In this document: positions 1 through 42,161 of the stretch, in pieces
Position numbering within the stretch: the first letter of the stretch is position 1
Layout: every line of letters begins with the position of its first letter
IMG/VR virus record: IMGVR_UViG_3300030430_003832
Location: 1-42,161 of that record
Reading direction: 5' to 3' (one strand)
Source of the DNA: a virus
DNA: 42,161 nt
Translations under genes and position numbers: made by a program
Notes under the pieces: model-generated
Seen by the model: the letters and a program-made list of their open reading frames with translations, nothing else
The model's database searches: none
Told to the model about the DNA's origin: nothing

Positions 1-3
1 TAT

Positions 4-804
4 ATGAGTTCAGGAAAAATGGGCCTCTCAGATGAGAACATGAAAGAGATTATGAAAGTCATGAATCAATCAATTTTTGACGCAGTTTTAGAAGTAGGCT
101 CTGCTATGGTAGATGATGATATGCCGCAGTATAGCTTTCTTGGCAGAACTGACAATGCTAAAGCAATGTTTGAAGAAGCAGCAAGTATTTTGAATAAAAT
201 GATTGACGCTGGTAAAACAGTACCGGCATCGATTATAAGACAAATATCTTCTGATCCGCAATTAGATCCTGTTTATATAGCGCTGTTTGTTCCTTATCTT
301 AAACAAGCTGCAAGCGTTTTTGGTGTTGCCGGGGGAGTACCAATTACTTACACAGAATATACGTTTATCGCAAGACCATTTATAAATAAAATTGAAAAAG
401 CCAGTAGAGGTAAAGGAGAAGCAGCAGCTCCGTTTTTTGGACAACACAAAAGAAAACCATCGGTACTTAAGAACAGCCAAAAAGCGGGCACGATAAAGGC
501 TTCGCATTTAGACTTACAACCCGAAGTTTTGAAAGCTATTATTGCGGCAATACCGGCTAGGATGAGAGCAAGAGTAGCTAATAATAAAGCGGAAATAGAA
601 GCGGATATAAAAAAGCTGATGGAGCCCGTAGAAGCAGGTAAAGCACCCCAAGGTGCCCAAGCCGCAATTTCTAAATTGGCTAGTCAAGGAGACAACACAA
701 TGGGTCCCGGTGTTCAAGGGCCAAGAGAAAATCTTAAACTAACAAAATCTGAGCTTCAAAGAATCATCAATGAAGAATTAGAAAACATAATAAAAGGAAA
801 CTAA
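4..804 (+). CDS. Hypothetical protein with C-terminal LT-EL-IINEE tag
   Basis: I do not recognise this 266-residue protein. It opens at the very edge of the window, so the ATG at 4 may be internal and the gene may begin upstream. The first two thirds look globular and mostly helical. A Lys/Ala/Glu-rich stretch follows (about residues 180-225). The last ~23 residues contain LKLTKSELQRIINEE, almost identical to the N-terminal tag of the gene starting at 1351. The next gene starts 3 nt after the stop codon, so the two are probably translated together. Its position just before the terminase could suggest a packaging role, but nothing in the sequence shows one. Confidence 0.75.
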   Translation: MSSGKMGLSDENMKEIMKVMNQSIFDAVLEVGSAMVDDDMPQYSFLGRTDNAKAMFEEAASILNKMIDAGKTVPASIIRQISSDPQLDPVYIALFVPYLKQAASVFGVAGGVPITYTEYTFIARPFINKIEKASRGKGEAAAPFFGQHKRKPSVLKNSQKAGTIKASHLDLQPEVLKAIIAAIPARMRARVANNKAEIEADIKKLMEPVEAGKAPQGAQAAISKLASQGDNTMGPGVQGPRENLKLTKSELQRIINEELENIIKGN

Positions 805-806
805 AC

Positions 807-1346
807 ATGAGTTCAACAACACTTGAAATTATCCAAGGTCTGTCTCAAGCGGCTGCTAACTCTTACGATGGGTCACACGATTCCAGAACATCTTATGATG
901 GGGAAGAAAGAAGAGTTGGTCTTCAAAGAGAAATAGGATGCCCTATCATGGATAAAAGAGTGATGGACGGGTTCTCTGTAAAGTTTTACGCAAACAAGAT
1001 GTGCATTAATTATCAGTCCGATGTACTCCTTCGTGAGGTATACGCACAAGACTTCGAATCTGAGATCGAAAGACGTCTCAACGAGGTAAAAAACTTTTTA
1101 CAAAAAGAGTATCGGGCGATAACCGGTAAGTCTGTTACCTTATCAGCAGATGGCGAAGTACAAATTCTTGTACAATCAACCTCACGAGTTCGTTCATTTG
1201 TGCAGGCTTACCAACATTATAAAATTTCTGGTATAGAAGAAATGCCAGTAATGGACCCTGCTGTTGAAAAGTCCAGAGAGGTTACAAGAAAGTTCCTCGA
1301 ACAGTTTTCGGACAAACGTCCGCCTAACGATACAAGAAAGGATTGA
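807..1346 (+). CDS. Hypothetical protein upstream of terminase
   Basis: This is a 179-residue soluble protein of unknown function. The ATG is preceded by AAAAGGA at a workable distance. The first ~45 residues are polar and probably flexible (many Ser, Asp and Arg). The centre is a mixed alpha/beta segment containing FESEIERRLNEVKNFLQKEY, a likely amphipathic helix. The C-terminus is charged. It lies two genes before the large terminase, where T4 has the small terminase gp16, but I see no helix-turn-helix or other feature to support that role. The stop is 4 nt before the next start, so it belongs to the same operon. Confidence 0.8.
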   Translation: MSSTTLEIIQGLSQAAANSYDGSHDSRTSYDGEERRVGLQREIGCPIMDKRVMDGFSVKFYANKMCINYQSDVLLREVYAQDFESEIERRLNEVKNFLQKEYRAITGKSVTLSADGEVQILVQSTSRVRSFVQAYQHYKISGIEEMPVMDPAVEKSREVTRKFLEQFSDKRPPNDTRKD

Positions 1347-1350
1347 TAAA

Positions 1351-1947
1351 ATGAAATTAACAAATGAAGAGCTCAGAGCAATTATTAACGAAGAAATTCA
1401 GAATGTTGTAGACGAGGGCTTCTTAGACAGAATAAAAGGAGCAGCCGGCAAACTTGGGCAAAAACTAGGTTTTGGAAAAAAGAAAGCCGCCCAACAACCT
1501 GCTGCCCAAACTAAGGAAAAGCCAGCGGCTCAACAACCAGCGGCTCAAGCCAAAAAAGAGCCATTGTCCGGAAACGTCGTAGTAAAAGCCAATAAGTTGA
1601 TAAACAGTGTTGATCAAACGTATAAAAAATACAGTGGAAAATCCCTAATCAATTATAAATTTAGCGCAGAGTTGGTTATGGATTTTGTTGGTGACCTAGG
1701 TGGATTTAATATACAAGGTTTTACTAGAGCACTTAAGCCGAATGAAGTAGAAGTCAAAATTGATAAAATCACCGCAGCGATCAAGAAAAATCAAGGCATA
1801 AATGCTAACCAACTTAGTATAAAAGAACTTGCGAAAAAGCTTATAGAAGCTGGTGCTGCTGATGAGTTAGCCGCTGTTATTGATGTGATAGATTACTTGG
1901 GCGATACCATATTAATGTTTATGAATAAAATGTCACCAAAGAAATAG
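1351..1947 (+). CDS. Basic tagged protein, candidate internal head protein
   Basis: This 198-residue protein starts with MKLTNEELRAIINEEIQNVV. I chose the ATG at 1351 over an upstream in-frame ATG at 1264 because it follows the previous stop, has an AGAAAGGA ribosome site and places the tag at the N-terminus. After the tag come an amphipathic helix (FLDRIKGAAGKLGQKLGFG, about residues 24-42), a Lys/Ala/Pro/Gln linker with imperfect QPAAQ repeats (about 43-70) and a ~125-residue globular helical part. A short tag ending in Ile-x-Glu followed by a small basic body resembles T4 internal proteins, which are carried into the prohead and clipped by gp21. That role is inferred; the family is not recognised. 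Confidence 0.8.
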   Translation: MKLTNEELRAIINEEIQNVVDEGFLDRIKGAAGKLGQKLGFGKKKAAQQPAAQTKEKPAAQQPAAQAKKEPLSGNVVVKANKLINSVDQTYKKYSGKSLINYKFSAELVMDFVGDLGGFNIQGFTRALKPNEVEVKIDKITAAIKKNQGINANQLSIKELAKKLIEAGAADELAAVIDVIDYLGDTILMFMNKMSPKK

Positions 1948-1964
1948 ATTTATAACAGGGCTCC

Positions 1965-3554
1965 ATGTCTCTTAAATTATCAAAGCAAGAAATCGTAAAA
2001 GAGATCGTCAAGTCAGGAAAAGATCCGGTATATTTTATTAACAACTACTGCCGGATTTCTCACCCACTTCGCGGTCTTATTCCTTTTAACACGTATCCTT
2101 ATCAAGATGACTTGATAAAGGACTTTAACGATTATCGTTTTAATATTATACTAAAAGCAAGACAGCTTGGTATCTCAACGATCTCGGCTGCTTATGCTGT
2201 TTGGTTCATGCTGTTTCACAAAGAAAAGAACATTCTCGTAATGGCGACCAAGTTCACAACAGCAGCCAACTTGGTCAAAAAGGTAAAGCAGGTTATGAAG
2301 AACCTTCCGCCATGGATGCAGGTTGCAAAGATTACAATTGACAATCGAAACTCATTTGAATTATCAAATGGCTCCACAATCAAAGCAGTCGGAACCTCAC
2401 CAGATGCCGGTCGTTCAGAGGCACTGTCTTTGCTTATAATAGACGAGGCTGCTCACGTCGAAGGACTGGGTGAGTTGTGGGCCGGTCTTTATCCAACGCT
2501 ATCAACGGGTGGTCGTTGCATTGCTCTGTCAACTCCCATGGGTGTTGGTAATTGGTTTCACAAGACTTATATTGACGCTGAGAATGGAGACAACGAGTTT
2601 CATACAATCTCTCTACCATGGCATGTCCACCCAGAAAGAGATCAGGCTTGGTTTGAGAAAGAAACCAAAAACATGGCACGAAGACAGATAGCGCAAGAGC
2701 TTGAGTGTAACTTTAACACTTCTGGTGAAACCGTAATTCATCCAGATGATATCGCTTGGATGCATGAACAGATATGCGAACCAGAGTACAGAACTGGCTT
2801 TGACAGAAACTTTTGGATCTGGGAAAAATATCAAGAGGGTTTGCCATATTTATTAGTGGCGGACGTAGCACGTGGCGACGGTGCTGACTCGTCCGTGTTT
2901 CATATTGTACGAACAGATACAATGGAGATCGTCGCAGAGTATCAAGGCAAGCCAACTCTAGATCACTATGCCAGTATACTAAACGATGCTGGTAGAGAAT
3001 ACGGAAACTGTCTTTTGGTGGTTGAGAACGTAGGGATCGGCATTTCCGTATGTGAGAAACTAAAAGATCTAGAATACCCTAATTTATATTACTCGATAAA
3101 GGGAACACATGAATATGTCGACGCAGTTACTGGCGAGTACAACAACAATGCGGTTATAGGGTTTACCACATCTAGTAAAACTAGACCTCTGATTGTTGCA
3201 AAGTTAGAAGAGTATGTTAGAAATAAACTTATTAAGCCAAGATCCCAAAGACTATTCTCTGAGGTCAAAACATTTATTTGGAATAATGGAAAGCCACAGG
3301 CCATGAGAAGCTATCATGATGATTTAATAATGTCTTTAGCGATTGCGTGCTGGGTCAGGGACACAGCGTTAGAGACATCTCAAAGAGACTTGGAGTACAA
3401 GCGTGCGATGCTAGATGGTATATATTGCAAAACTAGAACAATCAATACTTCTATTAAAGGCATGCAAGAGCACAAAGCTAGAGAAACGTTTGAAGAAAAA
3501 TATGAAAAGGAAATAAAGGTAACCAAAGATTTTGCATGGATATTTAAAGGTTAG
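1965..3554 (+). CDS. 17: Large terminase subunit (gp17-like)
   Basis: This is the ATPase/nuclease that pumps DNA into the prohead through the portal. At 529 residues it is somewhat shorter than T4 gp17 (610). The ATPase domain shows a Walker A-type loop KARQLGIST (about 64-72), a Walker B LLIIDEAAH (about 156-164) and a coupling motif ALSTPMG (about 187-193). The C-terminal RNase H-like nuclease shows LLVADVARGDGADS (about 296-309), LLVVENVGIG (about 350) and a final HDDLIMSLAIA (about 450-460), supplying the expected acidic metal ligands. It starts 17 nt after the previous stop with a weak ribosome site. The portal gene follows, the usual partnership. Confidence 0.96.
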   Translation: MSLKLSKQEIVKEIVKSGKDPVYFINNYCRISHPLRGLIPFNTYPYQDDLIKDFNDYRFNIILKARQLGISTISAAYAVWFMLFHKEKNILVMATKFTTAANLVKKVKQVMKNLPPWMQVAKITIDNRNSFELSNGSTIKAVGTSPDAGRSEALSLLIIDEAAHVEGLGELWAGLYPTLSTGGRCIALSTPMGVGNWFHKTYIDAENGDNEFHTISLPWHVHPERDQAWFEKETKNMARRQIAQELECNFNTSGETVIHPDDIAWMHEQICEPEYRTGFDRNFWIWEKYQEGLPYLLVADVARGDGADSSVFHIVRTDTMEIVAEYQGKPTLDHYASILNDAGREYGNCLLVVENVGIGISVCEKLKDLEYPNLYYSIKGTHEYVDAVTGEYNNNAVIGFTTSSKTRPLIVAKLEEYVRNKLIKPRSQRLFSEVKTFIWNNGKPQAMRSYHDDLIMSLAIACWVRDTALETSQRDLEYKRAMLDGIYCKTRTINTSIKGMQEHKARETFEEKYEKEIKVTKDFAWIFKG

Positions 3555-3565
3555 TACTAAGAAAT

Positions 3566-3573
3566 ACTATTTA
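3566..3573 (+). promoter_or_regulatory. Putative late promoter motif ACTATTTA (portal)
   Basis: ACTATTTA lies in the 38-nt gap between the terminase stop and the portal ATG at 3593. It is an exact copy of the motif found in other gaps of this late region and sits where a -10-type element for the portal transcript would be expected. Confidence 0.5.
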
Positions 3574-3592
3574 CATATAAAAAGGACTCACA

Positions 3593-5575
3593 ATGGCGAA
3601 GAAAAAAATAAATCAAAAGTCACCATACAATCCGGACTCATCTCTGTTCAGATCACTGACCAGATTGTTTTCCGGACCTGTGCAGCAGAGAAACACACAA
3701 ACCGGTAGACAGCTTAGGCGAAAACATCTAGACATGTATGCTAGTAGATTTCGCTCAGCATCTGGTCAGCAGTTTAAAAAGTCAGAGTACAACCCAATAA
3801 ACAATGTAACTCTGAACATGATCTCAAATCGTAACAGAGCGGAAAGATACGTGGACTTTGATGAGATGGAGTATGTCCCTGAGATTGCATCGTCTTTGGA
3901 TATCTATGCCGATGAGATGACAACGTATACTCAAATAAGACCGATGTTAAACATAAAGTGTACAAATGAAGAGATCAAACACGTGTTGTCGAACTTGTAT
4001 CATAATGTTTTAAACATTGAGCATTGCTTATTTGGATGGTGCAGGTCTATGTGTAAATACGGAGATTTCTTTTTATATCTAGATATAGACGAGATGGATG
4101 GTGTAAAGGGGGCTATTGGCTTACCTCCTCAAGAGATTGAGAGACTTGAAGGTGAAGACGAAACAAACCCCAACTATGTACAGTTTCAGTGGAACACCGC
4201 AGCCCTTACTTTAGAAAACTGGCAGATGGCTCATTTCAGAATACTTGGTAATGATAAACATGCACCTTATGGCACATCTGTTCTTGAAGCATCACGCCGT
4301 ATATATAGACAGCTGATACTATTAGAGGATGCAATGATGGCATACCGTATCGTTAGAGCATCAGAAAGAAGAATGTTTAAGATTGATGTTGGTGGTATTC
4401 CGCCGCAAGAAGTCGAACAGTATATGCAAAAAGTCATGACACAAATGAAAAGGCATCAGGTTGTAGATCCGACGACCGGTCGTGTTGATCTTAGATACAA
4501 CCCTTTATCTATAGAAGAAGACTATTACATACCAATCAGAGGGGGACAATCCAACACTGACATATCAAACTTACCCGGATCATCTTACAACGGTGGAATT
4601 GATGATGTTAAGTATCTTCGTGACAAGTTGTTCGCCGCTCTGAAAGTGCCTCAAGCTTACTTAACAATGGGCGAAGGAGCCAGTACAGATGATAAAGGCA
4701 CGCTAGCACAAAAAGATGTTCGATTTGCAAGAACTATACAGAGATTACAAAGAGTTGTTATTGCCGAGCTTGAAAAGATTGGAATGATACACCTGTTTAC
4801 TTTAGGGTATCGTGATGATGACTTGTTGTCATTTAGTTTACAACTTAATAACCCTTCGAAGATAGCAGAGTTACAAGAGATTGAAATTTGGAAATCTAGA
4901 TTTGAAATTGCTGGTGCTGCTACTGAGGGATACTACTCAAAGAGATGGATCGCTGAAAACCTTTTGGGTATGTCCGAAGAAGAGTTTCTTCGTAATCAAA
5001 GAGAAATGTTCTTTGATAAGAAATTTACTGCCGCCCTTGAAGCAGCCGCTACTGAGGATGCCGGAGGCGGAGGTGACGCCGGCGGTGGTGACCTTGGTGG
5101 TGGCCTCGGTGGTGGTGGTGACCTCGGTGGTGGAGACGCCGGAGGAGGTCTTGATCTTGGTGGTGGAGACACTGGTGGAGGCGGAGACGCTGCTGCTGGT
5201 GGGGCTGGCGAGACGCCTGCCGGTGGAGCCGGGGGTGACGAAGGGGGTGATACTGATCTTCTCGCCGAGCCCGCTGCCAAGAGGGATGATAAAGAATATA
5301 AACGAGGACCATACAAGAGTCACAAATCAAGTTACGACAAGGGCGGACGAATTAAAAACTACAGAAACATCGCCAGAGGTGAAGTTGCCACAGCTAGAAA
5401 AACGTTTCCCGGAAAGGTTGGATTTGGTGGCATGGACTCAATAGCAAGAGGAATAGTTGAGACAGAAGAGTCAACGGATGTTTTAGATGAGAAGAAGCTA
5501 TTTACAACGAGCGCTGAAGTTCAAACTCTACTAGAAGGTTTATTCAACAAGGACAAAAAACATGAAACACAATAA
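3593..5575 (+). CDS. 20: Portal protein (gp20-like)
   Basis: This forms the dodecameric ring at the head vertex through which DNA enters and on which the neck is built. The first ~480 of 660 residues match the T4 portal type: FDEMEYVPEIASSLDIYADE near residue 83, the WQMAHFRI segment, and FAALKVPQAYLTMGEGAS (about 347-364), followed by a long helical stem. T4 gp20 is 524 residues. The excess is a C-terminal extension: an almost pure Gly/Asp/Ala tract (about 489-560), a basic stretch (RGPYKSHK onward) and a helical end. The DNA of the glycine tract is much more GC-rich than its surroundings. The start has AAAAAGGACTCACA upstream. The gene overlaps the next by 14 nt. Confidence 0.93.
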   Translation: MAKKKINQKSPYNPDSSLFRSLTRLFSGPVQQRNTQTGRQLRRKHLDMYASRFRSASGQQFKKSEYNPINNVTLNMISNRNRAERYVDFDEMEYVPEIASSLDIYADEMTTYTQIRPMLNIKCTNEEIKHVLSNLYHNVLNIEHCLFGWCRSMCKYGDFFLYLDIDEMDGVKGAIGLPPQEIERLEGEDETNPNYVQFQWNTAALTLENWQMAHFRILGNDKHAPYGTSVLEASRRIYRQLILLEDAMMAYRIVRASERRMFKIDVGGIPPQEVEQYMQKVMTQMKRHQVVDPTTGRVDLRYNPLSIEEDYYIPIRGGQSNTDISNLPGSSYNGGIDDVKYLRDKLFAALKVPQAYLTMGEGASTDDKGTLAQKDVRFARTIQRLQRVVIAELEKIGMIHLFTLGYRDDDLLSFSLQLNNPSKIAELQEIEIWKSRFEIAGAATEGYYSKRWIAENLLGMSEEEFLRNQREMFFDKKFTAALEAAATEDAGGGGDAGGGDLGGGLGGGGDLGGGDAGGGLDLGGGDTGGGGDAAAGGAGETPAGGAGGDEGGDTDLLAEPAAKRDDKEYKRGPYKSHKSSYDKGGRIKNYRNIARGEVATARKTFPGKVGFGGMDSIARGIVETEESTDVLDEKKLFTTSAEVQTLLEGLFNKDKKHETQ

Positions 5576-6362
5576 GAAAAGAAATACCGCTTTTCTTTAC
5601 GAATGTCTAATAAAAGAAATTACAAAAGCAGTTGTACGTAAAGATGAGGCAAGAAAACAAACAATAATCAATATTGTAAAAGAACACTTCTCAAAAGGCA
5701 TGCCCCTGTGGGAAGACTTACAGCTATACAAACAACTACAAGAAACTAAGGGATTGAATAAAGATCTTGCAACACGATACATCACAGAAGTTAAAAAAGA
5801 TTGGGAATCTTTAAATAGAAAAGATATTTTCAACCAACAAACACATTTGATTAAAAAAATTAATGAAAGTTTAGGATCTGATGTGTTTGGTAATTTTGTT
5901 GAAAACTATAGAAATTTAGCCACAATTGGGCATTTTTTCAACTCTTCTAGTGACAATGCTAGGAATAGACTGATAAGTGAAGATAGGGTAAAAAATCTTG
6001 TAATGATAAAGGAAAATAAGCAAAAAGACAAAGATATTTTGCATATTGATAAGTTAACTTACAACACGTTTGTAACAAAGTTTAACGAAACATATCAACA
6101 TACTCTAAGAAAAGAGCAGAGACAACTGCTTACAAATTACATCACTTCGTTTTCCGACAATGGTCTAGGTCTCAAATCTTTTATGAACGAAGAGTTGGGA
6201 AGATTAAAGGACGAAATTAAGTCCATTTCAAACACAGAGTACAAAGAAAAGCTCGGAAAAATCAACGAGAAAATAGAATCATACTCTAAGACTCCGTTGA
6301 CCGAGGACATTGTTAAAGAAGTATTTTACATACAAGATCTTATAGCGGAGATCAAGAAATGA
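5562..6362 (+). CDS. Hypothetical helical protein after portal
   Basis: This 266-residue, strongly charged and almost wholly helical protein (Lys/Glu-rich, no membrane segment) starts inside the end of the portal gene with AAGGACAAAAAAC ahead of the ATG. Its position directly after the portal is where T4 has the small prohead-core genes 67 and 68, so a core or portal-associated role is possible. The sequence is much longer than those proteins, and I cannot assign a family. It overlaps the next gene by 4 nt (ATGA), indicating coupled translation. Confidence 0.85.
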   Translation: MKHNKKRNTAFLYECLIKEITKAVVRKDEARKQTIINIVKEHFSKGMPLWEDLQLYKQLQETKGLNKDLATRYITEVKKDWESLNRKDIFNQQTHLIKKINESLGSDVFGNFVENYRNLATIGHFFNSSSDNARNRLISEDRVKNLVMIKENKQKDKDILHIDKLTYNTFVTKFNETYQHTLRKEQRQLLTNYITSFSDNGLGLKSFMNEELGRLKDEIKSISNTEYKEKLGKINEKIESYSKTPLTEDIVKEVFYIQDLIAEIKK

Positions 6363-6970
6363 AGATTACAATAAAACCAGAAGAGATAGGTGCTGACACT
6401 TTGGGTGTAGATATAGATTCACCAACGTCTGTCTCGATAAACAAAAAGATCAGTGTCGAGATAGTAAAATCAAATAAAAAAGTTATAGAGTTTGATATGA
6501 ACATGAGACGAGCACTAAATGGTGATCTCATGATTTTCGAACATCAGGATATAGACATTGTGATCATGCTAGAAAAAAAGAAAATTGTAGCATTTGCTAA
6601 GGATGTTTTATCTGATGTTGTTTACGGTGCTGAGACTAGGCTTATGGAGCATTTGAGAAAATCAGGCGTGATTCAATACGACTCAGTTCAAGGCGGGAAT
6701 GTGTTTGGTTCCTTACAAGGTAAGTTGCATGAATCAAAAGACAGAGATCCAGTAAAGGTTGCTATATACCAAATACACGAATGGCTAAACACCGAGAAAC
6801 CTTATATGACAGCAGTAAAAGGTCATGATGAAATGATGCACGACAGGATGTTTAACCCCAGCGCGGAATACTCCACAGAGCTTGGCGAGGTCCCACACGA
6901 GGACGAAAAAGGATCGATTCTTCAGCACAACCTATTTGCTCCGTATTTATACGGAAGATATACATATTAG
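6359..6970 (+). CDS. Hypothetical protein, portal-protease interval
   Basis: This is a 203-residue soluble protein that I do not recognise. The N-terminal ~100 residues look beta-rich, with alternating hydrophobics such as KISVEIVKSNKKVIEFDMNM and IDIVIMLEKKKIVAFA. The middle holds a helix, and the C-terminus is polar with many His, Met and Glu residues, ending in an aromatic YLYGRYTY. It starts in a 4-nt ATGA overlap with the upstream gene, so it belongs to the same portal-to-protease operon and is probably a minor head or assembly protein. That is inference from position only. Confidence 0.85.
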   Translation: MKITIKPEEIGADTLGVDIDSPTSVSINKKISVEIVKSNKKVIEFDMNMRRALNGDLMIFEHQDIDIVIMLEKKKIVAFAKDVLSDVVYGAETRLMEHLRKSGVIQYDSVQGGNVFGSLQGKLHESKDRDPVKVAIYQIHEWLNTEKPYMTAVKGHDEMMHDRMFNPSAEYSTELGEVPHEDEKGSILQHNLFAPYLYGRYTY

Positions 6971-6978
6971 AGGCTTAA

Positions 6979-7314
6979 ATGATTAATTTTATTCTTGCCG
7001 CTTACGGCATGACCTTTATTCTTGTCTATGGCAAGATCTTTGAAGATCTCCGACCTCCGAAAGATTATACAAAGAAATGGAACACACTTTTTCATTGTCC
7101 GCTTTGTATGGGATTTTGGGTTGGTGTATTTTTGTTTTCTATAAACGGATTTACAGAACTATTTACATTTGATTATAATTTAGCAAACGCATTTATTTGT
7201 GGTTGTGTTTCTGCTGGCACATCGTATCTGTTATCAATGATAATAAACGACGATGGGCTACGAAGCCAAAGCAAGAATGTAAATTGCAACTGTTCACAGA
7301 GAGGAAATTTATAA
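6979..7314 (+). CDS. Small membrane protein, DUF1360-like
   Basis: This 111-residue protein has three likely membrane segments: about 2-18, 45-58 and 68-90. Between the first two is FHCPLCMGFWVG (Cys40, Cys43), which resembles the Cys-x-x-Cys plus FWVG signature of DUF1360 phage/bacterial membrane proteins. Further Cys pairs lie at 74/76 and 103/105. It would act in the host inner membrane. Its role is unknown, and a membrane protein among head genes is unexpected, since T4 gp21/gp22 proheads do assemble on the membrane but with gp31/gp40 help. The start has AGAGG upstream. The stop overlaps the next start as TAATG. Confidence 0.75.
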   Translation: MINFILAAYGMTFILVYGKIFEDLRPPKDYTKKWNTLFHCPLCMGFWVGVFLFSINGFTELFTFDYNLANAFICGCVSAGTSYLLSMIINDDGLRSQSKNVNCNCSQRGNL

Positions 7315-7625
7315 TGAAGCTAACAGCAGAAAAACTAAAACAAATGATAACAGAGAGTTTAAACGAACAACAACAACCAACGGTATACATAACCGATGAT
7401 AAAGTCTTGGGAGCATTTGGGAGTATTAAGTCCGGACAGTTTCCACACCACACCATGGTTATGCGAGCAGCATATGGGGATAAACAAATGGAACAAGAGC
7501 TTAAAGATAAACACGGTATCACTGGTGAGATAAAGTATTTATTCTGGGATGGTAGTGATTACACAACAGAACGTCCAGAAGGGTTTCAAGATGTTTCTGC
7601 AACACCTGTTAGAGGAAGGGAGTAA
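7314..7625 (+). CDS. Small tagged protein (MKLTAEKLKQMITE N-terminus)
   Basis: This 103-residue protein has an unknown function. I chose the ATG at 7314, which overlaps the upstream stop as TAATG and has AGAGGAAA before it; an in-frame ATG at 7197 lies inside the previous gene and would add an unlikely extension. The N-terminus MKLTAEKLKQMITESLNEQQ is a variant of the tag in the gene at 1351 and contains two candidate prohead-protease sites, I-T-E and L-N-E. The body (about 25-103) is a small mixed alpha/beta domain with an acidic/aromatic segment YLFWDGSDYTTE. Confidence 0.75.
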   Translation: MKLTAEKLKQMITESLNEQQQPTVYITDDKVLGAFGSIKSGQFPHHTMVMRAAYGDKQMEQELKDKHGITGEIKYLFWDGSDYTTERPEGFQDVSATPVRGRE

Positions 7626-7681
7626 TGAAAATGAAGAAGTGGATGTTACAACCAGTTCGTCGTTGCTGTTCAGGCAGTTGA
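7625..7681 (+). CDS. Possible 18-residue micro-ORF
   Basis: An ATG overlaps the upstream stop (TAATG) and opens 18 codons, MKMKKWMLQPVRRCCSGS, basic with a Cys-Cys pair. The stop/start overlap is the same arrangement used by the real genes here, and GGAAGGGAG lies just upstream. It could be a translated peptide, a leader linking translation to the protease gene, or chance. There is no homology support. Confidence 0.25.
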   Translation: MKMKKWMLQPVRRCCSGS

Positions 7682-7684
7682 CGC

Positions 7685-7703
7685 AAGCGGGTGGTGCCCG
7701 CTT
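7685..7703 (+). other. Hairpin upstream of protease gene
   Basis: AAGCGGG-TGGTG-CCCGCTT forms a 7-bp stem with a 5-nt loop, followed by ATTT rather than a full T run. It ends about 5 nt before the GGAGA ribosome site of the protease gene. It could be a weak terminator, an mRNA end-stabiliser or a translation control element. Confidence 0.45.
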
Positions 7704-7717
7704 ATTTGGAGATATAA

Positions 7718-8350
7718 ATGAGTAAACAATTATTAACAGAGTTTTTTGAACTATGTCCTGACGGACGCTGTCTCGATATGCTTAGCGAAAGACAAAAGCG
7801 CGAAGTTATCGAAGAGGGTGTTATTTATCTTACTGGTCGAATACAAACTGCTGAAAAGAAAAATGGAAACGGACGTGTCTATCCTCGCAAAGTTTTAGAG
7901 AAAGAAATTACCAACTACCAAAAAATCGTCAGAGACAATAGAGCAACAGGGGAACTGGATCACCCTGAAGATTCTGTGATCAATCTTAAAAATGTTTCAC
8001 ACATTGTAGTTGAGTGTTGGTGGAAAGGTAACGATGTCATGGGCAAAATCAAAGTTCTTGATACCCCATCAGGTCGCATACTGAAAGATCTGATCAAAGC
8101 AGGGGTCAAGCTTGGTATATCGTCACGAGGACTAGGATCTGTTAATGAAGGATACGATGGAACAATAACTGTCAATGAGGACTTTCAATTGATTTGTTTT
8201 GACATTGTATCTGAACCATCGACCCCAAACGCATACGTATATCCAGATGAAAAGCGTAACATGTTCGGTGCCGATACATTTAAAGTCAAAATGAAAGAGA
8301 ATAAAGATAATCAGATTGACGATCTATTTAATAAAATATTGAGGGACTAA
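7718..8350 (+). CDS. 21: Prohead core protease (gp21-like)
   Basis: This serine protease matures the T4-type prohead by cutting scaffold, capsid and internal proteins after Glu with a hydrophobic residue at P3. It has 210 residues, the same size as T4 gp21 (212). Visible hallmarks are TGELDHPE with the catalytic His at about 82, and GISSRGLGS with the catalytic Ser at about 135-136. The ENGNGRVYP-like segment (KKNGNGRVYP, about 47-56) is also typical of the fold. The gene starts after a GGAGATATAA ribosome site. It does not directly precede the scaffold gene as in T4: about 10 kb of fibre genes intervene. The stop overlaps the next start. Confidence 0.93.
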   Translation: MSKQLLTEFFELCPDGRCLDMLSERQKREVIEEGVIYLTGRIQTAEKKNGNGRVYPRKVLEKEITNYQKIVRDNRATGELDHPEDSVINLKNVSHIVVECWWKGNDVMGKIKVLDTPSGRILKDLIKAGVKLGISSRGLGSVNEGYDGTITVNEDFQLICFDIVSEPSTPNAYVYPDEKRNMFGADTFKVKMKENKDNQIDDLFNKILRD

Positions 8351-8763
8351 TGAAAAAAGAAGAATTAAAAAAGGTTTTAAAACCATTGATAAAAGAGTGC
8401 ATTCGGGAAGTTATATTTGAAGAGGGCGCTCTTTCTTCGGTTGTATCAGAAGTTGTGAAGGGCATGGGACAACCAATTGTCGAAACTAAACAAAGGTTCC
8501 CAACAAAACAAAAACCACAATACGAAACGGATGAGCAAGCAAAAGCAAGACTTCACGAACAAAGAAAGAGAATGATGGATGCCGTTGGAGCAGATGCCTA
8601 CAACGGAGTCAATCTTTTTGAAGGAACAACACCTGCTCCTGCTGCATCGACTGCTCAAGGCCAAAGTCCCTTAGAAGGTGTTGCCCCAAATGATCCCGGT
8701 GTTGATATCTCTTCTGTCATGGGTAAGTCCGCTGCGATCTGGTCAAAAATGGTGAGGAAGTAA
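8350..8763 (+). CDS. Small helical tagged protein after protease
   Basis: This 137-residue protein starts in a TAATG overlap with the protease gene. The first ~40 residues are an amphipathic, Lys/Glu-rich helix (KKEELKKVLKPLIKECIREV) running into IFEEGALSSVVSEVVKGM. I-F-E is a candidate protease site equivalent to those in the other tagged proteins. The middle is charged with a likely second helix (EQAKARLHEQRKRMMDA). The C-terminal third is Pro/Ala/Ser-rich, ending in a short helix. No enzymatic motif is seen. Coupling to the protease suggests a prohead or internal head protein, which is inference only. Confidence 0.8.
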   Translation: MKKEELKKVLKPLIKECIREVIFEEGALSSVVSEVVKGMGQPIVETKQRFPTKQKPQYETDEQAKARLHEQRKRMMDAVGADAYNGVNLFEGTTPAPAASTAQGQSPLEGVAPNDPGVDISSVMGKSAAIWSKMVRK

Positions 8764-8969
8764 TGGGTACAAACTATTCTGTCAGGGTTCGTCGTAAAGA
8801 CAACATTGAACGTGTTATAAAGCGTTTTATAAAAAAATGTAAGAAACTTGGTATAATTGATGAGATAAAAGATCGTCGATACTACACTAAGCCATCTGAA
8901 AAAAGAAGACGTGCTAAAGAGCGAGCAATTCGAAGGCGTAAGAAAGAAGAGAGAAAACGAAGAAAATAG
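8763..8969 (+). CDS. rpsU: Ribosomal protein bS21 homolog
   Basis: This 68-residue, extremely basic protein follows the bS21 pattern from end to end: N-terminal VRVRRKDNIERVIKRFIKKC, then KLGIIDEIKDRRYYTKPSEK, matching the bacterial [25 protein letters not shown] region, then an Arg/Lys-rich helix. bS21 sits near the mRNA exit channel and Shine-Dalgarno site of the 30S subunit and is readily exchanged. Viral bS21 genes are known from aquatic phages and are thought to bias ribosomes toward viral messages. Here it is translated by TAATG overlap at the end of the protease operon, hence probably expressed late, and is followed directly by a late-promoter-like motif. Confidence 0.9.
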   Translation: MGTNYSVRVRRKDNIERVIKRFIKKCKKLGIIDEIKDRRYYTKPSEKRRRAKERAIRRRKKEERKRRK

Positions 8970-8977
8970 ACTATTTA
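8970..8977 (+). promoter_or_regulatory. Putative late promoter motif ACTATTTA (structural block)
   Basis: An exact ACTATTTA, continuing as TTGT, starts just past the bS21 stop and lies 21 nt before the ATG at 8999. It shares 12 identical bases (ACTATTTATTGT) with the copies at 18483 and 27529. Confidence 0.55.
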
Positions 8978-8998
8978 TTGTAGTTTAAGGAGTATTAA

Positions 8999-9475
8999 AT
9001 GTCAGTACATAAACATAATAGTTGGGGTCGTACAAGAAGACCAAAAAGTTTAATAGATGATAATCCCATCTCATCAAAACAAACCGCTACCTCGGTGACT
9101 TGCGTAACAGCAGCACAGCTTGCCGATAACTTGAATAGCGCGGATGCTGGTAAAAACGGCTACGTCACAGAGAACCAAAGGTTTCTACACATTCAAATAG
9201 AAAATGATGGAACTGACGATACATTACAACTATACGCGTATAACTATGCCTTTGGCGCTTGGGCAGAACTTTATCTCCCACATGGTACTAAAGTACAAGC
9301 GGACACTAATCTAGAAGCAACAACTACTAACGATGTATATGTTGAAGCAAAGTGGACCACAATAAACGGCAAGTTTATGGTAACAATACCAATAAATGGA
9401 ATTGACAGGATAGCCTTTGTACATGATGGATCTTTAAATGACATGGTGGTACGAGCCGCATGTAGCACATTCTAA
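8999..9475 (+). CDS. Hypothetical virion structural protein
   Basis: This 158-residue protein has an Arg/Lys-containing N-terminus (HNSWGRTRRPKS) and a beta-rich body with frequent Thr, Asn and aromatic residues, such as LQLYAYNYAFGAWAELYLPHG and KWTTINGKFMVTIPINGID. No signal peptide or membrane segment is present. Composition and position at the head of the fibre block suggest a virion surface or fibre-attachment protein. I cannot name a family. TTTAAGGAGTATTAA gives a strong ribosome site. The gene is first after a putative late promoter and 11 nt ahead of the giant fibre gene. Confidence 0.8.
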   Translation: MSVHKHNSWGRTRRPKSLIDDNPISSKQTATSVTCVTAAQLADNLNSADAGKNGYVTENQRFLHIQIENDGTDDTLQLYAYNYAFGAWAELYLPHGTKVQADTNLEATTTNDVYVEAKWTTINGKFMVTIPINGIDRIAFVHDGSLNDMVVRAACSTF

Positions 9476-9486
9476 GAGAGGTTTAA

Positions 9487-12400
9487 ATGGGCGAATTCGG
9501 CTGGGCATATATAAGCGGCAGCAATCAAAGTATCGGTGGATCAGTAAACTCAATACAGGTAAGAGAAAATGCCACAGAGTTAACTGGGTCACCGAACTTA
9601 ACATTTGATCCTGCTTCAAGCGTGGTAGCGTTGACCGGAACATTATATGTTTCTGGGTCGATCTATGCTAAAGAATACAATGTCGACACAACAACAAAAA
9701 ACATTATAAAGCTTTCGGTTACCGGATCTTCTAAGTTTGGAGATAGCAACGATGACGTTCACTCTTTTACTGGTTCACTTAGAGTAAATCAAAATATAAC
9801 AGCTTCATCATTCATTGGAGACGGATCAAACCTGACGGATGTTAATGCTGCAACTGTTACATCACCGTTATCAATTGCCTTTGTTACTGGTTCTACAGCA
9901 GTATCAGGCGGTATTGGTGTATTTGGTTCAGTAACTGCTGGTACGTTTACAGGTACCGCAACAAATGTAACAGTTACTGACAGCACAGCAGATACCGCTT
10001 TTCCTGTTGTATTTCATGACGAATCAAATGCTCTACTAGACGACACAGGGGCATTGACTTATAATCCAAATATAGGTGTTTTATCCGCAACAAACTTAAC
10101 GGTGTCATCGGGACTAACAGTTGATACAGACACATTGCATGTTGACGCCAGTAATGATAGAGTCGGTATTGGAACAGCGTCCCCAGAGACAGAATTACAT
10201 ATTCAAAACGGTTCTGCTGGTTCTATCGCAACAACTTCTGGTGCTTTGTTAACACTAGAGTCAAACGAAAAGCCTAAGATACATTTTCAATCACCCGGTG
10301 CTTATGGTGGTTCAATAATATTTGGATCTCCAACAGATAATGATGAAGGTCAAATTGATTACGATCATGGTTCTGATAGGTTTTTATTTAAAACAGGTGG
10401 TAATACTAAGCTTGCAATTCTAGGTGATAACGTTGGTATAGGTAGAGCAGATCCACAAAAGATCCTTGAAGTGCTAAAAGCAGACGCAGCACAGATGAGA
10501 TTATCATACTCCAAGTATCAACTCGGTGTGTCTTCCAACGTATACACAGACTTTGAAACATTAGCCAATGGTGTCATGGTTATTTCACCAACCGGTAATA
10601 AAACATTCCTCTCAGGTTCAATTGAAACAAGTGGATCTATAACAGGTTCCACGATGAAGCTTACAGGACTAGCAGCAGGAACTGCCACAACTTCAAGATA
10701 CCTTGCACTAGATTCCAATGACAATGTTGTACTAACGTCATCCTCTGGTGGTGGAGATGGTGGATCTGGCGGTACAATAGGCGCGGCGGAAGATGGAAGC
10801 TATGCTGATGGTTTGTTTACTGACTTTACAACTTCAACAACAGTCGGTACGGCTGTGGATAAGTTTAACGAAGTCTTAAAGATATTAGCCCCAAGCCCTG
10901 CTCCTAATCTTAGTTTGATAAACGCAGACTCTAGAAATGGTGTATCAACTAAGCTTTCGTTTGATGGGTCTAATGCTGTGTCAGGACACTCTGCATCTGC
11001 AACGACTGCTGGCTTTTCTGCTGTGGCTAGAAATGGTACGTATGAGGCAAGCTCTAGTGGTAACAATATAAGATTAGGTACATATGCGATACACGATATC
11101 ACTGGTGCTTTAAATTATAACACTGCTCCAAGTGTGACAAACAATTATGTCGCTTATGCATCTGGTGCTTTTGGAAATGCCGAGACCGGATCTTTACAGT
11201 TAGAGGTAAATGGTGTGGTTCTTCACTCTGTGGATCTTAGTAGCTTTGCTGGCGCTGGCAACCCAGCCACAGGATCTGGTTCTTCACTAACCGGAGACTC
11301 AGGTTTTGTATCCTTGTCGGTTTCGGCTTCGTCGTTTGACGGAAACAATGCAGAATGGTATATTTTCAAACATCGTACAGCAAAATACAAAGTTGCCTCC
11401 GGAGATCAAAGAAAAGGTTGGAACTATGCTAGGGTCCTTCATGTCATTGGAGGAACCACATATTCAACAAACTATGTTGAGTGGGTAGCCGACCCAGTTG
11501 GTTCTGCTGTTGCACTAACTGCCACAGACGCTCGAATAGAGGACATAGTTCTCAGAGGCTCAAAGTATCTCTCCGGTGTTCAGTACAACACCGGCTCTAA
11601 TGCAAACTATAAAGTTTTGATAAACAATATGTACAGAAATGTTTATCCATCAACTTCTAATACAATTACTTTCGGAGTAACAAACAGCACCACCCCAGCA
11701 GCACAATCAGTGCCGTCTTTGGGTGGTGGAGATGATAATACAAAATCAATAGAGGTGACTGGTGCTTTGGCGGTGAACGTCACAAGTTTATTAAGTTCAT
11801 CGCTGACGGCAAACGTTAATGCAACTCATCCGTTAAAAGCAGATCTGTCAAGTGCAGGGTCTGCCACTACAGGAAACGGGTTTTTAATTGATAATAGAAC
11901 TTTGGCTAGCTCGAACTTAATTGAAAAGTTTCATGATGAAAGTTACAGAATTACATCCGCATCGTACGACACACAAAACTCAGTCACAGCAGACGCGGCG
12001 CAATGGAACTCAGAAACTCACATGACCGGATCTAACGTAGACGGGCATCAAGATGGACTTCTGCTGTTCAATCAAAGATTGTATAGCCCAGTGGATGGTG
12101 ACATACCCAATGGCGGTAATTTCTCAACTCTTACAAACGTTGAGTCGGGTCAGCCAGACTATTCTGGTGTTACAGGAAACAGAACCTTTTACAGAGTTGT
12201 TACAAACTCTAGCGGTGTCATTAAGAGAGACATGAAGATTGAGACTAGCAAAAATTCTACGACATTTAACAACTCTAGCTTAGGTGCTGCTAACGCTCAC
12301 TTTTTTGTAAAAGTTCCCGGCACTACCGGATGGATGGATATCAGTCAAGACTTTGTATATGGCCAGATACAAAATAATGATGGTGCTCTTATTTCGGGAG

Positions 12401-14295
12401 CATCCAATGATGTTGATTCTGGAAACAATACACATCACATATCATTTGGTACAGCGTCTGTTGCTGCTGGTGGTCTGGTTGTCGTAAAAATTATAGCGGA
12501 TGAAAGTTGGTCTGGTTACCTTTCGCAAATAACATTTACCATGGGTGCAACCACAAACACTGCTAATGAATCTTTAGCGTTAGATGATATTGATCTAGAT
12601 GACACAGCAGGGGTCACAGCAAAGCTTTCTTTTGGATCTTCAAACGCCGTAACTGGTTATACAAACGTTGCTGGTGGTGTTGGAAGTATGGGCGCAGTCG
12701 ATTCAAATGCAACCTATACTGACGATGGAGATACAAATAGAGGGGTGTTCAAAGTAGCCGAAGTCATGGGTGGGACTCTCAACGAAGATGTTTCAGCAAA
12801 TGGAGATAACTACCCGGCTAACTCTTTTAAAAATGCTTTTACCGGCTCTCTACTTCTAGTTGTAAACAACTCAACCGCCAGTACCCTTAGTCTTGCTAAT
12901 TTAAGTGCAAACAACAATTTATCTTCAAACACAGGTTTTAGCGTTGGAGCAGTTGGTTTCTCAACTACATCTGATGGTATTCCGGATTATACAAAGCCCT
13001 ATAGAACAGGGACTTATAGTATTGGAACCGCTCAGCAAAGATCAGGGTGGAACTATGCAAGAGTTGTCCACAGGATCGGAGACACTGACACGGTTACAAA
13101 CTACGTTCAGTGGGTAGTTGATCCATCTGGATCTGTTGAGGACACTGCTGTGGCAAACGAAGCATTAAGTAATTTTGGTCACACCACCAAATACTATCAG
13201 TCTGGTATCGGTTATTTTGCATCTCGGCCAACAGGAAGCTATAGTTACTTGGCTTCTAATTTTTACAGAAGTGTTTACGCAACTGGTAGCTCGGCAATCA
13301 ACTTTCCAACTACAACAAGATGTAGTATAACTAATGTAAGGATGAGCGGATCAGGTGTCACAACAACTAACTCCGCCTCAGCAACATCTGGAATGGCTGT
13401 TTTAAATAATTCTGCGGACTGCGAACTTACAACTTTACAAGTCACTGGAACTGTGTTGTTTGATGCGAGCCCCTCTGTTTCAATAAGTGGAGGACTAGGG
13501 CAGTTTACAGCTTATGGAGTTACCGTAAATTCTACAATAAGACACCCATTTAAAGACGACAAAACAACAACTTCCTTATCTAAAAACAATTTCATGATTT
13601 ATTCTGGATCTGTTGGCAGCACAAACGAAAACACCTTAGAGTACTTTGGTATGGAATCTTACAGAATAGTATCAGGAAATTATGATACACAGACGCAAGC
13701 CACTCAATCAGCCAATAAGTGGAACTCATCAACAGCAATGAACAATGGTGGTACACACGATGATGGTATGGTAACAGCTGATGGTCATCTAATATCGCCA
13801 TTTCAAATTGGTAACAAGGGAGATACCAGAAGCGTTAAAGACGGTGGATCACTGCAAGCACCAGATAGTAATCCGAACTATTCAACACTAACAAACGCTA
13901 CAAGAACTTACTATAGGTATTTTAAAAATAATACCGGTAATGACAGATCTAGTATAACGATAACTCTACATGGCTCTGGCTCTATGGTTGAAAAATCAAC
14001 TGCTCTTGGAAACAATGGTAACTTTCATTTAGAAGTTAAAGTACCTGAAAGTACCGCATGGCTAGACGCAGGAAAGTCGTATATCAGCAACAACAAGGAT
14101 GTTGATGGCTCTGGTGCGCTAGTTGGTGGATCTTCACCAACTCCAATTTCTACAGGCGGTACTTCTTTTAGTGTTACTTTTAATGGAGGAAGTCAATTAG
14201 GAACTGGTGGTGGCTCCAAAGCTGTTGTGTTGAGATTCTCTGCTAATAAAGATTGGATAGGGTATTTAGAAAGAATAACAGTGGCGTATAGTTAG
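9487..14295 (+). CDS. Giant tail-fibre/adhesin-like protein with internal duplication
   Basis: At 1602 residues this is the largest gene in the window. Residues 1 to ~420 are a Ser/Thr/Gly-rich fibre shaft with phage-fibre phrases such as SSFIGDGSNLTDV and repeated VGIGTASPETELHI / VGIGRADPQKILEV. A Gly/Ser hinge (about 418-430) follows. The rest (about 430-1602) is two diverged copies of a ~550-580 residue module. Both contain GWNYARV, TNYV-WV-DP-GS, ESYRI-S--YDTQ and an end motif W-GYL--IT. Both contain modules rich in aromatic and Asn/Gly turns that look like carbohydrate-binding or tip domains. The likely role is host recognition as a trimeric fibre. No catalytic residues are evident. AGAGAGG precedes the ATG. 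Confidence 0.85.
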   Translation: MGEFGWAYISGSNQSIGGSVNSIQVRENATELTGSPNLTFDPASSVVALTGTLYVSGSIYAKEYNVDTTTKNIIKLSVTGSSKFGDSNDDVHSFTGSLRVNQNITASSFIGDGSNLTDVNAATVTSPLSIAFVTGSTAVSGGIGVFGSVTAGTFTGTATNVTVTDSTADTAFPVVFHDESNALLDDTGALTYNPNIGVLSATNLTVSSGLTVDTDTLHVDASNDRVGIGTASPETELHIQNGSAGSIATTSGALLTLESNEKPKIHFQSPGAYGGSIIFGSPTDNDEGQIDYDHGSDRFLFKTGGNTKLAILGDNVGIGRADPQKILEVLKADAAQMRLSYSKYQLGVSSNVYTDFETLANGVMVISPTGNKTFLSGSIETSGSITGSTMKLTGLAAGTATTSRYLALDSNDNVVLTSSSGGGDGGSGGTIGAAEDGSYADGLFTDFTTSTTVGTAVDKFNEVLKILAPSPAPNLSLINADSRNGVSTKLSFDGSNAVSGHSASATTAGFSAVARNGTYEASSSGNNIRLGTYAIHDITGALNYNTAPSVTNNYVAYASGAFGNAETGSLQLEVNGVVLHSVDLSSFAGAGNPATGSGSSLTGDSGFVSLSVSASSFDGNNAEWYIFKHRTAKYKVASGDQRKGWNYARVLHVIGGTTYSTNYVEWVADPVGSAVALTATDARIEDIVLRGSKYLSGVQYNTGSNANYKVLINNMYRNVYPSTSNTITFGVTNSTTPAAQSVPSLGGGDDNTKSIEVTGALAVNVTSLLSSSLTANVNATHPLKADLSSAGSATTGNGFLIDNRTLASSNLIEKFHDESYRITSASYDTQNSVTADAAQWNSETHMTGSNVDGHQDGLLLFNQRLYSPVDGDIPNGGNFSTLTNVESGQPDYSGVTGNRTFYRVVTNSSGVIKRDMKIETSKNSTTFNNSSLGAANAHFFVKVPGTTGWMDISQDFVYGQIQNNDGALISGASNDVDSGNNTHHISFGTASVAAGGLVVVKIIADESWSGYLSQITFTMGATTNTANESLALDDIDLDDTAGVTAKLSFGSSNAVTGYTNVAGGVGSMGAVDSNATYTDDGDTNRGVFKVAEVMGGTLNEDVSANGDNYPANSFKNAFTGSLLLVVNNSTASTLSLANLSANNNLSSNTGFSVGAVGFSTTSDGIPDYTKPYRTGTYSIGTAQQRSGWNYARVVHRIGDTDTVTNYVQWVVDPSGSVEDTAVANEALSNFGHTTKYYQSGIGYFASRPTGSYSYLASNFYRSVYATGSSAINFPTTTRCSITNVRMSGSGVTTTNSASATSGMAVLNNSADCELTTLQVTGTVLFDASPSVSISGGLGQFTAYGVTVNSTIRHPFKDDKTTTSLSKNNFMIYSGSVGSTNENTLEYFGMESYRIVSGNYDTQTQATQSANKWNSSTAMNNGGTHDDGMVTADGHLISPFQIGNKGDTRSVKDGGSLQAPDSNPNYSTLTNATRTYYRYFKNNTGNDRSSITITLHGSGSMVEKSTALGNNGNFHLEVKVPESTAWLDAGKSYISNNKDVDGSGALVGGSSPTPISTGGTSFSVTFNGGSQLGTGGGSKAVVLRFSANKDWIGYLERITVAYS
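10900..14292 (+). repeat. Two-copy protein-level duplication inside the giant fibre gene
   Basis: Copy 1 runs from about 10900 to 12555 and copy 2 from about 12580 to 14292. Anchors are the GWNYARV codons near 11416 and 13045, the HP-K-D codons near 11827 and 13543, and the final W-GYL--IT codons near 12508 and 14254. The offset grows from ~1.63 to ~1.75 kb because of small insertions. The copies are clearly homologous in protein but diverged in DNA, so the duplication is old. Confidence 0.8.
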
Positions 14296-14303
14296 GAGTA
14301 AAA

Positions 14304-15320
14304 ATGGCAGTACCGGGAACAGGATCAACAAACCAGTCTTTAACCATATCAGCATTTAAGAAACTTGCTGGCAAGGCGCATACCTCTAATCTAAAAGAAT
14401 TTTATGAAGAGACGATACCTTCTAATGTTCAGTTAAAAACTGACATTATCTTTGGCGAGGCAATACCTCAAACTGTTAATACCTCTACACTTTACACTAG
14501 ATTCTCTGCATCTGCTTCTGATCCTGTGACGGTTGAGTATGTTGAGTTTACCGTTGAATCCATTTCAGGAACAACTTATGATGCAAATGATGGAACTTTT
14601 GGCGACGTTGGTTTTGGTGGTGGAGACGAAGCACAGAGCGGTGGTCCACACGGCTACAAGCTATCCTTACGTTCATTTTATCAGGCTTCTTCTAGTTTTT
14701 CCGGCAAGGGTAGCTCTCCGTTTGTAAATTCACAAACCGTTAATGAAACTAATGGTGCTTTACAATTAGTGCATCCATCGTTTGGTCCTCAAGCTGGTAA
14801 CAATTATGGTCTTCAACTCTACACTGAGCACCCTGATAATGGTGGGACTTTGATAGTTCCAACAAATGCAATTGATTGGTATGTTGACTACTTTAATGGA
14901 ATAGTCTTTATACAGGATTATAGAGATGACTTCGTCCCAACATACGCTAGAGGTTTTATATATATTGGTAAGTTTGCTAAAACTTTGATAACTGAAGCGT
15001 CATCGTCCGGAGGAGGTAGCGGAGATGTATCTTATGGAAGAACAGCGGTTGCCACACATGTAACTGCGTCGACCTCAGATAAAATTCTAGGTGTTAACGC
15101 AACAGCCTCTCTAGAAATCAGATTGCCCGCTGCTTCTGGTTTTTCTGCTGGTCAATATTTCACTGTCAAGGATGAAGCCGGCAACGCAAACTCAAATAAC
15201 ATAACTATTTTGACAACCGGATCAGACACTATTGATGGTGAAACGTTCATTATTCTCGAATCGCCATATGCGGCTGTAAATATTTACTCAAATGGTTCGA
15301 ACAAATTCTTCATTTACTAG
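14304..15320 (+). CDS. Structural/fibre protein with shared tip domain
   Basis: This 338-residue protein opens after a TTAGGAGTAAAA ribosome site. Residues 1 to ~225 are mixed, with aromatic beta segments (IDWYVDYFNGIVFIQDYRDD) that look like a virion attachment domain. A Ser/Gly linker (about 232-240) is followed by a ~100-residue C-terminal beta domain ending in ITILTTGSDTIDGETFIILE and SPYAAVNIYSNGSNKFFIY. The same C-terminal design occurs in the next gene, so both probably carry a common tip or trimerisation domain. It is likely a minor fibre or baseplate-linked adhesin; no exact family assigned. Confidence 0.8.
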   Translation: MAVPGTGSTNQSLTISAFKKLAGKAHTSNLKEFYEETIPSNVQLKTDIIFGEAIPQTVNTSTLYTRFSASASDPVTVEYVEFTVESISGTTYDANDGTFGDVGFGGGDEAQSGGPHGYKLSLRSFYQASSSFSGKGSSPFVNSQTVNETNGALQLVHPSFGPQAGNNYGLQLYTEHPDNGGTLIVPTNAIDWYVDYFNGIVFIQDYRDDFVPTYARGFIYIGKFAKTLITEASSSGGGSGDVSYGRTAVATHVTASTSDKILGVNATASLEIRLPAASGFSAGQYFTVKDEAGNANSNNITILTTGSDTIDGETFIILESPYAAVNIYSNGSNKFFIY

Positions 15321-15328
15321 AGTTCGAA

Positions 15329-15336
15329 ACTATTTA
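15329..15336 (+). promoter_or_regulatory. Putative late promoter motif ACTATTTA (repeat fibre)
   Basis: An exact ACTATTTA starts 9 nt after the preceding stop codon and 74 nt before the ATG at 15403, the longest leader among the copies found. A possible stem-loop lies between. Confidence 0.5.
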
Positions 15337-15340
15337 TAAT

Positions 15341-15378
15341 CTTGAGCCCCCACTGTGCTTTACGTGTGTGTTCTCAAG
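15341..15378 (+). other. Possible leader hairpin
   Basis: CTTGAG (15341-15346) can pair with CTCAAG (15373-15378) across a 26-nt loop that itself contains CAC/GTG stretches. It would lie in the 5' leader of the next gene if transcription starts at the ACTATTTA motif. No T run follows, so it is not a terminator. Confidence 0.25.
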
Positions 15379-15402
15379 TAGTCATTTATGGAGGATTATT
15401 TT

Positions 15403-17100
15403 ATGGCTTATAAATTTCAAGTAGGAAGCTTTACGGCTTCTGGCTCCATCAAGGCAGAATCAGGCTTTGATGCGGGTGATTCTAACGTTGCTAATGTTGG
15501 AGATATTGACGCTGATTCTATTTCTGTTGCAGATGCTGCTAACGGGCTTACTATTGATGGTTCTGGTGCAAACAACGGAACTTTTAAAATTTCAATGAAA
15601 GATGGTAGTGGTGCCGCTCTTGATATTATGGAGGGATCTAACTCTTATCTTAAATTTGATACAACCGACTCAGCCGAAGTTATTGTTGCTTCTCACAAAG
15701 TAAGACTTGCTGATGATACAAAATTAGCTTTTGGCGCATCAGACGATGCATCTTTTGAATATGATGAAGATGGAACTGACACTCTTCTTTACGCTGGTGC
15801 TTCTTTAAGAATCAGTGATGATACCAAGCTTGAGTTTGGTACTGGTGGAGATTGTTCTTTCGAGTATGACGAAGACGGTAATGATGTGCTTCTTTATGCT
15901 GGTAACGCGATCAGGATTGGTGATGACACCAAGCTTGAATTCGGTGCTGGTGGTGATGCTTCTTTTGAGTACGATGAAGATGGAAACGATGTTCTTCTTT
16001 ACGCTGGTGCTAATATTCGTATTCCAGACGATACCAAGATTGAATTTGGTGCTGCTGGTGATGCTGGTATTGAGTATGATGAAGATGGTGATGACACCCT
16101 TCGTATTCATGCTCCTGCTGCTGGTGTAACAATTGCAGGTACAACTCCTACAATAACTATTGGTGACGGTGGAGATGAAGACACCAAGCTTGTTTTCGAT
16201 CAGTCTGGTCAAGATTACTACGTCGGTGTAGACGCAACTGACGATGATCTTAAAATTGGTTTAGGTAATGCTGTTGGTACAAATACTGCGATTACTCTTA
16301 ACGGAGACGCTAATGTTACTATGGCTGGTAACTTAACAGTTAGCGGTGATTTAACAATCAATGGTACAACCACAACAGTTGACACTACTAACTTGCTTGT
16401 TAAAGATAAACTTATCACTATTAATGATGGTGGTGCTGCTTCGTCCGCTGGTGGTGCTGGTATTGAGTTTGAAGAAGATGGTTCCGCTACTGGTTTCATC
16501 AAGACTTCATCTGATAGAGCTGAGTTTGAATTGCAGGCTCCTGCTAACAACAATACTTTGACTATTGACATGGACGCTGCTGGAGAGATTGAGTTCTCTG
16601 CTGCTAAAAAGCTTACTGTTGGTGGTAACTTTAACATTAATGCTGACATTACTTCAACTGCCGGTGAGATCAACTTGCTTGATGGTGACGTAGCAGTTGG
16701 ATCTTCTATCACACTTGTTGATGCTGATGGGATCATCGTTGATGATGCTGGAACATCGAAGAAGATTCCTGTGTCAGACCTTAAGACTTACATCGGTGCT
16801 GGATCATTGAGCGTTGCTTCTGGTTCTTCCGGTGGAGTTTCAACTATTGCTGTTGGTGTTAATTACTATAACCAATTGGGTGCTGCTACAAACGCAACTC
16901 TTACCAGTGGTTCTAGTTTGACTGTTGGAGATGTTTTCTACATTAAGGCTGGTCCTGACTGTAGTTCAACCAACACTCTTACAGTTGCTGCTGCTGGTAG
17001 TGACACTATCGACGGTACTGAGGATCATTTCGTTCTCGAATCACCAAACGCTGCTGTAACTTTGATTTACGTTGCAGAGGGTGATTTCCGAATCTTCTAA
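15403..17100 (+). CDS. Repeat-containing fibre protein
   Basis: This is a 565-residue protein. I chose the ATG at 15403 because GGAGG at 15391-15395 is its ribosome site; an in-frame ATG at 15388 would overlap that site. The N-terminus MAYKFQVGSFTASGSIKAE is typical of phage fibre proteins. Residues ~104-243 are four tandem 35-residue repeats of the form DDTKLEFG-GGD-SFEYDEDG, acidic and probably a beta-helical or beta-prism shaft. A Thr/Asp/Gly-rich region follows with LTVSGDLTINGTTTTVDTTN. The last ~100 residues are a tip domain with AAGSDTIDGTEDHFVLESPN, shared with the upstream gene. An intrinsic terminator follows directly. Confidence 0.85.
   Translation: MAYKFQVGSFTASGSIKAESGFDAGDSNVANVGDIDADSISVADAANGLTIDGSGANNGTFKISMKDGSGAALDIMEGSNSYLKFDTTDSAEVIVASHKVRLADDTKLAFGASDDASFEYDEDGTDTLLYAGASLRISDDTKLEFGTGGDCSFEYDEDGNDVLLYAGNAIRIGDDTKLEFGAGGDASFEYDEDGNDVLLYAGANIRIPDDTKIEFGAAGDAGIEYDEDGDDTLRIHAPAAGVTIAGTTPTITIGDGGDEDTKLVFDQSGQDYYVGVDATDDDLKIGLGNAVGTNTAITLNGDANVTMAGNLTVSGDLTINGTTTTVDTTNLLVKDKLITINDGGAASSAGGAGIEFEEDGSATGFIKTSSDRAEFELQAPANNNTLTIDMDAAGEIEFSAAKKLTVGGNFNINADITSTAGEINLLDGDVAVGSSITLVDADGIIVDDAGTSKKIPVSDLKTYIGAGSLSVASGSSGGVSTIAVGVNYYNQLGAATNATLTSGSSLTVGDVFYIKAGPDCSSTNTLTVAAAGSDTIDGTEDHFVLESPNAAVTLIYVAEGDFRIF
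15712..16131 (+). repeat. Four tandem 105-nt repeats
   Basis: Copies start at about 15712, 15817, 15922 and 16027, each encoding 35 residues opening with (D/G)DDTK(L/I)(E/A)FG and containing EYDEDG. A degenerate remnant with EDTKLVFD begins near 16177. The two middle copies are the most alike, indicating relatively recent unit duplication. The period is exactly in frame, so these are fibre-shaft repeats and not a CRISPR or regulatory array. Confidence 0.9.
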
Positions 17101-17125
17101 TTTATATTAGAACCTTGGTTCTTTC

Positions 17126-17154
17126 AAAAAGGCTGGCTATTGTCAGCCTTTTTT
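17126..17154 (+). terminator. Intrinsic terminator after repeat fibre gene
   Basis: AAAAAGGCTG pairs with CAGCCTTTTT around an 8-nt loop, a perfect 10-bp stem with its T tract. It starts 26 nt after the stop codon of the repeat fibre gene. Confidence 0.92.
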
Positions 17155-17165
17155 ATTTGCATGAT

Positions 17166-17173
17166 TCTAATTA
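17166..17173 (+). promoter_or_regulatory. Weak late-promoter-like motif TCTAATTA
   Basis: TCTAATTA differs from ACTANTTA at the first base. It lies 12 nt after the terminator stem and 16 nt before the ATG at 17190, the same terminator-motif-gene arrangement seen at 21.5, 22.4 and 33.0 kb. Confidence 0.3.
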
Positions 17174-17189
17174 CCACAGGAGATGAGCC

Positions 17190-18116
17190 ATGTCATATAA
17201 ATATTCAAAAGGCCCCACGGTACAGGGTGATATTGCCGCAAGGCCAGATGTACAGAGAGATACAAAGATAAATTTTGAAGAAGACTACATCGCACTGGAG
17301 GCATCAGGATCTGCTGTTCTTGTTGTTTCTGGGTCTAAAGTTGGTGTTGGTTTAACCAATCCTTCTCACAAGTTTGATGTAAACGGAGACATCAGAGTTA
17401 GAGGAAACGACATTCGAGACAACTCAGGAAACCCTGCGATCTCCTTTGACGGTTCGGCCAACACAACCATAGTCAACAACTTAACAGTCCAAAACTACAC
17501 GTTTCCTGCCTCTGATGGGAATGCAGACCAAGTGCTTCAAACAAACGGAAGCGGACAGCTTAGTTTTGTTGATGTCGATGGAGGCGGAGGAGGCGGTGGT
17601 GGCGGCTCCGGAGGAAAAGTGCTCCAAGTCATTCACACCGCATTTACCGCTTCAACCGAAATTAATGCTACAACGTTTGCTACTATTAGCGGCTTTGAGG
17701 CAACTATTACACCATCAGCAACTTCGTCAAAAATATTAATACACATACATGCAAATGTTGGTTTAGACGGAATAGGCACCGACCGGTATGGTGTAATCAA
17801 AGTGTTTAGAAGTGTTAGTGGTAATAGTAATTTTGTTATGGGAGGAAAAGGACCGCTAAGCGGACAACAGGATGACATGGTGTTTAACACGATCAGCACA
17901 GATCCAACCACTACACACGAAAGAAACTTAGTTTACTCAGCAACGGGTCTTGACTCACCCAACACAACAAATGCAATAACCTACCAAGTCAGAGCAAGAG
18001 TTAATGCTAACGGAACTCCTGTTATGGCTATAAACAGAACAACCGCCAATCCCGCTAATCTGTTTCACTCACCAGCGGCAAGCTCAATCACTTTAATGGA
18101 AATAGACGGGAGTTAA
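17190..18116 (+). CDS. Tail-fibre protein with polyglycine hinge
   Basis: This is a 308-residue protein. The N-terminal ~60 residues carry an attachment region and the fibre phrase KVGVGLTNPSHKFDVNGDIR, related to the VGIGT-P repeats of the giant fibre. A central linker (about 132-143) is nearly pure glycine. The C-terminal ~165 residues are a beta-sandwich-like domain beginning VLQVIHTAF and including ATITPSATSSKILIHIHANV, a design common in phage receptor-binding tips. The next gene is a tail-fibre assembly chaperone, supporting a fibre role. ACAGGAGATGAGCC precedes the ATG. Confidence 0.85.
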   Translation: MSYKYSKGPTVQGDIAARPDVQRDTKINFEEDYIALEASGSAVLVVSGSKVGVGLTNPSHKFDVNGDIRVRGNDIRDNSGNPAISFDGSANTTIVNNLTVQNYTFPASDGNADQVLQTNGSGQLSFVDVDGGGGGGGGGSGGKVLQVIHTAFTASTEINATTFATISGFEATITPSATSSKILIHIHANVGLDGIGTDRYGVIKVFRSVSGNSNFVMGGKGPLSGQQDDMVFNTISTDPTTTHERNLVYSATGLDSPNTTNAITYQVRARVNANGTPVMAINRTTANPANLFHSPAASSITLMEIDGS

Positions 18117-18119
18117 CAA

Positions 18120-18452
18120 ATGAGATATTTATCAAAAGCATTACTAGAACTAGCACCGGGTGAAGAATGGATAATTACCGATGGTAACATCACTTGGTTA
18201 ACTAGTGGATCAAAACCAACACAAGAACAAATCGACGCAAAGATAGCAGAGTTGTCCACTTCAGAACCTCTTAGAAGACTAAGACTTAGAAGAAATGAAA
18301 TCTTGGCAGAGTCAGATTGGAGGGTTATTAGAGCCACAGAAACAGGTGTTGCGATGTCAAATGAATGGAAAACATACCGACAGGCGCTCAGAGACATAAC
18401 ACAACACTATCAAAACCTTGATGACGTTGTTTGGCCAACAGAACCTTCCTAA
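18120..18452 (+). CDS. Tail-fibre assembly chaperone-like protein
   Basis: This is a 110-residue protein. The C-terminal half has the pattern of the phage tail assembly chaperone family (Phage_tail_APC type): RRLRLRRNEILAESDWRV, then NEWKTYRQALRDI, then a Pro-Trp-Pro-like end (VVWPTEP). The N-terminal half (LELAPGEEWIITDGNITWLT) is a small beta domain, often the part that contacts the fibre. Such proteins are needed for folding or trimerisation of the fibre tip and are encoded right after the fibre gene, as here (3-nt gap). Confidence 0.75.
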   Translation: MRYLSKALLELAPGEEWIITDGNITWLTSGSKPTQEQIDAKIAELSTSEPLRRLRLRRNEILAESDWRVIRATETGVAMSNEWKTYRQALRDITQHYQNLDDVVWPTEPS

Positions 18453-18482
18453 ATAATGGTATTGCCTTTTCTATCTATAATC

Positions 18483-18490
18483 ACTATTTA
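18483..18490 (+). promoter_or_regulatory. Putative late promoter motif ACTATTTA (scaffold)
   Basis: An exact ACTATTTA 32 nt before the scaffold ATG. The 17 bases from 18483 to 18499 are identical to those at 27529-27545 before the sheath gene. The motif also lies in an inverted repeat, ATCAC (18480-18484) and GTGAT (18493-18497), which is not conserved at the other copies. Confidence 0.6.
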
Positions 18491-18522
18491 TTGTGATAAA
18501 CTATTACTTAGGAGAGATATTA

Positions 18523-19614
18523 ATGTCATCTATGCTAGACCAAGCCATCGTCGATGCGCAAGCACTTCGAGAGGCCGCTCTCAAAAATGCAGAGCAAGCC
18601 GTTATTGATAAGTACGCACCAGAGATTAAAGCTGCTGTTGACTCATTGCTGGAAGGCGATGATAAAGAAGTCATCACTGAACAAGAAGCGCCCGCAATGG
18701 ATGCCTCCGCAGAATCAGGCTATGAAATACCCTTTGCGTCTGATCCCGGAGCAGGAGATGCCCCAGTTGAAATGAGCCTAGAATTTGAATTCAACCCAGA
18801 AGATTTTCATCTAGATCTCGAAGACCTTAAGGTTGCTGCTGAGAAACAGCCGGGTAAGCCTGAAGCGAAAGAAGGCACAGAAGAACTTGCCGGATCGCTA
18901 GGCTTAGAATCCCCAGATGAAGGTGGAGGAATGGAAGCAGAAGCCGGTGGTGACGAAGGTGGAGATCTTGACCTTGGTGCCTTAGAAGAATCTCTACAAG
19001 AAGATGATGACGAAGAATTACTAAATGAATTGATGGATCTTTTAGAAGAAGATAACATCGAAGAAGCTCTAAAGGTTGATACATCTCAACAGAAGCATGG
19101 ACACTTTGTAACAGACGCAGGTGCTAGAAAGTACGACGAGGAGTTGGAACTAGCAGGACAGCAGTCAACAGAGTACAGAGAGTACGCTGATGAGCTTGAA
19201 AAAGAAGTTGAAGATTTAAAAAATACTATCTTGTCATACCAATCAACACAAGATAAGCTTCACGGAACCATTGCTGATATGAAAGCAAAGATCGAAGAAG
19301 CACTTGTGATGAATGCAAGATTACTATATTCCAATAGGATATTAAGCGATGCCTCCTTGAATGAGCGACAAAAAACTAAAATTGTTGAAGCCATCGCACA
19401 GGCAGAGACCATAAAAGAAGCAAAGACAATTTGTGAGACTCTTAAAGAAACTATAGTGGGTACCGCTAAGAAGGGACCAAAATCACTTAGTGAGTCTGTT
19501 AATAGAAGGTCTAATCTATCTCACGTCCTGCCACGTAGAAAACAGCAAAAATTAAATGAGACTCTCGATTTTGCGAGTCGCATGAAAAAACTTGCTGGTA
19601 TAGACGATAACTAA
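18523..19614 (+). CDS. 22: Prohead scaffold protein (gp22-like)
   Basis: This is the main internal scaffold of the prohead, destroyed by the protease after assembly. At 363 residues it exceeds T4 gp22 (269). I chose the ATG at 18523 because it has TTAGGAGAGATATTA before it; a GTG at 18493 would lie in the promoter region. It begins with a helix (MSSMLDQAIVDAQALREAAL), then a long acidic Glu/Asp/Gly tract (about 45-185) including GGDEGGDLDLG, and a long coiled-coil (about 210-330), then a basic end. The placement directly before the major capsid gene and the acidic/helical make-up fit gp22. The acidic insert accounts for the extra length. Confidence 0.88.
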   Translation: MSSMLDQAIVDAQALREAALKNAEQAVIDKYAPEIKAAVDSLLEGDDKEVITEQEAPAMDASAESGYEIPFASDPGAGDAPVEMSLEFEFNPEDFHLDLEDLKVAAEKQPGKPEAKEGTEELAGSLGLESPDEGGGMEAEAGGDEGGDLDLGALEESLQEDDDEELLNELMDLLEEDNIEEALKVDTSQQKHGHFVTDAGARKYDEELELAGQQSTEYREYADELEKEVEDLKNTILSYQSTQDKLHGTIADMKAKIEEALVMNARLLYSNRILSDASLNERQKTKIVEAIAQAETIKEAKTICETLKETIVGTAKKGPKSLSESVNRRSNLSHVLPRRKQQKLNETLDFASRMKKLAGIDDN

Positions 19615-19617
19615 ATA
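19610..19617 (+). promoter_or_regulatory. Possible promoter variant ACTAAATA before capsid gene
   Basis: ACTAAATA overlaps the scaffold stop codon and lies 20 nt before the capsid ATG, in the position of the ACTATTTA copies elsewhere. It departs from ACTANTTA at one more base and resembles the CTAAATA late element described in T4-like cyanophages. AAGGAGG follows as a strong ribosome site. Confidence 0.35.
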
Positions 19618-19637
19618 CAATTAAGGAGGTATACAAA

Positions 19638-21455
19638 ATGTCTATTATACAAAAGTTATCAGAAGGTATCGTCAACCGCGACATGAAAGCGGAAGGTGCT
19701 GCACTTTTGAACAAGTGGGAGGCTACCGGTCTCCTTGAAGGTCTTGGAGACCAAAGAGAAAAGGCGACTATGGCTCGTCTCCTCGAAAACCAAGCAAAGG
19801 AGCTTCTTCGAGAATCTTCCAGCATGAGTGCTGGAGATGTTGAGGGTTTTGCTGCTGTTGCTTTCCCAATCGTTCGTCGAGTATTCGCCGGACTTATCGC
19901 AAATGATCTTGTAAGCGTTCAGCCCATGAGTCTTCCTTCTGGACTGATCTTCTTTCTTGACTTTGTTTACTCACCAAGCGTTGCTGGACAAGCAGACCAA
20001 ACTTCTCGCTTTGGTAACAATGTTGAGAAATCTATCTACGGCACAGATCAGGTTGCTTCTCAGGTAACTGGTGGTGTTGATATTGTAGGTGCTACCTATA
20101 AAGAAAACATCAGCGGTCTGAGACAACAAGTTGGTTATGCTTACTCCTCTCCAACTGGTTCTAACGATGGTGCGATCACACAAGCACACATCACAGTTAA
20201 CGCTGCTTTCTTGCTTAATGGAAGTGTCACAGAAGCAAACAAAAAGCTTATCCAATACGACCCAGATCTTCTGGCTAGTGAAGATTCAAGCTTGGGTGTT
20301 GTTGTTCTTGAGATTGACGAAGCAGAGATTGCCAATTCTACCGGTGTTTCTTCAATTGATTTTGAAAACCTTTCTGCTATTGAATTGAAAGATATGACCG
20401 CTATTGATGCTGTTGTTGATGCTCTTGGAGCAAACCCAGATCGTCATATTCGTCGTTTGACTGATCGTGTCGCTTCTTCTGCTTCAGGTACTGGAAACGC
20501 TGCTCTTCGTTTCGTTATTGTAAACGATGCTGCTGATGTTACAGCAGGTGATACAACAAAAACTGGTGGAACCGCGCTCGCTGCTGGGGCTGTTGTGTAT
20601 CCTCTGAAAGATGTGCTTACATCAACTGCTAACAAACTTGGAACTATTGATGGGTATAACTTTGCATTTGAAGGAACAGAAGCGATCCCAGAGATCGATA
20701 TCAAGGTAGACTCAATCGCTATCGTAGCACAAACCAAGAAGCTTAAGGCTAAGTGGACTCCTGAGTTGGGACAAGATCTCAACGCATACCACAACTTGGA
20801 TGCTGAGGTAGAATTGACTTCTATCCTTTCAGAGCAGATCGCTCTTGAGATTGATCGTGAAATCCTTGCTGATCTTGTAAATGGCGCAACTGCTGCGACT
20901 TATTACTGGTCTCGTTCGCCCGGACTCTTTGTCAATAAGGAAACTGGTGCTGAGCTTGGTGCAACTTCTGCTGCTCCTGACTTCACTGGAACTGTTTCTG
21001 AATGGTATGAGACTCTGATTGAAACCATTAATGATGTTTCTGCTCAAATCCACTTGAAGACACTTCGTGGTGGTGCTAATTACATCGTCTGCGGACCTGA
21101 AGTTGCTAACATCCTTGAGTTCACCAGCGGATTCCGTGCAAACGTAACTGCTGATGCTGATAAAGGTGACATCGGTGCTGTTAGGGTCGGTGCTCTTAGT
21201 CGTAAGTTCGACGTAATCGTTGATCCTTATTTCCCACGAAATGTAATTCTTGTTGGACGTAAGGGAGGTTCTTTCCTTGAGTCTGGTTATGTATATGCGC
21301 CTTATGTGCCTCTACAGACCACTCCGACAATCTTCGGTGTAGATGACTTCGTACCACGTAAGGGTGTGATGACTCGCTACGCTAAGAAAATGGTTCGTCC
21401 TGACATGTACGGACTGGTTATCTGTCGAGGACTTCTTGGTGAGTCTGGTTCCTAA
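19638..21455 (+). CDS. 23: Major capsid protein (gp23-like)
   Basis: This is a HK97-fold shell protein of 605 residues, longer than T4 gp23 (521). The N-terminal region (LLNKWEATGLLEG, then LLENQAKELLRESSS) matches the T4 pro-segment. ELLRE at about 55-59 is a candidate maturation site (L-x-E). Conserved parts include FPIVRRVFAGLIANDLVSVQ (about 76-95), PMSLPSG, KLKAKWTPELGQDLNAYHNL with EVELTSILSEQIALEIDREI, and the C-terminal YVPLQTTPTIFGVDDFVPRK. The extra length is mostly a loop-rich central section (about 130-350), probably surface insertion domains. The AAGGAGG site is among the strongest here. A strong terminator follows. Confidence 0.96.
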   Translation: MSIIQKLSEGIVNRDMKAEGAALLNKWEATGLLEGLGDQREKATMARLLENQAKELLRESSSMSAGDVEGFAAVAFPIVRRVFAGLIANDLVSVQPMSLPSGLIFFLDFVYSPSVAGQADQTSRFGNNVEKSIYGTDQVASQVTGGVDIVGATYKENISGLRQQVGYAYSSPTGSNDGAITQAHITVNAAFLLNGSVTEANKKLIQYDPDLLASEDSSLGVVVLEIDEAEIANSTGVSSIDFENLSAIELKDMTAIDAVVDALGANPDRHIRRLTDRVASSASGTGNAALRFVIVNDAADVTAGDTTKTGGTALAAGAVVYPLKDVLTSTANKLGTIDGYNFAFEGTEAIPEIDIKVDSIAIVAQTKKLKAKWTPELGQDLNAYHNLDAEVELTSILSEQIALEIDREILADLVNGATAATYYWSRSPGLFVNKETGAELGATSAAPDFTGTVSEWYETLIETINDVSAQIHLKTLRGGANYIVCGPEVANILEFTSGFRANVTADADKGDIGAVRVGALSRKFDVIVDPYFPRNVILVGRKGGSFLESGYVYAPYVPLQTTPTIFGVDDFVPRKGVMTRYAKKMVRPDMYGLVICRGLLGESGS

Positions 21456-21489
21456 TCCCTAGCGGTTTAGAATACAACCAATAAAATTG

Positions 21490-21517
21490 CCCTCAACCGC
21501 AAGGTTGGGGGTTTTTT
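21490..21517 (+). terminator. Intrinsic terminator after major capsid gene
   Basis: CCCTCAACC and GGTTGGGGG form a 9-bp stem (one G-T pair) closed by a GCAA tetraloop and followed by six T, a C and more T. It starts 34 nt after the capsid stop codon. Confidence 0.95.
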
Positions 21518-21529
21518 CTTTTTGGACAA

Positions 21530-21537
21530 ACTACTTA
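21530..21537 (+). promoter_or_regulatory. Putative late promoter variant ACTACTTA
   Basis: ACTACTTA begins 18 nt after the capsid terminator stem and 59 nt before the ATG at 21589. An identical octamer occurs at 22438 after the next terminator. Confidence 0.45.
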
Positions 21538-21588
21538 CTATGAAACGAACCCTATGGGTTCTCAACTTTTTATTAAGGAGATTATATT

Positions 21589-22041
21589 ATGTCAAGAGTT
21601 GCAAGATCTGCTCGTGTTGCGAGCCGACAAAGAATAGAAACTATTACAGCCTCTAAAACAATCGAGAAAGCAGAAACTGGTGAAACCTACCTCATCAATT
21701 ACAATACCGGAGCCGACTTAGTAATCACACTACCTGCTATGCAAGATGGTGCTTACTTTAAGTTTATTTTTATTGCAAAAACAACAGATGCCGATGCTCA
21801 TGTTGTAATTAATAGTAAAGACAACACTGAAGGTGATTTTGCCGGGTCAATTTTTGAGCAAGTAACTGGTGGATCAAACGCCAACTCTGCTGTTCAGTTA
21901 GCTGGATCACATGATATTCTAACTTTGAACGATCAAATTGATATCGGTTCATATGTTGAGTGCTATTCTGATGGTTCTAAATGGTATTGGACTGGTCATC
22001 TTTCTGTTAATGCTGTTGGAAAAGCGGTATTCTCAACTTAA
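21589..22041 (+). CDS. Possible capsid decoration or fibre-tip protein
   Basis: This 150-residue protein follows the major capsid gene and has a strong AAGGAG site. The first ~20 residues are Arg-rich (SRVARSARVASRQR). The rest is a single beta-rich domain with GETYLINYNTGADLVITLP, DGAYFKFIFIAK and an aromatic CYSDGSKWYWTGHL ending. The design loosely resembles the C-terminal tip domains at 14.3 and 15.4 kb. Its own promoter-like motif and terminator suggest it is made at a separate level, as outer-capsid decoration proteins often are. Decoration protein is therefore a guess from position and size. Confidence 0.8.
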   Translation: MSRVARSARVASRQRIETITASKTIEKAETGETYLINYNTGADLVITLPAMQDGAYFKFIFIAKTTDADAHVVINSKDNTEGDFAGSIFEQVTGGSNANSAVQLAGSHDILTLNDQIDIGSYVECYSDGSKWYWTGHLSVNAVGKAVFST

Positions 22042-22051
22042 TAGGTGACCT

Positions 22052-22372
22052 ATGGGACGTAAAGCAAAAAGAGCAAAAGCACTCGTACGACGCATGCGTA
22101 TTTCAGGACAAGAAATTGATCCTGAAATCGCACGTGCTTGTGGTGTTGAAAAGCAAAACCAAGAACTTATTGACGCTCGCTTAGCCAAAGAAGCAGAAGA
22201 GCGTCGACTTGCTGAAGAAGCGGAACGTAAAAAGCGTGAAGCAGAAGAAGCAAAAAAGAAAGCCGAGGCTGACGCTAAGAAAAAAGCAGAAGCTGCTCGA
22301 AAAAGAAAAGAAGCGGCTGCTAAGAAAAAAGCAGAAGCAGCCAAGGCTAAAAAAGAATCTCCTAAAGAATAG
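22052..22372 (+). CDS. Lys/Ala/Glu-rich helical protein
   Basis: This is a 106-residue protein. The first ~35 residues are basic and more varied (RKAKRAKALVRRMRISGQEI, then PEIARACGVEK). From about residue 37 to the end it is nearly all Lys, Ala, Glu and Arg with KKAEA-type repeats, predicting one long charged helix or coiled coil. It could bind DNA or an acidic partner such as the scaffold tract, or serve as a basic internal protein. AATAGGTGACC supplies the ribosome site, 10 nt after the upstream gene. The low-complexity section could expand or contract by repeat slippage. Confidence 0.8.
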   Translation: MGRKAKRAKALVRRMRISGQEIDPEIARACGVEKQNQELIDARLAKEAEERRLAEEAERKKREAEEAKKKAEADAKKKAEAARKRKEAAAKKKAEAAKAKKESPKE

Positions 22373-22397
22373 AAAAAAGCTAGGATCCTCCCGCTTT

Positions 22398-22425
22398 AAC
22401 CCTCGTCTATCATGTCGGGGGTTTT
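22398..22425 (+). terminator. Intrinsic terminator after Lys/Ala-rich gene
   Basis: AACCCTCG pairs with CGGGGGTT (one T-G pair) around a 10-nt loop, followed by a short TTTTC tail. It starts 26 nt after the stop codon. Confidence 0.82.
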
Positions 22426-22437
22426 CTATAAACAAAA

Positions 22438-22445
22438 ACTACTTA
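22438..22445 (+). promoter_or_regulatory. Putative late promoter variant ACTACTTA (neck genes)
   Basis: ACTACTTA begins 15 nt after the terminator stem and 30 nt before the gp13-like ATG. It repeats the terminator-promoter-gene module seen at 21.5 kb. Confidence 0.45.
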
Positions 22446-22467
22446 TTAAAGATTGGAGGATCTTTGA

Positions 22468-23712
22468 ATGGCATTACCAACTTTAACACCTGTATCTAAA
22501 ACTTCTGCAACTATATTGCCGAAGACAGGATCGACTGCCAATGTTGTAGCAGCACTACCGTTGGGAGTATACTCAGGATCGGCAGAGTTTATAACTGGGG
22601 CAGCTGCGCAAGTTGCATATACTTTTAAAAGACTAGGTGGCGATGTCTTAGATATTGAAATTACAGAACAAAACGTATATGCCAATTATGAAGATGCGGT
22701 TCTTACATACTCATACCACGTTAACATACATCAATCCAAAAACATCATGGGATCAGCACTTGGACAGGCCACTGCTTCATTTGATCACAAGGGTGAAATA
22801 ACCGACGGTGAAGGTCAGGCACTTAAGTATCCAAAGTTCTCTTTCGAAGCAGCCTTCAGAGTTGGAGATACGTTTTCCACAGAGGCAGGTGTTGGAGGAT
22901 CTACACCTATCTACAGTGCTTCATTTGATACCGTTGCTAACCAGCAGGACTATGATTTACAGTCAATTGTGAGCTCGTCTTCTGATGCTGGGGGTGTACT
23001 ATATGCTGGGAAAGTTGGCACAAAAAGAATTAAAATTAGGCAGGTTTATTACGTAAGTCCACAACAGATGTGGAGATTTTACGGATACTATGGTGGTCTA
23101 AATGTTGTTGGGGATTTTCACAACTATGGTCAATATGCTGATGAGTCGACTTTTCAAGTAATCCCCTCTTGGCACAACAAACTGCAAGCGACCGCTTATG
23201 AGGATCACTTATATACAAGAACATCACATTATTCATATGAAGTCATAGATAATAAGCTTAGACTCTATCCGATCCCAAGAAGTGTTTCACCAGAAAAGTT
23301 TTGGTTTAGATTTACCATAACTGGTGAAAATATATTTGATGACGAACACGACGAAGGAATCAGAGGTGTCAACAACATGAACACTTTACCTTTTCAAAAT
23401 ATTCCGTACGAGAACATAAACTCTATTGGTAAACAGTGGATTAGAAAATATTCTCTCGCACTTTCAAAAGAAACTCTTGGTCAGGTTAGGGGCAAGTTTG
23501 GTGGTAACATTCCAATTCCCGGAGAAAGTATTAGTTTGAACGCCTCGGATTTATTAGGACAAGCAAAAGATGAACAATCATCATTGATCGAAGAGCTGAC
23601 AAAGGTTTTAGATGAAATGACTTATCCTAAATTAATGACGCAAGATGCTGAGATGACTGAGAAAGCCAAGGACATATCTGCGGATGTTCCACTTAAAATA
23701 TTTGTAGGATAA
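22468..23712 (+). CDS. 13: Neck protein (gp13-like)
   Basis: This head-completion protein binds the portal after packaging and prepares the head for the tail. It has 414 residues against 309 in T4. The C-terminal part carries the family pattern: KQWIRKYSLALSKETLGQVR, then GKFGGNIPIPGESISLNASD, then LLGQAKDEQSSLIEELTKVL (about 322-385). Upstream, IKIRQVYYVSPQQMWRFYGY (about 189-208) and the IDNKLRLYPIP segment (about 258-268) also fit. The N-terminal ~160 residues exceed T4 and are beta-rich. TTGGAGGATC is the ribosome site. gp14- and gp15-like genes follow after one unknown gene. Confidence 0.8.
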   Translation: MALPTLTPVSKTSATILPKTGSTANVVAALPLGVYSGSAEFITGAAAQVAYTFKRLGGDVLDIEITEQNVYANYEDAVLTYSYHVNIHQSKNIMGSALGQATASFDHKGEITDGEGQALKYPKFSFEAAFRVGDTFSTEAGVGGSTPIYSASFDTVANQQDYDLQSIVSSSSDAGGVLYAGKVGTKRIKIRQVYYVSPQQMWRFYGYYGGLNVVGDFHNYGQYADESTFQVIPSWHNKLQATAYEDHLYTRTSHYSYEVIDNKLRLYPIPRSVSPEKFWFRFTITGENIFDDEHDEGIRGVNNMNTLPFQNIPYENINSIGKQWIRKYSLALSKETLGQVRGKFGGNIPIPGESISLNASDLLGQAKDEQSSLIEELTKVLDEMTYPKLMTQDAEMTEKAKDISADVPLKIFVG

Positions 23713-23715
23713 AAA

Positions 23716-26181
23716 ATGCAACGATTAGTAGAGAATTGGAGAAAATATCTTCACGAAATTTCAGATGAGGAGAGATCACATCTAGATGATGCTATGGATG
23801 TACCGGTTGAAGATTATTTATTTGGTCACATCTTTGGAGAGGAGAGCTATAGACTTATTTCGCCAATAAGCGTAACCGTAGAGGCTGATGGTGAGATGGG
23901 CGAAATAACAAAGATGTTGTTTAAACAAGGCTGGTCTATTGCTTGGGAAGAAAAAGGCTTTACCTGCTCCAAACTCATAACAAAAACTTGGATTGGTAAA
24001 GATGGGAAAGAAAATTCTCGTGAAGTTATAGAAAGAATGAAATTAACAACGGTCATTTTAAAAATGATAAACGCTATTGACCCTGCAAAGTTCAGTAAAA
24101 TATATGATAAAATAGAAAACGAACAAAACAAAACTGAAAAGAGAAAACTGATTTTAAAATTTAATGAAGTTTATAAAAAATGGTTTGGTGATATTTTACT
24201 AATGATGCGTATAGATATGGATTATCCTTTTCAAGATGTTATAAAAGATCCATTTCGAGTGGCAAGGCATTTTATGGCAGTTGCACAAATGTTTAAAACT
24301 AATAGACAAAGCATGATACAGTCGCGTAAAAAATTACAGGGATTTATTGATTGGCTTGAAGTAAATACAGCAGACATTATGGCTAACCTACAATCTTATA
24401 GAACTAAAAAGTATCACATGATTTTATCTAGACATCCAGTCGATGTATTTCGCATGTCAGATCACGAAAAGATTCAATCGTGCCACGCACCGCCCTCTTC
24501 GGAATACAAAGGTGGCATGCGACAATACGATGAGTATAACATTTGTGCCCTAGCAGAAGCACATGCTAACGGTATGATTGCATATCTTGTTTTGGAGGAT
24601 GAGTTCAAGCGTGCTGGTATTGAACCCACACAGGAAGAGATGGATAAATTAGAAGACAAAGAGATATTCGCAGATCCACAAAGAGGAGTTGAAGGTCTAA
24701 ATCCAGTTTCTAGAACTAGGGTTAAAAATATGTCGTACAGAAACGAAGATGTTTTGTTAAACTTTGCCGTTCCACATGCAAAAGTCTACGGGGACAAAGT
24801 CCCCGGCTTTATTGACCACTTATACTCTGTTATATCCCCAGCACAAGAAGAAGATGCAAAAAGACTCCTAGAGCTCGAAGGCGATGTTTTAGATTATGAT
24901 AAGTTTACAAAATATGGTGGAACCTACGAGGATTCAGGTTATGAAGCGGACATGAACATACTCGCATTTATCAATGGATTCTCAGACAAAAATATAACAG
25001 GAACTGGTTTTGTAAATCATGACGACGATATACAGCAAGCACTTAAGGACTCATTTGGAGATCCAAAAGATGCCATGAGGTTGAGACTAGATGAGATAGA
25101 AGAAGAGTATAATATGACTGATGTCACCCTTCCTCTTAAAATAATTCCTGATTTTTTCATAGACGATCTTGGTGATCACAACTATGAGATCACTATGAGA
25201 ATAAGAATGTTTTGTTATGTAAATATAAACAAAAAACCCGGCCTGACTGATGGAGAGTTGGACTTTCATATTGAAGATGCATTTTACGAACTCGCCGAGA
25301 TATATGAGATACCACGTCCAAACAATCTTGGCTGCATGCAGCAGGATAGATTTCCCGGATATAACTACGAGATTTATTTAGAGTGGGACCTTCACCATGG
25401 TGCTCTTAAGCTTATGGGCATGAGAGGAAGCTTGGATATTGATGAACTCGAACACATGCTTGATACCGCTTACTACCATGGCTACCCTGCTCCAAATTTG
25501 GTGAACAAGTTCTCCCCATCTGATAAGATTGAAGATTCAATACCTGCTTATGTTGAAAAGTTCTTAGAGAAAAATAACTATTCTGTTAGCACCAATTATG
25601 CAATCGACGAGTTTCACGCGTACATTGAAGATAATCGAGATGTAATGTGGGAAAGCGAAGTGAAAGATTACGACGATGACCGGTTCTTTGGAGAGATCCC
25701 GTTTGCACTAAGTGTTGTATCCGATGGTTTTATTGATATGTATCCATATAGTGGGTTTATGAAAGACGCAGGGTATGAGAATATGGAACAGGAGATACAA
25801 TTCAACCCAACCCTTGCCGACTTGGCTATGAGAGTCTTAAAGTTTGAAATACAGGATCATTACAGACCACTTCAAGTTACCGTTGCTTTTGAAAGTGTGC
25901 TTAGCGCAGAAGACTTGAAAGAAGACGAAGGCGTGCCAGTTACAATATCATTCAACATTGACTCAGATGCTTCCGAGCGAGAGCTAGAAAAACTCCTAAG
26001 TATCAAGGACGATGATTACACTGAGGTGGTAGAAGCAATAAATGAAAAAGCAGTAGCAAGAATGAAACAAATGAAAGAGAAATATCAAAAAACTAAAGAA
26101 AAAGAAATAGAAAGACAGAGACAACAACAAATCAAAGAGATGAAGAAGAACAACAAGATCAAAGTAAGGTTCAGGAGATAA
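23716..26181 (+). CDS. Large tagged protein of unknown function, Cys/His motif
   Basis: This 821-residue protein separates the gp13- and gp14-like neck genes. The N-terminus MQRLVENWRKYLHEISDEE is a second type of short helical tag with a candidate prohead-protease site L-H-E. After a charged helical region (about 90-230) comes the most distinctive part, residues 235-292: ILSRHPVDVFRMSDHEKIQS, Cys256-His257, then Cys277 and AEAHANGMIAYLVLE. The invariant-looking His, Asp, Cys and Glu suggest an enzyme site, but no known fold is identified. The C-terminal half is acidic with repeated aromatic beta/alpha segments. The last ~45 residues are a basic coiled coil. It may be packaged in the head, as T4 Alt is; this is inference. 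Confidence 0.85.
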   Translation: MQRLVENWRKYLHEISDEERSHLDDAMDVPVEDYLFGHIFGEESYRLISPISVTVEADGEMGEITKMLFKQGWSIAWEEKGFTCSKLITKTWIGKDGKENSREVIERMKLTTVILKMINAIDPAKFSKIYDKIENEQNKTEKRKLILKFNEVYKKWFGDILLMMRIDMDYPFQDVIKDPFRVARHFMAVAQMFKTNRQSMIQSRKKLQGFIDWLEVNTADIMANLQSYRTKKYHMILSRHPVDVFRMSDHEKIQSCHAPPSSEYKGGMRQYDEYNICALAEAHANGMIAYLVLEDEFKRAGIEPTQEEMDKLEDKEIFADPQRGVEGLNPVSRTRVKNMSYRNEDVLLNFAVPHAKVYGDKVPGFIDHLYSVISPAQEEDAKRLLELEGDVLDYDKFTKYGGTYEDSGYEADMNILAFINGFSDKNITGTGFVNHDDDIQQALKDSFGDPKDAMRLRLDEIEEEYNMTDVTLPLKIIPDFFIDDLGDHNYEITMRIRMFCYVNINKKPGLTDGELDFHIEDAFYELAEIYEIPRPNNLGCMQQDRFPGYNYEIYLEWDLHHGALKLMGMRGSLDIDELEHMLDTAYYHGYPAPNLVNKFSPSDKIEDSIPAYVEKFLEKNNYSVSTNYAIDEFHAYIEDNRDVMWESEVKDYDDDRFFGEIPFALSVVSDGFIDMYPYSGFMKDAGYENMEQEIQFNPTLADLAMRVLKFEIQDHYRPLQVTVAFESVLSAEDLKEDEGVPVTISFNIDSDASERELEKLLSIKDDDYTEVVEAINEKAVARMKQMKEKYQKTKEKEIERQRQQQIKEMKKNNKIKVRFRR

Positions 26182-26184
26182 CGC

Positions 26185-26676
26185 ATGGCTGGTAATAAGT
26201 GGAAAAAATCTGATTCCCCTCCGCCACCAATGTTTTTTGGTGAAAAGGAAAAGGATCTTGTCAAACAAGTTAACGACGAAGTTATTGAGCGTGTCGTTGG
26301 GCAGCAGCTGTTGTACTTTCCTATTGACATTGATCACACCAACTTTCACCCTCTGTATGGTGAGGCCATAGAGAAAACGTTTCTACCACCAGTAAGAGTG
26401 TTTGCTAGGGTTGAGTATCAAGGTGTTGAGACTGCTATGCTGGAGAATATGGCGCTAGATAAAAAGACCGGACTCAAGGTCATGTTTCACAAGCGAAGAC
26501 TGACAGAGGATCAAAATCTCTTTGTTAGAGAAGGAGACTTTGTAAAGTACGGAAAAATATTCTATGAAATAGTTACTTTAAACGAACCCAAGCATCTTTT
26601 TGGACAAGCCGACGTTCAGTTTGAAATTCAGGCTACCTGTATAAGAGCAAGAGATGGAGTCTTTAATGCCGAGTGA
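26185..26676 (+). CDS. 14: Neck protein (gp14-like)
   Basis: This 163-residue protein is about a third shorter than T4 gp14 (256). A polar Pro-rich start (SDSPPPPMFFGEKE) leads to a helix, then GQQLLYFPIDIDHTNFHPLY, GEAIEKTF and PPVRVFARVEYQG. The G-x-x-x-x-YFP ... YGE order resembles the gp14 neck-adaptor pattern. A beta-rich C-terminal half follows with EGDFVKYGKIFYEIVTLNEP. The position after gp13 and before a gp15-like gene and the sheath is as in T4. CAGGAGATAACGC is the ribosome site. The assignment is by pattern and order and could instead be another head-tail adaptor. Confidence 0.65.
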   Translation: MAGNKWKKSDSPPPPMFFGEKEKDLVKQVNDEVIERVVGQQLLYFPIDIDHTNFHPLYGEAIEKTFLPPVRVFARVEYQGVETAMLENMALDKKTGLKVMFHKRRLTEDQNLFVREGDFVKYGKIFYEIVTLNEPKHLFGQADVQFEIQATCIRARDGVFNAE

Positions 26677-27508
26677 CACAAAAGAAATAACATATCAACC
26701 ATCGACTTTGGAAACTATTGATACAGGAATATATGAATGGGTTGACAAAGTGTTGGATCTTCATACCAAAACTAATAAGGGAATATATAAAGTTCCAGTG
26801 TTGTGGCTTGGTTCCGAGAGGGTATTCCAAGTTAAAAACGATCAAAGAATAAGGGATAAAGTTGGCAAGCTCATTCTTCCTCTCACCACAATCAACAGAA
26901 CAACGGTGACAAAAGACCCTGCTTTCAAAGGCGCTCTCCAAGCCAATCTTGTAGAAACAAATGATTACAGGGGCGGTGCAATTGGTGCGGCAAAGAGGAT
27001 CAATCAAGAAAAAACTAGTAATTTTCAAAGCACAATACAAAATAAGATTACTAAAGGTAATCAACAAACCGGCAAAAACCCTGACAATAGCGAGATCGTT
27101 TATGATACATTTGAGATTCCGGTGCCGGTGTATGTGGCTATTACATACTCAGTTACATTGAGAACCGAGTACCAGCAGCAAATGAATGATCTTATGTCAC
27201 CCTTTATTACAAAGACAGATCAAATCAATTCTTTTGTGTTTACACAAGATGGTCACAAATATGAAGGTTTCATTCAGCAAGATTACAGTATGAATAACAA
27301 CACAACAAATATCGGTGAAGAAGAGAGAATGTTTGAAACAAAAATTGACATAAAAGTTCAAGGCTACCTAATGGGCGAAGGCTACAACAGAGACAAACCA
27401 AACTTTTCTAGGCGAGAAAACAGAGCTAAACTTCGCTTTACTGGAGAAAGAGTCATGGTTGGAGATAAAATCCCATGGAAGACCAAAGACAATGATTATA
27501 AAGAGTAG
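26666..27508 (+). CDS. 15: Tail completion/terminator-like protein (gp15-like)
   Basis: I chose the ATG at 26666 because GGAG lies 6 nt before it; an ATG at 26654 overlaps that site and has none of its own. The 280-residue product matches T4 gp15 in length (272) and position, between the neck and sheath genes. Features are a beta segment KVPVLWLGSERVFQVKNDQR, then ILPLTTINRTTV, and a domain (about 145-235) with FEIPVPVYVAITYSVTLRTE and MFETKIDIKVQGYLMGEG. In T4 gp15 caps the tube and sheath and joins them to the neck. It overlaps the gp14-like gene by 11 nt. Confidence 0.6.
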   Translation: MPSDTKEITYQPSTLETIDTGIYEWVDKVLDLHTKTNKGIYKVPVLWLGSERVFQVKNDQRIRDKVGKLILPLTTINRTTVTKDPAFKGALQANLVETNDYRGGAIGAAKRINQEKTSNFQSTIQNKITKGNQQTGKNPDNSEIVYDTFEIPVPVYVAITYSVTLRTEYQQQMNDLMSPFITKTDQINSFVFTQDGHKYEGFIQQDYSMNNNTTNIGEEERMFETKIDIKVQGYLMGEGYNRDKPNFSRRENRAKLRFTGERVMVGDKIPWKTKDNDYKE

Positions 27509-27528
27509 TGCTTTTAAGCGTTAGAACT

Positions 27529-27536
27529 ACTATTTA
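27529..27536 (+). promoter_or_regulatory. Putative late promoter motif ACTATTTA (tail genes)
   Basis: An exact ACTATTTA 32 nt before the sheath ATG, with 17 identical bases (27529-27545) shared with the scaffold promoter region. It would start the sheath-tube-chaperone transcript. Confidence 0.6.
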
Positions 27537-27567
27537 TTGTGATAAGATTTATTTAAGGAGTGTTTAA

Positions 27568-30500
27568 ATGCCTAGAAAATTTGATTTTGTATCTCCGGGG
27601 ATTCTCCTCAACGAAGTTGACGAGTCAGTATTACCCGCACAGGTAACAGAAGAAGGTCCGTTAATCATCGGACGAAGCCTTAAGGGGCCGGCTGGGAAGC
27701 CTGTTAGAGTTTCAAATCTACAAAACTTTTATGACGTTTTTGGAAAGCCCGTAACGGGAAAAGGTTCATCAAACAGTGATGTCTGGAGAGACGGAAACAC
27801 TGTGGGCCCTACATATGCAGTATTTGCTGCACAGGCGCACCTTGCGTCTAATACCACACCAGTTACATTTGTGCGTCTCTTGGGTCAAGAAGATCCGAAC
27901 AGAACTGCCAATACCGGACAAGCAGGGTGGTACTTAGTTGGAGACGCTAACACAAATGAAGTATATGAAAGCTCAACAGCGTATGGGTTGTTTATTGTTG
28001 CATCTGGATCTCTCGCTACCACGGGACCAACTGGTTCTCTATGTGCTATTTTCTATGCTTCAGGATCTGCAATATGTTTGTCTGGTAATTTAGCAAACGA
28101 TGCAGCAGGAGCCGCAGGAAGTGCAGGAGTTGCCGGTCTGTATCAATCAGTTGGTGCTGGTAAATTTAAGATTCGTATCTCAAGCTCAAGCGGCTTTGAA
28201 GATAAAACCTTTTCTTTTGACCCTGCAAATGCTGATTACATCCGTAACCAATTTAATACAAACCCACAGAAGCTTGAGGCATCAACAAACTTTGGAACAT
28301 CTAACGAAAGTTATTTCTTAGGTGAAACTTTTGAACAAGCATTCAATGACAATGTCGCCTCTGGATCTGCCCAAGGCGATCAGTATGCTTTTATCGTGCC
28401 ACTACAAAAAGGCACTGGTGCTAGCAACAACTTCAGTTATCACTTAGCACCTGCACGTGCTGCAAGATCTGGTTGGTTCATCAATAGAAAACAAGGTGGA
28501 CAACAAGAGCGCTTATTCAGGTTGATAGCGCTGTCTGAGGGTGAAGACGTTAGTGCAAATATTCATCTTGAAGTTTGCGATCTAAGGCTTGGAAACAGAA
28601 TCTCACCAAATTCTACTTTTTCAATCAAAGTAATGAGAGGAGATGTTGTACTCGAACAATTCTCTGGATGTAATTTAGATCCATCTTCTCCAGATTATAT
28701 TGCTAAGAAAATCGGTGACCAGTATCTAGAGTGGGACAACACTAATAAAAAGTATAACGTAAGAGGAAACTATGGAAATGTTTCAGATTACGTATATGTA
28801 GAGGTTGACTCTGCTGTTAGCAACCAGACACTTACCGATAAGCATGCTTTACCAGTAGGGTTCTATGGACCACTTAGACACAAAGGTTTCTCCGTTGCTC
28901 ACGGATCTGCTGGTCCTCAAGTAAAAGGTGATGTTATTAATACTGGAGTAAATGCTGCTATAAACATAACAGGAAATAGCATACCAACTGCTGATGATAC
29001 ACTGACTCTGGTTTTAGACGGCAAAACCCATACAATTACTTTCAAAGGCGATAAAGCTGTTGGAGCCTCAGATACAACTTTTACCAATCTGGCTGCCGAC
29101 GTTGGTATCAGTGGTGCTGGGCAAAATGCAGTTTACGATGCAATCCTAGCACTTGTTAACTCTTTGCAAGAATATAGTGCCCCTGCAACCGGTAACAGCA
29201 GTATGGTTATTACAGCAACCTCGCCCGGAGCACATTTTGGCATCACTGTTGGTGGTCTTGCTCATTCAGGTCACATGACTACAAATAGCACTACAACAGG
29301 AACAGACACTGATGATCAGACGGCGACATTTTACCTCAAGGGTAACGCTGGTATTGCGGCTTCTCAAGCAACTAGTACTAGTTTCCTAGGTGGTATCCCA
29401 AGCCAATACTCTGCTTCATTTGAGTTCCCAACCTTAAAGCTCACATCTTTAAACAGTAATGGTGGAACAAACTATCGTGTCAATTCTGTCTTCGGTGTAA
29501 GGCACACTAAAGGAAATGATAAATTTAGAGATGCGAGTTACAAAGATATCACAAGATACAATCCCGCCCTTCCAGAAAATGATGATGGGATTAGCATAGC
29601 ATCTGCTCAAGAAAGAGCATTTGTATTTACAATGGAAGATCTTGTAGAGTCTGAGGGACTTTACTACTATTCAAGTGGATCTGCGACTTATGAAGGAGCT
29701 CTTAGTACCTTGTTTGACGCAGGCGCTAAGCAATTTGCTGCTCCCATGATTGGTGGATTTGATGGTGTTGATATTAAAAAGACTGCTCCGTTCGCTGCTG
29801 TTCATGTTGGATCTACCGAGCGTGCGTCTTATGTGCGACACACACTTGAGAAAGCACTTGATGCTGTCGCTGATCCAGAAGTATTAGAATACGATCTTCT
29901 AACCATGCCCGGAATGACTCACGAAGGTGTTTCAAACCGATTGATTGAGGTTTGTGAAGTGCGTGGAGATGCTCTGGCAATCGTAGATCTAGAAGGAACT
30001 TACGAACATACATTTGAAAACAACGGATCAGTTCAGAACGGATCGGTGGACACGGTTGTTGCAACTGCTAAGAGTAGATTGCTTAATAGTTCATTTGCCG
30101 CTAGTTACTATCCATCTGTTAAGTTGAGAGACTCAGCTAATGGAAACGGAGACGTTGTAGTTGTTCCTCCATCAGTTGCTGCTGTCGGTGCTATTGCCAA
30201 GTCACAGGGTCTTTCTGAGCCTTGGTTTGCCCCTGCTGGATTTAACCGAGGTGGAATTAATGAACTTGGTGGTTCTCAAGGACCTAGAGTTGTTGGAACT
30301 ACCGAACACCTCACCAAAGCAGAGCGAGATGATCTGTATGAGCAGAACATCAACCCAATCGCAAGATTCCCTGCGTCTGGAGATATTGTTATCTTCGGAC
30401 AAAAGACTCTTCAGCAACTTCCTTCCGCTTTGGATAGAATCAACGTTAGAAGATTGTTGCTCTACTTAAAGAGACGAATTGGAAAAGTAGCAGAGACCAT

Positions 30501-30744
30501 TTTGTTTGATCAGAATGTTAACGCTACTTGGAACAGATTTAAAGCACAAGCAGATAAAATATTATCAGATGTGCAGAGTAGACTTGGAATTACTGAGTAC
30601 AAATTGATACTTGATGAGACCACCACAACTGCTGACTTGGTTGACAGAAACATACTTTATGCAAAAGTATTAATCAAGCCAGCACGAGCAATTGAATTTA
30701 TCGTTGTTGATTTTGTTGTCACCCGCAGCGGAATTGAATTGTAA
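27568..30744 (+). CDS. 18: Contractile tail sheath protein (gp18-like)
   Basis: This contractile outer tail protein has 1058 residues, against 659 in T4 gp18. The N-terminus has the sheath signature PGILLNEVDESVLPAQVTEE, then EGPLIIGRSLKGPAGKP and FYDVFGKPVTG. The C-terminal domain has ALDRINVRRLLLYLKRRIGK, NATWNRFKAQADKIL and a final IKPARAIEFIVVDFVVTRSG, the parts that interlock subunits. The extra ~400 residues are in the middle and include a beta domain at about 451-591 (DTLTLVLDGKTHTITFKGDK onward), probably exposed on the tail surface. TTTAAGGAGTGTTTAA is a strong ribosome site. Confidence 0.95.
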   Translation: MPRKFDFVSPGILLNEVDESVLPAQVTEEGPLIIGRSLKGPAGKPVRVSNLQNFYDVFGKPVTGKGSSNSDVWRDGNTVGPTYAVFAAQAHLASNTTPVTFVRLLGQEDPNRTANTGQAGWYLVGDANTNEVYESSTAYGLFIVASGSLATTGPTGSLCAIFYASGSAICLSGNLANDAAGAAGSAGVAGLYQSVGAGKFKIRISSSSGFEDKTFSFDPANADYIRNQFNTNPQKLEASTNFGTSNESYFLGETFEQAFNDNVASGSAQGDQYAFIVPLQKGTGASNNFSYHLAPARAARSGWFINRKQGGQQERLFRLIALSEGEDVSANIHLEVCDLRLGNRISPNSTFSIKVMRGDVVLEQFSGCNLDPSSPDYIAKKIGDQYLEWDNTNKKYNVRGNYGNVSDYVYVEVDSAVSNQTLTDKHALPVGFYGPLRHKGFSVAHGSAGPQVKGDVINTGVNAAINITGNSIPTADDTLTLVLDGKTHTITFKGDKAVGASDTTFTNLAADVGISGAGQNAVYDAILALVNSLQEYSAPATGNSSMVITATSPGAHFGITVGGLAHSGHMTTNSTTTGTDTDDQTATFYLKGNAGIAASQATSTSFLGGIPSQYSASFEFPTLKLTSLNSNGGTNYRVNSVFGVRHTKGNDKFRDASYKDITRYNPALPENDDGISIASAQERAFVFTMEDLVESEGLYYYSSGSATYEGALSTLFDAGAKQFAAPMIGGFDGVDIKKTAPFAAVHVGSTERASYVRHTLEKALDAVADPEVLEYDLLTMPGMTHEGVSNRLIEVCEVRGDALAIVDLEGTYEHTFENNGSVQNGSVDTVVATAKSRLLNSSFAASYYPSVKLRDSANGNGDVVVVPPSVAAVGAIAKSQGLSEPWFAPAGFNRGGINELGGSQGPRVVGTTEHLTKAERDDLYEQNINPIARFPASGDIVIFGQKTLQQLPSALDRINVRRLLLYLKRRIGKVAETILFDQNVNATWNRFKAQADKILSDVQSRLGITEYKLILDETTTTADLVDRNILYAKVLIKPARAIEFIVVDFVVTRSGIEL

Positions 30745-30745
30745 G

Positions 30746-30753
30746 ACTAGTTA
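30746..30753 (+). promoter_or_regulatory. Possible promoter variant ACTAGTTA before tail tube
   Basis: ACTAGTTA begins 2 nt after the sheath stop and 33 nt before the tube ATG. It fits ACTANTTA and could give extra transcripts of the tube gene, which is needed in high copy. Confidence 0.35.
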
Positions 30754-30778
30754 TTAGGAAACATAGGAGAACATAGTT

Positions 30779-31426
30779 ATGGCAGGATTCTGGACACAGG
30801 CAAATGCAACCCCAAAAAGAAACCATAGATTTTTGGTTGAAATCACCGAACTCGGTAAAGGAGGGGCTGGATCGGGAGGTGGTGCCCAATCAGTTATCTG
30901 GTGGGCAAAAACAGTTTCAACACCATCGTTCGGTATTACGAGCGTTACTCATTCATTTTTAGATAATGAATATTACTTCCCCGGACGTGTACAGTGGAAA
31001 GAAGTCTCCATGCAGTTGGTTGACCCAGTGTCTCCTGATGCTGTGAGCTTGACAAACCAAATGATCAATGATTTTGGATATGTTGTAAAAAATAGACGAA
31101 ATCTTGATACTGCTGGACAGCCAAACCCAGTCATTCCCGGATCACCTGTTACATTTGATCGCAAAAGAACTAAATCTGCTATTGGTGACTTTATCATACA
31201 GATTCTTGATGAAGACGGAAGAACTTTAGAAAAGTGGACTCTTCACAATGCTTTTCCAACTGACATTAAGTTTGGTGACATGGATTACTCTAGTGATGAA
31301 CTTAGAACAATTGACATGACTATTAAATTTGATTGGGCTACTTGTGATGTTATGGGTGATGAATCCAATCCAAAAGAAGAGTATTTCCGTCAAGCTCGAA
31401 TTAATAACACCTTTACTAACAACTAG
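30779..31426 (+). CDS. 19: Tail tube protein (gp19-like), first copy
   Basis: This inner tail tube subunit has 215 residues (T4 gp19 is 163). It shows the marine-phage gp19 pattern: FWTQANATPKRNHRFLVEIT, SVIWWAKTVSTPSFGITSVT, YYFPGRVQWKEVSMQLVDP, and GDFIIQILDEDGRTLEKWTL before FGDMDYSSDELRTIDMTIKF. The core is the beta-barrel of contractile tail tubes. A 30-residue stretch around PNPVIPGSPVTFDRKRTKSA is absent from the second copy. ATAGGAGAACATAGTT is the ribosome site. A paralog follows 6 nt later. Confidence 0.88.
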   Translation: MAGFWTQANATPKRNHRFLVEITELGKGGAGSGGGAQSVIWWAKTVSTPSFGITSVTHSFLDNEYYFPGRVQWKEVSMQLVDPVSPDAVSLTNQMINDFGYVVKNRRNLDTAGQPNPVIPGSPVTFDRKRTKSAIGDFIIQILDEDGRTLEKWTLHNAFPTDIKFGDMDYSSDELRTIDMTIKFDWATCDVMGDESNPKEEYFRQARINNTFTNN

Positions 31427-31432
31427 TGAACC

Positions 31433-31948
31433 ATGGCCTTTTGGACTGAAACTGCTGCTGAACCCGTTCGACAACACAGGTTTTTAATACAGACAGGTGT
31501 TGAAGGCGGGATTTGGTGGTGGACAAAAACTATTGCTAAGCCCACCGCTACTGTGTCCGTGCTTGAAAGTCAATTAGGCAATCACAAGTTTAAGTATCCC
31601 GGTATACTTACTTGGGGATCTATCTCAATTGAGATTGTTGACATTGAAAGCAAAGCAAAAAAGTTGTATGATTATCTTGTAAATGGCGGATACGTGCCAA
31701 GGCCTGAAGTTCCTTATGTCGATGGTATGTCAAAAGTGCTTATTAGAGATAATCTAACAAGCGATGCAAACTTTCAAATACAACAAATCAACGCCGATGG
31801 TGCAATAATCGAACAGTGGACTTTGATAAATCCATTTGTTTCCGAAATTAATTTTGGCAGTTTAGATTACTCCAGTGATGAACTAGTTACTATATCAATG
31901 ACTATAGAAATGGACAGAGTAGACTTTGAGAGCTTTGATCCCGGTTAA
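31433..31948 (+). CDS. Second tail tube paralog (gp19-like)
   Basis: This 171-residue protein is homologous over its whole length to the preceding tube protein: FWTETAAEPVRQHRFLIQTG, IWWWTKTIAKPTATVS, YPGILTWGSISIEIVDIES and LDYSSDELVTISMTIEMDR. It lacks the Gly-rich and Pro-rich inserts of copy one and is close to T4 gp19 in size. The ATG has only a weak ribosome site, so it may be made at a lower level by coupling. It could be a minor tube ring (tip or terminator), an alternative tube subunit or a co-polymer. Confidence 0.85.
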   Translation: MAFWTETAAEPVRQHRFLIQTGVEGGIWWWTKTIAKPTATVSVLESQLGNHKFKYPGILTWGSISIEIVDIESKAKKLYDYLVNGGYVPRPEVPYVDGMSKVLIRDNLTSDANFQIQQINADGAIIEQWTLINPFVSEINFGSLDYSSDELVTISMTIEMDRVDFESFDPG

Positions 31949-31975
31949 GTCGTTGCTTTTATTTAAGAGGTATAA

Positions 31976-32812
31976 ATGAGTAGAAACAATCTTGATCGCA
32001 CAGGAGCAAGCGATAAAAATATAGATGCTCCAAAACCAGATATTTTACAATTTGTCACACCAACAGAGTTTGTAGAATTGCCGTCAAAAGGGTTAGCCTA
32101 TAAAGAAGGTCACCCACTACACAACAAGGAAGTCATTGAAATACGCTACATGACTGCGAAAGATGAAGACATTTTAACCAGCCAAAGTCTTTTAAAGAAA
32201 GGCTTGGCAGTTGATCGATTTCTCCAAAATATCCTAGTCGACAAAAAAATCAACGTACAAGAGTTAGTGGTTGGCGACAGAAATGCAATTATTGTTGCAG
32301 CCAGAGAGTCTGGTTATGGTAGTCAGTATGATACAAAGGTTTCCTGTCCGGCGTGTGGTGAAAAGAACAATATGTCGTTCGACTTACAGAACAAAAAAAT
32401 CACCGAACCTGTTATCAGTGAAGAACTTGGAATCAGTAAAACCGAAAAGGGAACCTTTAATGTAAAGTTGCCGCTTAGTAACCACACTGTTGAACTTAAA
32501 TTATTAACAGGAAAAGATGAATTTTTTCTTAGCAAGCTGTCAAATACAAAGAAAAAGAATAGAGTTGAAGAATCTGCGATGACCGATCAGTACAAGCTCA
32601 TGGTTGTGGGAGTCGAGGGTCATACGGAAAAATCACTCATCAACAGATATATTGATAACATGCCAACGAGAGATTCTCGTTTTCTTAGAAAAGCCTATAA
32701 AGCGATCAGCCCTAACTTAGAAATAAAACAAGAGTTTACCTGTGGATCTTGCGGACACGAGCAAGAATTGGAGGTTCCGTTTGGCGCGGACTTTTTTTGG
32801 CCTGAACGATAA
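31976..32812 (+). CDS. 26: gp26-like baseplate / tail-assembly chaperone protein
   Basis: This 278-residue protein resembles the T4 gp26 (T4_baseplate) family in its opening TPTEFVELPSKGLAY and KEVIEIRYMTAKDEDIL, the DRFLQNILVDKKINVQELVV helix, and its ending FGADFFWPER. It contains two Cys pairs, SCPACGEKN (about 124-127) and TCGSCGHEQ (about 255-258), a likely zinc-binding ribbon, as in other members of this group. It lies before the tape measure with the gp51-like reading frame beginning 4 nt later in the +1 frame. The FF codons near the end form part of a run of seven T, a possible shift site. AAGAGGTATAA is the ribosome site. Confidence 0.75.
   Translation: MSRNNLDRTGASDKNIDAPKPDILQFVTPTEFVELPSKGLAYKEGHPLHNKEVIEIRYMTAKDEDILTSQSLLKKGLAVDRFLQNILVDKKINVQELVVGDRNAIIVAARESGYGSQYDTKVSCPACGEKNNMSFDLQNKKITEPVISEELGISKTEKGTFNVKLPLSNHTVELKLLTGKDEFFLSKLSNTKKKNRVEESAMTDQYKLMVVGVEGHTEKSLINRYIDNMPTRDSRFLRKAYKAISPNLEIKQEFTCGSCGHEQELEVPFGADFFWPER
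32792..32798 (+). promoter_or_regulatory. Candidate +1 ribosomal frameshift site (T7 run)
   Basis: Seven consecutive T fill the two Phe codons and the first base of the Trp codon before the end of the gp26-like gene. A +1 slip of tRNA-Phe from TTT to TTT enters the gp51-like frame without mismatch, giving a 333-residue fusion. A -1 slip does not reach that frame. Confidence 0.4.
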
Positions 32813-32816
32813 ATAT

Positions 32817-32978
32817 ATGCAGGCTGTTTATGAGCAGTTCTTCTTGTTAAAATATCATGGAGGCTGGTCATTCACTGAGGCGTACAATTTACCCGTGGGT
32901 CTTAGGCAGTGGTTCTTGCAAAGACTACAAAAGCAATTTGAAGACGAAAAAGAACAATTAGAAAAAGCCAGAAAGTGA
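32817..32978 (+). CDS. 51: gp51-like small tail-assembly protein
   Basis: This frame encodes at least 53 residues: YEQFFLLKYHGGWSFTEAYN followed by LPVGLRQWFLQRLQKQFEDE, an aromatic helix pair ending in a charged helix. This pattern (aromatic YHGGWS, then a short N-P-V-x-x-R-x-W block) recurs in gp51-type or tail-assembly-chaperone C-terminal parts of T4-like phages. The ATG at 32817 is 4 nt after the gp26-like stop and has no recognisable ribosome site, so the frame is either translated by re-initiation or reached by +1 frameshifting at the T7 run upstream. The frame itself is open from 32742, across the shift site. A terminator overlaps its end. Confidence 0.7.
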   Translation: MQAVYEQFFLLKYHGGWSFTEAYNLPVGLRQWFLQRLQKQFEDEKEQLEKARK

Positions 32979-32994
32979 TTGCTGTCTGGCTTTT
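32963..32994 (+). terminator. Intrinsic terminator overlapping gp51-like gene end
   Basis: AAAAGCCAGA (32963-32972) pairs perfectly with TCTGGCTTTT (32985-32994) around a 12-nt loop, followed by GTCTTT. The left arm and the stop codon are inside the gp51-like gene, so it ends the sheath-tube-chaperone transcript. Confidence 0.9.
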
Positions 32995-33004
32995 GTCTTT
33001 CATT

Positions 33005-33012
33005 ACTATTTA
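33005..33012 (+). promoter_or_regulatory. Putative late promoter motif ACTATTTA (tape measure unit)
   Basis: An exact ACTATTTA 11 nt after the terminator stem and 16 nt before the ATG at 33029, leaving a very short leader. It would start the tape-measure/baseplate transcript. Confidence 0.55.
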
Positions 33013-33028
33013 CAACGAGGGTCCTACT

Positions 33029-33394
33029 ATGAGTAATAAAAAAGTTTTAAATGAGTTTATCGCGACAACCACTCCATACCAGCGATATCTAGCAAGATTT
33101 AGCAAAATGTTGTTGAAACAGCTGTACGGTGATGATGTAATTTTAACTGCGGATGTTACTAATCTAAAAGAGGATGAAGACGGCGGAAAGCTGAACTTTT
33201 CAATTGCTGGTGATGAAGACGATGTTAAGTCATATGCTCGTGCAATCATGGCACAAAAAAACTATTTAGATGCTTATGTTCAATTTGGTGTAGATCACTT
33301 TCAATCGCAAAAGACTAGAGAAATATTGGATCAAGAAATTGCTGAATTTGAAAGAACAACAGGTTTACTTTGGCCTTTCTCAACTGAGGAATGA
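33029..33394 (+). CDS. Hypothetical small protein before tape measure
   Basis: This is a 121-residue soluble protein. I chose the ATG at 33029, which has ACGAGGGTCC before it; an in-frame GTG at 32975 lies inside the terminator. The N-terminus is helical and aromatic/basic (YQRYLARFSKMLLKQLYGDD), the middle acidic (LKEDEDGGKLNFSIAGDEDD), and the C-terminus a helix ending in ERTTGLLWPFSTEE. I do not recognise it. Its place between the chaperone pair and the tape measure, at the head of the same transcript as the tape measure, makes a tail-assembly role likely. Confidence 0.8.
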   Translation: MSNKKVLNEFIATTTPYQRYLARFSKMLLKQLYGDDVILTADVTNLKEDEDGGKLNFSIAGDEDDVKSYARAIMAQKNYLDAYVQFGVDHFQSQKTREILDQEIAEFERTTGLLWPFSTEE

Positions 33395-33397
33395 TGA

Positions 33398-35827
33398 ATG
33401 ACGATAACACCAGAACAGTTAGAGCGCGAAAAAGAATATACAAAGGTTCTACAACAACAGGCTGACGCTAAAGAGAGGCAAGCAAAAGTAGATAAGACTG
33501 CTAGTGATGCTAGAAAAAACGATCTCGAAAACATTGCTGATCTTGAAAATAGAATTAGAGAAATAAAATTAGATTCAGAACTAGCGACCACAAGGTCTGA
33601 TCAGGTTGAAATGAATAAACAGCTGTATGAAATCTCACAGTTAATATATGATTTACAACAAAAATCAGAGTTTGCTGTAGGAGAAGAAGCAGCAATGTAT
33701 GAAAAGCAAATTGCTGATCTTCAATTGATTGGTCAACAGTTGCAAAAAAACGGGGCGATTGCAAAAAAACAAACTGAAAGTCAAGAGAAGCTCTCAAGGT
33801 CAACAAACGCAATGTTTGATGGTTTGTTACGAAAAACACAAATTTTTCAAGATCACACGACCACCGGTGTAGGTAGTCTCATACAGATGACGTCTGAGAT
33901 TATGGCTGCTGATGACCCTATGGAGTCATTTGCTAATTCGTTTACAAAATATTTCAATGCTCTTAATGTTGCAACTGGTTTATTCTATACAATTAAAGAG
34001 CAAAGTATAGGATTGGCACAGGCTCTTGACCGTGCCAACGTTGCTTTTGCTGAGGGAACCGGTCTGGGAAATGAATTTCAAAGCACAATTGCACAAGCAG
34101 CAATTGAAAATAATCACCTAGGTATTGAGATGAGAGAAGCAGGAAGAGCCACTGAGGCTTTATTAACTTCAACTGCTTTGTTCTCTGAGCAATCTAAAAA
34201 ATTACAAGGAGACATGGTAAAATTAGGCGCTGAATTAAGTAAGATAGGGGTTGACGGAAATACAGCCGCAGAGTCTTTAAATATATTTCAACTTAATATG
34301 GACATGTCAGGTAATGAAGCCATCAAGATGAGTAAAAAACTTGCAATGATGGGTAAAGCGATGGGTAAAACATCAGCACAGATGACAAAGGATTTTCAAC
34401 AAGCCTTCTCGGTGTTAGCAGTTCATGGTGAAGAATCTATAGAAGTATTTCAAGGACTATCTGCCGCTGCCAAAACAGCCGGATTAGAAGTCGGCAAGCT
34501 TACAACACTGGCTGGGAAGTTTGATACTTTTGAATCAGCAGCAACAACTACCGGTAAACTCAATGCATTGCTTGGATCACAGTTGTCAGCAACAGAAATG
34601 CTCATGATGAAAGAAGATGAAAGGGTTGAGACGTTAATTAGACAAGTGCAAGCACAAGATGTCGCATTTAAAGACATGGATCGTTTCCAGCAAAAAGCAA
34701 TCGCTTCTGCCGCTGGTATAACTGACATGAACGAAGCGCAAAGGATCTTTGGTATGAACATGGAACAGTTCAGCGATCACAGAGAGAAGATGGAAAAACA
34801 AGCAAATGTTCAGGAAAACTTCTCAAAAGCAATAGAAGCAACAATACCTATACAAGAAAAGTTCACAATATTTCTTAGAGAGTTTGCTATTGTAGTAGAA
34901 CCTTTGTTAGGAATGATGGAAAGTTTTTTTGACGTTCTAATTTTTCTCACAAATGAGATTGGTGAAACTGGTATGCAAATTATATTTTTTACTTCTGTTG
35001 TCACAATTGGTTACTTTGCTTTTACAAACTTTACGGGCGCGATAACAAAAGGTAAGGCAGCGCTAAATGCACTAAAGGCGACTCAAGAAGCCTTAACAAC
35101 AATAGCCAAGGCACAAAATGCTCAAACCGCTGCTGGTGAGGCTATTCAAAAAACAAAAAATGTAACGGACAGTGCTGCTGGTGTTATTTCTGGTCAACAG
35201 GCTGTCAAAGAAACTGCTGAGATGAATGCTCGAAATGCTAACACCGCTTCTAAATCAGCAGCGATTGGTCCAACCGTAGGTTTGGGTCAAGCAACTGGTG
35301 TGGCTGGTGCGGCAGCTACAAAAGGCGCTATTGGTTTCTTAGCAGTTGCTGCTGGTATTGGTCTGATTGCGGTAGGTATTGCAGCAGTAATTGCTGCTTA
35401 TGCTAGATACATAGAGGCACAAGCAAGGGTTGAGGCTTCGTCTGCTAGAAGCATGGAGGCAATGTCTACATTTGGTGACGCCATGGTGGACACAAAAGCG
35501 CTTGACGCAGGACTGTCAATTATGAAGGCGAGACTTAGTGAAATAAAAACACTGTTAACAGAAGATGACGCAATTCTAGCTCATGGTTTAGAAAACCTAG
35601 CACTTGCTGCTACAGGTGTTAGTGCCAGAAAAATGTCCGGAGGGGCAGCAGAGGTCGCTACAACACTAAAAACAGCGGTTGCAGCCGCAGTTACTTCAAG
35701 ACACGAAATAACATTAAAACTAAAAGACGATGCTTTGTTTAATTTGATAGACAAAGAGGGATCTAGGGCACTTACAAGTGCAAATGGTGAGATGAGAAAA
35801 GCTGTTTTGAAGATAATTAATGATTAG
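33398..35827 (+). CDS. Tail tape measure protein (gp29-like role)
   Basis: This 809-residue protein fixes tail length and is ejected with the DNA. It opens with a long coiled coil (about 1-155, rich in Gln, Lys and Glu), then mostly helical sequence with many Ala, Met and Lys. Hydrophobic, probably membrane-active segments lie at about 504-545 (MESFFDVLIFL and MQIIFFTSVVTIGYFAF) and 643-672 (GFLAVAAGIGLIAVGIAAVI). At ~0.15 nm per helical residue it would span about 120 nm. The assignment rests on length, helix content, hydrophobic blocks and position after the chaperone pair. T4 gp29 is 590 residues. GAGGAATGATGA precedes the ATG. Confidence 0.85.
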   Translation: MTITPEQLEREKEYTKVLQQQADAKERQAKVDKTASDARKNDLENIADLENRIREIKLDSELATTRSDQVEMNKQLYEISQLIYDLQQKSEFAVGEEAAMYEKQIADLQLIGQQLQKNGAIAKKQTESQEKLSRSTNAMFDGLLRKTQIFQDHTTTGVGSLIQMTSEIMAADDPMESFANSFTKYFNALNVATGLFYTIKEQSIGLAQALDRANVAFAEGTGLGNEFQSTIAQAAIENNHLGIEMREAGRATEALLTSTALFSEQSKKLQGDMVKLGAELSKIGVDGNTAAESLNIFQLNMDMSGNEAIKMSKKLAMMGKAMGKTSAQMTKDFQQAFSVLAVHGEESIEVFQGLSAAAKTAGLEVGKLTTLAGKFDTFESAATTTGKLNALLGSQLSATEMLMMKEDERVETLIRQVQAQDVAFKDMDRFQQKAIASAAGITDMNEAQRIFGMNMEQFSDHREKMEKQANVQENFSKAIEATIPIQEKFTIFLREFAIVVEPLLGMMESFFDVLIFLTNEIGETGMQIIFFTSVVTIGYFAFTNFTGAITKGKAALNALKATQEALTTIAKAQNAQTAAGEAIQKTKNVTDSAAGVISGQQAVKETAEMNARNANTASKSAAIGPTVGLGQATGVAGAAATKGAIGFLAVAAGIGLIAVGIAAVIAAYARYIEAQARVEASSARSMEAMSTFGDAMVDTKALDAGLSIMKARLSEIKTLLTEDDAILAHGLENLALAATGVSARKMSGGAAEVATTLKTAVAAAVTSRHEITLKLKDDALFNLIDKEGSRALTSANGEMRKAVLKIIND

Positions 35828-35838
35828 GAGGATCATAT

Positions 35839-36540
35839 ATGTCATTTCCAAGTGTAAACTTAGCTAGTATTGGCGCAATAGATGAGAGTTCTAATTATGC
35901 GAATAAAACCAATTCAAGGTTGATTTTTGAAAGTCAGGTGACTAAAACAAAAGTCATATTCAAAGCGTATATTAAATCTTTAAGTCATGAATTTCAGTCT
36001 ACATGGAACTCAGAAAATGTATTTGGTCGTATGGATCCCATTGCAACATTTCAAGGAACGGTAAGAAAAGTAAGCGTTTCGTTTGATATTTTAGCCGGAT
36101 CACTTAAAGAAGCCAAGGAGAATGTAAAAGCAATCGGCTCTTTCACATCTATGTTGTATCCCGGCTACAAAAGTAATCCCTCAGCAGTTGCCGAGGAGGG
36201 CGTTGTTAACGAACAACAAACATTAAGTGGGGATGTTACCGGAGTTACTGCTAACAGTATTTCCAGATCTCCACTTATAAAAATGAAACTTGCCAACCTA
36301 GTCCAAGATAGTGGCGGAGGTTTACTGCTTGGATGGATAGATGGATTATCATTTGATCAAACAATAGAATCTGGTGTGTTTATTCAGGATGGAATGCACT
36401 ATCCAAAACAATTCTCAGTCTCAGTAACCTTAAATGTTCTACATCAACATGATCTTGGGTTTGACGAAAACAATGAATGGAATGGTGATCCACTACAAGA
36501 TGGTGGATACGGTTGGCCTTTTGGTGGGAGAGATGAGTAA
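35839..36540 (+). CDS. Baseplate/tube-initiation protein, tube-fold-like
   Basis: This is a 233-residue protein. The first half reads as a beta-sandwich: SRLIFESQVTKTKVIFKAYI, then GRMDPIATFQGTVRKVSVSF, DILAGSLKEAKENVKAIGSF and a following LYPGYK. This order (partner domain, R-DP--TF-GT-R, SF-I-A-S-EAK) recurs in T4-like proteins that start the tail tube on the baseplate hub (gp48/gp54 type). The second half has a Gly/Ser loop and an aromatic C-terminus with YGWPFGGRDE. AGGAGGATC is a very strong ribosome site. It follows the tape measure and is TAATG-coupled to the LysM-like gene. The hub role is inferred. Confidence 0.7.
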   Translation: MSFPSVNLASIGAIDESSNYANKTNSRLIFESQVTKTKVIFKAYIKSLSHEFQSTWNSENVFGRMDPIATFQGTVRKVSVSFDILAGSLKEAKENVKAIGSFTSMLYPGYKSNPSAVAEEGVVNEQQTLSGDVTGVTANSISRSPLIKMKLANLVQDSGGGLLLGWIDGLSFDQTIESGVFIQDGMHYPKQFSVSVTLNVLHQHDLGFDENNEWNGDPLQDGGYGWPFGGRDE

Positions 36541-36872
36541 TGGCAAGATATAGAAAAAGAAGAGTTGCTTTAAACACTTCGTTTAAAAATGAAGAGCTTT
36601 TTGAAAGTAGAGGTGTTCAGGAAGTGAAACAATACGTAACGCCAGAGTTTAAAAACCCTACAGACAAAAGTCTTGACTCTCTAGAATACATTAGCTATCT
36701 TTGGAAGGCTGGGGATCGATATTTTAAACTAGCACAAAAATACTACAACGATCACAGGTATTGGTACATCATTGCTCTTTTTAACAAGAAGCCTACTGAG
36801 GCACAAATAAATGAAGGAGACGAGATAAAGATTCCTACGAATCTTGCCATGGCAATCGAGGTTCTTGACTGA
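36540..36872 (+). CDS. LysM-like baseplate protein (gp53-like)
   Basis: This is a 110-residue protein. The basic N-terminus (ARYRKRRVALNTSFKNEELF) is followed by a LysM-type fold at about 55-107: YLWKAGDRYFKLAQKYYNDH, RYWYIIALFNKKPTEAQINE, GDEIKIPTN. The pattern G-D-R-Y--LA--YY-D---W--IA--N---T-----G--I-IP is that of LysM/tail-X domains used in baseplate proteins such as T4 gp53. In a virion it would bind baseplate partners or touch peptidoglycan. It overlaps its neighbours on both sides (TAATG and TGATG), so the three genes are translationally coupled. Confidence 0.75.
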   Translation: MARYRKRRVALNTSFKNEELFESRGVQEVKQYVTPEFKNPTDKSLDSLEYISYLWKAGDRYFKLAQKYYNDHRYWYIIALFNKKPTEAQINEGDEIKIPTNLAMAIEVLD

Positions 36873-39800
36873 TGGGATTTTTAGCAGAAGTTAAACAAAG
36901 AAAGATATACTTTCGGCGAGTTAGAATATCTGATTCATTTTATTATTCTTTGTTTATAGAAGACTGGACCTTATTTGGGACTATTGACAGTGAGTTCATA
37001 AAAATACCAGTATTTTACTGGAATAATGTGATGGAACCTAGGGGATTTGTCACTTATACTCAAAACGAAGACAAAAGATATGGGTTTAGTGAACTACCTG
37101 ATTTGGTAAAGTTTATGCTCTGTTTGTACCTAGACGGTGCAGGAGCATCCGAAGCCACATTTAGTGGTGCAGTTGGCAATCGTTCACTAACCGGTTATCA
37201 GTTGGGTGAAGATGAGCTTCAGATATTAAACTCAGTTGTTTTAATATTTAGGTCAGATATAGACGACGTTCTTAGACCAGATGAAGAACAATATGGAAAA
37301 GACGCAGGGTTTGCTTTAGCTAGATATGATGTCAAAGATTCTGAGTTTAATGGCAATCCTTATAGGTACATACGATCATTACACATGGGTCTTGATTTTT
37401 TGATTAACAAAGAAGATACTTTAACAGATCAAGAAATTGACTTTGTAAAAAATTACCAACGATACATCACAGGTATAGATCTGGAATTGGTACAACTCTT
37501 AAATCTTAGAATTATTGCTGAGGAAAAACGATCAAACTTTTTATCTGAGACGTTTGGGTTTGAAGATTCATATACACTTTTAGAATTCAACGATAGAGTA
37601 GTCCAAGCTATAAGGGACGCAATTGATGACAATGATCCCGCAGGATTTCCAATTAGAACATCTCACAAGCTTCAATGGTTTGAAAATCTTGCACCCTTAT
37701 ATGGTACAGCCGGTCTTACCAGTGGTGTCGCAGGTGGTGCAATCGGTGGAGGTGGCTCAGCGGCGTCTGCTGCTATTGCCACTGGTGCTTCAACAGTTGG
37801 AAGTTTAGCGGTAGCAGGTGGAGCAGCTGGAGTGGTTATTGGATTGGGGTTGGCATATGCTTTAGGTTACGATGGGGGTTGGGTTTTTACTCTGGGATCA
37901 AAGGAGCCATTAGTTTTCTCAGATATAGCAGTTGGTCCCATAGATGATCCCGAAGGAAATGGTGAACTTTTACCAATAGACGTTAAACGAAGAGTCGGCT
38001 TGCAGAAAGCATTTCCAGAAAATCAAGATCAATATCAAACTCTCTATAGCACCATTTACGGTATACCTGAAGGTTTGGGGGTTCCGATTAACCCTGACAA
38101 CCCACAATACTTTGCAGGAACTGGTCCCACGGGCACTCCCGCAGTTCCAACAACAGACTTACGAGATTCGGTTTTTTATGAAAGACCAACTAGTTTTGAC
38201 GAAATTACAATATACAAACGAGATTTTACAGAGGCAGCATGGGAGTGGCTTTCTAGTTCTGGTGGTGCAAGAGGCGAATGGTTGGAAAAATTCAGAGCAG
38301 GACAATCTCAAGATGTCCTTAGACCTGATGATATTGTATTTGATTATTACACTCAATTTATTAGTGCAATACAAGATGATATAGAAGAAGATGGAAGACT
38401 AAATGAATTAACAGTTGGTGATAGGTTTGTTGGTTTTGCAAAAGCATGTGCGTTATATATATTACCAGAGCTCGTAGAGTATCGTGAAAGTCTTTTTAGA
38501 TATAATTTGTTAAGAGTATATGCTGAAGCTGATGCTAATTTGGAAGAGGTGCCTACTTTTAAAGATGCTTTAGACAAGGCCGCAGAAGCAACTAACAAAG
38601 AATTGCGAGGGCTTGATACAACAGATCTTTTTGAAGATCCAGAAATAGACGAAGATGAAATTGAGAAAAGACAGAAAGCGTTTAAACAATGTGTGCTCCT
38701 AATGAACGCCGATATTTTGCAAAAAGAATATGCCAAAAAAACCAAAGCAGACTTTTTAGCAAAGCACGAGTGGCATCAAAATGGATTGTATAACAAAAGA
38801 TTTGTTATGGGTGTTGACATGGCAGAGAATAGCAGAGAACATCAACATAGATCAATAAACAAGCTTTTAGCACCCGGTGGAGAAGAACTTAGACCATTTT
38901 TAAATATGACGTCAGATATACACGCTATGTTGCAGCCAAAAATAAGATTATTTAAAGTTTTTTACGACCAAGTAAATAAAGGATACTTAACACAAGAAAT
39001 TCCGTTTCCCCAGCATCCTGATCCTATTCGAATAGACAATATGTCAAATGGTACAGTCTTTGATCGTGGAGATGGAGTTGGTATAAAATCATTCGAGTTT
39101 TCTTTTGATGGAGAGAATCCGGCAACTGCTACTAGATTTATTAAAGCAAAGTTATCTTTGTTTTTTCAAAACTTTCAAGAATTTGTGACTTTGCGTAGAG
39201 ATTCAAAAGATAGAGAATTCAGGTACCTAGACCTTTTTGTAAATTCTAAATTTTGCCCCAGATCTGGTGAAAACACTTTCTCGCCACTATACTATGACCC
39301 TTCTTTTTATCGATTGAGAGCGGATGTTGGCTGGCAAATTAGAGATGACATTGCCATGCAAGAAGTTTTATCTAAGAGAGGTACGACCTTAGCAGAGTTT
39401 AATAAAGCTTTGCAGCTTATGAATAAAACATTTTATTTAAATTTAGTTGATCACAATATAAACATTGGAAAAGACGGCACAGTTTCCGTTGATGCAGACT
39501 ACATTGCTTATATTGAAGGAACTTTACGATCTAGACAAATGAATGCTCTTATAACCAGAGAAGCAAAAGATCTACAAGACAAATATGTCATAGAATTTGA
39601 AAGATTGATAAGCGAAAAAATATGTGATGAAGATCAAATCGCAGAATTAAAAAATGCCATAAATGGTATTCAGGTTCAAATAAAAAAATCAATACACAAA
39701 AAATTTATTGAAACTCTCTTAATTAATGGCAAAGTGTACTCGGTTGTTTGTGACAAATTTGATATTAACGATTACAGAAATAAAGACTTTTTTGTAAAAA

Positions 39801-41248
39801 AACCAAAACTCCTGTCTATTCAGAAACAAGAAGGTAACAATGCCCAACAAGATGAGCAATTAGTTCAGCAAGCAGAGGGATTTCAGCCTCCAGATGGAGA
39901 TGGATCAATAGAAGCAAACTGGTCTTACATAACTAAGCAATATATCAAGACTGATGACGAGGCGGATAAGACAAGAATAAACTTTTTCTACATGGCTGAC
40001 TTAGTTTATTTGCTTTTAGATTCAATATACAATGAGAACGGTACTTTTAGACCTGAAGTCGAAAACACAAAGCTTTTGTTATCCTCATTTGTCTTAAATA
40101 CTCCATTTGAGCCGCTATCAATTTTGATGAATTTTGGGGAGATCCCAATAGATATACAAACTTTTAGTAGTTGGTATGAGGATACTATTTTAAATAAAGA
40201 CATTAGCGCGATATCGATCATTGACTTTATTAGACGCTTTTCTATGTATCTAATAAGACGAGTTTTTGCTGACACTTGTATCAATCAAAACCAAATGAAA
40301 AAATTAGTGTTCCAAACCTCCAGTATACTAGCGATCAAAGATGGCCAAGGTGGTGATCCTTTGTACAACATGTGGAGTGAATATAAAGACAACTCACCAG
40401 AATCACCATTTCACTCTTTAAGTATGAACAGGGCACACAGGGATGGTTTATTACCATTAAAAACCGGAGTCGCCAACTCAACTGAGACAAACTTGTCAGA
40501 CTTTATGAATTACTTGGTAATTTTTACACACTACAGACCAAAAACACACCCCGGTAGAGGCATTAGAAGACTTGACGAACAAGATGGCATATATCACATG
40601 TTTGTCGGTGCAGATAAAGGACTAACAAAAGAGATCCAATTTAGCAAGGTCGATTTACAATATGCAAGAGAGGCTAGAATGGCAACGCAGGGAACAAATT
40701 CATTGTTGCAACTTTCTGCTGTTTACAGAAGTAGTCTCAAGATGGTCGGCAACACTTTGTTTTATCCGGGTATGGAGCTTTTTATAAATCCGTTCGGACT
40801 AGGTGGGCCAGAGTTTGGTATGCCTTATGATGGACCTGCTATAAACACCCAAAGTCCAAACCTAAGTTACATTATGGGACTTGGCGGATACCAAATGGTA
40901 TTAAAAGTTAATTCTACAATTAATCCCGGTAAGTTTGAAACAACAGTTGATGCAATATTCGTGTACTCTGGAGATTCTAGCGGACTAACAGACGCAGTTG
41001 CCAAACAAAATACTCTTTGCAATATTGAAGAAGAAAGTCTAGCAGCGGAGAAGCCAAGTCAAAGCTGTCGCAGAATCATCATAGATATTGAGAACGATTT
41101 AATTGAGCTTGGACAAACTGGGACTTTGCAGAACGAAGAGCCTACAGAAAACACAACCGATCTAGAGACCGAGCCTCAAGATATAGAACCCCAGACAAGC
41201 GAATTAGATGAACTAGATGAACTAGACGCAATAACGAGTAACCAATAA
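36872..41248 (+). CDS. Very large putative baseplate/virion protein
   Basis: This 1458-residue protein is not assigned to a family. The N-terminal ~270 residues are mixed with an aromatic opening (FRRVRISDSFYYSLFIEDWT). Residues ~275-335 are a Gly/Ala/Val/Ile-rich hydrophobic block (GVAGGAIGGGGSAASAAIAT, then VIGLGLAYALGYDGG) that could insert in a membrane. The middle is long and mainly helical/acidic. The last third contains MVGNTLFYPGMELFINPFGL, IMGLGGYQMVLKVNSTI and NPGKFETTVDAIFVYSG, a pattern found in large baseplate-hub structural proteins. The C-terminus is acidic and repetitive (ELDELDELDA). The start is TGATG-coupled to the LysM-like gene and the stop overlaps the next gene. Confidence 0.8.
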   Translation: MGFLAEVKQRKIYFRRVRISDSFYYSLFIEDWTLFGTIDSEFIKIPVFYWNNVMEPRGFVTYTQNEDKRYGFSELPDLVKFMLCLYLDGAGASEATFSGAVGNRSLTGYQLGEDELQILNSVVLIFRSDIDDVLRPDEEQYGKDAGFALARYDVKDSEFNGNPYRYIRSLHMGLDFLINKEDTLTDQEIDFVKNYQRYITGIDLELVQLLNLRIIAEEKRSNFLSETFGFEDSYTLLEFNDRVVQAIRDAIDDNDPAGFPIRTSHKLQWFENLAPLYGTAGLTSGVAGGAIGGGGSAASAAIATGASTVGSLAVAGGAAGVVIGLGLAYALGYDGGWVFTLGSKEPLVFSDIAVGPIDDPEGNGELLPIDVKRRVGLQKAFPENQDQYQTLYSTIYGIPEGLGVPINPDNPQYFAGTGPTGTPAVPTTDLRDSVFYERPTSFDEITIYKRDFTEAAWEWLSSSGGARGEWLEKFRAGQSQDVLRPDDIVFDYYTQFISAIQDDIEEDGRLNELTVGDRFVGFAKACALYILPELVEYRESLFRYNLLRVYAEADANLEEVPTFKDALDKAAEATNKELRGLDTTDLFEDPEIDEDEIEKRQKAFKQCVLLMNADILQKEYAKKTKADFLAKHEWHQNGLYNKRFVMGVDMAENSREHQHRSINKLLAPGGEELRPFLNMTSDIHAMLQPKIRLFKVFYDQVNKGYLTQEIPFPQHPDPIRIDNMSNGTVFDRGDGVGIKSFEFSFDGENPATATRFIKAKLSLFFQNFQEFVTLRRDSKDREFRYLDLFVNSKFCPRSGENTFSPLYYDPSFYRLRADVGWQIRDDIAMQEVLSKRGTTLAEFNKALQLMNKTFYLNLVDHNINIGKDGTVSVDADYIAYIEGTLRSRQMNALITREAKDLQDKYVIEFERLISEKICDEDQIAELKNAINGIQVQIKKSIHKKFIETLLINGKVYSVVCDKFDINDYRNKDFFVKKPKLLSIQKQEGNNAQQDEQLVQQAEGFQPPDGDGSIEANWSYITKQYIKTDDEADKTRINFFYMADLVYLLLDSIYNENGTFRPEVENTKLLLSSFVLNTPFEPLSILMNFGEIPIDIQTFSSWYEDTILNKDISAISIIDFIRRFSMYLIRRVFADTCINQNQMKKLVFQTSSILAIKDGQGGDPLYNMWSEYKDNSPESPFHSLSMNRAHRDGLLPLKTGVANSTETNLSDFMNYLVIFTHYRPKTHPGRGIRRLDEQDGIYHMFVGADKGLTKEIQFSKVDLQYAREARMATQGTNSLLQLSAVYRSSLKMVGNTLFYPGMELFINPFGLGGPEFGMPYDGPAINTQSPNLSYIMGLGGYQMVLKVNSTINPGKFETTVDAIFVYSGDSSGLTDAVAKQNTLCNIEEESLAAEKPSQSCRRIIIDIENDLIELGQTGTLQNEEPTENTTDLETEPQDIEPQTSELDELDELDAITSNQ

Positions 41249-42161
41249 TGCCAGATTACAAAGGAAAAAATGATACAAAATCACTTAAATTTCTTGTACA
41301 AGAAAGGGTAAAGTACAGGCTAAACGCTTATATAGCGGAGCTTGGACAACTACCAAAGAATGTATTAGATTTTAACTTTGCTGAGCGTTCTTATTATGGT
41401 AGAGTAAACACAAACTATAACCCAATATATGCTAACGAAAATAAGCTTGTACCGTACCACAATGATGGAGATTATCAACAAGTCTTTATAATGCAAAATT
41501 TTGTCAAAGAAGCATTCACCATGTTAGCCAGAAAGATGAGACAAGCAGTTGCTATTGGAAACATCTCAACTGATGAAGTTTACTTGGGTAAATTTAAAGC
41601 ATATAAAGCTTACCAAGATCCTATAGAACTGTATCAAAAATACATGAGAGACAGACTAGAGAAGTTTAATTTAAAGTATAAGAGTCATAACATAGAAAAC
41701 TATGAACAGTGGGTTATCAAGTTTTTAGATGAAGCGAAACAATTTGGTCCTAACTTTCCAGTTACACTATCTGCTTTTCAAAGATCTCGTAGATCTAACA
41801 TATTTACCTCCGGTTTAGCAATCTCAGTCTCTGATTTAGACTGTGGTGATGACGAGCTTAAGAAAGACTTTTTCTTGTCCACTAGGGCGTTCCAGTTTTA
41901 CGCAAACGCAGCCCTACAATACGGTTTTAGTATATCTAAGAACTCTCCATGGATTCTTGTAGCAGACTTAAACTCCCCCGCAATGATATTATACAGTAAA
42001 AAATTCAATTTGTCAAATATAAAATCAATTTTTCAAAATAATTTTTATCAATGCTATCAGGATGACGTTTCTATATTGCAAAATACATTAGAGTTTGGTT
42101 ATACTGAATACAAGAAGATCAAACCATACAATAGAACATTCAAACTTAATAAAAATAAAAC
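41248..42161 (+). CDS. Hypothetical protein, truncated by window edge
   Basis: An ATG overlapping the upstream stop (TAATG) opens a frame that stays open to the window end, giving 304 complete codons with no stop. It starts MPDYKGKNDTKSLKFLVQER and continues with aromatic and charged, helix-rich sequence such as NFAERSYYGRVNTNYNPIYA, VKEAFTMLARKMRQAVAIG and FYANAALQYGFSISKNSPWI. The amino-acid use (Tyr, Asn, Lys, Phe rich) is like the preceding gene. No family is recognised. The coupling and position suggest another baseplate or tail structural protein. The C-terminus lies outside the window. Confidence 0.85.
   Translation, partial: MPDYKGKNDTKSLKFLVQERVKYRLNAYIAELGQLPKNVLDFNFAERSYYGRVNTNYNPIYANENKLVPYHNDGDYQQVFIMQNFVKEAFTMLARKMRQAVAIGNISTDEVYLGKFKAYKAYQDPIELYQKYMRDRLEKFNLKYKSHNIENYEQWVIKFLDEAKQFGPNFPVTLSAFQRSRRSNIFTSGLAISVSDLDCGDDELKKDFFLSTRAFQFYANAALQYGFSISKNSPWILVADLNSPAMILYSKKFNLSNIKSIFQNNFYQCYQDDVSILQNTLEFGYTEYKKIKPYNRTFKLNKNK

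Follow-up and report, generated by a model that had tools for sequence, protein, structure and literature searches.

A marine phage protein with a capsid-targeting-like tag is probably packaged in the head and carries the core of an undescribed superfamily

Introduction

Phage T4 loads its head with a few small internal proteins and with Alt. The capsid-targeting sequence (CTS) of T4 consists of the first 10 residues, and those of IPIII suffice for packaging (PMC9026906). Within the CTS, targeting depends mainly on residues 4 and 7 and processing on residues 8 and 10 (PMC9026906, PMC3012670), the T4 protease gp21 cleaving after L/I-X-E (PMC9026906). Beyond the CTS, the internal proteins have little in common (PMC3012670).

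Here we analyzed a virus record of 42,161 bases (hereafter the window, meaning the whole stretch of DNA analyzed), which carries a T4-like head and tail module including terminase, portal, head maturation protease, gp23-like capsid protein, tail sheath and baseplate hub. One of its genes encodes an 821-residue protein that starts with a short tag and holds a Ser-Cys-His motif at residues 255-257, and we call it the SCH protein. Judging from sequence evidence, we consider it probable, at roughly 0.6, that the SCH protein is a protease-trimmed, head-packaged ejection protein.

Results

The open reading frame is intact and translates to 821 residues, as an earlier note on this DNA described. It is a real gene under purifying selection: compared with its relative in locus L001, dN/dS is about 0.11 (dN 0.14, dS 1.19, 688 codons; dS is saturated in the core). 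The earlier note placed the gene between neck genes. This holds on the upstream side, where the neighbor is the Ad2 adaptor, but the two downstream genes matched no PHROG or PDB chain, although they do come before the tail sheath gene. The N-terminal tag (MQRLVENWRKYLHE) and the basic C-terminal end that it pointed out are both present, the latter as a K/R-rich helix within residues 768-821 (18 K+R, 8 D+E). The features are collected in Table 1, where the scaffold role of one product was assigned because its gene precedes the capsid gene.

Table 1 Features of the window and parts of the SCH protein (a slash marks a predicted or possible cut).
Feature	Position	Strand	Basis
821-aa tagged protein, marine member of the "HPxD-MS-SC" superfamily	23716..26181	+	ATG start, intact ORF
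Head-tail adaptor Ad2, upstream neighbor	22468..23712	+	phrog_211, 6.9e-8; synteny
163-aa downstream neighbor, conserved	26185..26676	+	synteny; putative, no PHROG/PDB match
284-aa downstream neighbor, conserved	26654..27508	+	synteny; putative, no PHROG/PDB match
Head maturation (prohead) protease, predicted to cut the tag	7718..8350	+	phrog_207, E 1.4e-57
gp23-like major capsid protein, LLRE/SSS near propeptide boundary	19638..21455	+	phrog_138 9e-71; PDB 6uzc 5e-28
Probable scaffold/core protein, nine [LIVM]xE/[AGSQ] sites	18493..19614	+	sites counted
Residues 1-14, capsid-targeting-like tag MQRLVENWRKYLHE; predicted cut after Glu14 (L-H-E)	23716..23757	+	Glu14 column, tag statistics, T4 rule
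Residues 230-406, conserved alpha/beta core	24403..24933	+	alignment; core model pTM 0.75, pLDDT 78.6
Residues 238-257, SRHPVDVFRMSD...SCH motif	24427..24486	+	alignment; profile match to jumbo-phage family
Residues 277-290, C277/E281/G286/Y290 helix and strand	24544..24585	+	invariant in 70/70
Residues 333-359, strands 3-4: R333, R335, [KR]xYG (Y358-G359)	24712..24792	+	alignment and model
Residues 454-620, tentative C-terminal alpha/beta domain	25075..25575	+	VIA, Z about 4-5
Residues 641-787, tentative second C-terminal alpha/beta domain	25636..26076	+	model, VIA
Residues 768-812, long basic helix	26017..26151	+	model; sequence composition

The tag has the consensus MKLLLENWRKYLxE (Trp-aligned form M-K-L-L-L-E-N-W-R-K-[FY]-L-x-E), and MKLLLENWRKYLNE is another example of it. 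Its end, [FY][LI]xE, is of the kind that also closes the T4 CTS. When every ORF from the retrieved marine loci was scanned with a regular expression and redundancy was then removed, 101 tagged proteins were left, 30 with the SCH motif and 71 without it. Relative to the Trp, which the scan pattern required, position +3 is F/Y in 94 of them, +4 is L/I/V in 92, and +6 is Glu in 83 even though the pattern did not require it. The core of the pattern is 88-fold enriched within the N-terminal 22 residues of ORFs compared with their interiors. A [LIVMF]xE site follows within 11 residues after the tag in 94 of the 101 proteins, compared with 20% at randomly chosen places within these proteins, and the Glu14 column is invariant in 29/29 full-length relatives. 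In the window protein the tag ends as YLHE/I, a site of the prohead-protease type (L/I-X-E), and the window genome encodes both a prohead protease and a gp23-type capsid protein. Because the tag is enriched at protein starts and ends in a protease-type site that is also found in the capsid and scaffold proteins of the window, it is most simply regarded as a capsid-targeting sequence that behaves like the T4-type CTS.

The start of the protein is not uniform throughout the family. The relatives in L006, L009 and L010 start with a different N-terminus (MNLTKDFLRSLIIEEMNKQINE) that also ends in xNE, and a few others start with MKIKVK. No second tagged gene was found in the window, and none of the cultured phages searched for the tag carried it. 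A second conserved family of about 550-700 aa (L066, 5186-6826; L098, 4699-6420; L112, 2503-6335) has a related tag, FESFRKYS..TEEQLLVEGR, together with a segment DPSGNQKYLMxAA.

Tagged genes stand in rows in L067, L076, L080, L083, L093, L170 and L172. The rows in L170 (12950-17204), L172 (13204-16651), L076 (11647-13947) and L080 (4703-10781) consist of NUDIX, kinase-like, HAD-like, nucleotidase-like, ART-like and 2H-phosphoesterase-like genes. Pfam searches with ten tagged proteins gave NUDIX (3e-16), protein kinase (1.8e-6) and the HAD-like DUF2608 (2.9e-5), as well as weaker matches, mostly under the cut-offs, to GNAT, ART-PolyVal, nucleotidyltransferase, NT5C and 2'-5' RNA ligase. A further protein kinase match within the tagged cargo had 5e-8. 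In some proteins such domains are joined to the SCH core itself. A 1,218-aa protein in L084 (6723-10379; also in L085 and L089) has DUF2608 (7.8e-6) between the tag and the core, and a 1,746-aa paralogue in L166 (7671-12911) consists of the tag, the core and a C-terminal Peptidase_M23 domain (1.3e-8, above the cut-off). A tagged protein with an M23 domain fits the expectation for a protein that crosses the cell wall with the DNA. The 1,746-aa paralogue also shows repeated LREAIRxAI-like segments towards its C-terminus.

IMG/VR was scanned first with the motif region and later with alignments, which yielded 12, then 68 and finally 112 related stretches, on about 110 contigs, so that the impression of similar segments in other marine phages proved right; full-length relatives are mostly 755-980 aa. 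In L037 (707-3136) two ORFs of 217 and 579 aa stand in place of one SCH gene, owing either to a frameshift or to an error in sequencing. Searches of Pfam, PHROGs, NCBIfam and PDB sequences with the window protein gave no significant match; a match to Fibrinogen_aC (0.0026) was set aside, being under the family cut-off and absent from the other relatives scanned. No marine-type relative was found in GTDB genomes by direct search, and tblastn of INPHARED with five family members gave nothing usable except one gut phage lead at E 2, later seen to be a distant relative.

The residues H240, D243, D249, S255-H257, C277 and E281-H283 sit at the positions given earlier. In 70 aligned cores, which reach down to 32% identity to the window protein, 22 positions are invariant: R239, P241, D243, R246, M247, D249, C256, H257, C277, E281, G286, Y290, E316, D320, R323, P330, R333, R335, Y358, Q377, G401 and D406. 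This conservation is far beyond chance. DVFRMSD and two patterns around C277 served as seeds for the wide scans, so the conservation of these areas comes partly from the selection of hits; C256/H257, R239 and all positions from E316 onward lie outside the seeds and are unbiased. The metagenome-scale alignment thus upheld the conservation of the motif with two exceptions. From the set of residues proposed as invariant at 235-292, Asp249, Cys256, His257, Cys277 and Glu281 showed no variation across 69-70 core sequences, but position 240 varies among the marine cores (H 59, D 8, N 1, S 1), as does position 283 (H 40, Y 23).

The core reaches beyond the marine phages. Comparison of the core structure with viral models by Foldseek gave A0A516LC34 (1.8e-12) and jumbo-phage proteins, and an independent structure match to A0A384ZXE1 of Dickeya phage JA29 (E 0.037). 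A search of the JA29 genome with the core profile gave JA29_179 (E 0.04 alone), which adjoins JA29_178 (653 aa); by length, JA29_178 corresponds to A0A384ZXE1, and Lu11_0208 and Lu11_0209 to I1TQL5 and I1TQL6. Both JA29 proteins have LSMHPYD[IV]AGMST..GWTSC and an IAY strand. When the marine profile was aligned by hhalign with that of 15 jumbo cores, the probability was 98.0% (E 1.6e-13, 102 columns) and the score 81.5, against 12.7 +/- 2.4 (maximum 19.7) for 100 column-shuffled controls. The weak gut-phage match led to a family from Clostridia elements with LSxHPCDFLEMSN..xWxSCH, whose profile matched the jumbo (E 1e-7) and the marine profile (E 6e-5). Since the marine, jumbo and gut profiles match significantly, the core represents, as judged from these comparisons, a superfamily not described before that extends to jumbo phages and Clostridia elements.

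The commonest residues shared by the superfamily are P241, D243, M247, S248, C256, R333 and Y358; H257, D249, C277 and E281 are not common across it. His257 is replaced by Met in the jumbo-phage relatives, and Thr or Asn stands at the site of Asp249 outside the marine family. Therefore, a catalytic dyad or triad drawn from H240, D249, C256 and H257 was rejected in that form, H240 varying even among the marine cores.

The jumbo-phage proteins (JA29_178/179, Lu11_0207-0209, Erwinia Alexandra_191, Yoloswag_182 and AUZ95153 of Atu_ph07, a phage whose virion list has 131 proteins (PMC6102473)) share with the marine core HPxD...MS...[ST]C, the IAY strand, P..R and [RK]xYGxPVPGF, but they have Met for His257 and no C277/E281 helix motif, and the JA29 proteins are untagged. 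Apart from one "putative exonuclease", every jumbo member seen carries the annotation hypothetical. Annotated SSB and recombination endonuclease genes lie near the core in Dickeya and Erwinia jumbo phages. In Pseudomonas phage Lu11 (L185, 11644-19016), three superfamily genes, Lu11_0207-0209, stand in tandem, annotated as hypothetical.

The Clostridia and gut SCH proteins (L138-L160; phrog_18912) resemble the marine core in the segment given above and in the IFF/IAY strand. They differ in having a Cys-rich, zinc-ribbon-like C-terminus and no tag, and in standing beside DNA ligase, M20-like and PcfJ genes; an NAD-dependent DNA ligase is near the core in nine gut loci. In L138 (281-2149) a PcfJ-like gene (PF14284, 2.2e-21) lies ahead of the gut SCH gene and has an LHHCV motif that is perhaps distantly related to SCH. 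A search for phrog_18912 in 148 genomes of one class returned only the starting genome. Because the jumbo and Clostridia relatives are without the tag, packaging does not belong to the core domain as such.

AlphaFold2 modeled the full-length protein with pLDDT 75.7 and pTM 0.50, and the core alone, from 70 sequences, with the better scores given in Table 1, although the motif loop 250-277 stayed below pLDDT 50. The search of the full-length model against the PDB gave nothing significant, its VIA rows falling mainly over the C-terminal domains. For the core, where the PDB comparison consisted of the VIA list only, all 50 listed rows were GNAT-fold enzymes with weak scores (best 8xj9: Z 4.5, rmsd 3.9, 124/202 aligned). 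One possible reading is that the core belongs to the GNAT-type acyltransferases as a divergent member and, once injected, modifies a target in the host, for example RNA polymerase or tRNA. The order of strands and helices fits, and the [KR]xYG closing strand 4 looks like the opening half of the CoA motif Q/RxxGxG/A, but the second half is missing, with no G/A two residues on. A Z below 5 is weak, the low-confidence loop includes the motif, and comparison of the marine and jumbo cores with a small GNAT profile of 10 sequences gave scores of 11.4 and 11.9, the same as the shuffled nulls (means 12.2 and 10.8). We therefore take a GNAT-like fold as doubtful and an injected acyltransferase as unlikely. 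The model and fold search agree with the view that no known fold can be assigned, and neither a clear match to a known structural family nor a loss of conservation in the motif appeared. An ART domain was also not detected by Pfam in the window protein or in the relatives scanned.

The order of neck genes, SCH gene, 163-aa gene, 284-aa gene and sheath gene is kept in most close relatives. Among the loci with visible flanks, the adaptor is the nearest recognised upstream gene in 66 and the 163-aa gene lies downstream in 69, counts that are not independent (nor is the count of 48 given below) because several loci overlap on one contig. This strict place between the adaptor and pre-sheath genes would suit a non-enzymatic structural or assembly part of the neck or head-tail junction, as would the strong purifying selection across the compared sequence and the weak resemblance of the C-terminal domains to chaperone folds (residues 454-620 to type III chaperone, YbjN and ARPC2 folds; VIA, Z about 4-5). 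Such a role is nevertheless improbable, because in 48 other loci the gene is outside the neck cluster, the tag is common to unrelated enzymes, some proteins join the core to a HAD-like or an M23 domain, several genomes hold two SCH paralogues (one up to 1,746 aa), and relatives lie beside DNA genes. Copies outside the neck cluster are still tagged, for example with MRTFNNTWKKFLTE or MNINDWRSFLQE. A GroEL-like gene, recognised by eye from its VASTLGPRGRNVIL signature, is near the second SCH paralogue in L166 (3276-4850), L167 (1124-2704), L168 (1512-3080) and L169 (11055-12626).

That the protein acts unpackaged in the infected cell, its tag docking to another phage complex, is equally improbable: the jumbo relatives do lack the tag and lie among replication and recombination genes, and RecA-like and 5'-3' exonuclease genes are near the SCH core in several large marine contigs, but the tag ends in a prohead-protease-type site matching the processing end of the T4 CTS, and the window gene sits in the head and tail module.

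Discussion

Our analysis favors a protease-trimmed ejection protein carried in the head. The first 14 residues would anchor the newly synthesized protein in the prohead core, much like the T4 CTS, and the head maturation protease of the phage would then cut after Glu14 (L-H-E/I) to leave an 807-residue mature protein in the head; both packaging and cleavage have good support, and the protease and the site are present. At infection the protein would leave with the DNA, as the T4 precedent and the M23-fused paralogue suggest. Taken jointly, these three steps of packaging and delivery seem likely to us. The earlier proposal of a head-packaged, Alt-like enzyme is accordingly kept in part: the CTS-like tag and the M23 fusion suggest delivery by the virion, but an enzymatic activity and a His/Asp/Cys-His catalytic site are conjectural.

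What the alpha/beta core does after delivery is a guess as far as its chemistry is concerned. The core is rich in invariant Arg and also has an invariant Cys, and its target in the cell might be nucleic acid or else a host protein. The gene neighbors, the sole clue to function beyond delivery, point to DNA handling, since other lineages have genes for DNA recombination, DNA repair or DNA ligase beside the core; a role of the core on the DNA side is thus possible though tentative, and our best guess would be early DNA protection, repair or takeover.

A broader hypothesis, which we hold as speculative and rather doubtful as a whole, is that a shared cleavable tag loads a toolkit of unrelated enzymes into the heads of uncultivated marine T4-like phages, and that the SCH protein is the most conserved item of this toolkit, with a new Cys-dependent chemistry and a core from an undescribed superfamily spanning marine phages, jumbo phages and Clostridia elements. 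If our reading of the tag is true, it would be a second capsid-targeting peptide, and the cargo of many uncultivated marine phages could be read directly as the ORFs starting with it, making dozens of NUDIX, kinase-like, HAD-like and ART-like unknowns predicted proteins of early takeover or counter-defence. Through the core, the marine phages are also connected with jumbo phages available in culture (Dickeya JA29, Erwinia Alexandra, Pseudomonas Lu11), which makes its function accessible to tests.

Among known systems, the T4 internal proteins IPI-IPIII with their CTS are similar in the short N-terminal tag, the L/I-X-E site, the cut by the maturation protease and the use of one tag for unrelated cargo (PMC9026906, PMC3012670). 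The marine tag differs from the T4 CTS in its sequence, in its central Trp and in its length of about 14 instead of 10 residues, and the marine cargo is larger and more enzyme-like than the T4 internal proteins, its packaging being predicted from sequence. T4 Alt is likewise large and starts with a short propeptide of 7 residues that is cleaved off (PMC9026906), and like Alt the window protein is probably packaged and ejected; it has no detectable ADP-ribosyltransferase domain, however, its core is unrelated, and its gene stands among neck genes. The polyvalent proteins (PMC5512222) are also large, probably injected and multidomain, with M23, ART-like and HAD-like companions, whereas the marine cargo is mostly encoded by separate genes with a common short tag and not by one giant polypeptide.

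Follow-up and report, generated by a model that had tools for sequence, protein, structure and literature searches.

Gene organization and the candidate slip site

The window analysed here is a stretch of 42,161 nucleotides of the IMG/VR virus record IMGVR_UViG_3300030430_003832, from a marine virus of T4 type. T4-type genes in this record encode a gp17-like terminase, a gp20-like portal, a gp23-like capsid protein, a gp18-like sheath and two gp19-like tubes; no tRNA genes were found in the window. A gp26-like open reading frame (ORF) is located between the two tube genes and a large ORF regarded as the tape measure gene by its position. The original prediction referred to frameshifted chaperone pairs directly upstream of the tape measure in tailed phages; here, a 121-aa ORF separates the pair from the presumed tape measure gene. 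The features of the locus are as follows.

30779–31426, + strand: tail tube protein 1, gp19-like, upstream context (phrog_4542 tail tube, E=6e-25)
31433–31948, + strand: tail tube protein 2, gp19-like, upstream context (phrog_4542 tail tube, E=6e-21)
31976–32812, + strand: putative short tail assembly chaperone form (TAC-N), gp26-like, 278 aa, TAA at 32810–32812
31976–32978, + strand: putative long chaperone form (TAC-NC), 333-aa frameshift fusion, translated with a single +1 step
32770–32774, + strand: GGAGG, Shine-Dalgarno (SD)-like, 20 nt 5' of the slip codon, with a spacing that suits TTG 32781
32789–32791, + strand: GAC codon preceding the T run, whose C abolishes a clean -1 slip
32792–32800, + strand: candidate slip site TTT_TTT_TGG, present in 118 of 127 distinct relatives, the others retaining YUU_U
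32793–32978, + strand: +1-frame C-terminal domain (TAC-C), beginning FFGLNDKY..., stop at 32976–32978
33029–33394, + strand: 121-aa ORF between the chaperone and the presumed tape measure gene, no Pfam or PHROGs match
33398–35827, + strand: presumed tape measure protein, 809 aa, by position only

The gp26-like ORF matched PF12322 (T4_baseplate) in Pfam with E=5e-17 and 62.7 bits, exceeding the curated cut-off of 24.5, and phrog_150 (baseplate hub) in PHROGs with E=4.5e-22. Only one PF12322 stretch was present in the 333-aa fusion, and the window gp26 was matched once within its own record, the matched piece being a fragment. Pfam and PHROGs searches gave no match for the 809-aa ORF; it is downstream of the tube and chaperone genes, the same place as the tape measure gene in the annotated relatives L083, L087 and L088. 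In Microcystis phage Mel-JY01, a 71-aa ORF occupies the place of the 121-aa ORF.

The gp26-like ORF ends with GAC TTT TTT TGG CCT GAA CGA TAA. The slip region C_TTT_TTT_TGG spans 32791–32800 and includes a run of seven T's at 32792–32798; read through this run, the +1 frame gives FFGLNDKYMQAVYEQFFLLKYHGGWSF... and continues to 32978. The T run, the gp26-like stop and the +1 relation of the second frame were thus found at the coordinates originally predicted. The +1 frame had been described as open from 32742; it is open there, but the opening begins at 32727, and 32742 is the first GTG. As had been noted, the first ATG of this frame (32817) has no ribosome-binding site. A TTG at 32781 in the +1 frame, which the prediction had missed, has GGAGG at good spacing, and this GGAGG is accounted for also by the Glu-Val codons of frame 0. 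Translation with a +1 slip yielded a fusion of the predicted 333 residues with the junction ...GADFFGLNDK..., including the expected ...DFFGLNDK.

Structures of the two halves of the fusion, gp26 and TAC-C, were predicted separately. The AlphaFold2 model of gp26 had a mean pLDDT of 91, and TAC-C was predicted to be all-helical with moderate confidence (pLDDT 78). In a Foldseek search with the gp26 model, the HK97 tail assembly chaperone 2ob9 had the highest probability among the listed PDB matches, which was not significant (probability 0.47, E=0.56), and named matches in a viral structure library were mostly gp26-type baseplate-hub proteins. The fold search with TAC-C gave no match. A phmmer match of the fusion to 8prj was disregarded, as it contained no significant single stretch.

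Conservation, selection and start codons among relatives

Relatives were collected in two sets, one of 80 IMG/VR relatives of the window gp26 (47–93% identity) and one of loci found with gp26 of phage Mel-JY01 (78 scorable); removal of near-copies from both left 127 distinct sites. The second domain was in the +1 frame and began at the slip site in 80/80 relatives of the first set, and the +1 relation and the motif were present in 78/78 scorable loci of the second. The 127 sites comprised TTTTTTTGG (118), CTTTTTTGG (3), and TTTCTTTGG, TTCTTTTGG and TTTTTTTAC (2 each). YUU_U was present at the slip codon in all 127, and the A-site codon was UGG in 125 and UAC in 2. Relatives that keep the frames and lack the T run, which the original prediction had counted against itself, were few (TTTCTTTGG, TTCTTTTGG and CTTTTTTGG break the seven T's) and all retained YUU_U; hence, the needed element appears to be YUU_U, not seven T's. 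The +1 relation and the slip motif are kept wherever both parts are present, far beyond chance. In addition, 41 fusions from the window and its relatives aligned end to end.

The +1 relation was also observed in Mel-JY01, Flavobacterium phage immuto, Bacillus phage SP-15, Listeria phage LIS04, Streptococcus phage GXN1, megaphage LR756508 and Rhodothermus phage RM378. The site of GXN1 is TTC_TTT_CGT, and +1 sites of this UUC_UUU_CGU type have been described for influenza A PA-X (PMC3498833). A scan of viral contigs with SP-15 returned nothing beyond SP-15 itself. In LR756508 (near 4735–4756 of L084), the +1 relation is kept while TTT_CTA_TTC replaces the Phe-Phe pair; a slip there would need to occur one codon earlier, from TTT_C to TTC, or at another site.

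Purifying selection changes from frame 0 to the +1 frame exactly at the slip site. On 58 dereplicated loci, pN/pS in frame 0 was 0.43 before the site and 1.8 past the 0-frame stop, and that in the +1 frame was 1.2 before the site and 0.25 after it. Start codons were examined in the same frame. The upstream +1 frame had no ATG in 66/127 relatives, and no +1-frame start was present until at least 15 codons into the domain in 23/127. ATG, GTG and TTG were all absent from the +1 frame before the domain in 30/127, in which frameshifting would be needed to express it. These results, namely the conserved site and frame in 127 relatives, the switch in selection and the lack of usable starts in many relatives, support the originally predicted +1 programmed frameshift on comparative grounds. 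A programmed +1 frameshift very probably yields a short and a long tail assembly chaperone of the lambda G/GT type from one gene.

Proposed slippage and alternative explanations

Most ribosomes would reach the TAA of gp26 and produce the short form, TAC-N. In a minority, P-site tRNA-Phe on the second UUU of UUU_UUU_UGG would slip one base forward and again pair with UUU: the P-site codon at 32795–32797 would re-pair at 32796–32798, the 0-frame A-site codon being UGG at 32798–32800. Decoding would restart at GGC in the +1 frame and give the 333-aa TAC-NC with a 59-residue helical tail past the two Phe residues. Homology and position point to a chaperone function. The roles of the two forms are taken from lambda gpG/gpGT (PMC5009743): by this analogy, the part of TAC-N would be to coat the tape measure protein and that of the TAC-C tail to recruit tail-tube subunits, with slip frequency setting a low long:short ratio.

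No evident stimulator accompanies the site. When the downstream RNA was folded and compared with shuffled sequences, no conserved structure emerged (mean z -0.1 to -0.4), and there was no SD-like stimulator at the spacing of prfB; the SD-like match lies only approximately 20 nt upstream. A match near the GGAGG offset was present in about 41–42 of 58 dereplicated relatives and absent from the remainder. UGG is neither a stop codon nor particularly rare here (8.5 per 1000).

TAC-C could instead be made as a small independent protein from a start in or after gp26, either TTG 32781 with its SD-like GGAGG or ATG 32817. Some SD-linked start was found in 27 of 58 dereplicated relatives of the first set, and cyanophage short gp51 ORFs are annotated in databases. 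However, an SD-linked start before the domain was absent in 96/127 relatives, as was any start codon in the 30 mentioned above; the +1 frame upstream of the site was not under selection; and FFGL of the +1 product is nearly invariant although it is encoded before any general start. Hence, internal initiation was rejected as a general mechanism, and we regard it as a very unlikely explanation of the window; from the unconserved starts and the selection pattern, the fusion is the more parsimonious product. In LR756511 (approximately 4750–4930 of L085) and Cygsa01 (3300–3482 of L176), the domain begins at a start codon of its own that overlaps the gp26 stop (TAATG). This coupling is in line with separate initiation in these two, and suggests that such lineages have lost the fusion in favour of coupled translation.

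The same frame would be reached by a -2 slip, which has been proposed for phage Mu. In most relatives, the seven T's would let a single tRNA slip by -2 at the second UUU, but at TTC_TTT_TGG (L044 and L055) and TTC_TTT_CGT (GXN1) this would require pairing with UCU and a middle-base mismatch, while the +1 slip pairs cleanly; the TTC_TTT_TGG variants thus make a -2 slip very unlikely. Transcriptional slippage, in which changed U counts in the mRNA would join the frames, is compatible with the homopolymer. C-broken runs (TTCTTTTGG and TTTCTTTGG) nevertheless retain the frames and the domain, which disfavours this explanation to the point of being highly improbable, and the choice of T or non-T before the run mirrors the -1 or +1 direction, as fits tRNA slippage. 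The variants TTC_TTT_TGG, TTT_CTT_TGG and CTT_TTT_TGG favour a single-tRNA +1 slip at YUU_U over both. Finally, a homopolymer error in a metagenomic contig with seven T's, the real gene being one continuous frame, is practically excluded, because the shift is kept in 127 distinct sequences of independent assemblies and in several isolate genomes.

Relation to T4 gp26/gp51 and direction of the proposed slip

PF12322 was also matched by T4 gp26, T4 gp51, S-RIM8, SP-15 and RM378. It covers T4 gp26 (208 aa) end to end and residues 1–201 of T4 gp51 (249 aa), which are followed by a 48-residue tail. The whole fusion gave a weak profile match to single T4 gp26 or gp51 sequences, and the relation was resolved with family profiles and Pfam. 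Although a direct hhalign comparison of the window set with the T4 gp51 tails was not significant, the C-terminal domains were linked in a chain from the window set to the Mel-JY01 set (E=3e-21), from that to the cyanophage set (6e-6), and from the cyanophage set to the strabovirus (T4) gp51 tails (3e-11). These profile comparisons indicate homology between TAC-C and the T4 gp51 tail via the small gp51 ORF of cyanophages. The 'gp51-like' label of the original prediction accordingly holds for the C-terminal tail of T4 gp51 and fails for the remainder. The PF12322 extents and the chain together imply that T4 gp26 corresponds to the short form and gp51 to the long form, made from a second gene.

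The T4 pair thus resembles the window in having PF12322 in both proteins and a TAC-C homologue as the gp51 tail; unlike T4, where the two forms come from two divergent genes and no frameshifting, the window has no second, long gene carrying a PF12322 domain of its own. Two-gene short and long chaperones in some T4-like phages are described in PMC10885494 as a report of Vladimirov et al. 2022 (Virology 566:9), and a 2016 review listed T4 as an exception to the chaperone frameshift rule (PMC5009743).

The base before the T run was C, A or G in 126/127 relatives. A T-ending codon before the run occurred once among the 127, in contrast to 73 expected from codon usage; the Asp codon at this position was GAC in 52/53 cases, whereas elsewhere in the gene GAT was dominant (GAC 353/984). 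A non-T base here removes clean -1 slippage. Cyanophage-type loci (S-RIM8 and 126 distinct contigs) share both domains and a junction at the corresponding Phe-Phe pair, but their site is T_TTT_TTC and the domain is read in the -1 frame. This arrangement was found in 130 of 132 scored cyanophage-type gp26 loci, one of the others lacking the domain and one being +1. A T-ending codon preceded the Phe pair in 126/126 distinct loci, against 78 expected. The combination of T_TTT_TTC and the -1 frame recurs in Vibrio phage Bakedbeans and Agrobacterium phage Atu_ph07. The flanking bases therefore track slip direction, and provide a natural experiment. The cyanophage -1 form is probably already known, as poly-T -1 sites in T4-like phage chaperones are attributed to Vladimirov et al. 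in PMC12846349.

In a tree of 42 gp26 proteins, all +1 forms fell in one clade, including the separately started LR756511; Atu_ph07 (-1) neighboured this clade, and the cyanophage -1 forms and the T4 duplication were on the other side. Several branches of the tree are long, and its root is the midpoint only. The best reading of these sequences is that slip direction is a clade-level trait. We consider it likely that, within one homologous chaperone family, the frameshift flips direction between clades at a shared Phe-Phe pair through single flanking bases (non-T_TTT_TTT_T for +1, T_TTT_TTC for -1), that the T4 duplication arose from the -1 side, and that the +1 site is an RF2-like YUU_U with a sense A-site codon and no evident stimulator.

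Chaperone frameshifting in itself is already known. Lambda gpG/gpGT (PMC5009743) likewise has a short chaperone gene between tube and tape measure, with a frameshift near its end that adds a domain, and as in lambda, comparative evidence indicates that translation of the second frame occurs only in fused form, by way of a conserved slippery site. Unlike lambda, the window belongs to a separate protein family (PF12322) and would use a +1 slip at YUU_U; the -1 slip at an X_XXY_YYZ heptamer, common but not universal in G/GT systems, is absent in view of the +1 relation and the non-T base in 126/127. Chaperone frameshifts of +1 type have been predicted in halovirus HSTV-2 (PMC5009743) and in the HF1 group at TTT_CGC (PMC7230728). 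These share a tail assembly chaperone, the direction and a UUU slip codon with the window, but the HF2 chaperone has no PF12322 match, and host and slip context differ; the two are probably convergent. The prfB (RF2) site, YTT_TRA_C (PMC3711429), similarly has a P-site YUU followed by U and a one-tRNA +1 slip. The window differs from it in its A-site codon, the sense codon UGG where prfB has a stop, in lacking a close upstream SD and in its purpose. A +1 form in PF12322 phages and a clade-level switch of direction were not found in the literature searched, in which Vladimirov et al. 2022 is represented through citing papers only. The +1 direction would thus extend this form of frameshift to very widespread T4-type and related phages, with a path of homology to T4 gp51, and culturable phages among the +1 carriers make it testable now.

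The long form is missed, or given as separate hypothetical ORFs, in the records of Mel-JY01, immuto and SP-15. Short hypothetical ORFs are annotated where the +1 domain lies in immuto (4833–4943 of L083) and SP-15 (4758–4877 of L088); they are apparently truncated pieces of this domain, the long chaperone form being missing there. In cyanophages, gp26 (L180–L309 and L174) has an invariant T_TTT_TTC one codon before its stop, and the small ORF annotated as 'gp51 baseplate hub assembly catalyst' reads across that stop in the -1 frame without interruption; this ORF is hence probably the -1 frameshift tail of gp26 and no gene of its own. Synechococcus phage S-SCSM1 (L173, MK867354; 3685–3720), unlike its relatives, has gp51 in the +1 frame after TCT_TTT_TTC. 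Its junction is approximately 11 nt longer than that of L180, which points to an error in sequencing or assembly, or else to loss of the fusion in this lineage.
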